NCBI GenBank assembly: GCA_949283375.1 | Contig: CASDSM010000026.1 | Span: forward strand, 1-64,000 | Reading direction: 5' to 3' | DNA: 64,000 nucleotides | Source: an uncultured Eubacteriales bacterium | GTDB lineage: Bacteria > Bacillota > Clostridia > Oscillospirales > Oscillospiraceae | In this document: positions 1 through 64,000 of the stretch, piece by piece | How the letters are laid out: the number at the start of each line of letters is the position of its first letter | How positions within the stretch are numbered: position 1 is the first letter of the stretch | Translations under genes and position numbers: made by a program | The notes under the pieces: model-generated | What the model was told of the DNA's origin: nothing | Database searches by the model: none | Seen by the model: the letters and a program-made list of their open reading frames with translations, nothing else

Positions 1-1
1 C

Positions 2-235
2 TACCGCTCCCGTCCGCTCCCCAAGCACCGCACGGCGCCTCTGGCCGGCTCCGCCCTGCGCCCCTACCGGGGCGGGACGCGCCGCCGCACCGGAGGTGGC
101 CGCGCCGCAGCGCAGGCCGCTCCGGGCAGCTACCGGCGTTACACCGGCCCCCGAAATCATGCCGGCGCTGCGCGTCCCCTGTTCCGTCCGCCCTCCTACC
201 GGGGCCGCCCCTTCTGGCGGCAGCGGACCAGATGA
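2..235 (+). CDS. C-terminal part of a Tyr/Arg/Gly/Pro-rich low-complexity protein (5' end outside window)
   Basis: Reading frame 2 is open from the window edge to a TGA at 233-235 and gives 77 residues rich in Tyr, Arg, Pro and Gly, with repeated YR and YRG steps and a strongly basic charge. It has no recognisable domain and no membrane segment in the visible part. A clean intrinsic terminator follows about 40 bases later, which supports this as a real gene end and not random open frame. The composition recalls the Gly/Pro/Arg-rich peptide at 63221-63481, but I see no alignable similarity. Function unknown. Confidence 0.45.
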   Translation, partial: YRSRPLPKHRTAPLAGSALRPYRGGTRRRTGGGRAAAQAAPGSYRRYTGPRNHAGAARPLFRPPSYRGRPFWRQRTR

Positions 236-276
236 GCCGCCCGCCGCATGGCGTCTCTGCCATGCCTTTCTGCGAC

Positions 277-325
277 AAAAGACCGCTGAAAACCCTGTCA
301 ACGTGGTTTTCAGCGGTCTTTTTTG
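277..325. terminator. Bidirectional intrinsic terminator
   Basis: A 14-bp perfect stem (GACCGCTGAAAACC pairing with GGTTTTCAGCGGTC) is flanked by an A-run on the left and a T-run on the right. It can therefore stop the rightward gene ending at 235 and the leftward DUF3737 gene ending at 338. Confidence 0.9.
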
Positions 326-337
326 TTTTCAGATGTT

Positions 338-1201
338 TCAGGCACAGGGGGCGCAGCCGTTGGGCGTCCGGCCTGTGAGCACCTGGCCGCGGGCGTCCGG
401 ATCGTCCAGGATGAGCTCTCCCACCGAGGGGACGCGGATGACGCCGGAGCGGGGATTTTTGATGCTCACGACCGGGGCGGTCAGCGTCGCCTCCACCTCC
501 GACTTTTCAAAGCAGAGGTCGGTGTCCACCATCTCGCAGTCGATCAGCCGCAGGCCTTTGCAGTAGCAGAAGGGTTGGGTGCCGATGATCTTGCAGCGGA
601 TCAGCGTCAGGTCCTCCGAGTACCAGGCGAGGTACTCCCCCTTGAGCACGCTGTCGCGCACGGTGACGTGTCTGGCATGCCAGAAGGCGTCCTTCGTGTC
701 CATCCGGCAGCGGTCGAAGACGCCGTTTTCGATGTACTGGAAGGAATACTTCCCGCGAAAATCCACGTCGGAGAACTCCACGTCCCGGGCGCGCATCAGG
801 AAGTATTCGCTCTCCGCCGCACCGCCGCGCATCCGGATCCCGCGCGCAGACCAGCCGAACTCGGCAGAGCGGATGTCGCACCGCTCGAGGGTGACGTTGC
901 TGCACTCGCGCACCGCCTTGATGCCGTGCAGCTTGCTGTCTGAGATGTGGATATGGTTGGAGTACCACAGCGCGGCGCGGCAGAGACCGGTCATCTCGCT
1001 CTCGCGGATGGTGAGGTGGTCGTCATGCCAGAAGGGATAGCGGAGATTGAAATAGCAGCGGCTGGCCAGAATATTCCGGCTCTCCTTCAGGGCGCTCTCC
1101 CCGTCCGCCGGGCCGTCAAAGCGGCAGTCGCGCAGGGTGAGGTCCGCGCTCCCATAGAGCGCGCGCTCCTGGTCAAAGCACTGATGCTGCAGCAAAGTCA
1201 T
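338..1201 (-). CDS. DUF3737 family protein (right-handed beta-helix-like)
   Basis: The 287-residue protein is built of short repeats of the type 'x-L-x-x-C/S-x-F/I' with regularly spaced Cys and aromatic residues, as in the DUF3737 family of predicted solenoid (beta-helix) proteins. No signal peptide or catalytic motif is visible, so it is probably cytoplasmic. The ATG at 1201 is preceded by AAGGAGC at a good distance. It lies 107 bases downstream of the alpha/beta hydrolase gene on the same strand, but a strong hairpin at 1253-1290 separates them, so co-transcription may be partial. The biochemical role of DUF3737 is not known to me. Confidence 0.8.
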   Translation of the reverse strand: MTLLQHQCFDQERALYGSADLTLRDCRFDGPADGESALKESRNILASRCYFNLRYPFWHDDHLTIRESEMTGLCRAALWYSNHIHISDSKLHGIKAVRECSNVTLERCDIRSAEFGWSARGIRMRGGAAESEYFLMRARDVEFSDVDFRGKYSFQYIENGVFDRCRMDTKDAFWHARHVTVRDSVLKGEYLAWYSEDLTLIRCKIIGTQPFCYCKGLRLIDCEMVDTDLCFEKSEVEATLTAPVVSIKNPRSGVIRVPSVGELILDDPDARGQVLTGRTPNGCAPCA

Positions 1202-1252
1202 AGGTCATGCTCCTTTTCCTTGCAGAGAGATTTCTGCCCGCCCGCGCACTGC

Positions 1253-1290
1253 GGCCGGACAGGCGGGGCAAAACGCCCCTCTGTCCGGCC
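1253..1290 (-). terminator. Hairpin between hydrolase and DUF3737 genes
   Basis: GGCCGGACAG (1253-1262) pairs with CTGTCCGGCC (1281-1290), and an inner GGGGC/GCCCC stem extends it. No U-tract follows on the minus strand, so it may attenuate rather than terminate or may mark an mRNA processing point. Confidence 0.5.
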
Positions 1291-1308
1291 GGCGCGCGGA
1301 GGAATCGC

Positions 1309-2295
1309 TTACAGATACCGGCGGAAGAAGTCCGCCAGCCGGTCAAACGGGATGATGTCCGTCCGGTCATACAGGTCGGTGTGCACCGCGCCGGGGATGA
1401 TGAGCAGCTCCTTGTTCTCCGGGTTGGGATTGCCCTCCAGCATGGCGGCGTAGGCGTCCCGGCTGAAGTAGCAGGAGTGCGCCTTCTCCCCGTGCATCAC
1501 CAGCACGGCGGAGCGGATCTCGCTGCTGTACTGGAGGATGGGCTGGTTCAGGAAAGAGATGCAGCCGGTCACGTTCCAGCCGCCGTTGGAGTTGAGCGAG
1601 CGCTCGTGGTAGCCGCGCGCGGTCTTGTAGTAGTCATAGTAGTCCTTCACGAAGAAGGGGGCGTCCTCCGGCAGGGGGTCCACCACGCCGCCGCCCAGGG
1701 CATAGGAGCCGCTGCGGTAGTCCGCCGTCCGCTGGGCACAGAGCGCCTCGCGCTTGGCGTGGCGCGCGGCCTCGCTGTCCTCGCTGTCAAAATAGCCCTT
1801 GGCGTTCACGCGGGTCATATCGTACATGGTGGAGGCCACGGTCGCCTTGATGCGGGTGTCGATGGAGGCGGCGTTGAGCGCCAGACCGCCCCAGCCGCAG
1901 ATGCCGATGATGCCGATCTTCTCCGGGTCCACGTTGTCCTGGACGGAGAGGAAGTCCACGGCGGCGGAGAAATCCTCGGTGTTGATGTCCGGGGAGGCGG
2001 TGTAGCGCGGCGTCCCGCCGCTCTCGCCGGTGAAGGAGGGGTCAAAGGCGATCGTGAGGAAGCCCCGCTCCGCCATCGTCTGGGCGTAGAGACCGGAGGC
2101 CTGCTCCTTCACCGCACCGAAGGGGCCGCAGACGGCGATGGCGGGGAGCTGTCCCTCCGCACCGCGGGGCGCGTAGAGATCCGCCGCCAGCGTGATGCCG
2201 TAGCGGTTGTGGAAGGTCACCTTGCGGTGCTCCACTGCACCGCTCTGCGGGAAGGTCTTATCCCATTTCTGCGTCAAATTCAGCATTTCAGTCAT
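1309..2295 (-). CDS. Alpha/beta hydrolase family protein with an altered nucleophile elbow
   Basis: The 328-residue protein has the alpha/beta hydrolase pattern of the YcjY/dienelactone-hydrolase-like group: an N-terminal strand pair, an oxyanion-type VCGPFGA segment, an elbow near residues 132-138, and a C-terminal GAVHTDLYD carrying the expected catalytic His. The elbow reads GICGWGG. In relatives I recall as GICASAG or GICGSGG, the Ser sits where this protein has Trp135, so classical Ser catalysis is doubtful. I start at ATG 2295, eight bases after AGGAGG; an ATG at 2304 lies on top of the SD. It overlaps the preceding small gene by 8 bases and is probably controlled by the divergent LysR gene. 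Confidence 0.8.
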   Translation of the reverse strand: MTEMLNLTQKWDKTFPQSGAVEHRKVTFHNRYGITLAADLYAPRGAEGQLPAIAVCGPFGAVKEQASGLYAQTMAERGFLTIAFDPSFTGESGGTPRYTASPDINTEDFSAAVDFLSVQDNVDPEKIGIIGICGWGGLALNAASIDTRIKATVASTMYDMTRVNAKGYFDSEDSEAARHAKREALCAQRTADYRSGSYALGGGVVDPLPEDAPFFVKDYYDYYKTARGYHERSLNSNGGWNVTGCISFLNQPILQYSSEIRSAVLVMHGEKAHSCYFSRDAYAAMLEGNPNPENKELLIIPGAVHTDLYDRTDIIPFDRLADFFRRYL

Positions 2296-2539
2296 GTCTG
2301 TCATCCTCCTGTCTTGTCTGGTCCGCCTGGCGCATGGTGTAGATCAGATGGTCCAGGCAGTCGATCTGCCGCTGCTCCCGGTGGAGCCGCTCCAGCAGCG
2401 CCGAGCGGTGGCAGGAGAGCAGGCGGTACTGCTCACAGCGGCATCTCATCCGCTCCAGCGCCAGAAAGGTCTCGATCTGCTCCGCACCGCAGCCGGCGTC
2501 CGCCAGGTTCTGCCGGATGTCCTCTCTCCGTGCCTTCAT
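2288..2539 (-). CDS. Small conserved Cys/Arg-rich helical protein
   Basis: This 83-residue protein has no assigned domain. It is predicted mostly helical, with an N-terminal 'DIRQNLADAGC..QIE.FL.L' pattern and a C-terminal 'LLERLHREQRQIDCLDHLIY' segment. I recognise this layout from small uncharacterised Firmicutes proteins. I use ATG 2539, which has AGAGGTGAG just upstream; an upstream start at 2602 would overlap the promoter. It is the first gene of a two-gene operon with the alpha/beta hydrolase (8-base overlap), so the two probably act together. Function unknown. Confidence 0.7.
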   Translation of the reverse strand: MKARREDIRQNLADAGCGAEQIETFLALERMRCRCEQYRLLSCHRSALLERLHREQRQIDCLDHLIYTMRQADQTRQEDDRHD

Positions 2540-2564
2540 CTGTCTCACCTCTCTCGATGGCTCT

Positions 2565-2593
2565 ATTCTACCGGAGCCCGGCTGAAATAGCAA
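2565..2593 (-). promoter_or_regulatory. SigA-type promoter of the small protein / hydrolase operon
   Basis: On the minus strand a -35 box TTGCTA (2593-2588) and a -10 box TAGAAT (2570-2565) are separated by 17 bases. The expected start of transcription is about 20 bases before the small gene's ATG. Confidence 0.65.
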
Positions 2594-2608
2594 ATACCTC
2601 ATTTTTAT

Positions 2609-2649
2609 AGCTCATCATGCTTGACAGGCATGATGAGCTGCGGTATTCT
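2609..2649 (+). promoter_or_regulatory. LysR-gene promoter with overlapping 12-bp palindromic operator
   Basis: AGCTCATCATGC (2609-2620) and GCATGATGAGCT (2628-2639) form a perfect inverted repeat around TTGACAG. The TTGACA inside it (2621-2626) is a consensus -35 box, 17 bases from TATTCT (2644-2649), giving a promoter for the LysR gene. A regulator bound here would block its own promoter and sit about 50-80 bases upstream of the divergent hydrolase-operon start, the usual LysR arrangement. Confidence 0.75.
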
Positions 2650-2682
2650 GGAGACAAAGCCACTGGACAGGAGGACGAAACG

Positions 2683-3594
2683 ATGGAGCTGCGGGTGCTG
2701 CGCTATTTTCTCGCCATCGCGCGCGAGGGGACCATCTCGGGGGCGGCGAACTACCTCCATGTGACCCAGCCCACCCTCTCGCGCCAGATCCGCGACCTGG
2801 AGGAGGAGCTCGGGCAGAAGCTGCTCGTGCGCGGGAGCCATCGGGTGACGCTGACGGCGGAGGGGATGCTGCTGCGCAAGCGGGCGGAGGAGATCGTCTC
2901 CATGGCGGACAAGACGGAAGAGGAATTCCAGTCGATGAAGGGGGACCTGAGCGGGGACATCTACATCGGCGGGGGTGAGACGGACGCGATGAACGAGATC
3001 GCCGCCGTCTGCTGCGCGCTGCACCGGGACCATCCGGGCATCCGCTACCACCTCTACAGCGGCAACGCGCAGGATGTGACCGAGCGGCTGGACAAGGGGC
3101 TGCTCGACTTCGGGCTGCTGATCCAGCCGACCGACATCACGAAGTATCACTATCTCAGCCTGCCCGTCCGGGACACCTGGGGGGTCGTCATGCGCCGGGA
3201 CAGCCCGCTGGCGGCAAAGGACGCGGTCGGGCCGGAGGACCTGCAGCCGCTGCCGCTCATCTTCTCCCGCCAGGTGCTCGAGGAGCGCAGCGAGGGCAAC
3301 GGGCTGGTGGAGTGGTTCGGCCCGTCATGGAGCCGGCTCAATATCGTCACCACCTTCAACCTCTGCTATAACGCCGCAGTGATGGCCCGGCAGGGGCTGG
3401 GCTATGTCGTGAGCCTGGACAAGCTGGTGGACACCTCGCCGGCCAGTCCGCTCTGCTTCCGTCCGCTCCGCCCGGCGCTGGAGTCCGGGCTGGATATTGT
3501 ATGGAAGAAGTATCAGGTCTTCTCCTCCGCCGCGCAGCTCTTTTTGGAGCGGCTGGAGGAGCGGTTTCAGGCCAGTGCGGCGGAGGAGCTGTGA
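2683..3594 (+). CDS. LysR family transcriptional regulator
   Basis: The 303-residue protein begins with a typical LysR winged helix-turn-helix (residues 1-60: MELRVLRYFLAIAREGTISG, then AANYLHVTQPTLSRQIRDLE), followed by a linker helix and a type 2 periplasmic-binding-like effector domain (about 90-295). ATG 2683 is chosen because caggagga lies 7 bases upstream and the HTH starts at once. It is divergent from the small protein / hydrolase operon, with a palindrome between them, so it most likely controls that operon and itself. The effector is unknown. Confidence 0.93.
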   Translation: MELRVLRYFLAIAREGTISGAANYLHVTQPTLSRQIRDLEEELGQKLLVRGSHRVTLTAEGMLLRKRAEEIVSMADKTEEEFQSMKGDLSGDIYIGGGETDAMNEIAAVCCALHRDHPGIRYHLYSGNAQDVTERLDKGLLDFGLLIQPTDITKYHYLSLPVRDTWGVVMRRDSPLAAKDAVGPEDLQPLPLIFSRQVLEERSEGNGLVEWFGPSWSRLNIVTTFNLCYNAAVMARQGLGYVVSLDKLVDTSPASPLCFRPLRPALESGLDIVWKKYQVFSSAAQLFLERLEERFQASAAEEL

Positions 3595-3675
3595 CGCACG
3601 GCCAATCACAGGAATATGCCTTCGCTCAAGGCAGCTGCCGGGGCGATGCAGAGGGATACCGGAGGAGATGAGTCT

Positions 3676-5172
<1,497 letters not shown>

Positions 5173-5176
5173 GCGC

Positions 5177-7615
5177 TCACGCCTGCATCACCGGATGGAC
5201 CACGGAGAGGGCCAGACCCCTCTCCCCGGCGTCCACCCGGAGGGTATCTCCGGCAGAGAGGGCGTGGCCGAGCAGCAGCTCCGCCGCCGGCTCCTCGATC
5301 TCGCGGCGCAGGCAGCGGCGCAGCGGACGGGCCCCATAGCGCGGGCTGTGTCCCTCCCGGGCGAGCGCGCCGCGGGCGGCAGGCGTGACCTCCAGCGTGA
5401 CGCCCAGGCGGCGAAAGCGGGCGGCGGCCTGCTCCAGCAGGACGGCGGCGATCTGTTCCATCTCCTCCGCGCCGAGCGGCTGGAAGCAGACGATCTCATC
5501 CAGCCGGTTCAAAAACTCCGGCCGGAAGAGGCGGGAGAGGGCGCGCCGCGCCTCCCCCTCCCCCGCCGCGCCCCCGCCGCCAAAGCCGAGGGGGCTGCGC
5601 GTACAGGAGAGCTCGTCCGCGCCGGCGTTGGTGGTCATCACCAGCACGGTATTGCGAAAGTCCGCCCGGCGGCCCTGGGCGTCAGTGAGCGTCCCCTCCT
5701 CCATGATCTGCAGCAGGAGATTCCACACGTCGGCGTGCGCCTTTTCCAGCTCATCGAGCAGGACCACCTGATAGGGGCGGCGGCGCACCGCCTCGGTGAG
5801 CCTTCCCCCCTCCTCATGGCCGACATATCCCGGCGGAGAGCCGATCAGCCGGGAGACGGAGTGCGCCTCCAGATATTCGCTCATGTCCAGGCGCAGGAGG
5901 GCCTCCTGCGTGCCGAAGAGCTGCGCGGCGAGGGCGCGGCAGAGCTCCGTCTTCCCCACGCCGGAGGGGCCGGCAAAGAGGAAGCAGCCGATGGGCCGCG
6001 TCTCCTCCTGCAGTCCGGCCCGGCTGCGGCGGATCGCCGCGCAGACGGCGCGCACCGCATGCCGCTGGCCGATTACCCGATGCCCGATCGCCTCCTCGAG
6101 ATGCAGCAGGCGCTCCGCCTCTCCCCCAGTGATCCGCCGCAGCGGCAGGCCGGTCCAGTCTGCGATGACGGCGGCCACGTCCTCCGGCGAGACGCGCGGC
6201 AGCGCCGCCCCCTTGGAATGTCCGTGCGCGGCGCGGAGCTGGCGGCGAAAGTCCTGCTCCACATCGCGCAGCAGCGCTGCACGTTCATAGTTCTGACTGC
6301 GCACCGCCTCCTCCAGCTCTGCCTGGGCGGAGCGGTGCTTTTCCGTGAGGGCGCGCACCGCCCCGTCCGGCCGCTCCGCGCGGATGCGGACGCGGGCCGC
6401 CGCCTCGTCCATCAGGTCGATCGCCTTGTCCGGGAGGAACCGCTCGGGCAGATAGCGCATGGAGAGGTCCACCGCCGCCGTGAGCGCCTCGGGTGAGATG
6501 GTCAGCCGGTGGTGCAGCTCATAGCGGGGCTGAAGGGCGGAGAGGATGCGCAGCGCCGTCTCCCGGCCGGGCGGCTCCACCGTGACCGGCTGAAAGCGCC
6601 GGGCGAGGGCGGCGTCACGGCAGACCTGCCGGCGGTACTCCTCCTGGGTGGTCGCGCCGATCACCTGCAGTTCCCCCCGGCTGAGGGCCGGCTTGAGGAT
6701 GTTGGCCGCGTCAATGGACCCCTCCGCCGAACCCGCGCCGATGATGGTGTGCAGCTCGTCGATGAAGAGGATCAGATTGCCCAGCCGCTGCACCTCGCGG
6801 ACGATGCGGCGCACGCGCTCTTCAAACTCGCCCCGGTACTTGGTCCCCGCCACGGTAGCGGTCAGGTCGAGGGAGAGCACCCGCTTGTCCTGCAGGGGGA
6901 CGGGCACCTGGCGCGCGGCGATGCGCTGGGCGAGCGCCTCGGCCAGGGCTGTCTTGCCCACGCCGGGGTCGCCGAGCAGCAGCGGATTGTTTTTTGTCCT
7001 GCGGCAGAGGATCTGGATCATCCGCTCCAGCTCCTCCTCCCGGCCGGCGACCGGGTCCAGCCGCCCGCACTCCGCCATCCGCGTGAGGTCGCGGCCGTAC
7101 TGGTCGAGCAGGCGCGACTCGCGCAGCGTCTCCGCCTCGCGCGGGCTCTTGCGCGCCGGGAAGGGGGCGGCGGAGCCGTCCCCGCCAAGCAGGACGGCGA
7201 GCTGCCGCGCGGCGGCGTCGCAGTCGAGCTGGCATCGGGCCAGCACAAGGCGGGCCATCCCCTCCCGCTCGCCCAGCAGCGCGAGGAAGAGATGGTCCGG
7301 CTGGACCTGCGTCCCCCGCCGCCGGGCGCACGTCTCCGCCGCCCGGCGGATCACCTGCCGGCAGCAGGGGGTCAGACCCTGGGCCGGGGCCTGTGCGCGC
7401 GCGCCGTGGCCCACCAGCGCGTCCACCTCCCGCCGGAGCGCCTCCGTCCGGATGCCGCAGCCGAGCAGCAGCCGCGCCCCCTCTCCCCGCCGGAAGTGGA
7501 GCAGTGAGAGCAGGAGGTGCTCGGTACCGATATAGCTGTGGCCGAGGGCGGCGGCGGTCTCGCGGGCATAGACGATGGCCTCCTGTGCCTCGCCGGAAAA
7601 GACGGCTGTCTTCAT
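5177..7615 (-). CDS. ClpC-type AAA+ ATPase (Hsp100)
   Basis: The 812-residue unfoldase has two Clp N-terminal repeats (about 1-145), AAA module 1 with Walker A GDPGVGKT (about 215) and Walker [10 protein letters not shown], a UVR-type coiled segment (about 415-450), and AAA module 2 with GPSGVGKTE (about 550) and [11 protein letters not shown], then a D2-small domain. Such proteins feed substrates to ClpP or act as disaggregases. The UVR segment and size point to ClpC and not ClpB. ATG 7615 follows AGGAGGGG. It stands alone: the usual ctsR-mcsA-mcsB neighbours are absent and no CtsR heptad repeat is visible upstream. Confidence 0.9.
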
Positions 7616-7707
7616 ATGGATCCCCTCCTGAAAAGTTCTCTGGAGGTATTTTGCACCGTCCGCTCCCCCTTCAAACCATAAGAGAGCTGAAAAAGGGATG
7701 TTTTGGA

Positions 7708-7737
7708 TTGACAGCAGGGCGCTCTCTCTTCTATCAT
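7708..7737 (+). promoter_or_regulatory. SigA-type promoter of the MoxR operon
   Basis: Consensus TTGACA (7708-7713) and TATCAT (7732-7737) are separated by 18 bases and lie 46 bases before the MoxR start codon. Confidence 0.75.
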
Positions 7738-7783
7738 GGGAGAGGCAGACCGTTATTCACCGTACAGAGGAGATCGTTCGCCT

Positions 7784-8725
7784 ATGCAACAGCGTAAGAT
7801 AGCCGCCGAAATTCTGGCGGAGGTAAAAAAAGTAGTCGTCGGCAAGGACCAGGTGCTCGCGCGGATGCTCCTGGCCATCCTCGCCCGGGGGCACATCCTG
7901 CTTGAGGACGTCCCCGGCGTGGGCAAGACGACGATGGCCCTCGCCTTCTCCCGCGCGCTCGATCTGGGGTACAGCCGCGTCCAGTTCAATCCCGACGTGA
8001 TGCCCTCCGACCTGACCGGCTTCACCCTGTTTGACCGCAGTACCGGCCAGATGACCTATCAGCCGGGCGCGCTGCTCACGAACCTCTTTCTCGCCGATGA
8101 GCTCAACCGCGCCAACAGCCGCACCCAGTCCGCCCTGCTCGAGGCGATGGAGGAGGGACAGGTGACGGTGGACGGCAGGAGCCACCGGATCCCCCAGCCC
8201 TTCCTTGTCATCGCCACCCAGAACCCCACCGGCGTGGCGGGGACGCAGCCGTTGCCGGACAGCCAGCTCGACCGGTTTCTGCTCCGGCTGAGCATCGGCT
8301 ACCCGGAGGAGGCGGACGAGCTGGAGATGGTGCGCCGCCGTCAGGGCGGCGACCCGCTCGCCTCCGTCCGCCGCGTGGTCGACCGGAATGAGCTCGAGCA
8401 GCTGCGCATCGCGGCGGACCAGGTCTATGTCGCCGATGCGGTGCTGACCTACATCGTGCGCCTGTGCGCCGCCACGCGCGCGCATCCGCAGGTGACTCAG
8501 GGGGCCAGTCCGCGCGCGACGCTGGCCGTCACGGCGGCCGCCCGCGCTCTCGCCCTGCTGCGCGGGCGGGACTATGTCCTGCCGGAGGACGTCCAGTCCG
8601 TCTTCAGCGATGTGGTGGACCACCGGCTGCTGCTCACCCCCGCGGCGGAGAGCCGTCCGGACGGCGCACGCGCCGTCACGCGCGAGCTGCTCGGGCAGGT
8701 CCCCGCCCCCCGCATCCGGCGCTGA
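7784..8725 (+). CDS. MoxR family AAA+ ATPase
   Basis: The 313-residue protein has the AAA_3 fold typical of MoxR: Walker A EDVPGVGKTT (about 43), FNPDVMPSDLTG, Walker B LFLADELNRA, sensor 1 VIATQNP, and the arginine finger and C-terminal lid region with SPRATLAV. MoxR proteins are chaperone-like ATPases that mature partner proteins. ATG 7784 follows AGAGGAG. It is the first gene of an operon with a DUF58 protein and a transglutaminase-like membrane protein, the standard MoxR-DUF58-TGase trio tied to cell-envelope functions. Confidence 0.93.
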   Translation: MQQRKIAAEILAEVKKVVVGKDQVLARMLLAILARGHILLEDVPGVGKTTMALAFSRALDLGYSRVQFNPDVMPSDLTGFTLFDRSTGQMTYQPGALLTNLFLADELNRANSRTQSALLEAMEEGQVTVDGRSHRIPQPFLVIATQNPTGVAGTQPLPDSQLDRFLLRLSIGYPEEADELEMVRRRQGGDPLASVRRVVDRNELEQLRIAADQVYVADAVLTYIVRLCAATRAHPQVTQGASPRATLAVTAAARALALLRGRDYVLPEDVQSVFSDVVDHRLLLTPAAESRPDGARAVTRELLGQVPAPRIRR

Positions 8726-8734
8726 GGCGTGGGC

Positions 8735-9736
8735 ATGACATTGCTCCGCTGGCTGAGCTATCTCGCCGTCCTGCTCGCCGCGGTGATCTTTCAGGTGCTG
8801 TATGACGGCTATCTGGTCCATTTCTTCTTTCTTGTCATCCTGCTGCTTCCTCTGTTTTCCCTTCTGGTCAGCCTGCCGGAGATGCTCGGCGTCCGGGCGC
8901 TGCTGCGCCCCTCCCGCCCGGAGCTGGAGCGCGGGCGCAGCGGGAGCTGGGTGATCGAGCTCTCCAACCGCAGCGGACTGCCGGTCTCGCACGGCACAGT
9001 GCACTGCCGCGTCAGTTCCTCCTTCTCCGGGTGGGAGAGCACGCACACGCTGTCCTTCTCCGGGGCGTCCGGCCGCACGGCGCTCTACCTCCCCATGGAG
9101 ACCGGCCACTGCGGAGCCCTGACCTGCCGTCTGGAGCGGCTGTGGGTGTGGGACATGCTCGGACTCTTCGCCCTGCCGCGCCCCTGCCCGGACGGATGCG
9201 CCGCGGCACAGGTGCTCCCGGTCGTGACCGACCGGCCGCTGCCGCCCTGGCGGGAGATCGCCCCCGACGCCGGTACGCTGCGCCCCACCCTCGGCGGCGT
9301 GGGCAGCGACTATGACCTGCGCGCCTACCGGCCGGGCGACGCCATGCGCGCGGTGCACTGGAAGCTCTCCTCCAAGCGGGACGAGCTGATCGTGCGCGAG
9401 GCCCTGCTCCCGCCGGAGCCCACCGCGCTGCTCTCAATCGACCACTTCGGCCCACCGGAGGCGCTCGACCGGGCGCTCGACGGACTGCACACCGCCGCTC
9501 TCGCCCTGCTGGGGGAGGGAACGGCGTTCTATCTCCAGTGGCTCCACCCGGTCAGCGGAGAGCTGCGGCGCTATCTGATCGAGGACCGGCGGGGCTATGC
9601 GCGCTGCATGACCGAGCTGCTGGGAGACCCCGCGCCCGAGACAGGGCGCTCCGTGCTCGAGCTGCCGGTCCGCCTGAGCGAGGTGTCCGGGCCGTTGCGC
9701 CTGCTGCACCTCGGCACAGAGGAGGGGGCGCTATGA
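8735..9736 (+). CDS. DUF58 domain membrane protein
   Basis: The 333-residue protein starts with two close hydrophobic segments (about 5-50) and continues into a soluble beta-rich region and a vWA-like DUF58 domain with the family signature 'GD..R.VHWKLSSKRDELIVRE'. ATG 8735 begins 9 bases after the moxR stop; a GTG at 8729 is an alternative. The stop overlaps the next start as ATGA. The context indicates an envelope complex that depends on the MoxR ATPase; the exact substrate is unknown. Confidence 0.9.
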   Translation: MTLLRWLSYLAVLLAAVIFQVLYDGYLVHFFFLVILLLPLFSLLVSLPEMLGVRALLRPSRPELERGRSGSWVIELSNRSGLPVSHGTVHCRVSSSFSGWESTHTLSFSGASGRTALYLPMETGHCGALTCRLERLWVWDMLGLFALPRPCPDGCAAAQVLPVVTDRPLPPWREIAPDAGTLRPTLGGVGSDYDLRAYRPGDAMRAVHWKLSSKRDELIVREALLPPEPTALLSIDHFGPPEALDRALDGLHTAALALLGEGTAFYLQWLHPVSGELRRYLIEDRRGYARCMTELLGDPAPETGRSVLELPVRLSEVSGPLRLLHLGTEEGAL

Positions 9737-12057
9737 CTGCGGGCAAATTCGAATTGGACGTGCGCACGCTGGCCTGCGGCGCTCTGAACGCCCTGGCGGG
9801 CGGCGCGCTGCTCGCGTTGCTGCTCACCGGCATGCTGCTCTCCTTTGCCGCGGGGTACTCCCTGCCGGTGGACACGGCGGCGCTGGGGCAGGCGGCGCTG
9901 GGACTCTCCGTCCTGCTCACGCTGGCGCTCTCCCTGCCCCGGCTGCGCTGGGCCGCCTTCGGGGCGCTCACCGCCGGCTGGGCTGTCCTGCTCTGGCGGA
10001 GCTGGACAGAGCTGCTGGCCGCCCTGCGCGTCCTGCTGGAGACCATCTGCGAGCAGATCGGGCTGATGTCCGCCGCCCTCACCTTCCTGCCGGACGGAGC
10101 GGCGGACGGGACCACAGCGGCCGCCGCCCTGATCCTGTTCACCTTTCCCTGGGCAGCGCTGCTCGGGTGGTGCGTCCTGCGCGGACACTCCCCTGTCCTT
10201 GCACTGCTTCTGACCTGGCCGCTTCTCCTGCCCGCCTTCGTCCTCAACGCCCCGCTGGACTGGACGGCCCTCCTGCTCCTGCTGACGGGGACGCTGGCCT
10301 TTCTCTGCGCCGCCCGCTCCGGCCGGTCTGACCCGGTGGGCGGGGCGAAGCTGACGCTGCTGCTTCTGCCCCTCGTCGCGCTGGCGCTGTCCGCGCTGAC
10401 CGTACTCTCCCCGGAGGGGGCCTATCAGTTCCCCGACTGGGCCGCCTCGGCGCAGCTCCGGCTGCTGAGCTGGGTGGCCTCCCTGCCCAATCCCTGGGTG
10501 GAGGGGGACGGCGTGGGCGCCGCCCGTCCGGCCCAGCTGTCAGAGACGGTGGACCTCACCGAGGCGGGCGCCCCCAGCTATTCCGGCGCGGCGGTATTGG
10601 AGATCGAGAGTGAGCGCACCGGCATGGTCTATCTGCGCGGCTATTCCATGGGGGAATACACCGGGACGGGCTGGACCGCCCTCCCGGAGAGCGCCTATGA
10701 GGAGCCCCTTCCCTGGGCGGGACCCGGCGGGCTGGGGGAGAGCGCAAGCTGGGATGACCTGCTGGCGGCCTATCCGCCCGCCCTCTACCCCGCCGCCGCG
10801 CAGACGGAGGCGGAGGGGGAGGAGATCACCGTGCGCGACCTCTCCGCCCTCACCCAATGGGTCTACACCCCCTACCAGCTCACCGGAACGGGGACGGCCA
10901 CCGCCGCCGGAGACACCCATCTGGCCCGGGACGGCGGCCAGTGGCAGCACCGCTTCGACGTCCAGCCGGCGGACTTCGCCGGTCTCTCCGCCCTCACCGG
11001 GGAGACGGCGCAGGCGGAGCAGCTCTATCAGGTCTTTGTGAACGAGCACTATCTCTCCCTCCCGGAGGGTCTGGCGGAAGCTCTCGTCCCCTGGACCGAT
11101 CTGGTGCGATCTGCATACCAGACGGACGCGGTGTCCTCCCTCCCCCGGCGCTATCAGCAGACGCTCTCCACCGCCCGCGCTGTGGCGGAGATGCTGGAGG
11201 ATACCGCTGTCTATGACCTCGATGTCCCCGCCCTCCCGGAGGGTGAGGATGCGGCGCTCTGGTTCCTGGAGGGGAGCGGGTGCGGCTACTGCATGCACTT
11301 TGCCACTGCCGGGACCGTCCTGCTGCGGGCGATGGGGATCCCCGCCCGCTATGCGGCGGGCTATGCCGTCCCGGTGGCGGCAGCGGGGACCGTCCAGGTC
11401 CCGGACTCCGCCGCCCACGCCTGGGTGGAGATCTACCTGGAGGGCTACGGCTGGTATCCGGTGGAGATGACCCCCGCCGAGGGACTGCCCACCGGCATGG
11501 AGTCGGAAGAGGCCCCCGCGCAGGGGGAGGAGAACGCCCCGGAGGCGCAGGAGGAGACCCCTCCCGAGCAGGAGGAGCCCTCCCCTGACCTGCCCGAAGA
11601 GGAGCCCCAGACGCCGGAGGAGGAGACCCCCTCCACCGGACCGGGCGGCACCGGCGTGGCGGAGGGAGAAAGCGGCGGCGCGTTTGACCTGGCCGGACTG
11701 CTCGCGGCAGTGGGCCGGGCGCTGGCCGCGGCGCTGCTGGCCGCCGGGCTGCTGCTGGGCGGGCGGTATCTGCGCCGGGCGCTGCTGGCGCGGCGGTTTG
11801 CCCCGCTGCACCAGGGGGACGCAAACGGCTGCGTCATTGCCCTCTACGCCCTGCTGGAGGACCTCAGCCGCTGGGGCGGACAGATGCCGGAGGAGGCGGT
11901 GCGTCTGGCACAGAAGGCGCGCTTCAGCCAGCACGCGATGACACCGGAGGAGCTGAGCGGGATGCGCGCCCTCTTCCGCGCAGAGCGCCGGCGGACGGAG
12001 CAGGCCCTGCCGCGCTGGAAACGGGCGGTCTTCCGCCTGTTCTGGCATGAGATGTGA
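9733..12057 (+). CDS. Transglutaminase-like membrane protein (TgpA type)
   Basis: The 774-residue protein has about six N-terminal membrane segments (residues 12-230), an extracytoplasmic region with a transglutaminase core, a Glu/Pro-rich linker (about 590-650), another membrane segment (about 657-680), and a C-terminal DUF4129-like cytoplasmic tail. The catalytic triad is visible: Cys520 in GCGYCMHF, His562 in AHAWVEIY, and Glu578 in YPVEMTP, Glu taking the place of the more usual Asp. ATG 9733 overlaps the DUF58 stop. It completes the MoxR-DUF58-TGase unit. Cysteine-protease-like or cross-linking activity at the surface is inferred from family. Confidence 0.9.
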   Translation: MTAGKFELDVRTLACGALNALAGGALLALLLTGMLLSFAAGYSLPVDTAALGQAALGLSVLLTLALSLPRLRWAAFGALTAGWAVLLWRSWTELLAALRVLLETICEQIGLMSAALTFLPDGAADGTTAAAALILFTFPWAALLGWCVLRGHSPVLALLLTWPLLLPAFVLNAPLDWTALLLLLTGTLAFLCAARSGRSDPVGGAKLTLLLLPLVALALSALTVLSPEGAYQFPDWAASAQLRLLSWVASLPNPWVEGDGVGAARPAQLSETVDLTEAGAPSYSGAAVLEIESERTGMVYLRGYSMGEYTGTGWTALPESAYEEPLPWAGPGGLGESASWDDLLAAYPPALYPAAAQTEAEGEEITVRDLSALTQWVYTPYQLTGTGTATAAGDTHLARDGGQWQHRFDVQPADFAGLSALTGETAQAEQLYQVFVNEHYLSLPEGLAEALVPWTDLVRSAYQTDAVSSLPRRYQQTLSTARAVAEMLEDTAVYDLDVPALPEGEDAALWFLEGSGCGYCMHFATAGTVLLRAMGIPARYAAGYAVPVAAAGTVQVPDSAAHAWVEIYLEGYGWYPVEMTPAEGLPTGMESEEAPAQGEENAPEAQEETPPEQEEPSPDLPEEEPQTPEEETPSTGPGGTGVAEGESGGAFDLAGLLAAVGRALAAALLAAGLLLGGRYLRRALLARRFAPLHQGDANGCVIALYALLEDLSRWGGQMPEEAVRLAQKARFSQHAMTPEELSGMRALFRAERRRTEQALPRWKRAVFRLFWHEM

Positions 12058-12071
12058 TGGGAGGATGCGAC

Positions 12072-12881
12072 ATGCGAGAGATACCGGTCAAACTGCCCCG
12101 GCTGATTGCCTGCGATATCGACGGGACGCTGATGGCCTATGACGAGAGCGACCTCTCCCCCCGCCTCTTTCCGCTGATCGAAGCACTGGAGGCGCGCGGC
12201 GTCCTCTTCTGCCCCGCGAGCGGGCGGCAGTATGCCAGCCTGCGCCGCCTCTTCGCCCCGGTGGCGGACCGGCTGATCTACCTGTGCGAGAACGGCGGCA
12301 TTCTCTACGGCAGGGACGGTGAAGTGCTGGGACGGACGGTGATGGAGCGCAGCCGCGCCCTCGCCCTCTCGCGCGATATCCTCGCCCAGCCGGCGTGTGA
12401 GCTGCTGATCTCCGGGGCAAATATGAGCTACGTCGTCTGCAAGCGGCCGGGGCTGGATGAGCAGCTGCGCCACTTCACCGGCAACCGCGTCACCGTCCTC
12501 TCCTGCCCGGAGGAGATGCCGGAGGCGTTTCTGAAGGTCTCCGCCTACTGCCCGGACGGGGCGGCGCGGTACGCCCCCCTCCTCGGGCCCACCTGGGCGG
12601 CGGAATTTCCGATGGCGATCGGCGGGCCGAAGTGGCTCGACTTCGCCCTCGCGGACAAGGGGACGGGGATGCGCATCCTGCTGGCCGCCCTCGCGATCGA
12701 CCCGGCGGAGGTGATGGCCTTTGGCGACAACGCCAACGACCTGCCCATGCTGGAGGCGGTCGGCATGCCCTATGTGGTCGACCGCTCCCCGCTGCGGGAC
12801 CTCCCCGCCGATTGGCGGCGCTGTGAGCGGGTGGAGGACGTGCTCGAGGCGCTGCTGGAGCTGTCCGACCGCCGCGCCTGA
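12072..12881 (+). CDS. Cof-type HAD-superfamily hydrolase
   Basis: The 269-residue protein is a HAD-IIB phosphatase. It has motif I CDIDGTLM with the nucleophilic Asp, motif II ASGRQY, and motif III/IV with DKGTGM and GDNANDLPML, plus a cap domain between. Such enzymes dephosphorylate sugar phosphates or flavin and pyridoxal phosphates; the substrate cannot be told. ATG 12072 follows GGGAGG by about 7 bases. A GTG at 12054 and an ATG at 12057 overlap the transglutaminase stop and are alternatives. It is the last gene of the MoxR operon. Confidence 0.9.
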   Translation: MREIPVKLPRLIACDIDGTLMAYDESDLSPRLFPLIEALEARGVLFCPASGRQYASLRRLFAPVADRLIYLCENGGILYGRDGEVLGRTVMERSRALALSRDILAQPACELLISGANMSYVVCKRPGLDEQLRHFTGNRVTVLSCPEEMPEAFLKVSAYCPDGAARYAPLLGPTWAAEFPMAIGGPKWLDFALADKGTGMRILLAALAIDPAEVMAFGDNANDLPMLEAVGMPYVVDRSPLRDLPADWRRCERVEDVLEALLELSDRRA

Positions 12882-12905
12882 GAGAGACGACATCCCCTGA
12901 CAGAA

Positions 12906-12956
12906 AGACCGCCCCAGCTTCCGCCGCCGCTGTGCGGCCGGGAGCTGGGGCGGTCT
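12906..12956. terminator. Bidirectional hairpin terminator between convergent genes
   Basis: AGACCGCCCCAGCT (12906-12919) pairs perfectly with AGCTGGGGCGGTCT (12943-12956) around a GC-rich loop. It lies between the convergent HAD and polyphosphate kinase genes. U-tracts are short. Confidence 0.7.
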
Positions 12957-12997
12957 GTTATGCTCTTTGAAGGCGCGGACTCTCTCCGTGCGCGCGC

Positions 12998-15130
12998 TTA
13001 TTCCCTGCGGTCGAAGAGGCGGTGGAAGATCTGACGCCAGGCCGGCTCGCGTTGTGCGGGCCGCGCGGCCTGCGCGCGGGCGGCCTGGATCGCCTCCTGC
13101 ATCAGCTCCACCTGGGCGCAGGTGGGCTCGGGGACGGGGAGCTTTTTCGCATAGCTCCCGTCCGGCTGGAGGACGCGGGCCTTCACCGTGTCGCGCAGCA
13201 TCGCATCCAGAATGCCGTGCAGGCGCTCACGCACCTCGCCGCTGTCGATCGGGCAGGCGACCTCGACGCGGTGCTCGGTGTTGCGCGTCATCAGGTCGGC
13301 CGAGGCGATATACATCTTCTCCTGCGCCCCGCGCCCGAAGACGAAGATGCGCGAGTGCTCCAGAAAGCGGCCGACGATGCTGGTGACGGTGATGTGCTCC
13401 GTCCGGCCCGGCACGCCGGGCAGAAGGCAGCAGATGCCGCGCACGATCATGTCGATCCGCACCCCGGCGCAGGAGGCGCGGCAGAGGCGCTCGATGAGGT
13501 CGATGTCCGTCAGCGAGTTGAATTTGAGGAGGATATAGCCGTCGCTGCCGAGGGCGGTCTGCTCGTCGATCAGGCGCAGGAGGCTGCGCTTGAGTCCGTG
13601 CGGGGCGACCAAGAGGCGTTCATAGTGCCCGTCGAGCACGCCGAGGGCCATATTGTTGAAGAAGGCGACTGCATCCGCGCCGATGGTCTCGTCTGAGGTG
13701 ACGAGGGAGACGTCGGTGTACTGGGCAGCGGTCTTCTCGTTGTAGTTGCCGGTGCCCACCTGGGTGAGGTAGCGCACCGTGCCGCGCTCGCGGCGGGTGA
13801 TGAGGCAGATCTTGGAGTGGACCTTGTAGTATTCAAAGCCGTAAATAATCTTGCAGCCCGCCTCCTCCAGCCGCTCGGACCAGTCGATGTTGTTCTGCTC
13901 GTCAAAGCGGGCGCGCAGCTCGATGAGGACGGTGACGTCCTTCCCGTTCTCCGCCGCGGCGCAGAGGTATTCCACCAGCTTGGCCTTGCGCGCCAGGCGG
14001 TAGATCGTGATGCGGATGGAGAGGACGGCGGGATCGTGCGCCGCCTCGCGGATCATCTGGAGGAAAGGGGTCATGCTCTCATAGGGATAGGAGAGGAGGA
14101 CGTCCCGCCGCAGGGCGGTCTTGAGCAGGCTCTGCCCCTCCGCGAGCATGGCGGGCTGCTGCGGGGCAAACGGCGGGTCGGAGAGGACTGCGCGCTGCCG
14201 CTCGGGCAGGTGCTCCCCCAGCGACCAGGCATAGCCCAGCTTGAGCGGGGCGCGGCGGGAGAGGAAAATCTGCGCGTCCGTCACCTCAAAGCGGCTGCGG
14301 AAGTACTCCGCAAAGTGGCTGCTGACCGGGCTGGAGAGCTCCACGCGGACCACCGCCATCCGGCGGCGCTGGCGCAGGAGCTTCTCCATCGTCTTGCGGA
14401 AGTCCTCCACCTCGGCGAAATTTTCATCGTAGGGGTTGATGTCGGCGTTGCGGGTGACGCAGAAGACGGTCTTCTCCAGCACGTCGTACATCTGGAAGAC
14501 GCGGTCGGTGTATTTGAGCAGGATGTCCTCGATGGCGACATAGCGACCCTCCGCCCCGGGCAGGAAGACCAGCGGCGGCAGAGAGGCGGGCACCGGCAGC
14601 AGGCCGAGCACCTCGCGCTTTTTGCGCCCGAGCAGGGCGGCGATGTGGAGCACCTTGCCCTCCAGGTGGGGGAAGGGGTGGTGCGCGTCCACGATCTGCG
14701 GGGAGAGGACAGGGGCCACCACATCGCGGAAATACTCCTTGATGTACCGCTGCTCCTCCATCTCCAGCTCCTCCACCCGCAGACGCTCCAGCCCCTCGGC
14801 GGCCAGGCGGCGGTCCACGTCGGCAAAGGCCGCGTCCCGGCGCTCATAGAGCGGCTCGACGGCGGCGTAGATCGCGCGCAGCTGCTCTGCGGCGGTCATG
14901 CCCGACTTGTTGTCCGTCCGCTTGCGGTCCACCGAGGCGATATCCGTCAGGCTGCCCACGCGGATCATAAAGAATTCATCCAGATTGCTCGTGAAAATGG
15001 CGAGAAATTTCAGCCGCTCGAGCAGCGGGACCTGTTCATCCTCCGCCTCGGCGAGGACGCGGGCATTGAACTGCAGCCAGGACAGCTCGCGGTTTTGGGT
15101 ATAGCCCCGCTCCCATATCATCTTTGCCAT
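12998..15130 (-). CDS. ppk1: Polyphosphate kinase 1
   Basis: The 710-residue enzyme reversibly makes inorganic polyphosphate from ATP. The family layout is complete: the N domain with NRELSWLQFNARVL and FTSNLDEFFMIRVG, a head domain, and two phospholipase D-like C domains with the autophosphorylated His438 in VHSKICLI and GTGNYNEKTAAQYTD. ATG 15130 is used because GGGGGAG lies just upstream; the frame is open further up without an SD. No exopolyphosphatase gene is adjacent. Confidence 0.95.
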   Translation of the reverse strand: MAKMIWERGYTQNRELSWLQFNARVLAEAEDEQVPLLERLKFLAIFTSNLDEFFMIRVGSLTDIASVDRKRTDNKSGMTAAEQLRAIYAAVEPLYERRDAAFADVDRRLAAEGLERLRVEELEMEEQRYIKEYFRDVVAPVLSPQIVDAHHPFPHLEGKVLHIAALLGRKKREVLGLLPVPASLPPLVFLPGAEGRYVAIEDILLKYTDRVFQMYDVLEKTVFCVTRNADINPYDENFAEVEDFRKTMEKLLRQRRRMAVVRVELSSPVSSHFAEYFRSRFEVTDAQIFLSRRAPLKLGYAWSLGEHLPERQRAVLSDPPFAPQQPAMLAEGQSLLKTALRRDVLLSYPYESMTPFLQMIREAAHDPAVLSIRITIYRLARKAKLVEYLCAAAENGKDVTVLIELRARFDEQNNIDWSERLEEAGCKIIYGFEYYKVHSKICLITRRERGTVRYLTQVGTGNYNEKTAAQYTDVSLVTSDETIGADAVAFFNNMALGVLDGHYERLLVAPHGLKRSLLRLIDEQTALGSDGYILLKFNSLTDIDLIERLCRASCAGVRIDMIVRGICCLLPGVPGRTEHITVTSIVGRFLEHSRIFVFGRGAQEKMYIASADLMTRNTEHRVEVACPIDSGEVRERLHGILDAMLRDTVKARVLQPDGSYAKKLPVPEPTCAQVELMQEAIQAARAQAARPAQREPAWRQIFHRLFDRRE

Positions 15131-15301
15131 CTCATACTCCCCCTGTCCGGCCCGCGCTCCGGCGGGCCGATCATCTGTTCCCTGATACAACAACTATTGT
15201 TTTAACGTCCTGCGGTTGATGCAACAGACACTATTATACCGCTTTTCAGCCGCAGCAGAATGCATGTTTCTGTAAAAATCCGGTAAAACTTTTCGGAAGA
15301 A

Positions 15302-15354
15302 TGGGCAGTTTTGCCCATTTGCCCCTTCACAAGCGGGACCGGCGGGGGTATCAT
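15302..15354 (+). promoter_or_regulatory. Promoter of pfkA with an upstream hairpin element
   Basis: TTCACA (15326-15331) and TATCAT (15349-15354) are 17 bases apart. Directly upstream, TGGGCA (15302-15307) and TGCCCA (15312-15317) form an inverted repeat that could be a repressor or activator site. The rest of the 281-base gap to ppk1 is AT-richer; on the minus strand a TATAAT at 15232-15237 with a poor -35 is the best ppk1 promoter candidate. Confidence 0.55.
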
Positions 15355-15411
15355 TAGGACAGAAAGCGGGAGGCGGACGCGCCCCCTCCCGCGTCAGAGG
15401 AGGAGAGAGAC

Positions 15412-16488
15412 ATGAAAATCGGCATGCTCACCAGCGGCGGCGACTGCCAGGGCCTCAATTCCGCCCTGCGCGGCGTGGCCAAGACGCTCTACAATGAGCT
15501 GGGCAATACGGTGACCATCTACGGCATCCGGGACGGCTACCGGGGACTGATCGAGGCGGACTACCATCAGATGCGGCCGCAGGATTTTTCCGACATTCTG
15601 ACCCTGGGCGGGACCATCCTGGGCACCTCGCGCCAGCCGTTTAAGCAGATGCGCAAGGTCACGGAGGACAGCGAGGAGACCAAGCTGGAGAAGATGCTGC
15701 GCACGGTGGAGCACGAGGGCTTTGACTGCCTGGTGATCCTCGGCGGCAACGGCACGCACAAGACGGCCAACCTCCTCAGCCAGCACGGGGTGAACGTCGT
15801 CACCCTGCCCAAGACGATCGACAACGACCTCTGGGGGACGGAGATGACCTTCGGCTTCCAGTCGGCGATCAATATCGCCTCTACGGTGATCGACTCCATC
15901 CACTCCACCGCCTTCTCCCACTCGCGCGTGTTCATCGTGGAGGTGATGGGCCACAAGGCGGGGTGGCTCACCCTGCACGCCGGCATCGCCTCGGGGGCGG
16001 ACATCATCATCATCCCCGAGATCCCCTACTCCATCGAAAAGGTCGCCCAGGCGATTGAAAAGCGCGAGCGCAGCGGCAAGCGCTTCTCCATCCTCGCCGT
16101 GGCGGAGGGAGCCATCAGCCAGGCGGAGGCGGCGATGAGCAAGAAGGCCTTCAAGGCCGCGCGGGAGCAGATGCCCTATCCCTCCATCTCCTACCGCATC
16201 GCCGACGAGCTGCGCGCGATCACCGGCCAGGAGATCCGCGTGACCATCCCCGGCCACTACCAGCGCGGCGGCGCGCCCTGCCCGGCGGACCGTCTGCTCA
16301 CCACCCGCTTCGGCGTGGCGGCGGCGCAGCTCATCCGGCAGAAGAAATACGGCTATATGGTCGCCCTGCAGAGCGACCGGATCGTGCCCGTTCCCCTCTC
16401 TGAGGTGGCGGGCAAGCTCAAGACCGTCCCGCCAGACGGCGAGCTGGTGCGCACGGCGCGCGCGCTCGGCCTGTCGATGGGAGACTGA
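15412..16488 (+). CDS. pfkA: 6-phosphofructokinase (clostridial group III type)
   Basis: The 358-residue enzyme phosphorylates fructose 6-phosphate in glycolysis. Motifs: SGGDCQGLN (8-16), GGNGT (111-115), PKTIDND with catalytic Asp137, MGHKAGWL, and PEIPY. Gly114 (position of E. coli Gly104) suggests ATP as donor, while Lys134 (position 124) is typical of pyrophosphate-using enzymes. Asn113 replaces the usual Asp. Such mixed residues characterise group III enzymes. The ATG follows a GAGGAGAGAGA stretch. Donor preference cannot be settled from sequence; ATP is more likely. Confidence 0.92.
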   Translation: MKIGMLTSGGDCQGLNSALRGVAKTLYNELGNTVTIYGIRDGYRGLIEADYHQMRPQDFSDILTLGGTILGTSRQPFKQMRKVTEDSEETKLEKMLRTVEHEGFDCLVILGGNGTHKTANLLSQHGVNVVTLPKTIDNDLWGTEMTFGFQSAINIASTVIDSIHSTAFSHSRVFIVEVMGHKAGWLTLHAGIASGADIIIIPEIPYSIEKVAQAIEKRERSGKRFSILAVAEGAISQAEAAMSKKAFKAAREQMPYPSISYRIADELRAITGQEIRVTIPGHYQRGGAPCPADRLLTTRFGVAAAQLIRQKKYGYMVALQSDRIVPVPLSEVAGKLKTVPPDGELVRTARALGLSMGD

Positions 16489-16509
16489 GCGCCTGGAATC
16501 CGTCTGCCG

Positions 16510-16555
16510 GCCCGTCAGAGTCTCTTCGAAACTGGAGACTCTGACGGGCTTTTTT
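16510..16555 (+). terminator. Intrinsic terminator of pfkA
   Basis: A 15-bp perfect stem (16510-16524 with 16535-16549) is followed by TTTTTT. Confidence 0.93.
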
Positions 16556-16622
16556 GCGTTTTCTCCCCGGTCATCTGCGCGCCGCTGAATTCTTACAGAT
16601 TGTGACAGATGGCCGGCAGGTG

Positions 16623-16651
16623 TTGACTTCCTCCCCCATAGAGGCTATCCT
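16623..16651 (+). promoter_or_regulatory. SigA-type promoter of the SH3-repeat gene
   Basis: TTGACT (16623-16628) and TATCCT (16646-16651) are spaced by 17 bases, 60 bases before the start codon. Confidence 0.65.
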
Positions 16652-16710
16652 ATCCACAGGACATATATAAACATAATTTCTAAAACTATCCAGAAAGGAA
16701 GTGTCCAACC

Positions 16711-17919
16711 ATGAAAAGAGCAAGGATCCTCTCCGCCCTGCTGGCGGCGCTGCTGCTGATGGGCTCCTGCGGCCTGGCGCAGACCGCCCTGGCCCTGAGC
16801 GCACCTACCGCCTCCAGCCGCCCGTCCAGCGTGAGCTATCAGGCGGAGGTGACTGCCTCCATCCTGAACATCCGCAAGGGCGCCGGGACGGGTTACGGCG
16901 TGGTGGGTACCCTCAGGCGGGGGGACACCTGCACCGTCGTCGAGGAGCGCAGGGACAGCCGAGGCATCACCTGGGGCTATCTGGGCGACGGGCGCGGCTG
17001 GGTCTGCCTGCGCTACTGCAGCAAGCTCTCCGGCGGGGAGAGCGGCGCGGTGAGCTACGCCGTAGAGGTCACCGCTGCCAGCCTGAACATCCGCCGGAGC
17101 GCGGACAAGAGCGCCGCCATCACCGGCTGGCTGGCCAAGGGAGACCGGGTGACCATCGTCGCCGAGCGCAAGGACAGCCGCGGGGTCACCTGGGGCAAGC
17201 TCAAGAGCGGCGCAGGCTGGATCAGCCTGGATTACTGCCGCCGGACGGACGGGAGCACGGACAGCGCTGTAGTGAACTATGCCGTCACCGTCACCGCCTC
17301 CAGCCTGAACATCCGCCAGAGCGCGAGCCGGAGCGCCGCCATCGCCGGCACCCTCTCCAAGGGGGACAGGGTGACCATCGTCGCCGAGCAGACGGATACC
17401 CGCGGGGTGACCTGGGGCAAGCTCAAGAGCGGCGCAGGCTGGGTCAGCCTGGCCTACTGTGAGAAGTCCGGCGGCAGCGGGGAGGGCGGCGACAGCGGCG
17501 CAGTGAACTACGTCGTCCGTGTCACCGCCTCCAGTCTGAACATCCGCAAGAGTGCAAGCCGGACGGCGGCGATCACCGGGAGTCTCTCCAAGGGAGATGC
17601 GGTCACGATCGTCGCCGAGCAGAAGGACAGCCACGGCGCAAATTGGGGCAAGCTCAAGAGCGGCGCAGGCTGGATCAGCCTGGCTTACTGTGAGAAGACG
17701 GAGAGCGGGGGCACATTTGCCTCCTATACCGTCACCATCACGGCGGGAAGCCTGAATATCCGCCGGAGCGCGAGCCACACCGCAGCCATCACCGGCTGGG
17801 CCTCCCGCGGCGAGAAGGTGACCATCGTCGCCGAGCAGACGGACAGCCGCGGGGTCACCTGGGGCAAGCTCAAGAGCGGCGCGGGCTGGATCAACCTGAA
17901 CTACACGAAAAAGAGCTGA
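16711..17919 (+). CDS. Secreted protein with five bacterial SH3 repeats
   Basis: The 402-residue protein has a signal peptide (basic MKRAR, hydrophobic core, likely cleavage after AQTALA near residue 28) and then five SH3b-type domains, each starting with 'VTA.SLNIR' and ending 'GKLKSGAGWISL.YC'. They lie at roughly 45-105, 117-180, 193-255, 272-335 and 343-400. There is no enzymatic domain. SH3b domains usually bind peptidoglycan, so an envelope-binding or sensing role is likely. The domains differ at the start but share nearly identical DNA in their last third, a sign of recent duplication or gene conversion. The SD is AGAAAGGAAG. Confidence 0.88.
   Translation: MKRARILSALLAALLLMGSCGLAQTALALSAPTASSRPSSVSYQAEVTASILNIRKGAGTGYGVVGTLRRGDTCTVVEERRDSRGITWGYLGDGRGWVCLRYCSKLSGGESGAVSYAVEVTAASLNIRRSADKSAAITGWLAKGDRVTIVAERKDSRGVTWGKLKSGAGWISLDYCRRTDGSTDSAVVNYAVTVTASSLNIRQSASRSAAIAGTLSKGDRVTIVAEQTDTRGVTWGKLKSGAGWVSLAYCEKSGGSGEGGDSGAVNYVVRVTASSLNIRKSASRTAAITGSLSKGDAVTIVAEQKDSHGANWGKLKSGAGWISLAYCEKTESGGTFASYTVTITAGSLNIRRSASHTAAITGWASRGEKVTIVAEQTDSRGVTWGKLKSGAGWINLNYTKKS
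17183..17888 (+). repeat. Four near-identical DNA repeat blocks inside the SH3 gene
   Basis: A block of about 38 bases encoding the GVTWGKLKSGAGW segment recurs at about 17183-17220, 17403-17442, 17641-17673 (partly diverged) and 17850-17888 with only a few changes. The flanking codons vary more, so identity is not just due to protein constraint. Confidence 0.75.
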
Positions 17920-17929
17920 CGCATTCTCC

Positions 17930-17951
17930 GCCCCCGGCTTTGGCCGGGGGC
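17930..17951 (+). terminator. Hairpin after the SH3-repeat gene
   Basis: GCCCCCGGC pairs with GCCGGGGGC around a TTTG loop, 11 bases after the stop. The U-tract is weak. Confidence 0.6.
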
Positions 17952-17983
17952 CTCTGCTTGTCAGCCTTTGCCGGTACGCAAAG

Positions 17984-18023
17984 ACGCCGGCCGGAACACG
18001 GGCAGTGATCCGGCCGGCGTTTT
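17984..18023. terminator. Bidirectional terminator before the cysteine desulfurase gene end
   Basis: ACGCCGGCCGG (17984-17994) pairs with CCGGCCGGCGT (18010-18020), followed by TTTT on the plus strand and TCTTT on the minus strand. It serves the leftward gene ending at 18026 and read-through from the SH3 gene. Confidence 0.75.
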
Positions 18024-18025
18024 GC

Positions 18026-19165
18026 TCAGGACATGGAGGGAAAGAGCTGCGCTTTCGCCTGCGCGAGGGCGTCCACGAGGGCATCCACCTCCCCGCGCGT
18101 GGTCCCGGCGCTGAAGGAGACGCGGAAGGCCCCCTCCCGCCAGGCCTTGTCCAGCCCGAGGGCGGCGTAGACGTGGCTCGGCTTGCCCCGGTGGCAGGCG
18201 GACCCGGCGGAGACGCAGACGCCGAGGTCTCCGAGGACGCGGACGAGCACCTCCGCCTTGTACCCCGGCAGGGTGAGGGCGAGGATGTGCGGGGCCTCCC
18301 CCGCCACCACCTGACGGACCTCCGGCAGGCGTCCAGAAAGCTGGGCGAGCGCGTACTCCTTCAGCTCTCGCATGTGGGCGATGTCCTGCGGCATGGAGCG
18401 CTTCCCCTCCCGGCAGGCGGCGGCAAAGGCGGCGATCTGCGCGGTGGCCTCTGTTCCGGGGCGCAGGCCGCTCTCCTGCCCGCCGCCGAGCAGCAGGGGC
18501 GGGAAGCGGAGGCCGGAGCGGATGTAGAGCGCGCCCACCCCCTTGGGCGCGTGGACCTTGTGTCCGCTGACGGTGAGCAGGTCCACGCCGAGGGCTCGTG
18601 GGGTGAAGGGCAGCTTGAGAAAGCCCTGCACTGCATCGCAGTGGACCAGGGCGCGCGGGGCGAGGCTGCGGGTGAGCCGGGCCGCCTCGCGGACCGGCTG
18701 GACGGAGCCCAGCTCGTTGTTCACCAGCATGACGGAGACCAGCACGGTGTCCGGCCGGAGGGCGGCGCGCAGGGCGTCCAGAGAGATCTTCCCGTCCGGG
18801 CCGGGGACGAGGTAGGTCACCTCATACCCCTGCTGCTCCAGATGGCGGCAGGGCTCGAGCACGGCGGCGTGCTCGATGGAAGTGGTGACGATGTGCCGCC
18901 CCATGCGGCGGCCCAGCTCCAGCGCGCCGCGGATGGCCCAGTTATCCCCCTCCGTGCCGCAGGAGGTGAAGCAGATCTCCCGGCTCTCACAGCCGAGGGC
19001 GGCGGCCACGTCCGCGCGGTGGGCGGCGAGCGACCTGGCGGCGTGGCTGCCGAGCGGATAGCGGGCGGAGGGGTTGCCGTACTCCTCCGTCATGGCGCGC
19101 AGCGACGCCTCTGCGGCGGCGGGGCTGACCCGGGTGGTGGCGGCGTTGTCCAGATATGCGGTCAT
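18026..19165 (-). CDS. Cysteine desulfurase (NifS/IscS-like)
   Basis: The 379-residue PLP enzyme converts cysteine to alanine and an enzyme-bound persulfide used for Fe-S clusters, thiamine or tRNA thiolation. Seen: the N-terminal YLDNAATT, the HAAVLEPC region with the PLP-stacking His, the PLP lysine Lys203 in SGHKVHAPKG, and the catalytic loop Cys324 in SAGSACHRG. The short loop fits class I/NifS-like enzymes often paired with ThiI, but no thiI, iscU or iscR is adjacent. The NifU-like scaffold at 23.5 kb is a possible partner in the cell. Confidence 0.93.
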   Translation of the reverse strand: MTAYLDNAATTRVSPAAAEASLRAMTEEYGNPSARYPLGSHAARSLAAHRADVAAALGCESREICFTSCGTEGDNWAIRGALELGRRMGRHIVTTSIEHAAVLEPCRHLEQQGYEVTYLVPGPDGKISLDALRAALRPDTVLVSVMLVNNELGSVQPVREAARLTRSLAPRALVHCDAVQGFLKLPFTPRALGVDLLTVSGHKVHAPKGVGALYIRSGLRFPPLLLGGGQESGLRPGTEATAQIAAFAAACREGKRSMPQDIAHMRELKEYALAQLSGRLPEVRQVVAGEAPHILALTLPGYKAEVLVRVLGDLGVCVSAGSACHRGKPSHVYAALGLDKAWREGAFRVSFSAGTTRGEVDALVDALAQAKAQLFPSMS

Positions 19166-19197
19166 GCAGTTCCCTCTTCTCTTTGGATTCGGCCTAT

Positions 19198-19226
19198 ATT
19201 GTAATCCATCCGTCCCCCGCCTGCAA
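19198..19226 (-). promoter_or_regulatory. Promoter of the cysteine desulfurase gene
   Basis: On the minus strand TTGCAG (19226-19221), 17 bases, TACAAT (19203-19198), about 33 bases before the ATG. Confidence 0.65.
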
Positions 19227-19243
19227 GAGGGGATGGCGCTTCC

Positions 19244-19272
19244 TTGACTTTTTTAACGCAGATTGCTATCAT
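19244..19272 (+). promoter_or_regulatory. Promoter of the NimA-like gene
   Basis: TTGACT (19244-19249) and TATCAT (19267-19272) with a 17-base spacer. It leaves a leader of about 85 bases before the ATG at 19364. Confidence 0.65.
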
Positions 19273-19363
19273 AAATAAAAAACAGCGTGTCAAAAAAGGC
19301 TTGCCGGGCCGGATGGAGGCCGGAAGCGCTCTTTTGACCGCCGGCAAAGAGGAGCGATCTCCC

Positions 19364-19858
19364 ATGTTTCGTGAAATGCGCCGCAAGCGTCAGGCGCTCT
19401 CCCCGGAGGAGTGCGCCGCCGTCCTGCGCCGGGGCGCCTCCGGCGTGCTCGCCCTGGACGGGGACGGAGGCTACCCCTACGCCGTGCCCATCAGCTATGT
19501 CTGTGCGGGCGGCAAGCTCTACTTCCACTGCGCCGTGACCGGCCACAAGCTGGACGCCATCGCGCGCAACCCGAAGGCCTCCTTCTGCGTGGTGGACCAG
19601 GACCGGGTGGTGCCGGAGGAGTACACCACCTATTTCCGCAGCGTGATCGCCTTTGGCCGGATGCGGGTGCTCACCGAGCCGGAGGAGAAGCGCGCGGCGG
19701 CGGAGACCCTCGCCCGGCGCTTCGCTCCCGGGGCGGACGAGCGCGCGCACAGCCGGGAGATCGACCGCTACTGGAACGCCCTGTGCATGCTGGAGCTGAC
19801 GGTGGAGCACCTGACCGGCAAGGCGGCAAAGGAGCTCATCCCCCCGTCCGGCGACTGA
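19364..19858 (+). CDS. Pyridoxamine 5'-phosphate oxidase family protein (NimA-like)
   Basis: The 164-residue protein has the split-barrel flavin-binding fold of the NimA/nitroimidazole-resistance group: MFREMRRKRQALS at the N-terminus, then 'GVLAL.GDGGYPYAVPISYVY'-type strands, and HKLDAIARNPKASFCVV. Family members bind FMN or haem and some reduce 5-nitroimidazoles; the substrate here is unknown. ATG 19364 follows AGAGGAG. It ends 15 bases from the convergent spoVAC gene with no terminator between. Confidence 0.88.
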   Translation: MFREMRRKRQALSPEECAAVLRRGASGVLALDGDGGYPYAVPISYVCAGGKLYFHCAVTGHKLDAIARNPKASFCVVDQDRVVPEEYTTYFRSVIAFGRMRVLTEPEEKRAAAETLARRFAPGADERAHSREIDRYWNALCMLELTVEHLTGKAAKELIPPSGD

Positions 19859-19873
19859 GGGGCCGCCCTCCGC

Positions 19874-20311
19874 TCAGCCCAGCAGGCAGAGCGCCAGCCC
19901 GTAGAGCACGCTCGCGCCCAGGCTGAAGACGATCACCGGCCCGGCGATCTGGAACATCTTGGCCGCCATGCCGGTGACAAAGCCCTCCGTCTTGAAGTCC
20001 ATCGCTGGGGCGGCGATGGAGTTGGCAAACCCGGTCACCGGGACCAGCGTCCCCGCCCCGGCGTGTCTGGCGAGCTTGTCATACCAGCGCAGGGCGGTGA
20101 AGAGGGAGGCAAGGGCGATCAGGGTGATGGTGGTCCACGTCCCCGCGTCCTCCTGTGGGAGGCCGATGCGCTGATAGAGGGCGGTCAGGAGCTGGCCCAC
20201 CACGCAGATGCCCCCGCCCGCGCAGAAGGCCCAGGCCGCGTTCTTCCCCTTGGGGGACTTTCCCGCGTGGGCCTGGACCAGCTGCTGATATTCCCGATCA
20301 GTCAGATTCAT
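19874..20311 (-). CDS. spoVAC: Stage V sporulation protein AC
   Basis: The 145-residue membrane protein matches SpoVAC: a short basic N-terminus, about four membrane segments, and the conserved 'GAGTLVPVTGFANSIAAPAMDF..EGFV.G..AKMF.IAGPVI' core. SpoVAC is a forespore inner-membrane, mechanosensitive channel component for dipicolinic acid movement. The usual spoVAD and spoVAE neighbours are absent. It lies downstream of hemW on the same strand, but a forespore-type promoter (20336-20365) can drive it separately. Confidence 0.92.
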   Translation of the reverse strand: MNLTDREYQQLVQAHAGKSPKGKNAAWAFCAGGGICVVGQLLTALYQRIGLPQEDAGTWTTITLIALASLFTALRWYDKLARHAGAGTLVPVTGFANSIAAPAMDFKTEGFVTGMAAKMFQIAGPVIVFSLGASVLYGLALCLLG

Positions 20312-20320
20312 AGAGATGAC

Positions 20321-20357
20321 ACCGCCTTTCCCGGCTAGGATGCACGGGAGAGGCGGT
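20321..20357. terminator. Hairpin covering the spoVAC ribosome-binding site; plus-strand terminator
   Basis: ACCGCCTTTCCCG (20321-20333) pairs with CGGGAGAGGCGGT (20345-20357) with one imperfect pair. On the plus strand it is followed by TTTTTATT and looks like an intrinsic terminator. On the minus strand its second arm contains the spoVAC SD (AAAGGCGGTG), so mRNA reading through from hemW would hide that SD. Confidence 0.65.
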
Positions 20358-20365
20358 TTTTATTC
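20336..20365 (-). promoter_or_regulatory. Putative forespore sigma-G promoter of spoVAC
   Basis: On the minus strand GAATA (20365-20361), 18 bases, then CATCCTA (20342-20336) fits the B. subtilis SigG pattern gnATR-N18-CATNNTA exactly. Transcription would start near 20329, leaving a leader of about 18 bases with AAAGGCGGTG before the ATG at 20311. Confidence 0.6.
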
Positions 20366-21619
20366 CGCTTGTCCCTCCCGCCCGGCGGCGAGAAGGCTCT
20401 GCACCGTGTGGTGCTCCTGCGCCTCGAGCAGCTCGAGGATCAGCGTGTTGGAGAGCAGGAAGCCCTCCGGCGTGAAGCGCCAGCGTCCGCCCTCCTGCCG
20501 GGCGAGGCCGCGCCGTGCATAGCCGCGCAGCAGCTCCTCCAGCAGGCGGAAGTTCATGTGATACCGGCGGCTGTAGCAGTCCGCGTCGATCCCCTCCGCC
20601 GTGCGCAGGCCGAGCATCAGATACTCGCTCCCCCGCTCGTCGGGCGGGATCTCCCGGTCCTCGTCCACGATGGGCCTGCCCTCCTCGATGCCCGCGAGAT
20701 AGGCGGAGAGATCGCGCACATAGCTGTACCGCCGCCCGCCGAAGTCGCTGTGCGCCCCCGGGCCGAAGCCGGCATACTCCTCCAGACGCCAGTAGCGCAG
20801 GTTGTGGCGGGACTCCCGCCCCGGCTTTGCAAAGTTGGAGATCTCATACTGCCGCCAGCCCGCCCGGGCCAGACGGTCCACCATCCAGAGGTACATGTCC
20901 GCCTGGCCGTCATCGTCCGCGATGATCAGCTCCTCCCGGCGCGTCCAGAGCGGCGTCCCCTCCTCCAATTGCAGGCCGTAGCAGCTCAGGTGCTCCGGCG
21001 CGAGGTCGATGAGCGCCTCCACGCTCGCCTGCCAGCCCGCCATATCCTGGTCGGGAAGGCCGTAGATCAGGTCGCAGCTCAGGTTGTCAAAGCCTGCCCG
21101 GCGCGCCAGCTCCACCGCACGCACCGCGTCGGCGAAGGTGTGCGGCCGCCCGATGGCGCGCAGTTCCCCGTCGTTGGCGGACTGGACGCCGAGGGAGAGG
21201 CGGTTCGCCCCCGCCCGGCGCAGGGCACGCAGGAGGGGGAGGTCCACGCTGTCCGGGTTGGCCTCCACCGTGATCTCACAGCCGCGGTCCAGCCGGTAGA
21301 GCCGCCGGACCTCGCGCAGGAGGCGCGTGAGCCGCTTTGCGCCCAGGATGGAGGGGGTGCCGCCGCCGATATAGACGGTGTCCACCCGATAGCCCTCCGC
21401 GCGCGGGGCCATCTCGGCGAGGTGGCGCGTGAGGGCGCGGAGATAGCGGTCCATCTCCCCCTCGCAGCCGGCGAGGGAGTAGAAGTCGCAGTAGGCGCAC
21501 TTGCTGCGGCAGAACGGGATGTGCAGGTACAGCCCCAGCCTGCGCCCGCGCCGGGCTTTGGAATAGGCCCGCTGGAGCTTTTCCCGCTCGCGCTGGTGGC
21601 GGCGGAGGTATTTCAGCAT
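20360..21619 (-). CDS. hemW: Radical SAM protein HemW (coproporphyrinogen III oxidase-like)
   Basis: The 419-residue protein has the radical SAM motif C37-x3-C41-x2-C44 (CRSKCAYC), then GGGTPS, EANPDSV, GVQS, and a C-terminal HemW winged-helix domain. HemW proteins are haem chaperones or carriers and were long mislabelled HemN; true HemN has extra N-terminal residues not seen here. ATG 21619 follows GGAAAGAGGG. The first 30 in-frame codons upstream lack an SD. Its end overlaps the -35 element of spoVAC. Confidence 0.9.
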   Translation of the reverse strand: MLKYLRRHQREREKLQRAYSKARRGRRLGLYLHIPFCRSKCAYCDFYSLAGCEGEMDRYLRALTRHLAEMAPRAEGYRVDTVYIGGGTPSILGAKRLTRLLREVRRLYRLDRGCEITVEANPDSVDLPLLRALRRAGANRLSLGVQSANDGELRAIGRPHTFADAVRAVELARRAGFDNLSCDLIYGLPDQDMAGWQASVEALIDLAPEHLSCYGLQLEEGTPLWTRREELIIADDDGQADMYLWMVDRLARAGWRQYEISNFAKPGRESRHNLRYWRLEEYAGFGPGAHSDFGGRRYSYVRDLSAYLAGIEEGRPIVDEDREIPPDERGSEYLMLGLRTAEGIDADCYSRRYHMNFRLLEELLRGYARRGLARQEGGRWRFTPEGFLLSNTLILELLEAQEHHTVQSLLAAGREGQAE

Positions 21620-21705
21620 AATGACAATCCCTCTTTCCGTGTGGTATGGCGGTCTGAGGGTATTATACGGGAAAAGAGGGCTGTGGAAAAGGGGAAATTT
21701 GCGGT

Positions 21706-22179
21706 TCAATCGCTGACTGTGATATCCAGCGTCCCCTCCGCCCCCTCCGGGACGGCTGCGCCGAGGGCATAGCGCTGACGGCTCGTCAGGTTCTGAAAGG
21801 CGCCTGTCTCCCCTGCCGCGAGCGGCATCTGGAGGTCTGGCTCGTCCGGCGCCTTATCCCCCGCCATGCCGATGTAGAGATAGACCGTCACGGCAAAGTC
21901 GGACTGATTGGAGACGGCGATCTGCGTGCTGTTGGTCCGAAACCACTCCCCGCCGGCCAGGCAGACCGGCTCAAACGGTCCCGCCTGCTCCCAGTGGTAT
22001 GCCTCCTCCGCGCTCAGGTCATAGTGCGGCAGCGCGTCCACTGCGTCCGCCGGGCTGGCCGCCCTGTCCGTCTCGTCCACCGCGCCGGAGGAGGGCGGGG
22101 CAGAGCAGGCCGGGAGCAGGCAGCTCAGGCAGGTCAGGCAGAGCAGGAGCGGCAAAAGCCGTCTGAAACACGTTTTCAC
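21706..22179 (-). CDS. Small lipoprotein of unknown function
   Basis: The 157-residue protein begins with a type II signal peptide: basic VKTCFRR, a Leu-rich core, and lipobox LLPAC with the modified Cys at 25. The mature part is acidic with predicted beta-strands and no named domain. I start at GTG 22179 because GGAGGGGAGGG sits 6 bases upstream and the signal peptide starts there; an open frame further up to 22320 has no SD and overlaps the promoter. A TATACT -10 box lies at 22208-22213 on the minus strand. Membrane-anchored, outward-facing. Confidence 0.7.
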   Translation of the reverse strand: MKTCFRRLLPLLLCLTCLSCLLPACSAPPSSGAVDETDRAASPADAVDALPHYDLSAEEAYHWEQAGPFEPVCLAGGEWFRTNSTQIAVSNQSDFAVTVYLYIGMAGDKAPDEPDLQMPLAAGETGAFQNLTSRQRYALGAAVPEGAEGTLDITVSD

Positions 22180-22301
22180 AGAGATCCCTCCCCTCCGTTC
22201 TGACACCAGTATACCATATCCGGCACAGAAAAGGTAAAAATACGGTGATTCTTCCCTGAATCTTCCGCAAATCTTAAAATGATCCCATGCCTCCGGCGAA
22301 A

Positions 22302-22330
22302 TTGACAACTCCGCCTCCATCTCCTATAAT
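22302..22330 (+). promoter_or_regulatory. Consensus SigA promoter of the RluA-type gene
   Basis: TTGACA (22302-22307), exactly 17 bases, TATAAT (22325-22330): a perfect consensus, about 30 bases before the ATG. Confidence 0.9.
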
Positions 22331-22360
22331 CAGCTCAGCATACGCCGGGAGGGATGGAAG

Positions 22361-23311
22361 ATGACAGCGCCAAACGACCCCCGCCGTCTCGACCTCGTCA
22401 TTGACGGCGGGCACGACGGGTGGGAGGTGAACGACCTGCTGCGGCGGGAGTTGGGCCTCTCCGGCACCCTGCTGCGGCGGGTGAAGTGGCTGGAGGACGG
22501 CATTCTCTTAGACGGGGCGCGGGTGACCACCCGGGCGGCGGTGCGCGCGGGGCAGGTGCTCTCCGTCCGTCTCTCCGACCCCGAGCGGCCGGAGATCCCT
22601 CCGGTGGAAGGGCCGCTCGACATCGTCTATGAGGACCGCGACCTCGTGGTGGTGGACAAGGCCCCCGGCGTCCCCGCCCACCCCGGTCCGGGGCACTGGT
22701 CGGACAGTCTGGGCAACGCCCTCGCCGCCCACTTCGCGCGCACCGACCCCGCCGCTGGGTTCCATCCCATCCACCGGCTGGACCGGGGGACCTCCGGCCT
22801 GATGGCGGTCGCCAAGCACCCCTACGCCCAGGAGCGGCTGAAGGGCCAGCTCCACACCGGAGGTTTCCAGCGCGCCTACCTCGCCCTCTGCCAGGGGCGC
22901 ATGGACCCGGCGAACGGGACGATCGACGCGCCCATCGGCCGCGCGCCCGGCTCCATCCTGCTGCGGCAGGTGACGCCGGAGGGACGGCGGGCGGTCACTC
23001 ATTACCGCACCCTCTGCCCCGCGGCGGAGGGGAGCCTGCTCGCCCTCCGGCTGGAGACCGGGCGGACCCACCAGATCCGCGTCCACCTCGCCTCGCGCGG
23101 CCACCCGCTGCTGGGGGACTTCCTCTACGGGGAGGAGCGGCCCGGCCTGATCGCCCGCCCCGCCCTGCATAGCTGGCGCCTCGCCCTCACCCACCCCGTC
23201 ACCGGCGCGCGGCTCGACCTCTCCTGCCTGCCCCCGGCGGACATGCTCCGGCTGCTGCCGGAGGAAATGGCGGAAAAAGTGCTTCATGGGACGGAAACCG
23301 CCCTGTTTTAG
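22361..23311 (+). CDS. RluA family pseudouridine synthase
   Basis: The 316-residue enzyme has an N-terminal S4-like RNA-binding region (about 15-80) and the RluA catalytic domain with HRLDRGTSGL holding the catalytic Asp141, plus the RTHQIRVHLA segment. It isomerises specific uridines in 23S rRNA or tRNA; which position is not readable from the sequence. ATG 22361 follows GGAGGG. Monocistronic from a consensus promoter. Confidence 0.93.
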   Translation: MTAPNDPRRLDLVIDGGHDGWEVNDLLRRELGLSGTLLRRVKWLEDGILLDGARVTTRAAVRAGQVLSVRLSDPERPEIPPVEGPLDIVYEDRDLVVVDKAPGVPAHPGPGHWSDSLGNALAAHFARTDPAAGFHPIHRLDRGTSGLMAVAKHPYAQERLKGQLHTGGFQRAYLALCQGRMDPANGTIDAPIGRAPGSILLRQVTPEGRRAVTHYRTLCPAAEGSLLALRLETGRTHQIRVHLASRGHPLLGDFLYGEERPGLIARPALHSWRLALTHPVTGARLDLSCLPPADMLRLLPEEMAEKVLHGTETALF

Positions 23312-23407
23312 GGCAATTGAACGCGGTTTTTCCCATCCGTAGGGCGCTTTTGCGCGAAACGCTGCCGGAAAACGGAGTATTTTGACCGCGCGGCGCGCGA
23401 GTTTCTC

Positions 23408-23434
23408 TTGACTAACCGCCTCTTTGTGTAGAAA
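23408..23434 (+). promoter_or_regulatory. Promoter of the NifU-like / GGGtGRT operon
   Basis: TTGACT (23408-23413) is 15 bases from TAGAAA (23429-23434); the spacing is short, so the call is tentative. A 17-base alternative uses GAAAAT. Confidence 0.4.
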
Positions 23435-23452
23435 ATTTAACTAAAGAAGTTT

Positions 23453-23484
23453 GTCCCTGCCTCTCTCCCTGCCCCGGCAGGGAC
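23453..23484 (+). promoter_or_regulatory. Leader hairpin before the NifU-like gene
   Basis: GTCCCTGCC (23453-23461) pairs perfectly with GGCAGGGAC (23476-23484) around a 14-base C/T-rich loop in the presumed 5' leader. There is no U-tract, so it may stabilise the mRNA or respond to a signal; it matches no riboswitch class I can name. Confidence 0.45.
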
Positions 23485-23530
23485 GGGGACATGGTTCTTA
23501 ATCTACAGACGCAGAAAGGAATGTACTTTT

Positions 23531-24223
23531 ATGATCTATTCCAGCGAAGTACAGAATATGTGTCCTGTCACCAAGGGCGCGTATCACGGTCCTGCTCCCA
23601 TCCCTGAGGAGGGCAAGTGGGTCCAGGCGAAAGAGATCAAGGACATCTCCGGCTTCACCCACGGCGTGGGCTGGTGCGCTCCGCAGCAGGGCGCCTGCAA
23701 GCTGTCCCTGAACATCAAGGACGGCATCATCGAGGAGGCCCTGGTGGAGACCCTGGGCTGCACCGGCATGACCCACTCCGCCGCCATGGCCGGTGAGATC
23801 CTGATCGGCAAGACCATCCTCGAGGCCCTGAACACCGACCTGGTGTGCGACGCGATCAACACCGCCATGCGCGAGCTGTTCCTGCAGATCGTCTACGGCC
23901 GCAGCCAGACGGCGTTCTCCGAGGGCGGCTTGGCCATCGGCGCTTCGCTGGAAGATCTGGGCAAGGGCCTGATGGGCCAGGTGGGCACCATCTTCGCCAC
24001 CAAGGCGAAGGGCCCGCGCTATCTGTCCCTGACCGAGGGCTATATCACCCGCATCGCGCTGGATGAGAACAACGAGATCATCGGCTACGAGTTCGTCCAC
24101 CTCGGCAAGATGATGGACGCCATCAAGAAGGGCGTGGACGCCAACGAGGCGCTGGAGAAGTGCAAGGGCACCTACGGCCGCTTCGCTGAGGCCGCCAAGT
24201 ACATTGACCCCAGAAAGGAGTAA
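23531..24223 (+). CDS. NifU-like iron-sulfur scaffold protein (GGGtGRT partner)
   Basis: The 230-residue protein resembles the NifU/IscU N-terminal scaffold family but is longer and divergent. Conserved Cys candidates are Cys11, Cys49, Cys56 and Cys77 (LGCTGM). In Clostridia and some other anaerobes this gene is found next to the GGGtGRT gene, as here with an 11-base gap. Scaffold activity is inferred from family; the target is unknown. The SD is AGAAAGGA. The codon choice is notably uniform (mostly GGC, CTG, AAG), suggesting high expression. Confidence 0.88.
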   Translation: MIYSSEVQNMCPVTKGAYHGPAPIPEEGKWVQAKEIKDISGFTHGVGWCAPQQGACKLSLNIKDGIIEEALVETLGCTGMTHSAAMAGEILIGKTILEALNTDLVCDAINTAMRELFLQIVYGRSQTAFSEGGLAIGASLEDLGKGLMGQVGTIFATKAKGPRYLSLTEGYITRIALDENNEIIGYEFVHLGKMMDAIKKGVDANEALEKCKGTYGRFAEAAKYIDPRKE

Positions 24224-24234
24224 GGTGATTAGAC

Positions 24235-25233
24235 ATGGCACTGTTTGAATCTTATGAGAGACGAATCGGCCAGATCACTCCCGTTCTGGCTGAATATGGC
24301 ATCTCCTCTGTCGAGGAGTGCCGCGACATCTGCAAGGCCGCCGGCTTTGATCCCTATGAGATCGTCGCGGGCATTCAGCCCATCTCCTTCGAGAACGCCC
24401 GCTGGGCCTACACCGTGGGCGCCGCCATCGCCCTGAAGAAGGGCGTGAAGACCGCTGCGGACGCCGCTGAGGCGATCGGCATCGGCCTGCAGGCCTTCTG
24501 CATCCCCGGCTCCGTCGCCGACGACCGCAAGGTCGGTCTGGGCCACGGCAACCTGGGCGCGATGCTGCTGCGCGATGAGACCAAGTGCTTCGCCTTCCTG
24601 GCCGGCCACGAGTCCTTCGCCGCCGCTGAGGGCGCCATCGGCATCGCCCGCAACGCCAACAAGGCCCGCAAGACCCCGCTGCGCGTCATCCTCAACGGCC
24701 TGGGCAAGGACGCGGCGCAGATCATCTCCCGCATCAACGGCTTCACCTATGTCCAGACCCAGTTTGACTATGCCACCGGCAAGGTGAGCGTGGTCAAGGA
24801 GACCCGCTATTCCGCCGGTGAGCGCGGCAACGTCCGCTGCTACGGCGCGGACGATGTGCGCGAGGGCGTGGCCATCATGCACATGGAGGGCGTGGACGTC
24901 TCCATCACCGGCAACTCCACCAACCCCACCCGCTTCCAGCATCCGGTCGCCGGCACCTACAAGAAGGAGTGCGTCGAGCAGGGCAAGCGCTACTTTTCCG
25001 TCGCCTCCGGCGGCGGCACCGGCCGCACCCTGCATCCGGACAACATGGCCGCCGGCCCCGCCTCCTATGGCATGACCGACACCATGGGCCGTATGCACTC
25101 TGACGCCCAGTTCGCCGGCTCCTCCTCCGTGCCCGCGCACGTCGAGATGATGGGCTTCCTCGGCGCCGGCAACAACCCGATGGTCGGCATGACCGTCTCC
25201 GTCGCCGTCGCCGTGGAGGAGAGCCAGAAGTAA
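24235..25233 (+). CDS. GGGtGRT protein (PF14057 family)
   Basis: The 332-residue protein carries the family-naming motif at residues 259-265 (GGGTGRT). It is a conserved soluble protein of unknown function in anaerobes, consistently linked to the NifU-like gene that precedes it. The motif is glycine-rich with Thr and Arg, suggestive of phosphate or cofactor binding. The SD AGAAAGGAG lies in the end of the previous gene, so translation is coupled. An iron-sulfur-related role is inference from the partner only. Confidence 0.92.
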   Translation: MALFESYERRIGQITPVLAEYGISSVEECRDICKAAGFDPYEIVAGIQPISFENARWAYTVGAAIALKKGVKTAADAAEAIGIGLQAFCIPGSVADDRKVGLGHGNLGAMLLRDETKCFAFLAGHESFAAAEGAIGIARNANKARKTPLRVILNGLGKDAAQIISRINGFTYVQTQFDYATGKVSVVKETRYSAGERGNVRCYGADDVREGVAIMHMEGVDVSITGNSTNPTRFQHPVAGTYKKECVEQGKRYFSVASGGGTGRTLHPDNMAAGPASYGMTDTMGRMHSDAQFAGSSSVPAHVEMMGFLGAGNNPMVGMTVSVAVAVEESQK

Positions 25234-25264
25234 GCTCCCTCCCCCAGATCACAGCACGCAATAT

Positions 25265-25291
25265 GCCCCCGGAAGCTATGCTTCCGGGGGC
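25265..25291 (+). terminator. Terminator of the GGGtGRT operon
   Basis: A 12-bp perfect stem (GCCCCCGGAAGC with GCTTCCGGGGGC) with a TAT loop, 31 bases after the stop; no strong U-tract. Confidence 0.75.
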
Positions 25292-25326
25292 GTTCGACTG
25301 TCACTGAGACTTTCCTGACAGCCTCA

Positions 25327-25358
25327 GGCCGCTGCCCGGTAAAGGGCGGCGGCCTTGC
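25327..25358. terminator. Hairpin at the end of the large helicase-like gene
   Basis: GGCCGCTGCCC (25327-25337) pairs with GGGCGGCGGCC (25344-25354) with one wobble or mismatch. It lies between the convergent GGGtGRT and helicase-like genes. Confidence 0.55.
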
Positions 25359-25374
25359 TGTCTCCGTCTTTTGT

Positions 25375-28300
25375 TCAGAGCGGCTGGGCGTTGATGGCGA
25401 CGCTCCCGATCGGCGTCTCGAGGACGCGGCCCATATAGAGCGCGTGCTCCAGTCCGCGCGCGGCGCAGGCGATGGCCCCCTCGCGCTCTGGGGTATAGCC
25501 GAGGTTCTGGAGGGTGCGCGCCATCAGCGCACGCGCGGTCATGGCGACCTCCTGGCGGAGGATCTCACAGACGGCGTTGGCCGCCTCCTGACAGGAGACG
25601 TCCTGCGGACGCCGGTCGTGCTCTCCCGTCCCGCTGCGCCGCCACTGACGGTAGTGCTCCGGGTCCTGACCGGTGCGCCAGAAGAAGTTCTGCTCCTCCT
25701 CCCGCGTCATCCGCAGTCCCAGCTTCCGCCAGAGGGACGCGCAGTTGCGCCGCAGGTCCTCGTCGCGGTGATCCAGCCCGAAGGCGAGCAGCATCCGGTC
25801 CGTCAGCTGCTCCTGCGCCACCGGGGCCTCCAGCTCGAGCACCTGCTCGGCCACGCGGTAGATCCGGTCGCGGAAGGCGGGCGAGGCCACCTCTCCCGGA
25901 CGGATCGGGATGAGCTTGAGATGGGCGGGCGTGTAGAGCTCCGGCTCCCGGTCCTCGTCCGGTGCAGGCGGTTCCTCCGCCCGGGTGCGCTCGGCCATCA
26001 GGTCCAGCAGATGGCGGATCTGGCCGGTCACCTTCTCCCGGTTCAGCAGCCAGTCCATCGTCCACACGCGGCAGATCTCCCAGCCCTGACGGCGCAGCAG
26101 GTCGGGCTGCGTCAGCTCACGCGCGCGCGTATCCTGACAGGCGGCGTATCCCTCGTCATCCAGCAGTATCCCGAGCTGCCACGCCCCCGGCGCGCGGCTG
26201 GCGCGCACCTGGACGGAGACCGGCGCAGGTCCGGGCTCGGCATGGCATCCCGCCTGCTCCAGCGCGCGGCAGATGCAGCGCTCCAGCTCGCTGCGGCAGG
26301 GATGTCTCTCCTCCTCCGCAGTTGTCTCTTCCCTGCGCGCGCGGTCAAGCAGCGCGGCGAGCGTACCGGCCACGCCGTCCCAGCCGTCCCCCTCTCCCTG
26401 GTCCAGGGAGGAGAAGATGACCAGACGCCGCCCGACCGCCGCCGCCAGCCGCGCCAAAGGGGCGGCGTTCGGCCAGCTGTCGAGCAGGGCGCGGGCAGCG
26501 GAGAGGCCGCCGTCCACGTCCGAGGCCAGGGTGACAGAGAGCAGGACGGTCTCCCATCGCTCCCCCGCCAGCGTTTGCACCGGGCGGACAGGCAGGCTCG
26601 CAAGCTTCCGGGCGACCGCCCCCTCCTCGTCCAGATGGGCGAGCTGCCAGGCGATCTGCTCCGCTTGGCCGGCGGTGAGGGTGACGATGGCCAGCGACCG
26701 GGCGCCGCCGCGCACCAGACCGGCGGCGTGCTCCGCCACAGCGGCGGCCTCGGCCAGGTTGACGCCGTCCTCCAGACGGCCCACCACCGTCTTGTAGACG
26801 CAGGAGCTGGCGCAGGGGTCCGGCCCCGGCAGGCACGGCGTCCGGCTGAGCGCTCCGGGCAGCCAGCGCAGATCCTCCGGGCAGGCCAGATAGCACTGCG
26901 GCAGCGCGGAGACGGCCATCCCCAGCCTCCGGCAGGCGTCCCAGACGCTCTCCCACGGCGGGAACGCCGCCTCCGGCAGCGCTCCCTCCCCGGCGCAGAC
27001 GAGCGCCGTGCGCCCCAGCATGAGGGCCAGACGGCCCACCGGCTCAGGCAGACTCTCCGCGCCGAGCAGCACGACATAGTCAAACGGGGGCTGCTCCGGC
27101 CCGGCGGAGTCCTCCTCCGCGTGTTTGGCGGCGTACTCGCTCCGCTGGGCCTCATAGAGGCGCAGCGCGTCTGCGGGAGAGGCGAGCACGCAGGAGAAGG
27201 TCCGCTCCGTGACCTGCGGCAGGACCCCGATCAGCTCGGGGACCGGCACATCGCAGTGCGCCGTCTGATTGGCCCAGGAGAGCATGCCCCGCTCCTCCTG
27301 GATCTCCTCCTCGCGGGTGTAGTCCGGCAGGCGGGCGATGGCGCGGCTGCGCACCTCGGCGCAGGCGGCCCGGTCAAAGCGCTCCTGCAGGCCGGCATAC
27401 TGGCGCAGCATCTCCCGCGTCTGCCGGGCGGAGAACTGGCTCAGCTCCGGCAGCCAGTCCAGCTCCAGCTTGAGCAGCGCGCGGCAGAGGCTCTTGCGAA
27501 AGAGGGAGGCCGCCTCCGGGTGCTCCTCCGGCTCCTCCAGATAGCGGACAAACGACGTCAGGCCCAGGCGGTCCGCGCGGCGGCTCTCTGCCCGCCAGCG
27601 CATCCATGCCTCCAGCGCTCCGAGATGGGAGACGATGATCTGGCTGCTCTCCCGCAGCTGGTCCAGCCACGGGCCGCCGTCCTGCTCCAGCTGCGCGCAG
27701 GTGAGGCCGGCAAAGCGCTCGCTCTCCTCCTGCGCGGCGCGGAAGCCCTCGCAGAGGGCCTGGGCGCAGGCCTGCGCTCCGGCGTCTCCCGCCAGCTGGG
27801 CGCGCAGGCCGAGGTCTCCCGTCAGCTCCGCGAGCGCCTCATCGGCGTTCACCGCGCGGATGCTCATCGTGTGCAGCTCCTCCCAGTCGGTCTCCTCCTC
27901 CCGGAAGAGGCCCTCCAGCTCGTCGCGCCAGCGGTCATAGAGCGCTGCGATCGCCTCCCGCTCCCGCTGGTGCTGGGCAAAGAGGGCGAGCTCCTGGCCG
28001 ATCTCCCCCAGGGAGACGGACTCCGCCTTCGCACAGTCCTGCAGATGGCGGCGGATCTTCATCAGATTGCGCAGGCGGCGGCAGTCGCTGCGCCGCTCTG
28101 CGAGCCAGTCGCGGCTGTCCGGCTGCCCTGTCCGGCCCACCATCACATCCAGACGGCCGAGGACGCTGCGCGCCCCCTCCCAGCTCTCCTTGAGGTGTCC
28201 GGCGGCGGCCACCGCCTCGTCAGAGCTGCCAAAGCGGCGCAGGAAGTCATCGCTCCCGGTCAGCTCAGCCAGCCAGTCATGGCTCTCGGCCGCCACGACG

Positions 28301-30579
28301 CGGGCGGATTCCAGCCAGATCCAGACGGTATCCTCCCGGTGGTAGACCGAGCCGAGCTCATGCTCCCAGCGGTGGTAAATCTCATCGCACTGGGCGATCT
28401 CCTCCTGATAGTCGGCCAGCCAGCGCAGGCCGTTCTCCAGCACCTCAGCAGTCAGGCGGACGCGGCAGAACGGCTCCAGTTCGGCGCGCACGGAGGTCTG
28501 CCGCCTCAGCCAGCCAAGGCCCCAGCGGCCTCCCTCCTGCTGCCAGCGCGCGAGCAGGGCATTTCCGTCCTGGGTGAGGAAGTCCTCCGTCCAGTCGCGC
28601 AGGAGGACCTCACGGCTCTCTCTGGCGCGCTTGCCGTGGTCGATCAGTTCGCCGACGTCCCAGAGCAGAGCCTGCAGGCTGGCGCACTCGCCCCACTCGC
28701 TGGGGATATCCTTCCAGCGGGCCAGCTCCACCGCGATCTCATAGTTGCGCTCCCACCGCTCTCTGGTATTTGGGACCGCTCTCTCCACCGCGTTGGCCCA
28801 GCGCCGACCGGCCAGCTCCAGCGAACCGAGCAGGCTCTCCGCCTGCGAGAGGAGCTGTCGCAGCTGCCGCTCCCGCTCCGGCTCGGTGGGCAGGGTCCAG
28901 CCCTCGCGCAGGTACTGCCACTGCTGCTCGAGCGCGACGGCATCCAGTCGGAAGACGGGGGCCTCCCAGCGCGAGGCGATCTCGGCATGCAGGCGCGCGG
29001 CGCGGCGGGTGCGCTTCTCCAGCTCCACCACTGCATCCATCAGCAGCGGCAGCCGGGAAGAGCGCGCCCAGCTGGCCGGGTAGTCGCGCCACTCCAGCAG
29101 AAGCGCCGCACTCTCGCACAGGCGGCCCCACTCCTCACGCCGGTCCGGCAACTCCAACCCGGTGCGCTCGCACCACTGCCGTCCCGCCTCCTCCAGCGAC
29201 TCCAGACGGTCCAGCAGGGACTTGGCCGCCTGCGGGATCTGGGATGCGCGCTCCGGGTCATATTCGCTCCCCCAGACGAGGCGGAGGGGATGACCTGCCG
29301 GAGAGCCGATCGCCTGGGCGGCCCCGGCGAGCGCCCCGGCGGATGCAAAGCGCTCCTCCAGCCCCTCCCGGTCCAGATGGCTGAGCATCGGCTCGGGCAG
29401 CGGCAGGGCGCCCTCCGTCTCCTCCTCGCGCAGGTAGCGGCAGACGAGCTGGAAGGGGGTCAGGCCGTGCTTGCCCGGCGTGTGCAGGGCGGCCACCGGC
29501 CGGTCCAGCCGCTGGGCGAGCTGCTCGAGCTGCTGGGAGAGGGTGAAGAAGCCCTCCCCCTCCAGGTCAGGGTGGAGCTGGGCGGCGATATTGTACTGCT
29601 GGAGCACCGCCGCGCGCCGGTCCCCGTGGCTGGGGATGCGCAGGCAGAAGGGGGCGAGCTCCAGCGGCTTGAGACGGGCATAGATCTCCTCCCGGTCCGC
29701 CTCCCGCGGAGAGAGGATGAGGGTGCGCGCCCCCCGGCTCATCGCGTTCACCACGAGCGCCGCGGCGGTCTGCCGCTTGCCGGAGGCGATCGCGCCGGAG
29801 AGGAGGGTGTGCTCTCCCCTGCGCAGGCGGTGGAGGACCTGCGCCTGCGCCTCGTCCAGCGGGAGCGGGGTGAGCAGCGCCTCGCCGTCCTCCCCACTGT
29901 CCTCCGACCCTGCAACCGGCTCTCCCGCGGCCAGAGCGGCCCCCAGCGTCCCGGCGATGGGCGCATCGCACGCCGCGCCTGCCGCCTCCAGCGCCCAGAG
30001 CGGCAGCAGGCAGAGGCAGAAACCGTCCTCCCACGACCAGTCCTCCCGGCCCTCCAGGGCGGCGGTGAGCTGGCCGGTGAGCGTGTTCCAATAGCCGCTC
30101 CACCCCTCGGCGGGCGGCGGGCACTCCGGCGGCAGCAGGGCGAGGGCTGCGGTGTTCGTGCGCTCGCGCTCCCCAGCGTCACAGAGCAGCCACTGCGCGC
30201 CCCACCGCTCCAGTCGGACCGGCCAGAGCAGGAGGGGACCGGTCGCGCCCTCCGGGCCGCTCAGCCGTCCGCGCCCGAGGCAGAGGGTCTCTCTCCCCTG
30301 CAACTCCCCCGCCAGGCGGGAGGCGGCGGCCAGACGGCTCAGATGGCCGTCCAGCGCATCCCCCTCCGCCCCGGGGCAGACGCAGGCCGGGCGTGCGGCG
30401 TCCGCACCCGGCCCGCACACCTGGATGCCGCGCGCGAGTCCGGAGGGGGCAGCCTCCTCCGGCCACACCTGCACGGACAGCGGCCGCTCCAGCCGCTCCC
30501 CCCTGCACAGGCCGCTCTCACGCAGCCAGCGCGTCAGCGTCTCCGCCCAGCTCGTTGCTTGTCTGCTCTCCTGGTCCAT
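25375..30579 (-). CDS. Large degenerate DUF4011/DUF3320-type helicase-nuclease-like protein
   Basis: The 1734-residue protein follows the layout of DUF4011-type SF1 helicases: an N-terminal region, a P-loop segment near residue 268, a long charged helical middle (about 300-1130), helicase motifs near 1170 and 1330-1390, a Vsr-like nuclease region (about 1430-1510), and a DUF3320 domain (about 1570-1625). Almost every catalytic motif is altered. Walker A reads GAIASGKRQT (Lys268 kept, Thr/Ser replaced by Arg269). Walker B reads LLGAES (about 1172-1176) instead of a DEAS-type motif. The motif VI arginines are eroded, and the nuclease GIECDG motif reads GILLDDEG with the preceding Asp also missing. 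ATG 30579 has a weak SD (GGGGAA). Function unknown; probably a scaffold or nucleic-acid-binding pseudoenzyme. Confidence 0.75.
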   Translation of the reverse strand: MDQESRQATSWAETLTRWLRESGLCRGERLERPLSVQVWPEEAAPSGLARGIQVCGPGADAARPACVCPGAEGDALDGHLSRLAAASRLAGELQGRETLCLGRGRLSGPEGATGPLLLWPVRLERWGAQWLLCDAGERERTNTAALALLPPECPPPAEGWSGYWNTLTGQLTAALEGREDWSWEDGFCLCLLPLWALEAAGAACDAPIAGTLGAALAAGEPVAGSEDSGEDGEALLTPLPLDEAQAQVLHRLRRGEHTLLSGAIASGKRQTAAALVVNAMSRGARTLILSPREADREEIYARLKPLELAPFCLRIPSHGDRRAAVLQQYNIAAQLHPDLEGEGFFTLSQQLEQLAQRLDRPVAALHTPGKHGLTPFQLVCRYLREEETEGALPLPEPMLSHLDREGLEERFASAGALAGAAQAIGSPAGHPLRLVWGSEYDPERASQIPQAAKSLLDRLESLEEAGRQWCERTGLELPDRREEWGRLCESAALLLEWRDYPASWARSSRLPLLMDAVVELEKRTRRAARLHAEIASRWEAPVFRLDAVALEQQWQYLREGWTLPTEPERERQLRQLLSQAESLLGSLELAGRRWANAVERAVPNTRERWERNYEIAVELARWKDIPSEWGECASLQALLWDVGELIDHGKRARESREVLLRDWTEDFLTQDGNALLARWQQEGGRWGLGWLRRQTSVRAELEPFCRVRLTAEVLENGLRWLADYQEEIAQCDEIYHRWEHELGSVYHREDTVWIWLESARVVAAESHDWLAELTGSDDFLRRFGSSDEAVAAAGHLKESWEGARSVLGRLDVMVGRTGQPDSRDWLAERRSDCRRLRNLMKIRRHLQDCAKAESVSLGEIGQELALFAQHQREREAIAALYDRWRDELEGLFREEETDWEELHTMSIRAVNADEALAELTGDLGLRAQLAGDAGAQACAQALCEGFRAAQEESERFAGLTCAQLEQDGGPWLDQLRESSQIIVSHLGALEAWMRWRAESRRADRLGLTSFVRYLEEPEEHPEAASLFRKSLCRALLKLELDWLPELSQFSARQTREMLRQYAGLQERFDRAACAEVRSRAIARLPDYTREEEIQEERGMLSWANQTAHCDVPVPELIGVLPQVTERTFSCVLASPADALRLYEAQRSEYAAKHAEEDSAGPEQPPFDYVVLLGAESLPEPVGRLALMLGRTALVCAGEGALPEAAFPPWESVWDACRRLGMAVSALPQCYLACPEDLRWLPGALSRTPCLPGPDPCASSCVYKTVVGRLEDGVNLAEAAAVAEHAAGLVRGGARSLAIVTLTAGQAEQIAWQLAHLDEEGAVARKLASLPVRPVQTLAGERWETVLLSVTLASDVDGGLSAARALLDSWPNAAPLARLAAAVGRRLVIFSSLDQGEGDGWDGVAGTLAALLDRARREETTAEEERHPCRSELERCICRALEQAGCHAEPGPAPVSVQVRASRAPGAWQLGILLDDEGYAACQDTRARELTQPDLLRRQGWEICRVWTMDWLLNREKVTGQIRHLLDLMAERTRAEEPPAPDEDREPELYTPAHLKLIPIRPGEVASPAFRDRIYRVAEQVLELEAPVAQEQLTDRMLLAFGLDHRDEDLRRNCASLWRKLGLRMTREEEQNFFWRTGQDPEHYRQWRRSGTGEHDRRPQDVSCQEAANAVCEILRQEVAMTARALMARTLQNLGYTPEREGAIACAARGLEHALYMGRVLETPIGSVAINAQPL

Positions 30580-30598
30580 AGCAGTTCCCCATTCCAAC

Positions 30599-30671
30599 GC
30601 CGGCCTCACAGCCGGCAGAGATTTCCATATTCCTACAGGATAAGTATAGCAGAATCCCCCGTTTGTGAAAA
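30599..30671 (-). promoter_or_regulatory. Promoter and leader hairpin of the helicase-like gene
   Basis: On the minus strand TTTTCA (30671-30666), 17 bases, TATACT (30648-30643). Between the start point and the ATG, GCCGGC (30599-30604) and GCCGGC (30611-30616) form a small hairpin. Confidence 0.6.
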
Positions 30672-30706
30672 GCGTTTCCCGGAAGTTTTCCGCCCGGAAA
30701 GCGGAA

Positions 30707-30747
30707 CACGCCGCAGCGGCCGGTCCGTTCCGGCGCGCTGCGGCGTG
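30707..30747 (-). terminator. Hairpin terminator of the flavodiiron gene
   Basis: CACGCCGCAGC (30707-30717) pairs with GCTGCGGCGTG (30737-30747), 18 bases after the leftward stop; the U-tract is short. Confidence 0.65.
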
Positions 30748-30764
30748 AGGGGGCGTGTTTGGCC

Positions 30765-31976
30765 TCAGCCCTGCGGGGCGAGGTCTGCGAGGATGGCGTC
30801 GCGGAGCTGGTCCAGAGCGGCGCGGCTGTCCGCCTTGAGGGCGGACTTGAGGGTGACGGTGGGCTCGAGGATGCGCATCTGCTTCATCCCCTCCAGGGCG
30901 GCGCGCATCTGCTTGCCGCTCATCGGGGCCCAGGTGCCGTTCTCGATCAGGCCGACGGTGCGCTTCTGGACGCTGAGATTCTTCATGTCCTCCAGGAAGT
31001 TCGCCATGGCGGGATAGACCCCGGCGTTGTAGGTCGGTGCGGCGAAGACGAGGTGGCTGCACCGGAACGCCTCGGCGATCAGGGTGGAGACGTGGGTGAC
31101 GGAGACGTCATAGACGGCGACCTTCTTCACGCCGCCCTCGGCGAGGCCGGCGGCGAGGACGTTCGCGGCGCTCTCGGTGTCGCCGTACATGGAGGCGTAG
31201 AAGATGGCGACCGCCTGCTCCTCCGGCTCATAGCGGCTCCAGAGGTCGTACTTGCCGAGCAGATACCCGAGGTCGCCCCGCCAGACCGGGCCGTGCAGGG
31301 GGCAGATCATGGCGATCTCCACCCCGGCGAGCTTTTTGAGGGCCGCCTGGACCTGCGGGCCGTACTTGCCGACGATATTGGTATAGTACCGGCGGGCGTC
31401 GTCCAGCCAGTCGCGGTCGAAGTCCACCTCGTCCTGGAAGAGGTTGCCGTTGATCGCGCCGAAGCTGCCGAAGGCGTCGGCGGAAAAGAGGATCTGCTCG
31501 GACTCCTCATAGCTCACCATCACCTCCGGCCAGTGGACCATCGGGGCCATGACAAAGCGCAGGGTGTGGCTGCCGAGGCAGAGGGTGTCCCCCTCCTTGA
31601 CGGTGACGGTGCGGCCGGTGAGATCGAGGTCGTAGAACTGGCGCAGGAAGAGGAAGGTCTTGGCATTGCCGACGAGCTTCATCTCAGGGAAGCGCAGGGC
31701 GAGGGCGGCGATGTTCGCGCAGTGGTCCGGCTCCATGTGGTTGATCACCAGATAGTCCAGCGCCCGGCCATCGAGCACATGCAGGACGTTTTCCATAAAC
31801 TGGGCGGAGACGGAGGCGTCCACCGTGTCGAGCAGGGCGGTCTTCTCATCGTCGATCAGATAGGAGTTATACGAGACGCCGCGGGGAATGGGAAAGAGAT
31901 TCTCAAACAGGGCGAGGCGGCGGTCAGAGGCGCCCACCCAATGGACGGACTCGGTCACTTTACGGGTACAGTACAT
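30765..31976 (-). CDS. Flavodiiron protein (FprA type, O2/NO reductase)
   Basis: The 403-residue protein has an N-terminal metallo-beta-lactamase-like diiron domain with the ligands His80, Glu82, Asp84, His85, His148, Asp167 and His228, all visible, and a C-terminal flavodoxin domain (about 255-400; the FMN loop around ASMYGDTE). Such proteins reduce O2 to water or NO to N2O in the cytoplasm of strict anaerobes and protect against oxygen or nitrosative stress. There is no rubredoxin domain fused. ATG 31976 follows AAGGAG; the frame upstream lacks an SD. Confidence 0.95.
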   Translation of the reverse strand: MYCTRKVTESVHWVGASDRRLALFENLFPIPRGVSYNSYLIDDEKTALLDTVDASVSAQFMENVLHVLDGRALDYLVINHMEPDHCANIAALALRFPEMKLVGNAKTFLFLRQFYDLDLTGRTVTVKEGDTLCLGSHTLRFVMAPMVHWPEVMVSYEESEQILFSADAFGSFGAINGNLFQDEVDFDRDWLDDARRYYTNIVGKYGPQVQAALKKLAGVEIAMICPLHGPVWRGDLGYLLGKYDLWSRYEPEEQAVAIFYASMYGDTESAANVLAAGLAEGGVKKVAVYDVSVTHVSTLIAEAFRCSHLVFAAPTYNAGVYPAMANFLEDMKNLSVQKRTVGLIENGTWAPMSGKQMRAALEGMKQMRILEPTVTLKSALKADSRAALDQLRDAILADLAPQG

Positions 31977-32044
31977 ATGTACGCTCCTTTGCATCCGGCC
32001 CGGCGCGCGGGAACGCCGGGAACTGGTGTTTTTTTGCAACCATT

Positions 32045-32073
32045 AGCATACACGATTCAACGTCAAAAATCAA
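32045..32073 (-). promoter_or_regulatory. Promoter of the flavodiiron gene
   Basis: On the minus strand TTGATT (32073-32068), 17 bases, TATGCT (32050-32045). The -35 lies inside the end of the upstream transporter gene. A small CCCGGCG/CGCCGGG hairpin (31999-32020) follows in the leader. Confidence 0.6.
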
Positions 32074-33070
32074 GGGCGTCCGAGAGCGCGCCGTGCAGCC
32101 ATTTCAGCACTGCCGCGCCCCCCAGGCCTGCGGCCAGCCAGCCCAGCAGCGCGCGCCGGGCCTCCACGTCCTTTTCCCAGACCGGCAGGCGGAACCACTC
32201 CTCAAGCCGCTCCCTCGCCGCGGCCCACAGCCCCGTCCAGAAGGAGAAGTCGCTCCACTGCGGCGGGGTGAGCCAGCCGGGCAGGCGGGCGGCCATCAGC
32301 GGGAGCACAGCGGCCGTCAGCAGGACGAGCGCCGCGCACAGCCCGGCGCGCAGCGCCCCACGCTGGGGCCAGAAGAGCCGGGCGATCCGCAGGAGCGCCC
32401 AGAGCCCGGCGCACAGCGGCCCAAGCCAGACGGCCCAGGAGAGCAGGATCTCCGCCGCCCTCCCCCAGACCGCCCCGTTCCAGCCGGGCAGGCCGGCGCG
32501 GGCGGTGAAGTCGAGGGCCGCGCCCACCGGGTCCTCCGCCGGGCCGGTGAGTTCCAGACAGCAGAACCCCTCCTGGCCGGTCTGGGGGAGATAGAGTCCC
32601 TCCTCCCCCTCGTAGACGGCACAGACGGTGAAGCTCTCCCCCTCCCAGCGGAAGGTCTGGCCGAGCACGTCGGCGCTGCCCCAGAGGGCGCGGGCAAAGC
32701 CCTCGGAGACGAGGGCGGCGTCCTCCCGCGCGCCCGCCTCCCCGCCGGAGAGATAGGTGAGCCGCCTGACCGATGCGCGGTCGCCGCGCCAGCGCACGGC
32801 GGTCGCCGTCAGGGCGGCGTTGGAGAGGGAGGCCTCCCCCTCCTGCTCATACCAGGCGGCGGCGAGGCGCAGCTGCGCGCCCTCCTCTGTCTCCTCCGAC
32901 CGCTCCGCCTGCGCCAGCTCGGCGGTGGTCAGCAGCGCGCGGTAGCGCAGGGAGACGGCTGCGGGATACAGGTCCGCCACCGCCGCCGCGGCCTGCCAGG
33001 CCAGCAGCAGGCAGAGCACCTCCGCCAGGGCGGGCAGCAGAAGGCGCACGGCCGGGCGCAGCCGCCTCAT
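32063..33070 (-). CDS. MacB-like membrane protein lacking the usual C-terminal permease core
   Basis: The 335-residue protein has an N-terminal membrane helix (about 8-30), an extracytoplasmic domain resembling the MacB periplasmic core (the VSEGFARALWG...DVLGQTFRWEGE...CAVYE pattern near 120-160), and three further hydrophobic segments (about 210-240, 250-280, 305-325). It is shorter than FtsX/MacB permeases, and their conserved C-terminal region is not recognisable. The ATG at 33070 overlaps the preceding HlyD-type stop as ATGA, so it belongs to the same operon. No MacB-type ATPase gene is adjacent. Role inferred: membrane partner of the adaptor. Confidence 0.6.
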   Translation of the reverse strand: MRRLRPAVRLLLPALAEVLCLLLAWQAAAAVADLYPAAVSLRYRALLTTAELAQAERSEETEEGAQLRLAAAWYEQEGEASLSNAALTATAVRWRGDRASVRRLTYLSGGEAGAREDAALVSEGFARALWGSADVLGQTFRWEGESFTVCAVYEGEEGLYLPQTGQEGFCCLELTGPAEDPVGAALDFTARAGLPGWNGAVWGRAAEILLSWAVWLGPLCAGLWALLRIARLFWPQRGALRAGLCAALVLLTAAVLPLMAARLPGWLTPPQWSDFSFWTGLWAAARERLEEWFRLPVWEKDVEARRALLGWLAAGLGGAAVLKWLHGALSDALDF

Positions 33071-34776
33071 GAGGATGCCACCCGCACGGTCTCCCCCTCC
33101 TGTACGGAGCGGGTCGCGCCGCAGATGACCAGGCTCTCCCCGCTGAGGATGCCGTCCACCGCTGCCCGGGCCCCGTCGTCCGCGAGCAGGTTGACCGGCT
33201 CGCGACGGACGACATAGCGCATCCCGAGCACCGACTCGCACAGCTCGGCGACATAGACGAAGGAGCCGCCGTTGTCGGTGTGGCAGGCGGAGGCGGGGAG
33301 GGTGAAATCGTAGGTCCCGCTGGAGAGGACCGCCTCCGCCTCGGCGATCCCGTCCGTCCAGCCGTCGCCGGTGAGGCGGGCGGTGGCGGTCCACTCCCCC
33401 GTCTCCGACTGCTTCAGCGTGTCCAGCGTGGTCCCGGCTGTCTGACGCTCGCCCTGACGGACGGTGAGAGCGCTGCCCACCGTGAGATCGGAGAGGGCGT
33501 CCCCTGTGAGGGTGAGGCGGTAGCCGTCGCCGCGCACGGAGAAGGTGAGGGAGACCGCGCCCCCCTCCAGCCCGTCCATCGTGCGCACCGTCCCCTCCGA
33601 CGGGGCGGTGAGGATACCTCCCGCCTCCTGCAGGGCGGCGAGCTGGGCGACCGTCTCCTCCTGTTCGGCGATGGTGACGGACAGGAGGGAGGCCTCCGCC
33701 TGATTCTGGAGATTCTGCATCTCCGCGTCCGACTGCGCGCCGGCGTAGTCCTCCTGCGCCTGGGCGAGGGCGGTCTCGGCGTCCTCCACGCTGCGCCTGC
33801 CGGCGCGCGCGCTGTCCTGCGCGGCGGATTGGGCGTCCTCCAGACTGTCCGAGGCTGCGTCCACCGCGGCTGCGGCACTCGCAGCCGCAGCCTGTGCCGT
33901 CTCAATCTCCCCCTCCAGCTCCGCGAGGGCGGCCTCATTGGCCGCAATCTGGCTCTCCAGCGCGGCGAGATCATTGCTGTCCCCTGCGCCGCCCTCCGCG
34001 CTGTCCTCCGGGGCGGGCGTGTCCGGTGGCGCGTCCTCTGGCTCCACGCTCTCCAGTGCCTCCCGGGCGGCGTACTGGTCGCGCAGCGTCTGCTCCAGGG
34101 CGTCCCGTCTGGCCTCCAGCGCGGCGAGGTCCGCCTCGGCCTGCGACAGGTCCTCCTTTGCGTCCGACAGGGCCTCCTGCGCCCGGCTGAGGGCGCGCGC
34201 CTGATCGGAGCTGGAGGCGGCGGCGTCCTCCCGGGCGCGCGTCAGACCGGTCTCGGCGGAGGAGAGCGGAGCGCCGTCCGCCTCTGCCGCCTCCTGAAAC
34301 TGCGCGAGCTGCAGATTCAGCTTGTCCAGCTCCCCCTGCGCACGGATGAGGGCGGCAGAGAGGGAGTCCGGGTCCACTGAGAGCAGCGCCTGACCCGCCT
34401 GCACCGCCTGACCGGCGGAGACGTAGACGCTGCGCACCGTCAGCCCCTCCGGGAGGGTGAGGGTCTCGGTGGTCTGGCTCTCCAGCGTACCGGAGAAGAC
34501 CGTCTCCTCCGTCACCTGTGCGCGCTGAGGGGTGGTCACCTCCACCTCGGTGGCGGCGGCCCCCGCCATGCCGCGGGCGAAGAGGGTGAGGGCCAGCATG
34601 AGGACGAAGAAGGCCGCGATCCGTCCCGCCGCGCGGCGCTGGCTCCGCCGCTCTTCCTGCTCGTCCGGCGCATCCTGCGCGCGCAGGCGGCGGGGCAGGC
34701 GGCGCTGGAGGGTCTTCGCCCGCCCCGGCTCCGGCGCGGCGGAGAGGGCCGCGCGCGTTTTTTCCGTCTTGTTCAC
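33067..34776 (-). CDS. HlyD/RND-type periplasmic adaptor (membrane fusion) protein
   Basis: The 569-residue protein has a basic cytoplasmic N-terminus, one membrane helix (about 51-70), a barrel/lipoyl half (about 80-130), a long coiled coil broken by a Pro/Glu/Asp-rich insert (about 130-370), the second lipoyl half and a beta-barrel C-terminus. In Gram-positives such proteins pair with MacB-type ABC exporters. It overlaps both neighbours by 4 bases (ATGA at 34773-34776 and 33067-33070), joining sugar-type permeases to a MacB-like protein. Confidence 0.85.
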   Translation of the reverse strand: MNKTEKTRAALSAAPEPGRAKTLQRRLPRRLRAQDAPDEQEERRSQRRAAGRIAAFFVLMLALTLFARGMAGAAATEVEVTTPQRAQVTEETVFSGTLESQTTETLTLPEGLTVRSVYVSAGQAVQAGQALLSVDPDSLSAALIRAQGELDKLNLQLAQFQEAAEADGAPLSSAETGLTRAREDAAASSSDQARALSRAQEALSDAKEDLSQAEADLAALEARRDALEQTLRDQYAAREALESVEPEDAPPDTPAPEDSAEGGAGDSNDLAALESQIAANEAALAELEGEIETAQAAAASAAAAVDAASDSLEDAQSAAQDSARAGRRSVEDAETALAQAQEDYAGAQSDAEMQNLQNQAEASLLSVTIAEQEETVAQLAALQEAGGILTAPSEGTVRTMDGLEGGAVSLTFSVRGDGYRLTLTGDALSDLTVGSALTVRQGERQTAGTTLDTLKQSETGEWTATARLTGDGWTDGIAEAEAVLSSGTYDFTLPASACHTDNGGSFVYVAELCESVLGMRYVVRREPVNLLADDGARAAVDGILSGESLVICGATRSVQEGETVRVASS

Positions 34777-35615
34777 TCTTTCACCGCTCCCTGTAAGATG
34801 CCCTGTTCCAGGTATCGCTGCCCGAACAGGAAGATGAGTAGGGCCGGCAGCAAGGCCAGAAAGCCCGCCGCCATGGAGACGCCCAGATTCTCCTGCACCA
34901 CCTCGGGCAGATAGAGGGTGAGCGGCCAGAGTGTGGGCGTCTCCAGAAAGGTCATCGGCTGCTCCACCGCGCCCCAGGCGTCCAGAAAGCCGAGGACGAG
35001 GGCGGCGAGGATGGAGGGGACCCCCATCGGCAGGCCGAGGCGGAGGAAGATCTGCACCGGCCCCGCCCCGTCCAGCTCGGCCGCCTCGATCACGCTCGGA
35101 GGGATCGCCTCAAAGCCGCGGGCCATGATGAAGACCGGATAGGTGGAGAAGACGCCGGGCAGGATCACCGCCCAGCGGGTGTCCATCAGCCCCAGGGCGT
35201 CGAGCACCAGGTAGCTGGGCACCATTGTCACCTGGAACGGCAGGAGCATGAGCGCCACATAGAGGGCGAAGAGCGCCTGCCGCCCCGGAAAGCGCAGCCG
35301 CCCGAAGGCCCAGGCCGCCGGCGCGCCCACCAGGAGCTGCCCGAGCACCTGCGGAAAGGCGAGGGCGCAGCTGTTCCAGAAGACGGTGAAGAACTCCGGC
35401 GTGTCCAGCAGCAGCTCGGCCAGCGGCTGGAGCGTCGGCCAGCTCGGCAGGAGGGTCCAGGCGGCATAGCGCTCCGCCTCCGCGTCAAAGATGGGACCGA
35501 GGAGCAGGTTCAGCTCGTCGGCGGGCAGAAAGACCCCCATCAGGATGAACCAGAGCGGCCACCACACCAGCAGCGCGAGGGCGAGGAGGACCGCCAGCAC
35601 CGCCGCGCGCCTCAT
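34773..35615 (-). CDS. Carbohydrate-type ABC transporter permease (MalG family)
   Basis: The 280-residue protein has six membrane segments and the cytoplasmic EAA loop (EAAELDGAG...IFLRLGLP...) that contacts an ABC ATPase, as in MalG-type (CUT1) permeases. ATG 35615 overlaps the stop of the MalF-type gene (35612-35615), and its own end overlaps the HlyD-type start. The EAA loop implies it works with an ATPase, but none is encoded in the operon; a shared MsiK/UgpC-type ATPase elsewhere is the likely answer. Substrate unknown. Confidence 0.88.
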   Translation of the reverse strand: MRRAAVLAVLLALALLVWWPLWFILMGVFLPADELNLLLGPIFDAEAERYAAWTLLPSWPTLQPLAELLLDTPEFFTVFWNSCALAFPQVLGQLLVGAPAAWAFGRLRFPGRQALFALYVALMLLPFQVTMVPSYLVLDALGLMDTRWAVILPGVFSTYPVFIMARGFEAIPPSVIEAAELDGAGPVQIFLRLGLPMGVPSILAALVLGFLDAWGAVEQPMTFLETPTLWPLTLYLPEVVQENLGVSMAAGFLALLPALLIFLFGQRYLEQGILQGAVKE

Positions 35616-36517
35616 GTCCTCTCCTCCAGCCGCCAGAGGCGGCGCAGCGGGAGGAGGACGATGAGCAGGGCGAGGACAAGCAGGACCGCCGCCGCCGTCA
35701 TCCGCCCCATGTCCAGGCTGAGGAACCAGTTGTTGAACAGGTGCTGGAGCAGATACATGCTCTCGTGCGGGTAGCGCCCCGCGACGAGATAGGCCTCGCG
35801 GAAGACCTTGAAGGTGTTGATCAGCGAGAGCAGGCCCACCACCCCCGCCGTCGGCGCGAGGCCGGGGAGAGTGATGTAGCGAAACTGCTGCCACGGCCCC
35901 GCCCCGTCCGCCGCTGCCGCGTCATAGAGGTCGCGGGAGATGGCGTCCAGGCCGGCCAGCCAGAGAATCATGTCATAGCCCGCGTTTTTCCAGAGATAGG
36001 TCGCCACCAGCACCCAGAAGGCCGCGTCCGTGCCCAGAAAGTCCACTGGCTGCGCCCCCAGCGAGACGAGCAGGCCATTGGCCAGGCCGTTGGCGTCAAA
36101 GAGCACCCGCCAGAGCAGGACAATCGCGCTCACCAGCACCGCCATCGGCAGCAGAAAGGTGGTCTGAAACACCCCGCCGCGCCCGCGCCGCGCGCGCACC
36201 AGCAGCGCCAGCAGCAGCGAGAGCCCCAGCAGCAGCGGCAGGCAGCAGGCGAGAAAGCGGGCCGTGTTTGCCGCGGCGAGGCGGAAGGCGGCGTTGGAGA
36301 GCACGCTGCGGTAGTTCGCCAGCCCCATCCACCGCGTGCCGAGGGCGTTGGTGAAGGAGCGGCGCACCGTCTCCACAAAGGGGGCGAGGACGAACGCCGC
36401 CAGCCCCGCCAGGCTGGGCGCGAGGAAGGCGAGGGCCCAGGCCGCCTCCCGGCGGCGGCGCTTACTGCTCCGCGAGGCGGAGGGCGAGCGCGTCGCGCAC
36501 CTGGCTGACCGCGTCAT
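35612..36517 (-). CDS. Carbohydrate-type ABC transporter permease (MalF family)
   Basis: The 301-residue protein has a basic N-terminus (KRRRREAA), six membrane segments and an EAA-type loop (YDAAAADGAG...QFRYITLPGL). ATG 36517 is the only possible start with an SD (GGGGGGAGG, 9 bases upstream) and lies inside the preceding gene, giving a 56-base overlap. No other start precedes the first membrane segment. It pairs with the MalG-type permease to form the membrane core for the solute-binding protein encoded just upstream. Confidence 0.87.
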   Translation of the reverse strand: MTRSARCATRSPSASRSSKRRRREAAWALAFLAPSLAGLAAFVLAPFVETVRRSFTNALGTRWMGLANYRSVLSNAAFRLAAANTARFLACCLPLLLGLSLLLALLVRARRGRGGVFQTTFLLPMAVLVSAIVLLWRVLFDANGLANGLLVSLGAQPVDFLGTDAAFWVLVATYLWKNAGYDMILWLAGLDAISRDLYDAAAADGAGPWQQFRYITLPGLAPTAGVVGLLSLINTFKVFREAYLVAGRYPHESMYLLQHLFNNWFLSLDMGRMTAAAVLLVLALLIVLLPLRRLWRLEERT

Positions 36518-38843
36518 CCAGCGTGGCCTCCCCCCTCAGATAGTCGCCCACGGTGTAGAGCACGTCCTCATAGACCGCATCGCTCCCCGTGACAGGGGTG
36601 GTAAGGGTGTCAAAGAGGCTATCGAGCATGGAGATGTCCCAGCCGTATTTCTCCGCATAGGGGGCGAAGTAGTCCAGCTGCCGGTCCATCGCCTCGCGCA
36701 GGACGGGCATGCCGTCGCCGTAGGTGTACTGCTGGAGCTCTATCGAGAGGGCGCAGGCAACCAGCTCCCTGGCCAGCTCCGGCTGCTCCGTGGCGGCGTT
36801 CACCGCCAGCAGCACCTCCGGCCGGTAGGCCCCCTCCGTCAGTCCGGGAAAGAGGGTGATGGAGAAGTCCTCCAGCGGGACGGACTGCGTCACGACGTTG
36901 TAGTGCTCCCACGAGGCGAGCAGCAGCTGCTCCACCGACTGAAGGCTGGCCGCCGCCGCGAGGGCCTCCCCCTCAGCCCAGAGCATCTCGCTGTCCCCAA
37001 TTGCTGTCTCCAGGTTGCCGTAGTCGTTCTCCTCCACCGAGCCGATCATGGCGCCTTCTGTCCCTCCCTCATCGCTCGCTCCGGTATCCGCGAAGAAGCC
37101 GTGGTGGTCGCTCATCCGCTTGAGCGGCGCGAGCCACTGGCGCAGGGCGTTCTCATCCAGGCTGCCGCCGTCCAGAATGGCGCCCGCGCTGGTCTGCCAG
37201 GTCAGCTCCGAGAGAGAATAGATGGAGGACAGGGCGAGATAGGGCAGGCCGGCGGCGGCCTGGGCGGCGTGCCGGGCGTCCTCCTCGGCCTGGTAGTCGT
37301 ACTCATAGCCGTCCGGGCCGTAGAGCTCGTAGCCCTCCTGCGGGGTGAGCGAGGCGTCCGGGAGGGACACGCCCGCGGCGCAGACCGCGTCCGCCAGGGC
37401 GTCCAGCGTCCCGGGGGCGTCCAGGTTCTCCCCGTAGAGGACGGGGACGGAGAAGCGGGCGGGCAGCACATAATAGCCCCCGTCGTCCGCCCGCATCGCC
37501 GAGACGGTCTGACTGACGAAGCCGGTATCCGTCACGAGGTCGCTCAGATCGAGCAGGACGCCGGCGTCCACATAGTTGGCGTACTCCACCCCGTCGAGGA
37601 GGAGGACGTCCGGGCCGTCCCCGGCCAGGAGCCTGGTGTTGAGCTGGCTGATCAGGTCGTCGGTGGTCTGGCCGGCGTCATAGTCCAGCCTCTGGAGCTG
37701 GTAGTCGATGAGCACCTCCGGATGCGCCTCGCGCAGGGCGTTCATCGCCCGGCGCAGCGTCGGCGTGTCCTCCAGCGCCCAAACCACGAGCGTGGTCGCA
37801 GCTGCGCCCGCCTGGTCGTCAAAGTCAAAGCGAAAGACGTGCGTTCTGCCCAGGTAGTCACAGGCAGAGTAGAGGATGGTCCCGTCCTCCAGGACGGCAT
37901 GGATGGTCTCGCCCCATTCGCTCACGAGGGAGTAGCTGAAGTTCACCCGGTCCAGGATGAGCTCCTCCAGCTCCTGCCCCAGAATGGAAAAGCAGATGCC
38001 GGATCCATAGCTGTAATAGTAGTAGCCCCCGTCCGGGCGCAGCAGGGCGCTCTCCAGGTCGATACTGCCGGTGTCAAAACGGCCGGTCTGCTCCCCGGTG
38101 GCGGCATCCAGGACCAGCCCCTCGTCGCTGCCGTCGAACTCCTGCACATAGACCCGGTCCTCCACCGTGTTGAAGGCGATGTAATCCTGCTCGCTGCGGT
38201 ACTGCCAGACGGTCTCGCCGGTGGAGAGGTCGAAGGCGTAGAGGGTGGCCGCACGCTGGAAGCCGTCCACGGTCTCCTCCCCATCGTTGACCGTCAGGAG
38301 GAGATAGCGGTCCTGTGCGATGCGGGAGGAGCTCCAGGAGTCGACCTCACCGCTCCCCTCCGGGCGGCTGAGCTCGACGCGGGAGGTGGTCCCGTCCGGA
38401 CGGCGGGAGTTGAGAGAGAACTTCAGATCGCTCCGCGTCCCCTCCTCCGTCTCGACGCCCTCCATTTCCAGGCCATAGAGCACGCCTGCGCTGTCTCGCA
38501 TGGTGTACTCCGCCTCCAGCGCCGTACTCGTCCAGCTCCCGCCACCGTCGTCGGAGTGGAAGAGGGTGTAGCGCTGCTCCTCCCCGTCATAGCTGTAATA
38601 GGTCATGTCGATCGCGCCGTCCCCGTCCATCCAAAGGCCGCTGACGCCGCCATCCAGACCGCCGAGCTCCGGCGGGGTGATCTCGCGCTCGCGGTACTGG
38701 CCGGTGGTGGTGAGCGGCTCGGCGGAGACGCCGTCCGATGTACCGCCGTCCGCGCCCCCTTCGCCGCGCTCCGCTCCGGATGCACAGGCGGCGAGCGAGA
38801 GCAGCATCGCCAGCGCCAGAGAAATCGCAGTCAGTCGTTTCAT
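36462..38843 (-). CDS. Lipoprotein: beta-propeller-like domain fused to an extracellular solute-binding protein
   Basis: The 793-residue protein has a lipoprotein signal (lipobox LAAC, Cys20), a Gly/Glu-rich linker, a beta-propeller-like region (about 45-345) with an Asp-box-like SDDGGGSWT and a PQQ-like LYAFDLSTGETVWQY blade, and then a family 1 solute-binding domain (about 348-793). Ordinary binding proteins are about 420 residues, so the N-terminal half is extra and probably outward-facing. It is the first gene of the operon and starts with a strong AGGAGG. The ligand is unknown; sugar, glycan fragment or a cell-wall signal are possible. Confidence 0.8.
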   Translation of the reverse strand: MKRLTAISLALAMLLSLAACASGAERGEGGADGGTSDGVSAEPLTTTGQYREREITPPELGGLDGGVSGLWMDGDGAIDMTYYSYDGEEQRYTLFHSDDGGGSWTSTALEAEYTMRDSAGVLYGLEMEGVETEEGTRSDLKFSLNSRRPDGTTSRVELSRPEGSGEVDSWSSSRIAQDRYLLLTVNDGEETVDGFQRAATLYAFDLSTGETVWQYRSEQDYIAFNTVEDRVYVQEFDGSDEGLVLDAATGEQTGRFDTGSIDLESALLRPDGGYYYYSYGSGICFSILGQELEELILDRVNFSYSLVSEWGETIHAVLEDGTILYSACDYLGRTHVFRFDFDDQAGAAATTLVVWALEDTPTLRRAMNALREAHPEVLIDYQLQRLDYDAGQTTDDLISQLNTRLLAGDGPDVLLLDGVEYANYVDAGVLLDLSDLVTDTGFVSQTVSAMRADDGGYYVLPARFSVPVLYGENLDAPGTLDALADAVCAAGVSLPDASLTPQEGYELYGPDGYEYDYQAEEDARHAAQAAAGLPYLALSSIYSLSELTWQTSAGAILDGGSLDENALRQWLAPLKRMSDHHGFFADTGASDEGGTEGAMIGSVEENDYGNLETAIGDSEMLWAEGEALAAAASLQSVEQLLLASWEHYNVVTQSVPLEDFSITLFPGLTEGAYRPEVLLAVNAATEQPELARELVACALSIELQQYTYGDGMPVLREAMDRQLDYFAPYAEKYGWDISMLDSLFDTLTTPVTGSDAVYEDVLYTVGDYLRGEATLDDAVSQVRDALALRLAEQ

Positions 38844-38896
38844 CCCATATTGCCTCCTTTTGCTTCCCCGGCGCGCCGGGGAGATGGTTCCCCTCT

Positions 38897-38941
38897 ATCA
38901 TAACGCATCCGGCCGGGAGAAACCTCAAAATAATCTCAAAA
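38897..38941 (-). promoter_or_regulatory. Promoter of the transporter operon with 11-bp-phased direct repeats
   Basis: On the minus strand a TATGAT -10 box (38902-38897) has no good -35. In its place lie two copies of TTTTGAG (38941-38935 and 38930-38924), offset by exactly 11 bases. OmpR/PhoB-type regulators bind direct repeats of 7 bases with 4-base spacers, and this position replaces the -35, as at PhoB-activated promoters. The divergent gene encodes such a regulator. Confidence 0.6.
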
Positions 38942-39000
38942 TGGAGCCGGAGGGGCGGGGTTCCTCAGCGCGCACCGGACCGCCGCGCGGGCGGAAGTGT

Positions 39001-39018
39001 GACAGAAATGGGACAGAA
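39001..39018 (+). promoter_or_regulatory. Second 11-bp-phased direct repeat, upstream of the two-component genes
   Basis: GACAGAA occurs at 39001-39007 and 39012-39018, offset by 11 bases, directly upstream of the -35 box (39031). The sequence differs from the TTTTGAG pair. It may be an autoregulatory site of the response regulator or a site for another OmpR-type protein. Confidence 0.45.
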
Positions 39019-39030
39019 CAGGCGCAGCGC

Positions 39031-39059
39031 TTTACCGGGTTGTACAAAAATGGTATAAT
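39031..39059 (+). promoter_or_regulatory. SigA-type promoter of the two-component operon
   Basis: TTTACC (39031-39036), 17 bases, TATAAT (39054-39059), about 30 bases before the response regulator ATG. Confidence 0.75.
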
Positions 39060-39089
39060 ACATCTCAGTTTGACCGGGAGGAATGCGCC

Positions 39090-39791
39090 ATGTCTCAGCA
39101 TATCTATCTCGCCGATGATGACACGCATATCCGCGACCTCATCGGCGCCTTTCTGACCCAGGAGGGGTTTCAAGTGGAGTCCTTTGCCGATGGCGAGAGC
39201 CTGATGCGCGCCTGCGCCATCCGCCTGCCCGACCTGGTCATTCTGGATATCATGCTTCCGGGGCAGGACGGGCTGAGCGTCTGCTCCCAGCTCCGGCAGG
39301 AGAATCCTCAGCTGCCCATCATCATCGTCTCGGCCAGGGACAGCCCCTTTGACCGCGTGACCGGGCTGACGCTGGGGAGCGATGACTATCTGGTGAAGCC
39401 GTTTTTGCCCATGGAGCTGGTGGCCCGCGTCCGGGCCCTCTTCCGGCGCGCGCAGAGCAGCCGCGCGGAGGGGGCAGCGCCCGCCCCGCTGGAATACGGC
39501 CCCCTCCTCCTCTCCCCCAGCTTCCGCACGGCGTCGCTGGAGGGGGTGCCCTTTCCCCTCACCGCCACGGAATTTGACTTTCTCGCCTATCTGATCTGCC
39601 ATCAGGACCGGGCGGTCAGCCGGGAGGAACTGCTGCGCTCCCTCTGGCAGATGGACTGGCAGTCGGACACCCGCGCCATCGACGCGCTGGTCAAGCGCCT
39701 GCGCCGCAAGCTCCGGGAGCGCAGCAGCCCAGTCCGGATCGAGACGGTGTGGGGCTATGGGTTCCGGCTCGCGCTGGAGGAGACCACTTGA
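39090..39791 (+). CDS. OmpR/PhoB-type response regulator
   Basis: The 233-residue protein has a receiver domain with acidic pocket Asp9-Asp11, phospho-acceptor Asp53, Ser81 and Lys103, followed by an OmpR winged helix (about 130-230: TATEFDFLAYL, SREELLRSLW, VKRLRRKL, VWGYGFRL). It is the first gene of a two-gene operon with the kinase and is divergent from the transporter operon. The 11-bp-phased repeats between them make that operon its most likely target. Confidence 0.95.
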   Translation: MSQHIYLADDDTHIRDLIGAFLTQEGFQVESFADGESLMRACAIRLPDLVILDIMLPGQDGLSVCSQLRQENPQLPIIIVSARDSPFDRVTGLTLGSDDYLVKPFLPMELVARVRALFRRAQSSRAEGAAPAPLEYGPLLLSPSFRTASLEGVPFPLTATEFDFLAYLICHQDRAVSREELLRSLWQMDWQSDTRAIDALVKRLRRKLRERSSPVRIETVWGYGFRLALEETT

Positions 39792-41263
39792 AGCGGCAGA
39801 GCCTGACGCAGCGCATCCTCCTGCCTGTGCTGGCGGTGCTGCTGGTGATGGCGCCGCTCACCTGCCTCTCTTTCCAGCGCGCCGCCACCGCCTATGCCTA
39901 CGCCGAGGCCTCGGACGACCTCTCCCGCCTGCAGGAGGAGCTGCTGCCGCTGATCCCGTCCGGCATGGAGGCGCACGGGACCCGCGAGGAGAGCTGGGAC
40001 GCACTCTCCAGCTTTCTGCTCGCCGCAGGACGGACCGCGCACCGCATGGGCGGCAGGGCCAGCCTCATCATTCTGGGCAGTGAGATGCAGATGATCTATC
40101 CGCGCAGCGAGGCGGAGCGGGAAATGGTCTCGCCGCTGGCGGAGGGAATGGCGCAGTCCATTCTGACCGGCACGCTGCCGGTGGACGGCGACGATACAGA
40201 GGTGTGGCGCAGCGGGTCGGGCGAGCTCTGCCTCGTGCGCGTCCACGAGCTGACCGTCCAGCTGGGCAATATGCAGTACCTCATCGCCTACTGTCCCGTC
40301 TCCCAGGTCAGCGGACAGATCGCGCACACCAGCCTGATCGTGCTGGCCCTCTACGGCGCCTTTGGCCTGCTGGTGCTCCTCGTGCTGTGGCTGACCATCC
40401 GCAGCATCCAGCGCGCGCTGCTGCATCTGGGGCAGGGGGCCAGACAGATCGGGCGCGGGACCTACGTCCAAATCCAGCCCGCCTTCTCCATCTGTGAGCT
40501 GGAGGCGCTCCGCCTGGCGGCCAACGAGATGTCCGAACAGCTCCGCCAAGGCGTCCAGAGCCAGCGGGACTTCTATCAGAACATCTCCCACGAGCTGCGC
40601 AGTCCCCTTATGTCCATCGGGGGCTATGCGCAGGGGATCGAGCAGGGCGTCTTCCCTGACCCGAAGGCGGCCGCCCGTGCCATTGTGGAGGAGAGCACCA
40701 GATTGTCCGGTCTGGTCAACAGCATGCTCACCCTCTCCCGGCTCGAGCGCCGGGAGGAGCGCCCCGACCTCTCTCCCCTCTCCCTGCTGGAGGTGCTGGA
40801 GGACTGCCTCGACCGGGCCTATGGTCAGGCCCTGCAGCGGGGCGTCTCTATCACGGTGGATGCCCGCTGCGGCCATAGCCTGATGGTATGGGGAGAGGAG
40901 GAGCTGCTCGGAAAGGTGTTTGACAACCTCCTCTCCAACGCGGTCCGCTATGCCCGCTCCGCCGTCTCGGTGACCGTCGTACCGGCAGAGGGCGGCACGA
41001 TCCGCGTCTGCATCGCCGACGACGGGGGTGGCATCGCCCCGGAGGACCTGCCCCGGCTGTTTGAGCGCTGTTACCGGGGCAGGGACGGCAACTTCGGCCT
41101 CGGCCTCTCCATCGCGCAGCAGGCGGCCGCTCTGCTCGGCGGCACCCTCAGCGCTGCCAACTGCCAAGCGGGCGGCGCGGTCTTCACTGCGGTGCTGCCG
41201 CTCTCCTCGCATGCCGGGGCTGATGCCAGCAGAGGCCAGCCCGAACATCACACGCGCGCCTGA
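39788..41263 (+). CDS. Sensor histidine kinase
   Basis: The 491-residue membrane kinase has two membrane segments (about 9-28 and 180-205) around an extracytoplasmic sensor region, a HAMP-like linker, a HisKA domain with phospho-acceptor His268 in NISHELRSP, and an ATPase domain with DNLLSNAVRYA, ADDGGGI and NFGLGLSI. I start at TTG 39788, which overlaps the regulator stop as TTGA and has GGAGGAG 6 bases upstream; MKRQSLTQR then leads directly into the first membrane helix. Upstream in-frame starts lie inside the regulator gene. The ligand may be sensed with the help of the adjacent lipoprotein. Confidence 0.92.
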   Translation: MKRQSLTQRILLPVLAVLLVMAPLTCLSFQRAATAYAYAEASDDLSRLQEELLPLIPSGMEAHGTREESWDALSSFLLAAGRTAHRMGGRASLIILGSEMQMIYPRSEAEREMVSPLAEGMAQSILTGTLPVDGDDTEVWRSGSGELCLVRVHELTVQLGNMQYLIAYCPVSQVSGQIAHTSLIVLALYGAFGLLVLLVLWLTIRSIQRALLHLGQGARQIGRGTYVQIQPAFSICELEALRLAANEMSEQLRQGVQSQRDFYQNISHELRSPLMSIGGYAQGIEQGVFPDPKAAARAIVEESTRLSGLVNSMLTLSRLERREERPDLSPLSLLEVLEDCLDRAYGQALQRGVSITVDARCGHSLMVWGEEELLGKVFDNLLSNAVRYARSAVSVTVVPAEGGTIRVCIADDGGGIAPEDLPRLFERCYRGRDGNFGLGLSIAQQAAALLGGTLSAANCQAGGAVFTAVLPLSSHAGADASRGQPEHHTRA

Positions 41264-41280
41264 AGGGCGCATCAGGCCAT

Positions 41281-41332
41281 GAGCGCCGTCCGAACCCCGA
41301 ACCGGTCAGGTTCCAGGGCGCGGACGGCGCTC
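41281..41332. terminator. Bidirectional terminator after the histidine kinase gene
   Basis: GAGCGCCGTCCG (41281-41292) pairs with CGGACGGCGCTC (41321-41332) and an inner GAACC/GGTTC stem extends it. It lies between convergent genes. Confidence 0.7.
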
Positions 41333-41367
41333 TTGATGGATATGGGGCGGGAGGCGTCCCTGCCCGG

Positions 41368-42072
41368 TTATGTTTCTCCGCCGCGGTCCTCCCCGCCCGA
41401 CCGGGCCGGTGCCTCCTCCGCCGGACGGCGCTCCGGGATGCGGGGGAGATTCCAGAGGAAATGCGCCGCCAGCCAGCGGATCAGGATGACGACGAGCAGC
41501 CCGCACAGGATGGATATCTCCTCCTGCGCCAGGGCGCGGCGGACCAGCAGCATCGCCGCGGCGCCCGCGATGGAGGCGAGGGCGTAGATGTGCTTGCGGA
41601 AGATGTCCGGCATCTGATCGGAGAAGATATCGCGCAGCGTTCCGCCGCCCACGCCGGTCAGGACGCCGGTAAAGAGGAGGAAAAAGACGTTCTCCTCCTG
41701 CAGCATCTGGCTGGCAGCGCGGATGCCCACCATGGTGAAGATGCCGAGGCCGAAGGTATCGCACCAGAACATGAGCTTCTCATACAGCCCGTGCCTGAGC
41801 TTCCCGTCCAGAACGGAGGGGTGCAGATAGGCGGCGGCAAAGAGGACGGTGCTGACCACGGCGGCGGTGAGCACATACACCGGCCGGGAGAAGGCCGCGG
41901 GGGGCGTGAGGCCGAGGATCACATCCCGCATGATCCCGCCGCCGACGGCGGTGACCACGCCGAGCACATTCACGCCGAACAGGTCCATCCGCTTCTCCAT
42001 CGCCGTCAGCGCCCCGGAGGAGGCAAATGCCACCGTCCCGATGATCTCCAGCAAAAAAATGAACGTCTCCAT
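41368..42072 (-). CDS. TRIC cation channel family membrane protein (UPF0126)
   Basis: The 234-residue protein consists of two similar halves, each with about three membrane helices and a glycine-rich signature (GVVTAVGGGIMRDVILG and GVLTGVGGGTLRDIFS), as in the UPF0126/YadS family now classed as prokaryotic TRIC channels for monovalent cations. ATG 42072 follows GGGAGG by about 10 bases. The Arg/Pro/Gly-rich C-terminus is cytoplasmic. Monocistronic. Confidence 0.9.
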   Translation of the reverse strand: METFIFLLEIIGTVAFASSGALTAMEKRMDLFGVNVLGVVTAVGGGIMRDVILGLTPPAAFSRPVYVLTAAVVSTVLFAAAYLHPSVLDGKLRHGLYEKLMFWCDTFGLGIFTMVGIRAASQMLQEENVFFLLFTGVLTGVGGGTLRDIFSDQMPDIFRKHIYALASIAGAAAMLLVRRALAQEEISILCGLLVVILIRWLAAHFLWNLPRIPERRPAEEAPARSGGEDRGGET

Positions 42073-42191
42073 CGCCGTCCATCCTCCCATCTGCGCACTC
42101 TGCCGCAAAGCGCGCGCTGTGTCTGTCATCAAGATAGCACAGGGGACGCCCTGGCGTCAAGGCGGCGCAGGGCGTCCCGCTCTTTTTCGGC

Positions 42192-42218
42192 ACCCTTTGC
42201 CGCCCGGGTCATAGAATG
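42192..42218 (+). promoter_or_regulatory. Putative mother-cell sigma (SigK/SigE-like) promoter of the Cys-rich protein gene
   Basis: AC (42192-42193), 16 bases, then CATAGAATG (42210-42218) resembles the SigK pattern AC-N16-CATANNNTA (one mismatch, the last A) and the SigE -10 CATACAAT. No SigA-type promoter is visible. The start of transcription would be about 40 bases before the ATG. Confidence 0.4.
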
Positions 42219-42266
42219 GCATGAGGGGCCGCGCGGCCCCGCCACTATCCTGAGGAGGTCAACGCT

Positions 42267-43193
42267 ATGGCTGAAACCGTCATCCCCGGCCCCGTGTCGG
42301 AGTGCGCCCCCATCCGTGAGGCGACGTGTATCCATACCAAAAAAATCTACGACTCCTGCCAGTCCAAGGACTGCATCGAGGACCTGCGCGTCTACCCCAC
42401 CGCCTCCAGTCAGACTGTGCTCGACAGCGCGCAGTCGGTGCGCTGCGGCCGGGCAGAGCTGCTCTATGTCTCCATTCAGGTGGAGCCGGTGGGCTATCAC
42501 CGCGGGTTCTACACCGTGGACCTGCGCTTCTTCTACCGCATCTGCGCCGAGGCGTTCACCGCAGGGAGCTGTGTGCGGCCCACGCCGGTCACCGGCCTTG
42601 CTGTGTTCGACAAGCGCTGCATGCTCTTTGGCAGCCAGGGGACGGCAAAGATCTTCAACTCCGAGCGCCCCTGCGCGCTGGACCAGTCGCTCAGCTTTGA
42701 GGATAATCTCCCCAGCGCGATCGTGGAGGCGGTGGACCCGCTCCTGCTGAATCTCAAGCTGGTGGACCGCTGCGCCTGCTGTGGCTGTGGGTGCGGCGCA
42801 TCCGGCGAGGCCCTCGCAGCTGAGGTCCCCTCGGCCATCCTCTCCGCCTTTGACGAGAGCATCGTCTTCTCCAACAGCGGGGCGCGCTGCCTGCTCGTCA
42901 CGCTGGGGCAGTTCTCCATCCTGCGCATGGAGCGCGACTCCCAGCTTCTCATCCCGGTCTATGACTACTGCATGCCGAGCAAGGAGTGCGACTGCGGCAG
43001 CAGCAGCTGCGGCTGCCAGCCGGAGGACCCCTGCCAGCTGTTTGAGAAGGTCTGCTTCCCCGTCGGGGAGTTCTTCCCGCCAGCCTCGTCCGACTGCATC
43101 GACCCGATGGAGCAGCTGCGGCAGAGCTGCGCGGGCAGCGGCGGGACCTGCGGCGGCGGAGCTGGCTGCGGCGGCTGCGCCTGCGGACGCTGA
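42267..43193 (+). CDS. Conserved clostridial Cys-rich protein of unknown function
   Basis: The 308-residue protein starts with the pattern 'GPVSECAPIREATCI.TKKIYDSCQSKDCIEDLRVY', which I recognise from many uncharacterised Clostridia proteins. It has a beta-rich body, a central Cys cluster (CACCGCGCG, about 171-179), a second cluster (ECDCGSSSCGC) and a Cys/Gly-rich tail; more than 25 Cys in total. No signal peptide or membrane helix. ATG 42267 follows GAGGAGG. Cys-rich, non-secreted proteins with a SigK-like promoter suggest a spore coat or other mother-cell product, but this is inference. Confidence 0.75.
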   Translation: MAETVIPGPVSECAPIREATCIHTKKIYDSCQSKDCIEDLRVYPTASSQTVLDSAQSVRCGRAELLYVSIQVEPVGYHRGFYTVDLRFFYRICAEAFTAGSCVRPTPVTGLAVFDKRCMLFGSQGTAKIFNSERPCALDQSLSFEDNLPSAIVEAVDPLLLNLKLVDRCACCGCGCGASGEALAAEVPSAILSAFDESIVFSNSGARCLLVTLGQFSILRMERDSQLLIPVYDYCMPSKECDCGSSSCGCQPEDPCQLFEKVCFPVGEFFPPASSDCIDPMEQLRQSCAGSGGTCGGGAGCGGCACGR

Positions 43194-43253
43194 GCGGTCC
43201 CCTCTCCCCTGTCTCTCCAAATCTGAATCGGTGAGCACTTTTTGACATGCAAA

Positions 43254-43284
43254 GGGCCCGGCCTGCTTTCTGCAGGCCGGGCCC
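43254..43284. terminator. Strong bidirectional terminator
   Basis: A 13-bp perfect stem (GGGCCCGGCCTGC with GCAGGCCGGGCCC) with a TTTCT loop lies between the convergent Cys-rich and ispG genes; TTTGC follows on the minus strand. Confidence 0.85.
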
Positions 43285-43298
43285 CGGGGCGTTTTCTG

Positions 43299-44339
43299 TT
43301 ACAGCCGTTCGATCTCCGCGAAGAGCTGGTCCACCAGCTCGGCTTCCGGGATGTGCTGGCGGATCACCTCGCCGTGACGGAAGAGGATGCCCTCCCCGTC
43401 CCCGCCGGCGATGCCGACGTCGGCGGCGGAGGCCTCACCCGGGCCGTTCACCACGCAGCCCATCACCGCGACAGTGATCGGCTTGGTGACCGACTGGAGG
43501 CGGCGCTCCACCTCGTTGGCCATCGGGATGAGGTCGATGCGCGTGCGCCCGCAGGTGGGACAGGAGATCAGATTGGGACCGTCCTGGCGGAGGCCGGCGG
43601 CCTGCAGGATCCGCCTGGCCGCGACGATCTCCTCACAGGGGTCCGCCGTCAGGGTGACGCGGAAGGTGTCCCCGATCCCCTGGGCGAGCAGGCCGCCGAT
43701 GCCGATGGCGGACTTGATGAGGCCCATCGTCGGGGTGCCCGCCTCAGTGACGCCGAGGTGGAGGGGATAGTCGCTGCGCTCGCTCATCAGGCGGTAGGCC
43801 GCCATGGTGACCGGCACACTGGAGGACTTGAGGGAGACGCAGATGTCGTCAAAATCAAACTCGTTGAGCAGGCGGATATGCCCGAAGGCGGATTCCACCA
43901 GCGCCTCAGGGCAGACCTTGCCGTATTTGGCCAGCAGCGGCCGCTCCAGGCTGCCGCCGTTCACGCCGATGCGGATGGGGACCCCCTTCTCCCGGCAGGC
44001 ATCCGCCACCGCCTTGACGCGGTCCTTGCCGCCGATGTTGCCCGGGTTGATGCGCACCTTGTCCGCCCCGGCGGCGATGGCCTCAAGGGCGAGCTTGTAG
44101 TTGAAATGAATGTCCACCACCAGCGGGATGGAGATCCGCTCCCGGATCGCGCCGATCGCGTGGGCTGCGGCCATGTCGGGCACGGCGACGCGGACGATCT
44201 CGCACCCGGCCGCCTCCAGGCGGTGGATCTGTGCGACGGTGGCCTCCACGTCGTGAGTGGGCGTGGAGCACATGGACTGGATGGACGCCGGCGCGCCGCC
44301 GCCCACGGGGACGCCGCCCACCATAATCTGCTTGGTCAT
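43299..44339 (-). CDS. ispG: 4-hydroxy-3-methylbut-2-enyl diphosphate synthase (flavodoxin)
   Basis: The 346-residue [4Fe-4S] enzyme performs the sixth step of the MEP isoprenoid pathway (MEcPP to HMBPP). Seen: the N-terminal QSMCSTPTHDV, VVDIHFNYKLAL, RINPGNIG, and the cluster Cys residues in CPTCGR and GCVVNGPGE. Length fits the bacterial short form. It is the last gene of the pyrH-to-ispG operon, with its own SD AAAGGAGAG and a 111-base gap to rseP. Confidence 0.96.
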   Translation of the reverse strand: MTKQIMVGGVPVGGGAPASIQSMCSTPTHDVEATVAQIHRLEAAGCEIVRVAVPDMAAAHAIGAIRERISIPLVVDIHFNYKLALEAIAAGADKVRINPGNIGGKDRVKAVADACREKGVPIRIGVNGGSLERPLLAKYGKVCPEALVESAFGHIRLLNEFDFDDICVSLKSSSVPVTMAAYRLMSERSDYPLHLGVTEAGTPTMGLIKSAIGIGGLLAQGIGDTFRVTLTADPCEEIVAARRILQAAGLRQDGPNLISCPTCGRTRIDLIPMANEVERRLQSVTKPITVAVMGCVVNGPGEASAADVGIAGGDGEGILFRHGEVIRQHIPEAELVDQLFAEIERL

Positions 44340-44450
44340 CGTTCTCTCTCCTTTCCGGTCAACCGACCGGCGTATCGTCGGCTCGCATCCCTCGTCCGGC
44401 GTGGTCTTCCGGACGGGGCATGGAATTTCTTCCTGTCGGGCCTCCCCCCG

Positions 44451-45506
44451 TCAGGTGATGATCTTATACACGTCGTTCACCGCCACCGCCACCATGAGCA
44501 GCAGCAGGAGGACCAGCCCGGCAAAGTGGACCGCGCCCTCCAGCCGGGCGGGGATCTTCCGGCGCAGCACCAGGAAGCACAGGCCGTTGAGCAGCAGGAA
44601 AAAGACGCGCCCACCGTCCAGCGCAGGGACGGGCAGGAGGTTCATCACCGCGAGGTTCACCGCGATGAAGGCGGAGAAATAGAGGATATTCTCCACCGCC
44701 GCGCCCACCGTGGGGGACTGCTCCCCCACGTCGCTCATCACCTGCACGATGCCCACCGGGCCGGAGAGGTCGTTGAAGCCCGCCGCGCCATCGAGCAGCA
44801 TCTCCAGGCTCCAGAAGACGGTGCGGACAAAGTTGACCGTCGAGTACCAGCCCAGGCGCAGCCGGTCGAGCACCCCCGCCTCCCGGACGGAGAATTGCAG
44901 GCCGTACATCTGCACCGTCTGGCCGTCCACCTCATACTCCCTCAGGGTGAGCGGCAGGTCCTCCAGGACAATGGTCTCCCCGTCCCGGCGGATGGTGAGG
45001 TCCACCGTGTCCGACCCGGCCAGAGCCATCAGGGTGGAGATATCGCTCGTGAGCAGGACGCGGCGGCCGTTGATGGCGGCGATCTCGTCCCCCTCCATCA
45101 GGTACTCCTCCCCCTGGAGGGGAAAGCCGTCCAGAAAGCCGGCCAGCTCCGTCGTGGTATAGCTGGTGACCGAGCTGTAGAGGCAGAGGACGATGATCAG
45201 CCCGGCCAGGAAGTTGAACCCCGCCCCGGCGATCAGAATGAGAAAGCGCTTCCAGCCCGCGGCGCGGGAGAAGGCGCGCTCATCCTCGCTCTCCTCGTCC
45301 TCCCCCTCCATCGCGCAGAAGCCGCCTATGGGCAGCAGGCGCAGGCTGTACTGCGTCTCCCCCCGCTGCCGGTGCAGAAGCAGGGGGCCCATGCCGATGG
45401 AGAACTCGTTGACCCGCACGCCGCAGGCCTTGGCCACGATGAAGTGGCCGAACTCGTGGATGGCGATCAGCAGTCCGAAGATGAGAATGCACAGTATGAT
45501 ATACAT
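44451..45506 (-). CDS. rseP: Site-2 metalloprotease RseP/RasP
   Basis: The 351-residue membrane protease cuts anti-sigma factors and other membrane proteins within the bilayer. It has the zinc motif HEFGH (residues 17-21), a PDZ domain (about 115-190), and the third zinc ligand in NLLPVPALDGG, with about four membrane helices. ATG 45506 follows CTGGAGG; the open frame continues upstream into dxr without an SD. It is in the conserved dxr-rseP-ispG order. Confidence 0.95.
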   Translation of the reverse strand: MYIILCILIFGLLIAIHEFGHFIVAKACGVRVNEFSIGMGPLLLHRQRGETQYSLRLLPIGGFCAMEGEDEESEDERAFSRAAGWKRFLILIAGAGFNFLAGLIIVLCLYSSVTSYTTTELAGFLDGFPLQGEEYLMEGDEIAAINGRRVLLTSDISTLMALAGSDTVDLTIRRDGETIVLEDLPLTLREYEVDGQTVQMYGLQFSVREAGVLDRLRLGWYSTVNFVRTVFWSLEMLLDGAAGFNDLSGPVGIVQVMSDVGEQSPTVGAAVENILYFSAFIAVNLAVMNLLPVPALDGGRVFFLLLNGLCFLVLRRKIPARLEGAVHFAGLVLLLLLMVAVAVNDVYKIIT

Positions 45507-45540
45507 ATCCGAATTTGACCTCCAGGGAGATGGATACCGC

Positions 45541-46695
45541 TCAGTTCCGGCGCGCGAAGTGTGCCGCGACCGACGCGCGCGCGGCGGCGTCCGCCCCGAG
45601 CACCTGCTCCAGCGTGTCCGCCGGGCCGGCCGGCACGTCCTCCAGCGCAGCGGCGACCAGGTCGGCGATCTCCAGAAAGCGGATCTGGTCGCGCAGGAAG
45701 AGTCCGACCGCCGCCTCGTTCGCCCCGTTGAGGACGGCGCAGCGGTTGCCCGGCTCGCGGGCCGCCTGGAGGGCGAGGGCGAGGCACTGGAACGTCTCAT
45801 AGTCCGGCTCGGCGAAGGTGAGCGGCGGGCAGTGCAGCAGGTCGAGCTCCCCCGCCACCGCCGGAGCGCGGCGCGGCCAGGTGAGGGCGTACTCAATGGG
45901 CAGGCGCATGTCCGGCACGCCGAGCTGGGCGAGCACCGCGTTATCACAGTATTCCACCATCGAGTGGATAATGCTCTGGCGGTGGATGGTGATGGAGATC
46001 TTTTCCGGCGGCATGTCGTACAGACGCATCGCCTCGATAAACTCCAGCCCCTTGTTCATCAGCGTGGCGGAGTCCACCGTGATCTTCGCGCCCATCGACC
46101 AGTTCGGATGGCGCAGCGCGTCAGCGCGGGTGACGCCGGCCAGCTCCGCCCGGGTTTTGCCGAAGAACGGCCCGCCCGAGGCGGTGAGAATCAGGCGCTT
46201 GACCTCCCCGCGGTCGCGGTTGCACTCCAGGCACTGGAAGAGCGCGGAGTGTTCCGAGTCCACCGGGACGATCTCCACCCCGCAGGCGCGGGCCGTGCGC
46301 ATGACCAGCTCGCCGGCGCAGACCAGCGTCTCCTTGTTGGCCAGGGCGATGCGCTTTTTCGCCTCAATGGCCGCGAGGGTGGGCCGCAGGCCGATCATGC
46401 CGACGACGGAGGTGATGACGGTGTCCGCCTCTGGCAGCGTGGCTGCCTCGATCAGGCCGTCCATCCCGGAGGCGACGCGGATCTCCGTGTCCGCCAGGCG
46501 GAGCTTCAGCTCGCGGGCGGCCGCCTCGTCATAGGCCACGGCGAGGGCGGGGTGAAAGCGCCGGGCCTGCTCCTCGAGCAGGGCGACGCTGGAGTTGGCG
46601 CTGATGGCCGCCACCGACATGCCGCAGGCGGCAATCACGTCCAGCGACTGCCGCCCGATGGAACCGGTGGAGCCCAGCAGAGAGATCGTGGGCAC
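45541..46695 (-). CDS. dxr: 1-deoxy-D-xylulose-5-phosphate reductoisomerase
   Basis: The 384-residue enzyme converts DXP to MEP, the committed step of the MEP pathway. The NADPH motif LLGSTGSIGRQ is at the N-terminus; ALANKETLVCAG, PVDSEHSA and the metal-site and flexible-loop region LTASGGPF follow. GTG 46695 is chosen because AGGAAGG lies 8 bases upstream and the Rossmann strand follows at once; GTG 46722 is an alternative with no SD. Confidence 0.95.
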   Translation of the reverse strand: MPTISLLGSTGSIGRQSLDVIAACGMSVAAISANSSVALLEEQARRFHPALAVAYDEAAARELKLRLADTEIRVASGMDGLIEAATLPEADTVITSVVGMIGLRPTLAAIEAKKRIALANKETLVCAGELVMRTARACGVEIVPVDSEHSALFQCLECNRDRGEVKRLILTASGGPFFGKTRAELAGVTRADALRHPNWSMGAKITVDSATLMNKGLEFIEAMRLYDMPPEKISITIHRQSIIHSMVEYCDNAVLAQLGVPDMRLPIEYALTWPRRAPAVAGELDLLHCPPLTFAEPDYETFQCLALALQAAREPGNRCAVLNGANEAAVGLFLRDQIRFLEIADLVAAALEDVPAGPADTLEQVLGADAAARASVAAHFARRN

Positions 46696-46730
46696 AGAAA
46701 ACACCTTCCTTTGCACGCGCACGCCGCGCG

Positions 46731-47549
46731 TCAGGCAAAATAGAAAAAGGGAAGCAGGCGGACCATCACCGCCGTCAGCGGGGCGCAGAAGATCACGCTG
46801 TCAAACCGGTCGAGCACACCGCCGTGGGCGAGGAAGATATGCCCATAGTCCTTGATTTGAAACTGCCGCTTGATATAGGAGAAGGCCAGGTCTCCAAACT
46901 GGCTCACCGCGCTGCCCACCAGCCCGTAGAGCGCGAGCACCGGCAGGTTGGGGACCGCCCCGGTCAGCGCCCGGACGGTCAGACCGTAAATCACGCAGGC
47001 GAGGACAGAGCCGATAAAGCCGCCGATGGAGCCCTCCACCGTCTTGTGCGGGGAGAGGACGGGGGCGAGCTTGTGACGGCCAAAGCACATGCCGGTGAAG
47101 AGGGCGGCCCCGTCGCTGCAAAAGGCGGAGACAAAGGGCAGGAGCAGAAAGCACTGGTCATGCTCCAGGTCGGACATCACCAGGAAGGAGGAGAGGAAGA
47201 CGGGGATCAGCACCCCCGCCAGCAGGCAGGCGCCGATCTGGCCCAGGCGGACCGTCTCCGCGCTGGTGAAGGCGGAGGCGAAGAGGATCATCGTGAACAG
47301 GAGCAGGCCGCCGAGGGCCATCTCCGCCGTACAGTCAAAGTAGATCGCCAGCGGCACCAGGAAGGCGGTCAGGATGGTGGGAAACAGCATCCCCTTGCGC
47401 GTCAGATAGCGCGTGCTGCCGAGCAGCTCATAGACGGCGATCGCGGCGAGCAGACCGATCACCAGCGCCAGGCCGACCGGCGGGCAGTACAGCAGCAGGC
47501 CGATCAGCAGCGGCACGCCGACCACGGCGACCAGAATCCGGCTTAGCAT
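46731..47549 (-). CDS. cdsA: Phosphatidate cytidylyltransferase
   Basis: The 272-residue membrane enzyme makes CDP-diacylglycerol from CTP and phosphatidic acid. It has about seven membrane helices and the C-terminal signature SPHKTVEGSIGGF...GDLAFS.IKR...KDYG..F..HGG.LDRFDS. ATG 47549 lies 8 bases after GGAGG and one base from the uppS stop. Part of the classic uppS-cdsA-dxr order. Confidence 0.95.
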   Translation of the reverse strand: MLSRILVAVVGVPLLIGLLLYCPPVGLALVIGLLAAIAVYELLGSTRYLTRKGMLFPTILTAFLVPLAIYFDCTAEMALGGLLLFTMILFASAFTSAETVRLGQIGACLLAGVLIPVFLSSFLVMSDLEHDQCFLLLPFVSAFCSDGAALFTGMCFGRHKLAPVLSPHKTVEGSIGGFIGSVLACVIYGLTVRALTGAVPNLPVLALYGLVGSAVSQFGDLAFSYIKRQFQIKDYGHIFLAHGGVLDRFDSVIFCAPLTAVMVRLLPFFYFA

Positions 47550-47550
47550 G

Positions 47551-48297
47551 TCAGACACCTCCAAACCGGCGCGAACGGGCCTGATAAGACGCGATCGCGC
47601 GGTTGAGCTCCTCCTTGGAGAAATCCGGCCAGAGCACATCGGTGAAATAGTATTCCGAGTAGGCCGACTGCCAGAGCAGGAAGTTGCTCGTGCGGATCTC
47701 ACCGCTCGGCCGGATGATGAGGTCGGGGTCGGGCACCCCGGCGGAGTAGAGCCGGGCGGAGATGTCCGCCTCGGTGATGGACTCCGGGTCTCGCTCCCCG
47801 GCGGCGCACTCGCGGGCGAGGGCGCGGACCGCGCGGGTGATCTCGTCCCGCCCGCCGTAGTTGAGGCAGATGTTCGCCTGTGCCTCGCTGTAGCGCATGG
47901 AGGCGCTGTGCGCCCGGTCACACAGGGCGCGCAGCTCCGGGGTGAGCGGCTCGAGATCGCCGAAGAAGACGATGCGGATCCGGTTGCGCTCCATATCCTC
48001 CAGCGCCTCGTCGAGATAGCGGCCGAGCAGACGCATGATCGCCCCCACCTCCTCCGGCGGGCGCCGCCAGTTCTCGGTGGAGAAGGCGTAGACGGTCAGG
48101 TACTCGATCCCGATCTCCTTGCAGTAGTTTGCGATGGTCCGGAAGGTCTCGGCGCCGGCGGCGTGTCCCGCCGTGCGCGGCAGGCCGCGCTTCTGCGCCC
48201 AGCGGCCATTGCCGTCCATAATGATGGCGATGTGCCGGGGCAGGCGGCCCGGGTCCACGCCGTCCGGCGTGTTCTGGCTTTTGCGAAAGATGGGCAT
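47551..48297 (-). CDS. uppS: Undecaprenyl diphosphate synthase (cis-prenyltransferase)
   Basis: The 248-residue enzyme makes the C55 carrier lipid for peptidoglycan. Seen: HIAIIMDGNGRWA with the catalytic Asp, STENW(R)RP, and the C-terminal DLIIRPSGEIRTSNFLLWQ and ELNRAIASYQ. I start at ATG 48297 (MPIFRK), 9 bases after AGGA; ATG 48306 is too close to the SD. Confidence 0.95.
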   Translation of the reverse strand: MPIFRKSQNTPDGVDPGRLPRHIAIIMDGNGRWAQKRGLPRTAGHAAGAETFRTIANYCKEIGIEYLTVYAFSTENWRRPPEEVGAIMRLLGRYLDEALEDMERNRIRIVFFGDLEPLTPELRALCDRAHSASMRYSEAQANICLNYGGRDEITRAVRALARECAAGERDPESITEADISARLYSAGVPDPDLIIRPSGEIRTSNFLLWQSAYSEYYFTDVLWPDFSKEELNRAIASYQARSRRFGGV

Positions 48298-48380
48298 GGC
48301 ATCCATTCCTATCTGTTACAACAATTCATCGTCCGCGCCGCCCTGCCGGGCAGCGCGGACACCGGTCCGCCGCAGCGCGG

Positions 48381-48935
48381 TCAGACGCTCATCAGTTCCT
48401 TTTCCTTGGCGGCGGTCATACCGTCGATCTTCTTGCAGTAGTCGTCCGTGAGCTTCTGGATCTCCTTCTCCAGGTCCTTCACATCGTCCTCGGTCAGCTC
48501 GCCCTTCTTCTTCATCGCCTTGACCTTGTCCATCGTGTCGCGGCGGATGTTGCGCAGGGCAACCTTGCCGCTCTCGCCGTACTTGCGCACCTGGCGGGTG
48601 AGGTCGCGGCGGCGCTCCTCGGTGAGCTGGGGGAAAGTCAGGCGGATGAGCCGCCCGTCGTTCTGCGGGTTGATGCCGAGGTCAGAGGTGTTGATCGCCT
48701 TCTCGATCGCGCGCAGCAGGCTGGAGTCCCAGGGCTGGATGGTGAGCTGGCGCGGGTCGGGTGAGGCGATGGTCGCCACCTGGTTGAGCGGGGTGGGGGT
48801 ACCGTAGTACTCCACCGTGATCCGGTCGAGCACCTGGGCGTTGGCGCGCCCGGCGCGGACGGAGCCGAAGTCCGCCGCGACGGAGTCGATCGTCTTTTTC
48901 ATACGGCCTTCCGTGGTCTTGGTCATCTCATGCAT
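48381..48935 (-). CDS. frr: Ribosome recycling factor
   Basis: The 184-residue protein splits post-termination ribosomes with EF-G. It shows the typical SVRAGRANAQVLDRI..EYYG, TPTPLNQVATI, QPWD, and the C-terminal helical RR...K.GELTEDD...E..IQKLTDDY. Length is standard. The SD AGGAGG lies 11 bases before the ATG. It follows pyrH directly. Confidence 0.96.
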   Translation of the reverse strand: MHEMTKTTEGRMKKTIDSVAADFGSVRAGRANAQVLDRITVEYYGTPTPLNQVATIASPDPRQLTIQPWDSSLLRAIEKAINTSDLGINPQNDGRLIRLTFPQLTEERRRDLTRQVRKYGESGKVALRNIRRDTMDKVKAMKKKGELTEDDVKDLEKEIQKLTDDYCKKIDGMTAAKEKELMSV

Positions 48936-48972
48936 CGTCTCTCATGCCTCCTTGGTATGGGTCAGGTTGGAT

Positions 48973-49686
48973 TCAGTTCATCAGGGTGCCGATCTTCTCG
49001 CCCAGGATGGCCCGCTTGATGTTCTGCGGGTCCTTGAGGGCGAAGAGGAGCACGGGGATCTTATTGTCCATCGAGAGGGAGGTGGCGGTGAAGTCCATCA
49101 CGCCGAGGTGCTGGGCAAGCACCTCATCATAGCTGATGGCGTCATACTTGACCGCCGCGGGGTCGATGTGCGGGTCAGCAGTGTAGACGCCGTCAATGTT
49201 CTTGGCCAGCAGGATGACCTCCGCGTCGATCTCCGCCGCGCGCAGCACTGCGCCGGTGTCGGTGGAGAAGAAGGGGTTGCCGGTGCCGCAGCCGAAGATG
49301 ACCACGCGGCCCCGCTCCAGATGGCGGATGGCGCGGGAGCGGATGTAGGGCTCGGCGATCTGCTTCATCTCAATGGCGGTCTGGACGCGGACCTCGACGT
49401 TCTTCTGCTCGAGCACATCGGCGATGGCGAGGGCGTTGATGACGGTGGCGAGCATGCCCATGTGGTCGGCGCGCACGCGGACCATCGCGTCTCCCCCGTC
49501 CTTCTTGCCGCGCCAGAAGTTGCCGCCGCCGACGACAATGCCCACCTGCACGCCCAGATCGACGCACTCCTTGATGACATCGCAGACCTGGCCGATCACG
49601 GCAAAGTCCAGTCCGCGCGACTGGTCGCCCGCCAGCGCCTCGCCGCTGATCTTGAGCAGAACCCGCTTATACTTAGGCTGATCCAT
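48973..49686 (-). CDS. pyrH: UMP kinase
   Basis: The 237-residue hexameric amino-acid-kinase-fold enzyme phosphorylates UMP to UDP. Seen: the N-terminal [23 protein letters not shown], and the uridine-binding [16 protein letters not shown] 49686 follows GGAGGGG; the frame runs further up without an SD. It heads the operon pyrH-frr-uppS-cdsA-dxr-rseP-ispG; the often adjacent rpsB-tsf genes are not here. Confidence 0.96.
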
Positions 49687-49996
49687 GATTTCCCCTCCGC
49701 TGCATTCAGTCTGCGCACGGGCCAAGCCGTGCTTTTGGTCTATTTTAATCCATTTTGCCCGTTTTGCATAGGGGGGTAAGGAAAGTTTTTCTCTTTTTGT
49801 ACCTGGATTGTCCAAAGTTTTGCCGTCAAAAAGGGGCTGTTTCCCCGGTTTTTCGCCAAAGTTGGAGATAACTCTTCCCTTCTTTCCTGCGGTATGCTAT
49901 AATGTAAAATAATTATGTACAGAGGACCTCCCCGCGCCTGCCGTGTCGAAACCGGTCGTTTTGAGGGCGCTGTCCTCCGGTAAAGACGGTGATCCT
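49687..49996. promoter_or_regulatory. 310-base divergent promoter region between pyrH and the amidase gene
   Basis: On the plus strand an extended -10 element (TGCTATAAT, -10 at 49898-49903) with a poor -35 can drive the amidase gene, leaving a leader of nearly 90 bases. On the minus strand TAAAAT (49747-49742) is the best -10 for the pyrH operon, also without a good -35. The middle is AT-rich with T-tracts. I see no gene or riboswitch in it. Confidence 0.5.
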
Positions 49997-50779
49997 GTGA
50001 AACGACACACTCCCGCCCACCTCGCCGCGCCGCCCAGACACACCGCGCCGGACGCCCGCCGGGGCCTGCTCCCGCGCGTGCTGGCCGGCGCCGCCTGTCT
50101 CTGCATCGCCGGATCGCTGTTCCTGTCCGGCATATTCGTCCGCTTCTCCGGCCAGGAGGCGTATGCCACGCCGGAGACCGATGCGCCCGCGGAGGCGGCC
50201 ATGACGGAGGAGATGGAGGAGGCCCTCGCCCGCTCCCAGGCAGAGCTGCTCGCCCGCGCGGCGACGGAGGCGGTCCCTCCCACGCTGGAGGAGCTGGATT
50301 GGGTGACGGTGGACCTCATCCCGGTCAACGAGTTCTCCCGTCCGGGGGATGCGGTGGAGGAGGTGAACGCCATCGTCGTCCACTACACCGGCAACCCCGG
50401 CACCACCGCAGAGCAGCACCGGAGCTACTTCGCCGGCCTGGCGGAGACGGGGGAGGCGTCGGTGAGCAGCCACTTTGTCATCGGCATGGACGGGGCCATC
50501 GTCCAGTGCGTTCCCCTCGATGAGGTCTCCTATTGCAGCAACCACCGCAACAGCGACACCATCTCCATCGAGTGCTGCCACCCGGACACGACCGGCCAGT
50601 TCACCGGGGAGACGGAGGATGCGCTGGTCCGGCTGCTGCAGTACCTGACGGACGCCTATGGTCTGGATGAGGACGGGGTGATCCGGCACTACGAGGTGAC
50701 CGGCAAGCTCTGCCCGCTGTACTATGTGGAGCATCCTGACGCCTGGGAGGCGATCAAGGCGCGGGTATTCGAGGACTGA
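49997..50779 (+). CDS. Membrane-anchored N-acetylmuramoyl-L-alanine amidase (Amidase_2)
   Basis: The 260-residue protein has a basic N-terminus, one signal anchor (about 32-52), a helical stalk (about 60-105) and an Amidase_2 domain (about 115-255) with the zinc ligands in VVHYTGN, in RHYEVTGKLCP (His and Cys), and the core SSHFVIG.DG.IVQ. It cuts the bond between MurNAc and the stem peptide. I use GTG 49997: GGTGATCC (49988-49995) matches the extended anti-SD with aligned spacing, and MKRH is a natural start. GTG 49943 is an alternative. Monocistronic. Confidence 0.85.
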   Translation: MKRHTPAHLAAPPRHTAPDARRGLLPRVLAGAACLCIAGSLFLSGIFVRFSGQEAYATPETDAPAEAAMTEEMEEALARSQAELLARAATEAVPPTLEELDWVTVDLIPVNEFSRPGDAVEEVNAIVVHYTGNPGTTAEQHRSYFAGLAETGEASVSSHFVIGMDGAIVQCVPLDEVSYCSNHRNSDTISIECCHPDTTGQFTGETEDALVRLLQYLTDAYGLDEDGVIRHYEVTGKLCPLYYVEHPDAWEAIKARVFED

Positions 50780-50809
50780 ACGCTGTTACATCCGCAAATA
50801 TTCCGGATA

Positions 50810-50853
50810 AAAAGTGACTGAGAAGCATCCAAACGGGCTTCTCAGTCACTTTT
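50810..50853 (+). terminator. Intrinsic terminator of the amidase gene
   Basis: A 17-bp stem (50810-50826 with 50837-50853) is followed by a T-run; A-run upstream makes it usable from both sides. Confidence 0.93.
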
Positions 50854-50886
50854 TTCGTTCACTGTGCGCATTCGGCTGGCTGCGCC

Positions 50887-51102
50887 TCACTCCTCCAGAC
50901 GGTCCAGCAGGTCGTCGGCCAGGTCCTCCAGCGCCTCGTGCCGCTCCGCCCAGGCGTCATACGCCTCGCTCATCATGTCCTCCGGCTCCGCCTCGTCCAG
51001 CGCGCGGAGCTCCCGGCGCACCTGGTCCAGACGGGCACGCAGGGCGGCGCGGTCCAGCGCATCCAGGTCAGGCGCGCCGGGAAACGGGATGATCTCCGCC
51101 AT
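50887..51102 (-). CDS. Small acidic coiled-coil protein
   Basis: The 71-residue protein is acidic and almost fully helical with a heptad-like Leu/Ala pattern (ALDRAALRARLDQVRRELRAL and ALEDLADDLLDRLEE). It has no signal or membrane segment. The ATG follows GGAGGGG, and an upstream TACAAT box (51143-51138, minus strand) with TG extension can serve as promoter. Unrecognised; probably a small structural or adaptor protein. Confidence 0.65.
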   Translation of the reverse strand: MAEIIPFPGAPDLDALDRAALRARLDQVRRELRALDEAEPEDMMSEAYDAWAERHEALEDLADDLLDRLEE

Positions 51103-51200
51103 GGCGGTCCCCTCCTCTCCCCCTTTTTTCTCCTCCTATTGTAGCACAGCCCGCGGAGGGAGGAAAGCAAAAAATGCCCCTCCGTGGCGCACCATCTCCC

Positions 51201-51229
51201 TTGCCGGACCGGCCGGAGTCCCCTATACT
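51201..51229 (+). promoter_or_regulatory. SigA-type promoter of the GH115 gene
   Basis: TTGCCG (51201-51206), 17 bases, TATACT (51224-51229), 36 bases before the ATG. Confidence 0.65.
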
Positions 51230-51265
51230 GGTGGCATTTCATCCGGCTGACAGGAGGAGACAGAT

Positions 51266-54106
51266 ATGAAGTTTATCATCGACCGGACGCTCGCCTTTTA
51301 CCGGGAGGAGGAGACCCTTCCCGGCGTGCGCCGCGCGGCGGAGTGGGTGCGCGGCGACCTGGAACAGGTCACAGGCGTCCGCCCGCGCCAGACCGGCCTG
51401 CTGGAGGGGAGCGGCTGCCTGGTCGTCTACGGCACGGTGGGCCGCAGCCCGGTGCTCGACCGGCTCACGGAGGAGGGGCTGCTCTCTCTGCCCGCGCTCG
51501 CCGGGCGCTGGGAGGTATACTGCCTGCGGCTGATCGTGCGCGGCGGGCGGCCCATCCTCGTCATCGCCGGGAGCGACAAGCGCGGGACGATCTATGGCCT
51601 GCTGCATCTGTCTGAGCTGCTGGGCGTCTCCCCGCTGGTCAACTGGGCGGGGGTGCGCCCGGTGCACCGGGAGAGAGTGACGTTCACCCGCCCGGCGCTG
51701 GAGACCACCTCCCGCGAGCCCTCTGTGCGCTACCGCGGCTTTTTCATCAACGACGAGTGGCCCGCCTTCGGTACCTGGGCGACAGAGCACTTTGGCGGGG
51801 TGAACGCCCTGCTCTATGCGCGGGTGTTTGAGCTGCTGCTGCGCCTGAAGGGCAACTACCTCTGGCCGGCGATGTGGTCCTCCCGCTTCTACGACGAGGG
51901 GCCGGGGCTGGAGAGCGCGCAGTTGGCGGACGAGCTCGGCGTGGTGATGGGCACCTCCCACCACGAGCCGTGCATCCGCTGCGGGGAGGAGTACAGCTAC
52001 CTGCGCGGGCCGGACTCCGTCTACGGCGACGCCTGGGACTTCTGGGCCAACCGGGAGGGGATCACCCGCTTCTGGCGCGACGGGCTGCGGCGCGGGGGAC
52101 AGTTTGAGAACATCATCACCCTCGGCATGCGGGGCGAGCGGGACACCGCCATTCTGGCCGGGGCGTCCAAGGCGGAGAACATCCGTCTGCTGCGCGAGGT
52201 GATCGCCACCCAGAACCAGCTCCTGCGCGAGGAGGTGTCCCCCTCCCTGGAGGAGGTGCGCCGCCTGCTCGTCCTGTTCACCGAGGTGGAGTCCTTCTTT
52301 TACGGGGACGAGCAGACGCCCGGCCTGCTGGAGGACCCGGAGCTGAACGGCGTGACCCTGATGCTGTGCGATGACAACTTCGGCAACGTGCGCACACTGC
52401 CGGTCGGGCCGCTGGCGGACCATCCGGGTGGCTGGGGTCTGTACTATCACCTGGACTTCCACGGCGGCCCTCACTCCTACGAGTGGGTCAACTCCAGCAA
52501 CCTGCCCAAGATGTGGGAGCAGCTCACCTCCTCCTATGAAAACGGCATCCGGGAGGTCTGGATTGTAAACGTGGGGGATATCGGCCTGGTGGAGTATCCC
52601 CTGCAATACTTCATGGATCTGGCCTACGACATGGACCGCTGGGGCGCCGCCGCCCTCAACCGGACGGAGGACTACACCCGCCGGTGGCTCTCGCTCCAGT
52701 TCCCCTGCTGGACGGAGGAGGACCGGGCGTTGATGGCGCAGGTGCTCGCGGACTACACCGCCCTGTCGCACAACTGCAAGCCGGAGGCGATGCACGCCGG
52801 GACCTATCACCCCCGACACTTCGGGGAGGCGGACGCGGTGCTCGCGCGCGCATCGCGCATCGACCGCCACTGCGCCCAGCTGCTCGAGCGCTGCCCGGCG
52901 GACGAGCGCGCGCCCTTCTGGCAGCTCATCTACTATCCCGCCGCGGGCACCGCCAATCTGCAGGCCATGTGGATCGCGGCGGGGAAAAACGCCCAGTACG
53001 CCGGCTGGAACGCCGTGATCGCCAACCGCTATGCCCAGGCGGTCCGCGCCCACATTGAGCGCGACCGCGCCCTGACCGCCCAGTACCACACGGTGGACGG
53101 CGGCCGCTGGTCCGGCCTGGGCCTCTCGGAGCACATCGGCTTTACCATGTGGTGCGAGGAGGACAATCGCTATCCGCTGATGACCTTCCTCGAGCCGTCC
53201 AACAAGCCGCGCCTGCTCGTCGCCCTCGTGGACGAGGACAGCTATCGGATTGGCCGGCCGTGGTGCGAGCGCACGCTCGTGAGCCGCCGCTTCCTTCGTC
53301 CGGATCGGGAGACCGCCCAGGTGGAACTGCTCCAAGGCGGGCGGACCCCGGCGGCGTATACCGTCGAGACCAGCTGCCCATGGCTCTCCCTCTCTCGGAC
53401 GGCGGGCTGTCCCGTCGAGCGCGACGTGCTCACCATCCGCTGTGACCGGGCACAACTCACAGGCCCGGCGCGCGGCACGGTCACCGTCCGCTGGGGAGAG
53501 GCGGCGGTGGAGCTCATCTTTGAGGCAGCCCCACTGCCGGAGGCGCTGTGCGCTCTGCCGTCCGGGACCTTCCTGGCCCACGAGGGCGTGCTCTGCCTGG
53601 AGGCGGCGCACTTCGCCCGGCGGCACGACGCCGGCGGCGGGGCATGGACCGTCCTCTCCCCCTATGGCCGCACCGGCAGCGGGTTGAAGGTCCTGCCCGT
53701 GCAGTGTGACTTCCTCGCCGCTGCGGACCGCCCCTGGGTGGAGTACGACCTCTGGATACCGGAGGGGGGAGACTGGACGCTGGAGCTCTACCTCTCCCCC
53801 ACCTTCTCCGTCTCCCACGCGCGGCATCAGTATCTCGACCTTGCGGTGAACGGCGGTGCGCCTCAGCGGCTCGACCTGGCCCGGCACGGCGGCGTGCCCT
53901 ACGAATTCCTCTCCCCGGAGTGGGCGCAGTCGGTGCAGGAGAACATCCGCCGCGTCTCCGTCCCCCTCCCCCTGCGGGATGGGCAAAACTGCCTGCGTCT
54001 GAGCGCCGTCAGTCCCGCCGTGGTGCTCGAGCGGCTGGTGCTCTCCGCCCCCGGCGTGGAGGTCCCCGCCTCCCGCCTCGGCCCGGAGGAGAGCGCGCGC
54101 GTCTGA
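51266..54106 (+). CDS. Glycoside hydrolase family 115 (alpha-glucuronidase-like)
   Basis: The 946-residue protein has the GH115 layout: an N-terminal alpha/beta domain (about 1-150, with GSDKRGTIYGLLHLSEL), a TIM-barrel (about 155-480, with RGFFINDEWP, LLLRLKGNYLWPAMW and GTSHHEPC), a helical part, and C-terminal beta domains. Characterised members remove (4-O-methyl-)glucuronic acid from xylan side chains. There is no signal peptide, so it should act inside the cell on imported oligosaccharides. The SD is AGGAGGAG. No transporter or other xylanolytic gene is adjacent. Confidence 0.92.
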   Translation: MKFIIDRTLAFYREEETLPGVRRAAEWVRGDLEQVTGVRPRQTGLLEGSGCLVVYGTVGRSPVLDRLTEEGLLSLPALAGRWEVYCLRLIVRGGRPILVIAGSDKRGTIYGLLHLSELLGVSPLVNWAGVRPVHRERVTFTRPALETTSREPSVRYRGFFINDEWPAFGTWATEHFGGVNALLYARVFELLLRLKGNYLWPAMWSSRFYDEGPGLESAQLADELGVVMGTSHHEPCIRCGEEYSYLRGPDSVYGDAWDFWANREGITRFWRDGLRRGGQFENIITLGMRGERDTAILAGASKAENIRLLREVIATQNQLLREEVSPSLEEVRRLLVLFTEVESFFYGDEQTPGLLEDPELNGVTLMLCDDNFGNVRTLPVGPLADHPGGWGLYYHLDFHGGPHSYEWVNSSNLPKMWEQLTSSYENGIREVWIVNVGDIGLVEYPLQYFMDLAYDMDRWGAAALNRTEDYTRRWLSLQFPCWTEEDRALMAQVLADYTALSHNCKPEAMHAGTYHPRHFGEADAVLARASRIDRHCAQLLERCPADERAPFWQLIYYPAAGTANLQAMWIAAGKNAQYAGWNAVIANRYAQAVRAHIERDRALTAQYHTVDGGRWSGLGLSEHIGFTMWCEEDNRYPLMTFLEPSNKPRLLVALVDEDSYRIGRPWCERTLVSRRFLRPDRETAQVELLQGGRTPAAYTVETSCPWLSLSRTAGCPVERDVLTIRCDRAQLTGPARGTVTVRWGEAAVELIFEAAPLPEALCALPSGTFLAHEGVLCLEAAHFARRHDAGGGAWTVLSPYGRTGSGLKVLPVQCDFLAAADRPWVEYDLWIPEGGDWTLELYLSPTFSVSHARHQYLDLAVNGGAPQRLDLARHGGVPYEFLSPEWAQSVQENIRRVSVPLPLRDGQNCLRLSAVSPAVVLERLVLSAPGVEVPASRLGPEESARV

Positions 54107-54229
54107 GCGCAGGGTGCGCCGAACCGGCGTTCGGACGATTTTTCGGATTTTTATCAATGTATTTTTTATACCATGTTTTCCCCTCCTGTTTGTATCTGTG
54201 CTTTTATACAGTATGAAAAAGTCACTCCA

Positions 54230-54258
54230 TTGACAGCGCTCCGGGCGTATCCTATACT
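54230..54258 (+). promoter_or_regulatory. SigA-type promoter of the 219-residue lipoprotein gene
   Basis: Consensus TTGACA (54230-54235), 17 bases, TATACT (54253-54258). Upstream, a small CGAAC/GTTCG hairpin followed by ATTTTT near 54120-54145 may end the GH115 transcript. Confidence 0.85.
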
Positions 54259-54317
54259 GACAACAGGCACAGATATCTGATGCCAAACAAGACATGTCAG
54301 GAGGTGGCAGAGAAACC

Positions 54318-54977
54318 ATGTACCGAAACCGATTTTCCCGCATCCTGCTGCTGTTCACGGCGCTCTGTCTGGCCCTGTGCGCCTGCCAGGCCGCCCCGGA
54401 GGAGACCGCCGCGGACGGCCCGGAGGGGGAGCTCGCCTTCCCCGGGACGCGCTGGGACATGACGCCGGAGGAGCTGACCGCGCAGCTCGGGCTGGAGGAC
54501 TATGAGACGCAGACCCTTCAGGAGACGGACGACACCACGGGCGCCATGGTGGAGACCTATATCATCGGCGTGGAGGGCTACGACCTCTTCGGCGCCACGG
54601 CCCGGGTCACCTTTCAGTTCTTCGACTTCACCGGAGAGGGGCGCTTTGGGCTGGGGTATATCACCGTCTTCTACGACGGGGATCTGGACGCCGCCGCGGT
54701 CCGCGCGGCGATGGAGGAGGCCTACGGCGCGCCGGCGGAGTCTGACAGCCACATGTCGGGCTGGGCGTCCCGGACAAAGCGGGTGGACCTGCTGGGAGAG
54801 GACGCCTTTCAGGCGGTGAACGAGGCGGAGGCCGAGACGCTCCAAGAACAGAGCGTGACCACCGTCCTCTTCAGCGACGGGACGGAGGACCTGCTCACCT
54901 GGCCGGAGGTCTACGGGCCGGGCATCGCCTTCACCAGCTCGCTGACCGCCATCCGCAGCAGGGAGCGCGCGGGATAG
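54318..54977 (+). CDS. Lipoprotein of unknown function
   Basis: The 219-residue protein has a type II signal peptide (MYRNRFSR, Leu-rich core) with lipobox LCAC and the modified Cys near 23. The mature part is acidic and predicted alpha/beta, with a 'LAFPGTRWDMTPEEL..QLGL' start reminiscent of proteins that carry a short substrate-recognition repeat, but no named domain. ATG 54318 is 12 bases after AGGAGGTG. Monocistronic, surface-exposed. Confidence 0.75.
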   Translation: MYRNRFSRILLLFTALCLALCACQAAPEETAADGPEGELAFPGTRWDMTPEELTAQLGLEDYETQTLQETDDTTGAMVETYIIGVEGYDLFGATARVTFQFFDFTGEGRFGLGYITVFYDGDLDAAAVRAAMEEAYGAPAESDSHMSGWASRTKRVDLLGEDAFQAVNEAEAETLQEQSVTTVLFSDGTEDLLTWPEVYGPGIAFTSSLTAIRSRERAG

Positions 54978-55003
54978 GCAGAGCTATTCTGTCATACAAG
55001 TTT

Positions 55004-55044
55004 CAAGCCCCTTCCGGTCCGTATTGCGGGCCGGGAGGGGCTTG
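55004..55044. terminator. Bidirectional hairpin terminator
   Basis: CAAGCCCCTTCCGG (55004-55017) pairs with CCGGGAGGGGCTTG (55031-55044), with one wobble. It lies between the convergent lipoprotein and PPTase genes. Confidence 0.75.
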
Positions 55045-55060
55045 GGCTTATATTCTGACT

Positions 55061-55684
55061 TTACAGCTCCACCACCTCGACCGGGACGGGCGGACAGGCC
55101 GCCGCACGCAGGCAGAGGGCGAGGTGATGGCATTTCCCGGGAAAGGGCAGGACCCGCACCGCATAACCGCCGGCGGGCCGTTCGGCGAGGAAAGAGGAGA
55201 AGGGGCAGAGCAGGCCGAGGCCGGTACACTTGGTGTACGCCTCCTTGCACGCCCAGAGGGAGAAGGTGCGCCGGCTGCGCTCCTCCGGCGGGAGGGCAGC
55301 CAGGACGGCGCGCTCCTCCGGGGCGAACCGGCGCGCCGGGGAGACGCGCAGCGGACGCTCCTGCTGGAGGTCCACCCCCACCGGGACGTCCGCCACGGCG
55401 CAGACCGCCCAATCCCCCGAGTGGGAGAGGCTGAAGTGGAGGTCCGGGGCGTCCGGGAGATACGGCTTGCCCCACGTCCCCTCCGCCCGGCGGAGGGGAC
55501 GACTCAGCCCGGGACGGTGGCGGGCGGCGGCATGCTCCAGCAGCAGGGCCGCGCCCAGGCTGCGCCGCCGCTCCCGCTCCGGCCGCGCGGCGATGCGCGC
55601 GAGGTGGTCCGGGTCGAGCCGCCCGGCATAGTCCTCCACGCGGGGGGAGAGGGCGTCCACCCGGGCGGCGTAGAGGGCGGTCAC
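55061..55684 (-). CDS. 4'-phosphopantetheinyl transferase, Sfp type
   Basis: The 207-residue enzyme moves the phosphopantetheine arm of CoA onto a Ser of a carrier protein. The two magnesium-site motifs are present: VGVDLQ after the LHFSLSHSGDW segment, and FSLWACKEAYTK. It is a pseudo-dimeric Sfp-type protein, somewhat short. No NRPS, PKS or carrier protein gene lies in the window, so its target is probably the fatty acid ACP or a cluster elsewhere. GTG 55684 overlaps the malQ stop as GTGA. Confidence 0.9.
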   Translation of the reverse strand: MTALYAARVDALSPRVEDYAGRLDPDHLARIAARPERERRRSLGAALLLEHAAARHRPGLSRPLRRAEGTWGKPYLPDAPDLHFSLSHSGDWAVCAVADVPVGVDLQQERPLRVSPARRFAPEERAVLAALPPEERSRRTFSLWACKEAYTKCTGLGLLCPFSSFLAERPAGGYAVRVLPFPGKCHHLALCLRAAACPPVPVEVVEL

Positions 55685-57219
55685 CGGGCCGCCTTTTCCT
55701 TCTTCGGCTCGGCCTTCTTCTGCTGCTCCGGCAGGCGGCCATAGAGGCCGGTGACGTAGTGCAGGCGGTCGGCGATGGTGTCGTTGAGGGCCTCATAGCG
55801 CACGCGCCAGCCCCAGTTTGCCCCGTCGGTGGTGCCGGGGAAGTTCATCCGCGCGTCCGCGCCGAGGCAGAGCACGTCCTGCAGCGGGGTCATCGCCAAG
55901 CGGCAGGGGGAGATCCAGGCCCCGGCGATCGCGCACCAGCCCACACCCTCGTCCATGTGGATATGCAGGTAATTCGTGCAGTAGTTGCGCTCCTCCGGGG
56001 TGGCCATGTCGTTGTACCACTGGACAAAGGTGGGGGTGTCGTGCGTGCCGGTGTACATGACGGAGTCCGGCGTGCCCTGATGGGGCAGGAAACCGGAGCT
56101 GCCGTCCAGGGCGGAGAAGGCATCGGTGAGCACCCGCATCCCGGGCAGCCCCGCCTCCTGGATGAAGCGGACCGCGCCCTCGCTCAGGTCGCCCAGGTCC
56201 TCGGCGATGAAGACGGCGTCCGGCAGGTTCTTGCGGAAGGCCTCGATGATCTTCATCCCCGGACCCTTGCGCCACTTGCCCTCCAGGGCGGTCTCCGCGG
56301 TGGCAGGGATCTCCCAGTAGTCGTAGAAGGCGCGGAAGTGGTCGATGCGGATCACGTCATAGAAGGCCATGGACTGGCGGATGCGGCCGCACCACCAGGC
56401 AAAGCCGGTGTCCTGATGATACTTCCAGTTATAGAGGGGGAAGCCCCAGAACTGGCCCTGGTCGTTGAAGAGGTCGGCGGGCACGCCGGCGACATACTTC
56501 GGCCGCCGCGCGGCGGAGACGCGGAAGAGCTCCGGATGGACCCAGACGTCCGCCGAGTTGGAGGAGACATAGATGGGCACGTCCCCGATGATGGAGACCC
56601 CGCGCTCGTTGGCGTAGGCCTTGAGCTCGGACCACTGCTGGAAGAAGAGGTACTGGAGGAACTCCTGGAAGAGCACCTCGTCCGCGAGCTCCTCCGCCCA
56701 CTTGGCGACCGCCTTCTCGTCCCGGCGCAGAAGCTTCTTGTCCGGCCAGTCCTGGAGGCCGCAGCCGAAGTGGCCGCTCAGCGCCATGAAGAGGGCGAAG
56801 TCGGGCAGCCAGTCGCTGTGCTCCCCGGCAAAGGCGCGCACCTGCCCGAGCAGCTCCTCATCCGCACGCTGGAAGGCCTGGCGCAGCAGCGGCAGGCGGG
56901 TGACGTGGAGGAAGTCATACGCCGCCCGGTCGGGTGAGCCGTGGTAGCGGTGGGCGTTCACCTCATCCCAGGTGAGCAGGCCGGCCTCGGCCAGCGCCTC
57001 GAGGTCGATGAACATCGGGTTGCCCGCCGCGCTGGAGGGGGACATGTACGGGGAGTTCCACTCGCCCGGCCAGACGAGGGGGAGCAGCTGCCAGTAGCTC
57101 TGGCCGCCGCGCTGGAGAAAGTCGACGAAATGGCGCGCCTCCTTGCCCATCGAGCCGATCCCATAGGGGCCGGGGAGCGAGGCCAGGTGCATCAGAATAC
57201 CGCTGGAACGGGGAAACAT
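55681..57219 (-). CDS. malQ: 4-alpha-glucanotransferase
   Basis: The 512-residue GH77 enzyme transfers alpha-1,4-glucan segments between maltodextrins. Seen: SSGILMHLASLPGPYGIG, the SYWQLLPL region, catalytic nucleophile in VIRIDHFRA, acid/base in IAEDLG, and the third carboxylate in GTHDTPTF. ATG 57219 follows AAAGGAAG; the open frame upstream has no SD. It heads a two-gene operon with the PPTase. The cytoplasmic location fits glycogen or maltodextrin use. Confidence 0.96.
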   Translation of the reverse strand: MFPRSSGILMHLASLPGPYGIGSMGKEARHFVDFLQRGGQSYWQLLPLVWPGEWNSPYMSPSSAAGNPMFIDLEALAEAGLLTWDEVNAHRYHGSPDRAAYDFLHVTRLPLLRQAFQRADEELLGQVRAFAGEHSDWLPDFALFMALSGHFGCGLQDWPDKKLLRRDEKAVAKWAEELADEVLFQEFLQYLFFQQWSELKAYANERGVSIIGDVPIYVSSNSADVWVHPELFRVSAARRPKYVAGVPADLFNDQGQFWGFPLYNWKYHQDTGFAWWCGRIRQSMAFYDVIRIDHFRAFYDYWEIPATAETALEGKWRKGPGMKIIEAFRKNLPDAVFIAEDLGDLSEGAVRFIQEAGLPGMRVLTDAFSALDGSSGFLPHQGTPDSVMYTGTHDTPTFVQWYNDMATPEERNYCTNYLHIHMDEGVGWCAIAGAWISPCRLAMTPLQDVLCLGADARMNFPGTTDGANWGWRVRYEALNDTIADRLHYVTGLYGRLPEQQKKAEPKKEKAAR

Positions 57220-57283
57220 GCGCGATCTTCCTTTCCTCTTTGGTGTGCCGCGTCCGCGCCGCGGCCTGTGATCCGCTGCAATC

Positions 57284-57312
57284 ATTATAATCGCCCGCCT
57301 GCGGCCTGTCAA
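57284..57312 (-). promoter_or_regulatory. Consensus SigA promoter of malQ
   Basis: On the minus strand TTGACA (57312-57307), 17 bases, TATAAT (57289-57284): a perfect match. Confidence 0.9.
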
Positions 57313-57507
57313 TCCGTCAGATAAATTTCGGCACTTCTTTTTCCGTTTTTTCTCGAAAATTTTGTTTTGACCTCATATTTTGTCACCTTGTCCGCTAAAC
57401 CTCCCTCTCTTTTGTCAAAGAGCGGCGCAAAACGCCCCCACGGGGCGTCAGCGTGTCAAAAAGGGGCTCGCCGGGTTTGGCACGCAGGGCGCTTCCTGGG
57501 AAATGCG

Positions 57508-57537
57508 TTGACGGGACCGCCCGCGGCATTGTACAAT
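57508..57537 (+). promoter_or_regulatory. Promoter of the aromatic operon
   Basis: TTGACG (57508-57513), 18 bases, TACAAT (57532-57537), 42 bases before the aroB ATG. No T-box or tryptophan-type leader is visible between them. Confidence 0.75.
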
Positions 57538-57579
57538 AGTCCCAACGGCATTCCCAACAGAGAAAGGAAGCGGTCCCCG

Positions 57580-58641
57580 ATGCGAAAACTGACCGTCGCT
57601 CTGCCCGGACGGGCATATGACATTCTGATCCGGCCCGGCCTGCTGGCGGAGGCGGGCGCGCACTGCCGTGCGGTACTCCCGCGGGCCGCGCGCGCCCTGG
57701 TGGTGACGGACAGCAACGTCGCCCCGCTCTATGCCGCCACGGTGCTCGAGAGCCTCGCGGCGGCCGGCTGGCAGACGCAGCTGTTCACCATCCCCGCCGG
57801 GGAGCCCTCCAAGTGCGCCCGGCAGCTCGAGGCGGTGTGGGACGCGTGCATGGACTTCGGCCTGACGCGCTCGGACGCGGTGATCGCCCTCGGCGGCGGC
57901 GTGGTGGGCGACCTGGCGGGGTTCGCCGCGGCGACCATTTTGCGCGGGGTGGCCTACATACAGATTCCCACGACGCTGCTGGCGCAGGTGGACTCCTCCG
58001 TGGGAGGAAAGGTCGCCATTGACCTGGCGGCCGGGAAAAACCTCGCCGGGGCGTTCTGGCAGCCCAGTCTGGTGCTGATGGACCCCGAGGTGCTCTCCAC
58101 CCTGCCGGACGAGACCTTCTCCGACGGGATGGCAGAGGTCATCAAATACGGCTGCATCTTTGACCGCGCGTTCTTCGACCGCCTGCGCGCCTGCGCGGGC
58201 CGCGCGGGGGTGATGGCCGAGATCGGGGATGTGCTCGCCACCTGCTGTGCGTGCAAGGCCCAGGTGGTCTGCGCCGACGAGCGGGACACCGGCGCGCGCA
58301 TGGTGCTCAACTTCGGCCACACCCTCGGCCACGCCTACGAGCGGGCCTATCACTATGAGACCTACACCCACGGGCAGGCGGTCGCCGCCGGGATGTGCCT
58401 GGCCGCAAAGCTGGGCGAGCAGCTCGGCCACACCGCGCCGGGGACGGCGGAGGCCATCGCCGCCCTCTGCGCCGCCTACGGACTGCCGGTGGAGATCCCC
58501 TGCTCGCAGGAGGACTACGCCCTCGCCGTCGGGCTGGACAAAAAGGGCACGGGCGCGGAGATCACCGTCATCTTTCTGCGCGCCCTCGGCGAGGTGCTGC
58601 CGGTAAAAATGGACAAAAGGGAGCTGCTGAAGCTGTTATGA
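57580..58641 (+). CDS. aroB: 3-dehydroquinate synthase
   Basis: The 353-residue enzyme makes 3-dehydroquinate from DAHP, step 2 of the shikimate pathway. The NAD and metal site motifs ALGGGVVGDLAGFAA, IPTTLLAQVDSSVGGKVAID and NFGHTLGHAYE are present. ATG 57580 follows AAAGGAAG. It is the first gene of aroB-aroA-aroC-GNAT-pheA-aroK and overlaps aroA by 4 bases. Confidence 0.96.
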   Translation: MRKLTVALPGRAYDILIRPGLLAEAGAHCRAVLPRAARALVVTDSNVAPLYAATVLESLAAAGWQTQLFTIPAGEPSKCARQLEAVWDACMDFGLTRSDAVIALGGGVVGDLAGFAAATILRGVAYIQIPTTLLAQVDSSVGGKVAIDLAAGKNLAGAFWQPSLVLMDPEVLSTLPDETFSDGMAEVIKYGCIFDRAFFDRLRACAGRAGVMAEIGDVLATCCACKAQVVCADERDTGARMVLNFGHTLGHAYERAYHYETYTHGQAVAAGMCLAAKLGEQLGHTAPGTAEAIAALCAAYGLPVEIPCSQEDYALAVGLDKKGTGAEITVIFLRALGEVLPVKMDKRELLKLL

Positions 58642-59864
58642 ACGTATCGATCACCCCCGGTCCCCTCTCCGGGACCATCACGCCCCCCTCCTCCAAGAGC
58701 GAGAGCCACCGGATGCTCATCGCCGCCGCCCTGGCCGGCGGGACGAGCCGGATCAGCCGTCTCTCGGAGAGCGAGGACATCTCCGCCACCGCCGCCTGCC
58801 TCACCGCGCTGGGCGCGCGCATGGACGGGGAGCTGGTCCACGGCATCGCCGCCCTCCGGCGGCGGGACGAGCTGCCGCCCCATCTGGACTGCGGCGAGTC
58901 CGGCTCGACGCTGCGCTTCCTCATCCCGGTCGCCCTCGCCGTGGCGGGAGGCGGCCTCTTTACCGGGCACGGGCGGCTGATGGACCGGCCGCTGGAGCCG
59001 TACCGTGCCCTCTTTGCCGAAAAGAGGATCGTCTTTCGCCAGGCGGAGGACCACATCCTGGTCTCCGGCTCTCTGCAGCCGGGGGAATACCGCCTGCCGG
59101 GGAACGTCTCCAGCCAGTTTCTCACCGGCCTGCTCTTTGCCCTGCCGCTGCTGGACGGCCCGAGCCGCCTGACCCTCACCACCCCGCTGGAGTCGGCGGG
59201 CTATGTGGAGATGACACTGCACACTCTGCGCCAGTTCGGCATCAGCATCCTGCGCGCGCCGGACGGCTACCTCATCGACGGCAAGCAGCATTACCGCCCG
59301 CAGCAGCTCACCGTGGAGGGCGACTGGTCACAGGCCGCCTTCTTCTGGGCCGCCAACGGCCTGGGCAGTGAGATTCAGATCGAGGGGATGAACGTGCACA
59401 CCGCCCAGGGGGACCGCGTGATTGTGGACTACTGCGCCCGGCTGGACCGCCCGGGCAGGGTGGAGCTGGACGTGAGCCAGTGCCCAGACCTCGCCCCCGC
59501 CCTCGCCGTGCGCGCCGCCCTGCGCGCCGGAGAGGTCACCCGTCTCACCGGCGCGGGCCGCCTGCGGATGAAGGAGAGCGACCGCATCGCCTCCATCACC
59601 GCCGCCCTCGGCGCCCTCGGCGCGCGGGTGGAGGGCGGACGGGACGAGATCGTGATCCGCGGCGTCTCCACCCTCGCCGGCGGGGAGGCGAGCAGCTGCA
59701 ACGACCACCGCATCGCCATGATGCTCGCCATCGCCGCCACCCGCTCGGTCACCCCGGTGGTGATCACCGGCGCGCAGTGCGTCTCCAAGTCCTATCCCCG
59801 TTTCTGGGCGGACTATGCCGCCCTCGGCGGGCAGATCCTCATCGGAAGGGAGACCAGGCTATGA
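58638..59864 (+). CDS. aroA: 3-phosphoshikimate 1-carboxyvinyltransferase (EPSP synthase)
   Basis: The 408-residue enzyme joins PEP to shikimate 3-phosphate. Seen: PPSSKSESHRMLIAAALA (substrate Lys/Ser), LDCGESGSTLRFLIP, and LRMKESDRI with the C-terminal CNDHRIAMM. The GESGSTLRF segment replaces the class I GNAGTAMRP, which points to a class II-like or divergent enzyme. Start and stop overlap aroB and aroC as ATGA. Confidence 0.95.
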   Translation: MNVSITPGPLSGTITPPSSKSESHRMLIAAALAGGTSRISRLSESEDISATAACLTALGARMDGELVHGIAALRRRDELPPHLDCGESGSTLRFLIPVALAVAGGGLFTGHGRLMDRPLEPYRALFAEKRIVFRQAEDHILVSGSLQPGEYRLPGNVSSQFLTGLLFALPLLDGPSRLTLTTPLESAGYVEMTLHTLRQFGISILRAPDGYLIDGKQHYRPQQLTVEGDWSQAAFFWAANGLGSEIQIEGMNVHTAQGDRVIVDYCARLDRPGRVELDVSQCPDLAPALAVRAALRAGEVTRLTGAGRLRMKESDRIASITAALGALGARVEGGRDEIVIRGVSTLAGGEASSCNDHRIAMMLAIAATRSVTPVVITGAQCVSKSYPRFWADYAALGGQILIGRETRL

Positions 59865-60922
59865 GATATACCATCTTTGGCGAGTCCCACGGGCCGGCGA
59901 TCGGCGTCGTCCTCCAGGGCGTGCCCTCCGGCCTCGCCCTCGATCTGGAGGAGATCGCCTTCCAGCTCGCCCGGCGCGCCCCGGGAAAAAACGCCCTCTC
60001 CACCCCCCGGCGGGAGGCGGATGCGCCGGAGATCCTCTCCGGATACTTTGAGGGGCGCACCACCGGCACGCCGCTGGCCGCCGTCATCCGCAACACCGAC
60101 ACCCGGAGCCGGGACTACGCCGCCACCCGCGCCCTTGCCCGGCCAGGCCACGCCGACTATCCCGCCCACATCCGCTACGGCGGCTTTGAGGACTACCGCG
60201 GCGGAGGGCACTTCTCCGGCCGCCTGACCGCACCCCTCGTCTTTGCCGGGTCGGTGGCGCGGCAGGTGCTCGCCGCGCGCGGCGTCACGGTGGGCGCGCA
60301 CATCCGCTCGGTCGGGGCAGTGTCCGAGCCCTCCTTCGCCGCCTGGGGCGAACCTCTCTCCCCCGCCCTGCTGCGCGCGGTGGAGGAGCGGGACTTCCCC
60401 ACCCTCTCAGAGGAGCGCGGCTCGGCGATGCAGGAGGAGATCCTTGCCGCCCGGAGCGAGCGGGACAGCGTCGGCGGGGCGATCGAGTGCGCCGTGCTCG
60501 GCCTCGCCCCCGGCATCGGCAGCCCCGACCTCGGGGAAAACGTGGAGGGCATCCTCTCCCGGCATCTCTTTGCCATCCCCGGCGTGAAGGCGGTGGGCTT
60601 TGGCGAGGGCTTCGGCTTTGCCGCCCTGCGCGGCAGCGAGGCCAACGACGCGCTCTATATGCGCGGCGGGGCGGTCACCTCCCCCACGAACCACTCCGGC
60701 GGGGTGAACGGCGGCATCACGAACGGCCTGCCCCTGCTCTTCTCTGTGGCGATGCGCCCCACAGCGAGCATCGCGCGCGAGCAGGACACGGTGAATATGG
60801 ACACCTGGACGGACGCCAAGCTCACCATCACCGGCCGGCACGACCCCTGCATCGTCCACCGGGCAGTGCCCGTCGTCGAGGCGGCGGCGGCGCTGGCGGT
60901 GTGCGAGCTGCTGGGAATCTGA
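59861..60922 (+). CDS. aroC: Chorismate synthase
   Basis: The 353-residue FMN-dependent enzyme turns EPSP into chorismate. Seen: FGESHGPAIG at the N-terminus, GGGHFSGR, the ERDSVGGAIE segment and RPTASIA...D. ATG 59861 overlaps aroA. Standard length. Confidence 0.96.
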   Translation: MRYTIFGESHGPAIGVVLQGVPSGLALDLEEIAFQLARRAPGKNALSTPRREADAPEILSGYFEGRTTGTPLAAVIRNTDTRSRDYAATRALARPGHADYPAHIRYGGFEDYRGGGHFSGRLTAPLVFAGSVARQVLAARGVTVGAHIRSVGAVSEPSFAAWGEPLSPALLRAVEERDFPTLSEERGSAMQEEILAARSERDSVGGAIECAVLGLAPGIGSPDLGENVEGILSRHLFAIPGVKAVGFGEGFGFAALRGSEANDALYMRGGAVTSPTNHSGGVNGGITNGLPLLFSVAMRPTASIAREQDTVNMDTWTDAKLTITGRHDPCIVHRAVPVVEAAAALAVCELLGI

Positions 60923-60927
60923 CCGTG

Positions 60928-61383
60928 ATGCCGGAGATTCTCTGCCTGCGCGAGCACCCGGAGTGGACCGAACCGGCCGCGTCATGGTTTCACCGCCAAT
61001 GGAGCGTGCCGGAGACAGCCTACCGGGAGAGCATCGCCCGGTGTCAGGCCGAGCCGGATGGCGTCGTGCAGTGGTATCTCATTCCGGGCGGGGCGGGCAG
61101 GATCGCCGCCGGCCTCGGCTGCATTGAAAACGACTTTCACCCCCGCCGGGATTTGAGCCCCAACCTCTGCGCCCTCTACGTCGCGCCGGACTGGCGCGGG
61201 CGGGGATTGGCCCGGGCGCTGCTGGAGCACGCCTGCCGCGATCTGGCCGCGCGGGGCGTGTCTGATCTCTATCTGCTGACCGACCACACGGCGTTTTACG
61301 AGCGGTGCGGCTGGTCCTATCTCTGCCCGGTGACGGACAACGCGGGGGACCGCCTGCGCGTCTATCACCGCCGATCAACGTGA
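60928..61383 (+). CDS. GNAT family N-acetyltransferase
   Basis: The 151-residue protein has the GNAT core with the acetyl-CoA loop 'VAPDWRGRGLARALLEHA' and 'LYLLTDH.AFYERCGW'. The substrate is unknown. It sits between aroC and pheA with short gaps, so it is co-transcribed with the aromatic genes; a link to the pathway is not implied by the sequence. ATG 60928 has a weak SD; GTG 60925 is an alternative. Confidence 0.85.
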   Translation: MPEILCLREHPEWTEPAASWFHRQWSVPETAYRESIARCQAEPDGVVQWYLIPGGAGRIAAGLGCIENDFHPRRDLSPNLCALYVAPDWRGRGLARALLEHACRDLAARGVSDLYLLTDHTAFYERCGWSYLCPVTDNAGDRLRVYHRRST

Positions 61384-61397
61384 GGAGGCAATCCATC

Positions 61398-62564
61398 ATG
61401 GAAGACCTGCAAGCACTGCGCGGCCGGATCGACGAGGTGGACCGCCAGCTCGTCGCCCTGTTTCAGGAGCGGATGGGGCTGAGCGAGTCGGTCGCGCGCT
61501 ACAAGCTGGCAAACGATATCCCCGTGCTCGACCTCAAGCGGGAGCGGGAGGTGCTCGAGCGCAAGGCCGCGCTGGTGGATGACCCGACGCTCAAGATGGA
61601 CGTCACCCGGCTCTATGAGCTGATTATGTCCATGAGCCGGGACTGTCAGCACCGGCTCATGGGGGATGCGGAGCCCGGCGAGCCGGACTGCCTGAGCGCG
61701 CGCTCCCAATTCTATCCGCCCATTGAGCGGCCGCGCGTGGTCTATCAGGGCATCCCGGGCGCCTACAGCGAGGAGGCGGTCGCCTCCTTCTTCGGGGAAG
61801 GGGTCGCGAGCGAGGGCCTGAACCGCTTTGAGGACGTCTTTGACGCCCTCGCGCGCGGCGAGGCGGACTACGGCGTGCTGCCCATCGAGAACTCCACCAC
61901 CGGCTCCATCCGCCAGGTCTGGGACCTGATGCTGCAGTACCGCTACTACATCGTCGGGGAGACCACCGTCAAGGTGGAGCACTGCCTGATGGCCCTGCCC
62001 GGGGTGAAGATGGAGGAGATCACCCACGTCTACTCCCACGAGCAGGGGCTGTTCCAGTCCGACCGCTTTCTCGCCGCCCACCCGGACTGGCAGCAGGTCC
62101 CCCTTCTGGACACGGCGGGGAGCGCAAAATACGTCCGCGAGGCGGACGACCGGACCAAGGCGGCTATCTGCAGCCGCCGCGCATCGGAGATCTACGGTCT
62201 GCACATCCTTGCCGCCGGGGTGAATCACAACCGGGAGAACTACACCCGCTTCGCCGTCGTCCGCCCCCTCCCCGAGCTGCGGGAGGGGAGCGACAAGATC
62301 ACCGCCGCCTTCCATGTTCCCCACCAGAGCGGCGCGCTGCACGAGATCCTGACCATCTTCGCCGCCGGCGGGATGAACCTGGTCAAGCTGGAGTCGCGGC
62401 CCATCCCGGGGCGGAAGTGGGAGTACTCCTTCTTCGTCGAGTTCACCGGGAACCTGCGCGCCTCCGGGATGGACGCCGTCCTGCGTGAGCTGGCACAGGC
62501 GAGCGACTCACTGTGGGTGCTGGGCAACTACGTCGCCAACCTCGGCACCCGGGACGCGGTCTGA
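61398..62564 (+). CDS. pheA: Bifunctional chorismate mutase / prephenate dehydratase
   Basis: The 388-residue protein has an AroQ-type chorismate mutase domain (about 1-90: LRGRIDEVDRQLVALFQERM, then KREREVL), a prephenate dehydratase domain (about 110-290, with YQGIPGAYSE, IENSTTGSI and the NYTRFAVV active-site Thr-Arg-Phe) and a C-terminal ACT domain (about 300-380) for feedback by phenylalanine (GALHEIL and ESRPIPG). ATG 61398 follows GAGGAGG. No tyrA is in the operon. Confidence 0.95.
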   Translation: MEDLQALRGRIDEVDRQLVALFQERMGLSESVARYKLANDIPVLDLKREREVLERKAALVDDPTLKMDVTRLYELIMSMSRDCQHRLMGDAEPGEPDCLSARSQFYPPIERPRVVYQGIPGAYSEEAVASFFGEGVASEGLNRFEDVFDALARGEADYGVLPIENSTTGSIRQVWDLMLQYRYYIVGETTVKVEHCLMALPGVKMEEITHVYSHEQGLFQSDRFLAAHPDWQQVPLLDTAGSAKYVREADDRTKAAICSRRASEIYGLHILAAGVNHNRENYTRFAVVRPLPELREGSDKITAAFHVPHQSGALHEILTIFAAGGMNLVKLESRPIPGRKWEYSFFVEFTGNLRASGMDAVLRELAQASDSLWVLGNYVANLGTRDAV

Positions 62565-62574
62565 GGGCGGTACG

Positions 62575-63081
62575 ATGCGGCACATTGTCTTGATCGGCAT
62601 GATGGGCTGCGGGAAGACCACCTGCGGCAAGCTGCTGTCCGCCCGGCTGGGGCGGCCCCTGCTGGACACCGACCGCGCCATCGAGCAGGCGGAGGGGTGC
62701 TCCATCTCCGAGCTCTTTGCCCGCCGCGGAGAGGAATACTTCCGCGACCGGGAGACCGGGCTGGTGCGCGCCCTCGCCCGGCGGGAGGAGGGGCTGATCC
62801 TCGCCACCGGCGGCGGGCTTCCCCTGCGGGAGGAGAACCGCGCCCTGCTGCGCGCCAGCGGCGTGGTCTTCTTCCTCCGCCGTCCGCCTGAAGTGATCTT
62901 TGACGCGGCCAATCTCTCCGACCGGCCCCTCGCCCAGCAGGGGCGGGAGGATTTCCTGCGCCGCTACCGGGCGCGTGAGCCGGTATACCGCGCGGCGGCG
63001 CACGAGATCGTGGACAACACCGGCACGCCGGAGGAGGCGGCAGAGCGCATCCTCCGCCGTCTGGAGCAGTATCATATCTGA
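62575..63081 (+). CDS. aroK: Shikimate kinase
   Basis: The 168-residue P-loop kinase phosphorylates shikimate at position 3. Seen: Walker A GMMGCGKTT, the DTDRAIE shikimate site, FRDRE, GGGLPL, and the RPLAQQG lid. It is the last gene of the operon and starts 10 bases after the pheA stop. aroD and aroE are not in the window. Confidence 0.94.
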   Translation: MRHIVLIGMMGCGKTTCGKLLSARLGRPLLDTDRAIEQAEGCSISELFARRGEEYFRDRETGLVRALARREEGLILATGGGLPLREENRALLRASGVVFFLRRPPEVIFDAANLSDRPLAQQGREDFLRRYRAREPVYRAAAHEIVDNTGTPEEAAERILRRLEQYHI

Positions 63082-63099
63082 GTCTTTTCGACAGTCTCC

Positions 63100-63133
63100 G
63101 CGCAGCAGGCGTCTCTCCGCCTGCTGCGCGTCT
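63100..63133 (+). terminator. Terminator of the aromatic operon
   Basis: GCGCAGCAGGCG (63100-63111) pairs perfectly with CGCCTGCTGCGC (63118-63129), followed by GTCTTT. Confidence 0.85.
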
Positions 63134-63164
63134 TTCTGTCCGGCGGAGAACTTTTGCAGGCTCC

Positions 63165-63193
63165 TTGTTCTTTCTCTGAAAATCTGGTATACT
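63165..63193 (+). promoter_or_regulatory. Promoter of the Gly/Pro-rich peptide gene
   Basis: TTGTTC (63165-63170), 17 bases, TATACT (63188-63193), 27 bases before the ATG. Confidence 0.65.
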
Positions 63194-63220
63194 ATCCCAA
63201 AACGGAAAGGGGGAGGCTTT

Positions 63221-63481
63221 ATGCCCAGAGGCGGATTTGGAGGACACGGAGGCCCGGGCGGATCGCGGGGCGGCAGAGGACCGGGCGGCTTCGGCGGACC
63301 CAGGGGCCCGGGCGGTCCCGGCCCGTGGGGACCCCGGAGGCCCCCCGGCCCCGGCCTGCACCGTCCCCCTCCCCCGCCGCCCCCGCACCGGCGGCATCAC
63401 AGACCGGGCTGTCTGGTCTATCTGCTCACACTGGCGGGCGCGGTGGCCGCGGCGGCGCTCCTGTTGGCGGGCCTGTTCTGA
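63221..63481 (+). CDS. Small Gly/Pro/Arg-rich protein with a C-terminal membrane helix
   Basis: The 86-residue protein has a low-complexity Gly/Arg/Pro N-terminal half (GG and GP repeats, then a run of seven Pro at about 48-54), a His/Arg patch, and a single C-terminal membrane helix (about 65-85). The SD AAAGGGGGAGG, a clear promoter and an upstream terminator support it as a real gene. It would be a tail-anchored basic protein, perhaps facing membranes or nucleic acid. Not a known family to me. Confidence 0.7.
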   Translation: MPRGGFGGHGGPGGSRGGRGPGGFGGPRGPGGPGPWGPRRPPGPGLHRPPPPPPPHRRHHRPGCLVYLLTLAGAVAAAALLLAGLF

Positions 63482-63522
63482 GCGCCGGACGACATGACCA
63501 AGGAAAGGAAGGCTGCTGCACA

Positions 63523-64000
63523 ATGGAGACAAGACCCTACCTCCCGTGGGACCTGGCCGCCCGCTTTATGACGGACGTGTTCTGCCGCTACGGCGTGCCG
63601 GAGGAGGACGCGAAGATCTGCACCGACGTCCTGCTTGAGTCCGACCGGCGCGGGATCGAGAGCCACGGCTGCAACCGCTTCAAGCCGATCTATCTCGACC
63701 GCATCCGAAACGGCACCCTCCTGCCGGTGACCCGCCTGGACATCCTCCGGGAGACGCCCACCACCCTGGTCATGGACGCCAACAACGGCATGGGGATGGT
63801 GGCAAGCTACCGGATGATGGAGCGGCTGATCGAGAAGGCGAGGGTATACGGCATGGCGGGCGGCGCGATCCGCAACTCCACCCACTACGGCATCGCGGGC
63901 TACTGGACGTCGATGGCGGAGCGTGCCGGGATGATCGGCATCTCAGGCACGAACGCCCGCCCCTCCGTCGCGCCCACCTTCGGCGTGGAGCCGATGATGG
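63523..64000 (+). CDS. Ldh_2 family malate/L-lactate-type dehydrogenase (3' end outside window)
   Basis: The visible 159 residues match the N-terminal part of the Ldh_2 (YlbC/AllD/ComC-like) NAD(P)-dependent oxidoreductases: ESDRRGIESHG near residue 40, the MDANNGMGM segment, and GAIRNSTHYGIAGYW. Members oxidise malate, L-lactate, ureidoglycolate or sulfolactate, so the substrate is open. ATG 63523 follows AAGGAAAGG. The gene runs off the window. Confidence 0.88.
   Translation, partial: METRPYLPWDLAARFMTDVFCRYGVPEEDAKICTDVLLESDRRGIESHGCNRFKPIYLDRIRNGTLLPVTRLDILRETPTTLVMDANNGMGMVASYRMMERLIEKARVYGMAGGAIRNSTHYGIAGYWTSMAERAGMIGISGTNARPSVAPTFGVEPMM

Follow-up and report, generated by a model that had tools for sequence, protein, structure and literature searches.

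Why would a bacterial lineage keep a 1734-residue protein with the layout of a helicase-nuclease after nearly all of its catalytic motifs have gone? The gene that raises this question lies in the window, the 64,000-nucleotide stretch of DNA analysed here, which comes from an uncultured bacterium of the Oscillospiraceae. It is encoded on the minus strand (25375..30579), with its ATG at 30579 and its stop at 25375. A sequence-only reading of the window had given these coordinates and this length without naming a strand, and both are right once the minus strand is read. A plus-strand gene at 25375-30579 was rejected: the frame is open, but its product has no family match in Pfam, PADLOC or NCBIfam. 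In the window this antisense frame stays open for 1857 codons (25444-31017, plus strand). Since stops (1–11 per copy) interrupt it in 10 of the 12 copies tested, the window's own copy being one of the 12, the long plus-strand frame is a G+C artefact; it is open in the window and in L004. The 185-base gap to the upstream gene holds a single promoter-like site on the minus strand, TTTTCA-17-TATACT with an extended TG (30671-30643, that is 30643..30671). It agrees with the consensus at 9 of 12 positions, with 0.0 such sites expected in shuffles, and is in line, as a consensus match only, with the proposal that the gene has its own promoter.

We refer to the protein as pseudo-ProA. With a probability of roughly 60%, we regard it as a domesticated pseudo-enzyme, a putative non-catalytic scaffold or sensor that would derive from the anti-phage protein ProA. 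The structural or regulatory role suggested in the sequence-only reading is likewise putative.

Relationship to ProA and domain layout

The best curated match of the window protein is NCBIfam NF058533, "anti-phage protein ProA", at 406.3 bits, which does not reach the cut-off of 1500; the PADLOC model PDC-S37 gives 254 bits. The match to Hhe (NF042953), a DUF4011 anti-phage protein, is weaker (70.8 bits, far under the cut-off of 2000) and covers the second helicase half, the nuclease and part of the C-terminus. Among Pfam families, MTES_1575 (PF18741) passes its gathering score (39.6 bits, cut-off 38.2; 43.4 bits in the sister protein L002), and the DUF3320, DUF4011 and DEAD matches are all under their own cut-offs. 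The predicted order of DUF4011, SF1 helicase and MTES_1575 nuclease was recovered, and it is that of a ProA relative. A profile of the window clade aligns with that of ProA over 1437 columns (E 5e-134), from the start of DUF4011 to the C-terminal end. The alignment begins at ProA column 435, and the N-terminal ~430 residues of ProA are absent from the clade. Descent from a defence protein, which had been suggested as a possibility, is supported by this best curated match (406 bits) and by a tree that joins the clade to ProA sequences.

The outer domains survive as remnants, namely DUF4011 at residues 73–144 (30148..30363, minus strand; E 0.022, under the gathering score) and DUF3320 at residues 1567–1602 (25774..25881, minus strand; E 0.019, also under it). 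Sequence matches among solved structures are to generic SF1 proteins, other helicases or P-loop proteins, and structure predictions with two sequences as input reached pLDDT 35 and 38. The persistence of the helicase and nuclease folds in the window clade is therefore suggested by the profile matches.

Erosion of the helicase and nuclease sites

Motifs were read from an alignment of 37 rows: 8 orthologues, 14 ProA-type sequences (13 over the ProA cut-off and L055 under it), 8 and 5 members of two further groups of relatives (f16 and f19, see below), and 2 others. L056, L082, L086, L087 and L101, with shorter or weaker matches, and L088, with no match, were dropped before the motif counts and the tree. 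Motifs I, II, III, V and VI, defined by the ProA patterns, are all present in 14/14 ProA-type rows and none is present in any of the 8 full-length orthologues; over the window clade, f16 and f19 together, none of the five occurs in any of 21 rows. The dropped sequences L056 and L101 have DEAS, GDxxQ, QGDERD, LNVA and IECD, the Walker A pattern being absent from the piece read, and L082, L086 and L087 have none of the ProA patterns. A shifted alignment, which the sequence-only reading had named as the way in which it might be wrong, is excluded as the reason for the missing motifs, since the intact motifs of the homologues occupy the same columns in all 14 ProA-type rows.

The individual changes in the window copy had been read correctly. 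Its Walker A (residues 262–269, GAIASGKR; GPPGTGKS in ProA; 29773..29796, minus strand) lies in the stretch SGAIASGKR, where Lys268 is followed by Arg269. Motif II (Walker B, residues 1166–1178; 27046..27084, minus strand) reads FDYVVLLGAESLP, compared to FDxVxFDEASQ in ProA, and contains VVLLGAES instead of a DEAS-type motif. Motifs V and VI (residues 1330–1395; 26395..26592, minus strand; NVQGDERDV and RRLNVAxSRAR in ProA) are likewise eroded, with both arginines of SRAR replaced. The first of these arginines (alignment column 1381) is lost in all 8 full-length orthologues; the second, missing in the window, is present in 5 of the 8 (5/7 other than the window).

The description "almost all catalytic motifs lost" fits the window copy better than the clade as a whole, since 6 of 13 orthologues have a usable Walker A. 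By column, G-T-G-K-T is intact in these 6, Lys has become Arg in 5, which form one subclade, and Lys is kept with Ser/Thr changed to Arg in 2, the window and its sister G010. The DE of motif II is found in 0/13 orthologues, its Asp being retained in 8, and the GD of motif III in one (L004). Because Walker A is intact in 6/13, some orthologues may still bind ATP. The same six sites could be taken to favour a nucleotide-binding switch that binds ATP without hydrolysing it and for which Walker A would be important throughout the clade. We consider such a switch quite unlikely, as the Lys-to-Arg and Ser/Thr-to-Arg changes (5/13 and 2/13) sit on two separate branches of the rpoB tree and no orthologue has the motif II DE.

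The nuclease-like domain (residues 1435–1523; 26011..26277, minus strand) had been described as lacking both its Asp and the Glu of GIECDG. Both are absent from the window protein; the two losses differ in age, however. The Glu column is Leu in the window and Leu, Met or Ser in above-cutoff ProA, so loss of the Glu was rejected as an event of the window clade: it predates the clade, and 0/13 above-cutoff ProA proteins have the residue. The Asp column (RID) is Ser or Ala in 12 of the 12 orthologue rows that reach it. In 5 of the 12 (L003, L004, L008, L010 and L020), the preceding column holds an Asp, and a one-residue shift of the nuclease Asp is conceivable in that subclade. Judged from these columns, the clade's own nuclease loss is the Asp preceding the Glu.

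Most of the 13 above-cutoff ProA nucleases read ILLDG or a close variant in place of GIECDG, and the window clade shares this form with its nearest ProA proteins. Relatives that do have the Glu are L055, L056 and L101, all under the cut-off, as well as L089 (IECD) and L090 (VEFDG). As the residue is missing above the cut-off and present in relatives below it, the nuclease of ProA itself may not be a standard one.

The duplicated arm and purifying selection

The arm between motif Ia and motif II, predicted as all helical at pLDDT 38 only, consists of four modules on the minus strand: a (residues 469–593; 28801..29175), b (594–737; 28369..28800), c (738–883; 27931..28368) and d (884–1011; 27547..27930). 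ProA columns 949-1090 (module X) are matched twice, by a (columns 949-1065) and by b, with E-values of 8e-13 for a, 2.5e-18 for b and 1.8e-10 between the two. Modules c and d both match columns 1096-1219 (module Y; 1096-1191 for c), with E-values of 3e-7 for c, 9e-16 for d and 7e-12 between them. The self-repeat of the profile is strong in the window clade (E 4e-18) compared to ProA (E 0.002 only); the arm is single in ProA and doubled here. Against the f16 profile, a and b fall weakly on one place (probability 5 and 45%) and c on none. Since f16 thus shows at most weak matches to single modules, the doubling looks special to the window clade.

Of 254 columns invariant in 12 ProA proteins (the ProA-type rows without L044 and L055), the window departs from ProA at 162, and all 8 orthologues retain 45. 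Polar columns are kept in 12 of 122 cases and the others in 33 of 132. In ProA, block conservation scores are 0.79–0.87 for the helicase motifs and 0.33–0.48 for the arm blocks with most aligned columns; in the window clade, arm residues 551–850 score 0.69–0.82 and the helicase blocks 0.48–0.64, a comparison at the level of regions, as ProA has few or no aligned letters over 501–600 and 701–850 and the ProA set is taxonomically wider. Modules b and c are among the clade's most conserved stretches, and the DUF3320 block 1551–1600 is also high (0.71). On these scores, conservation is inverted: the arm, which is variable in ProA, is the best-conserved part of the window clade.

Low conservation at the former active sites, together with the eroded motifs, could also be expected of a decaying relic on its way to loss. 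The sequence-only reading had pointed to a dN/dS near 1 as the mark of such decay. The YN00 estimates are 0.10 for L003/L004, 0.105 for L003/L010 and L004/L010, 0.08 for L003/L008, 0.09 for L004/L008 and 0.10 for L005/L006 (dS high, 1.7, in this last pair); NG86 gives 0.15–0.26 for the same six pairs and 0.37 for the window and L002. With 0.08–0.37 in seven pairs, the gene is maintained and decay is contradicted. A scan of 3 of the 7 pairs in 33 windows, each 150 codons long, gives NG86 dN/dS values from 0.15 to 0.56. No internal stop interrupts the matched stretch in any of the 13 carrier genomes (5 copies are cut by contig ends). With the arm well conserved and the gene retained across the placed clade, a relic is hardly credible. 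By these comparisons, pseudo-ProA is a pseudo-enzyme under purifying selection whose catalytic sites have been lost.

RecC and AddB are inactivated SF1 helicases that have been kept as working non-catalytic subunits, and the window protein would resemble them in combining an eroded SF1 helicase and an eroded nuclease in one very large chain. By this analogy, it could be a RecC-like non-catalytic subunit of a DNA-end or fork-processing complex whose active helicase is encoded elsewhere, for which the doubled and conserved arm would also speak. A replacement of AddB was rejected, as AddA and AddB are separately present in 13/13 carriers; over the genus, AddA is above its cut-off in 29 of 32 genomes and AddB is matched in 31 of 32, always under the AddB cut-off. 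In addition, the clade proteins are acidic (pI 4.9–5.2, net charge -2.8 to -4.8 per 100 residues), which does not appear to favour simple DNA binding, although the 14 ProA-type rows overlap with them (pI 5.0–6.3, net -0.8 to -4.1 per 100 residues). A RecC-like subunit therefore appears unlikely to us, and a scaffold or sensor derived from ProA remains the preferred reading.

The composition of the clade proteins is also distinctive in tryptophan, which is unusually high at 2.6–3.2% in the 8 orthologues vs 1.0–1.7% in the 14 ProA-type rows.

Inheritance, neighbours and other motif-less relatives

Matches were found in 18 of 59 genomes searched, 32 of which are from the genus. Thirteen, all in the genus, hold the window type, comprising the window copy, another 7 that are complete and 5 truncated at contig ends, with 39–70% identity; the other 5 matches (G014, G023, G025, G037 and G050) are weaker and ProA-like. 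Among 300 genomes sampled from across the family, 22 match, two of them, both in the genus, with more than 2400 bits and the other 20 with at most 384 bits; three of these 20 were read (L134, L135 and L137) and have the ProA motifs wherever the piece reaches. Above-cutoff ProA occurs in 1/32 genus genomes and 12/297 genomes of the order.

An rpoB tree of 28 genomes, some with fragmentary rpoB, places 12 of 12 carriers in one clade (local support 1.000) with none of the 16 placed non-carriers inside. The carrier G030 and the non-carriers G001, G005 and G029 are not in this tree; G005 is 67% complete and might be a member of the carrier clade whose copy is missing. Unrooted, the tree built from the 8 full-length orthologues agrees in topology with that of rpoB, in which some nodes are weak (0.52). 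In the placed genomes, the gene thus appears to be inherited along the species tree within one clade, unlike ProA, which is patchy.

Neighbouring genes are shared within subclades (window/G010; G003/G019/G013; G016/G007) and not across all of them, and the position of the gene varies between subclades. Around the window gene are transporter parts, an ODP-type metallo-beta-lactamase/flavodoxin protein, a GGGtGRT protein, an RNA pseudouridine synthase, a radical-SAM protein and a class-V aminotransferase. Among ten window neighbours, the search for defence genes returned only generic matches, to the class-V aminotransferase (PADLOC SspA/DndA) and the radical-SAM protein.

These observations bear on whether pseudo-ProA still serves in phage defence, as a non-catalytic sensor, guard or decoy that would bind phage DNA or protein and signal through another effector. 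The parent family is named anti-phage, and rapid divergence, which would then reflect an arms race, is seen: identity between subclades is 39–53% vs 87–93% for rpoB, and in the G003/G019/G013 block the gene diverges faster than several flanking genes. Set against this, the gene is inherited with its clade in a housekeeping context instead of being patchy, with no defence island visible and no effector among the neighbours scanned, and NG86 dN/dS is below 1 in each of the 33 windows in 3 pairs. We regard a continuing defence role as possible but rather doubtful, and favour a domesticated scaffold or sensor.

ProA relatives without the ProA motifs were also found in two other families. The f16 type (L072-L079, ~1680 residues) is present in 11 of 12 genomes and all 8 genera of its family, and the f19 type (L080-L085) in 7 of 32 genomes and 4 of 12 genera. 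None of the 8 f16 rows keeps any of the five motifs, a Walker-like G-K-T surviving in 6; the f19 group is still more eroded, with the Walker Lys in 1 of 5 rows read and no Pfam match at E 0.1 for L085. Like the window clade, the f16 relatives lack the ProA motifs clade-wide; unlike it, they have at most weak matches to single arm modules, and in both f16 and f19 the match to ProA begins in the N-terminal part while the C-terminal end is missing, the reverse of what is seen in the window clade. In the tree, where backbone supports are 53–82, the window clade branches next to a subgroup of ProA and separately from f16 and f19. A single origin of the three motif-less groups appears less likely than separate origins in this tree; an AU test did not reject a single origin (p 0.27, from 2000 resamplings instead of the 10000 recommended by the program).

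A scaffold or sensor could have arisen as follows. An ancestor of one Candidatus Onthomonas-type clade (Oscillospiraceae) would have carried a helicase-nuclease of the anti-phage ProA kind. As the sequences show, its descendant is without the first ~430 residues of ProA, no longer has the signatures of the ATPase and motor or the Asp of the nuclease, and carries a doubled arm. Neither unwinding driven by ATP nor cutting would be part of how the resulting protein works; as a fixed scaffold or sensor, it may hold nucleic acid or the surface of a former partner with its remnant helicase and nuclease domains and bind a host or phage protein through the doubled arm. More tentatively, ProA might have given rise, on more than one occasion within a single bacterial order, to inherited core proteins that neither unwind nor cut; here the doubled arm, which would formerly have served the motor, would do the work in a new RecC-like or sensor complex. 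We hold this broader proposal to be less probable than not.

Defence genes are commonly seen as coming and going with mobile islands. In this lineage, a defence helicase seems to have settled as a permanent gene for a non-enzymatic protein, and the record of the parts that were freed (motor and nuclease) and held (arm) is clear. If the losses in the two other families were independent, they would show that immunity proteins can repeatedly be recruited to cell biology, and a search for the target recognised by ProA itself could start directly from the arm. HamB of Hachiman is described as a sensor helicase for DNA damage and indicates that immune helicases can watch genome integrity (PMC12278908). 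By analogy, a dead ProA that still senses would fit genome watching of the HamB kind. In Pseudomonas, a DUF4011 gene is described as bordering a defence hotspot and as occurring in all P. aeruginosa isolates (PMC10250203). Among titles and abstract starts in the open-licence literature, none described a dead ProA or DUF4011 protein, and the search for viral relatives gave 8 pattern matches, of which 0 were confirmed.

The below-cutoff ProA relative L101 (G014) has a CapP-like protein and a DNA methyltransferase in its vicinity (L101 3346-4122 and 13511-14353), as in a defence island. Genome G012 carries both an intact ProA and a dead relative (G012:C9 and G012:C10; L100 and L097), so the two can coexist in one genome.
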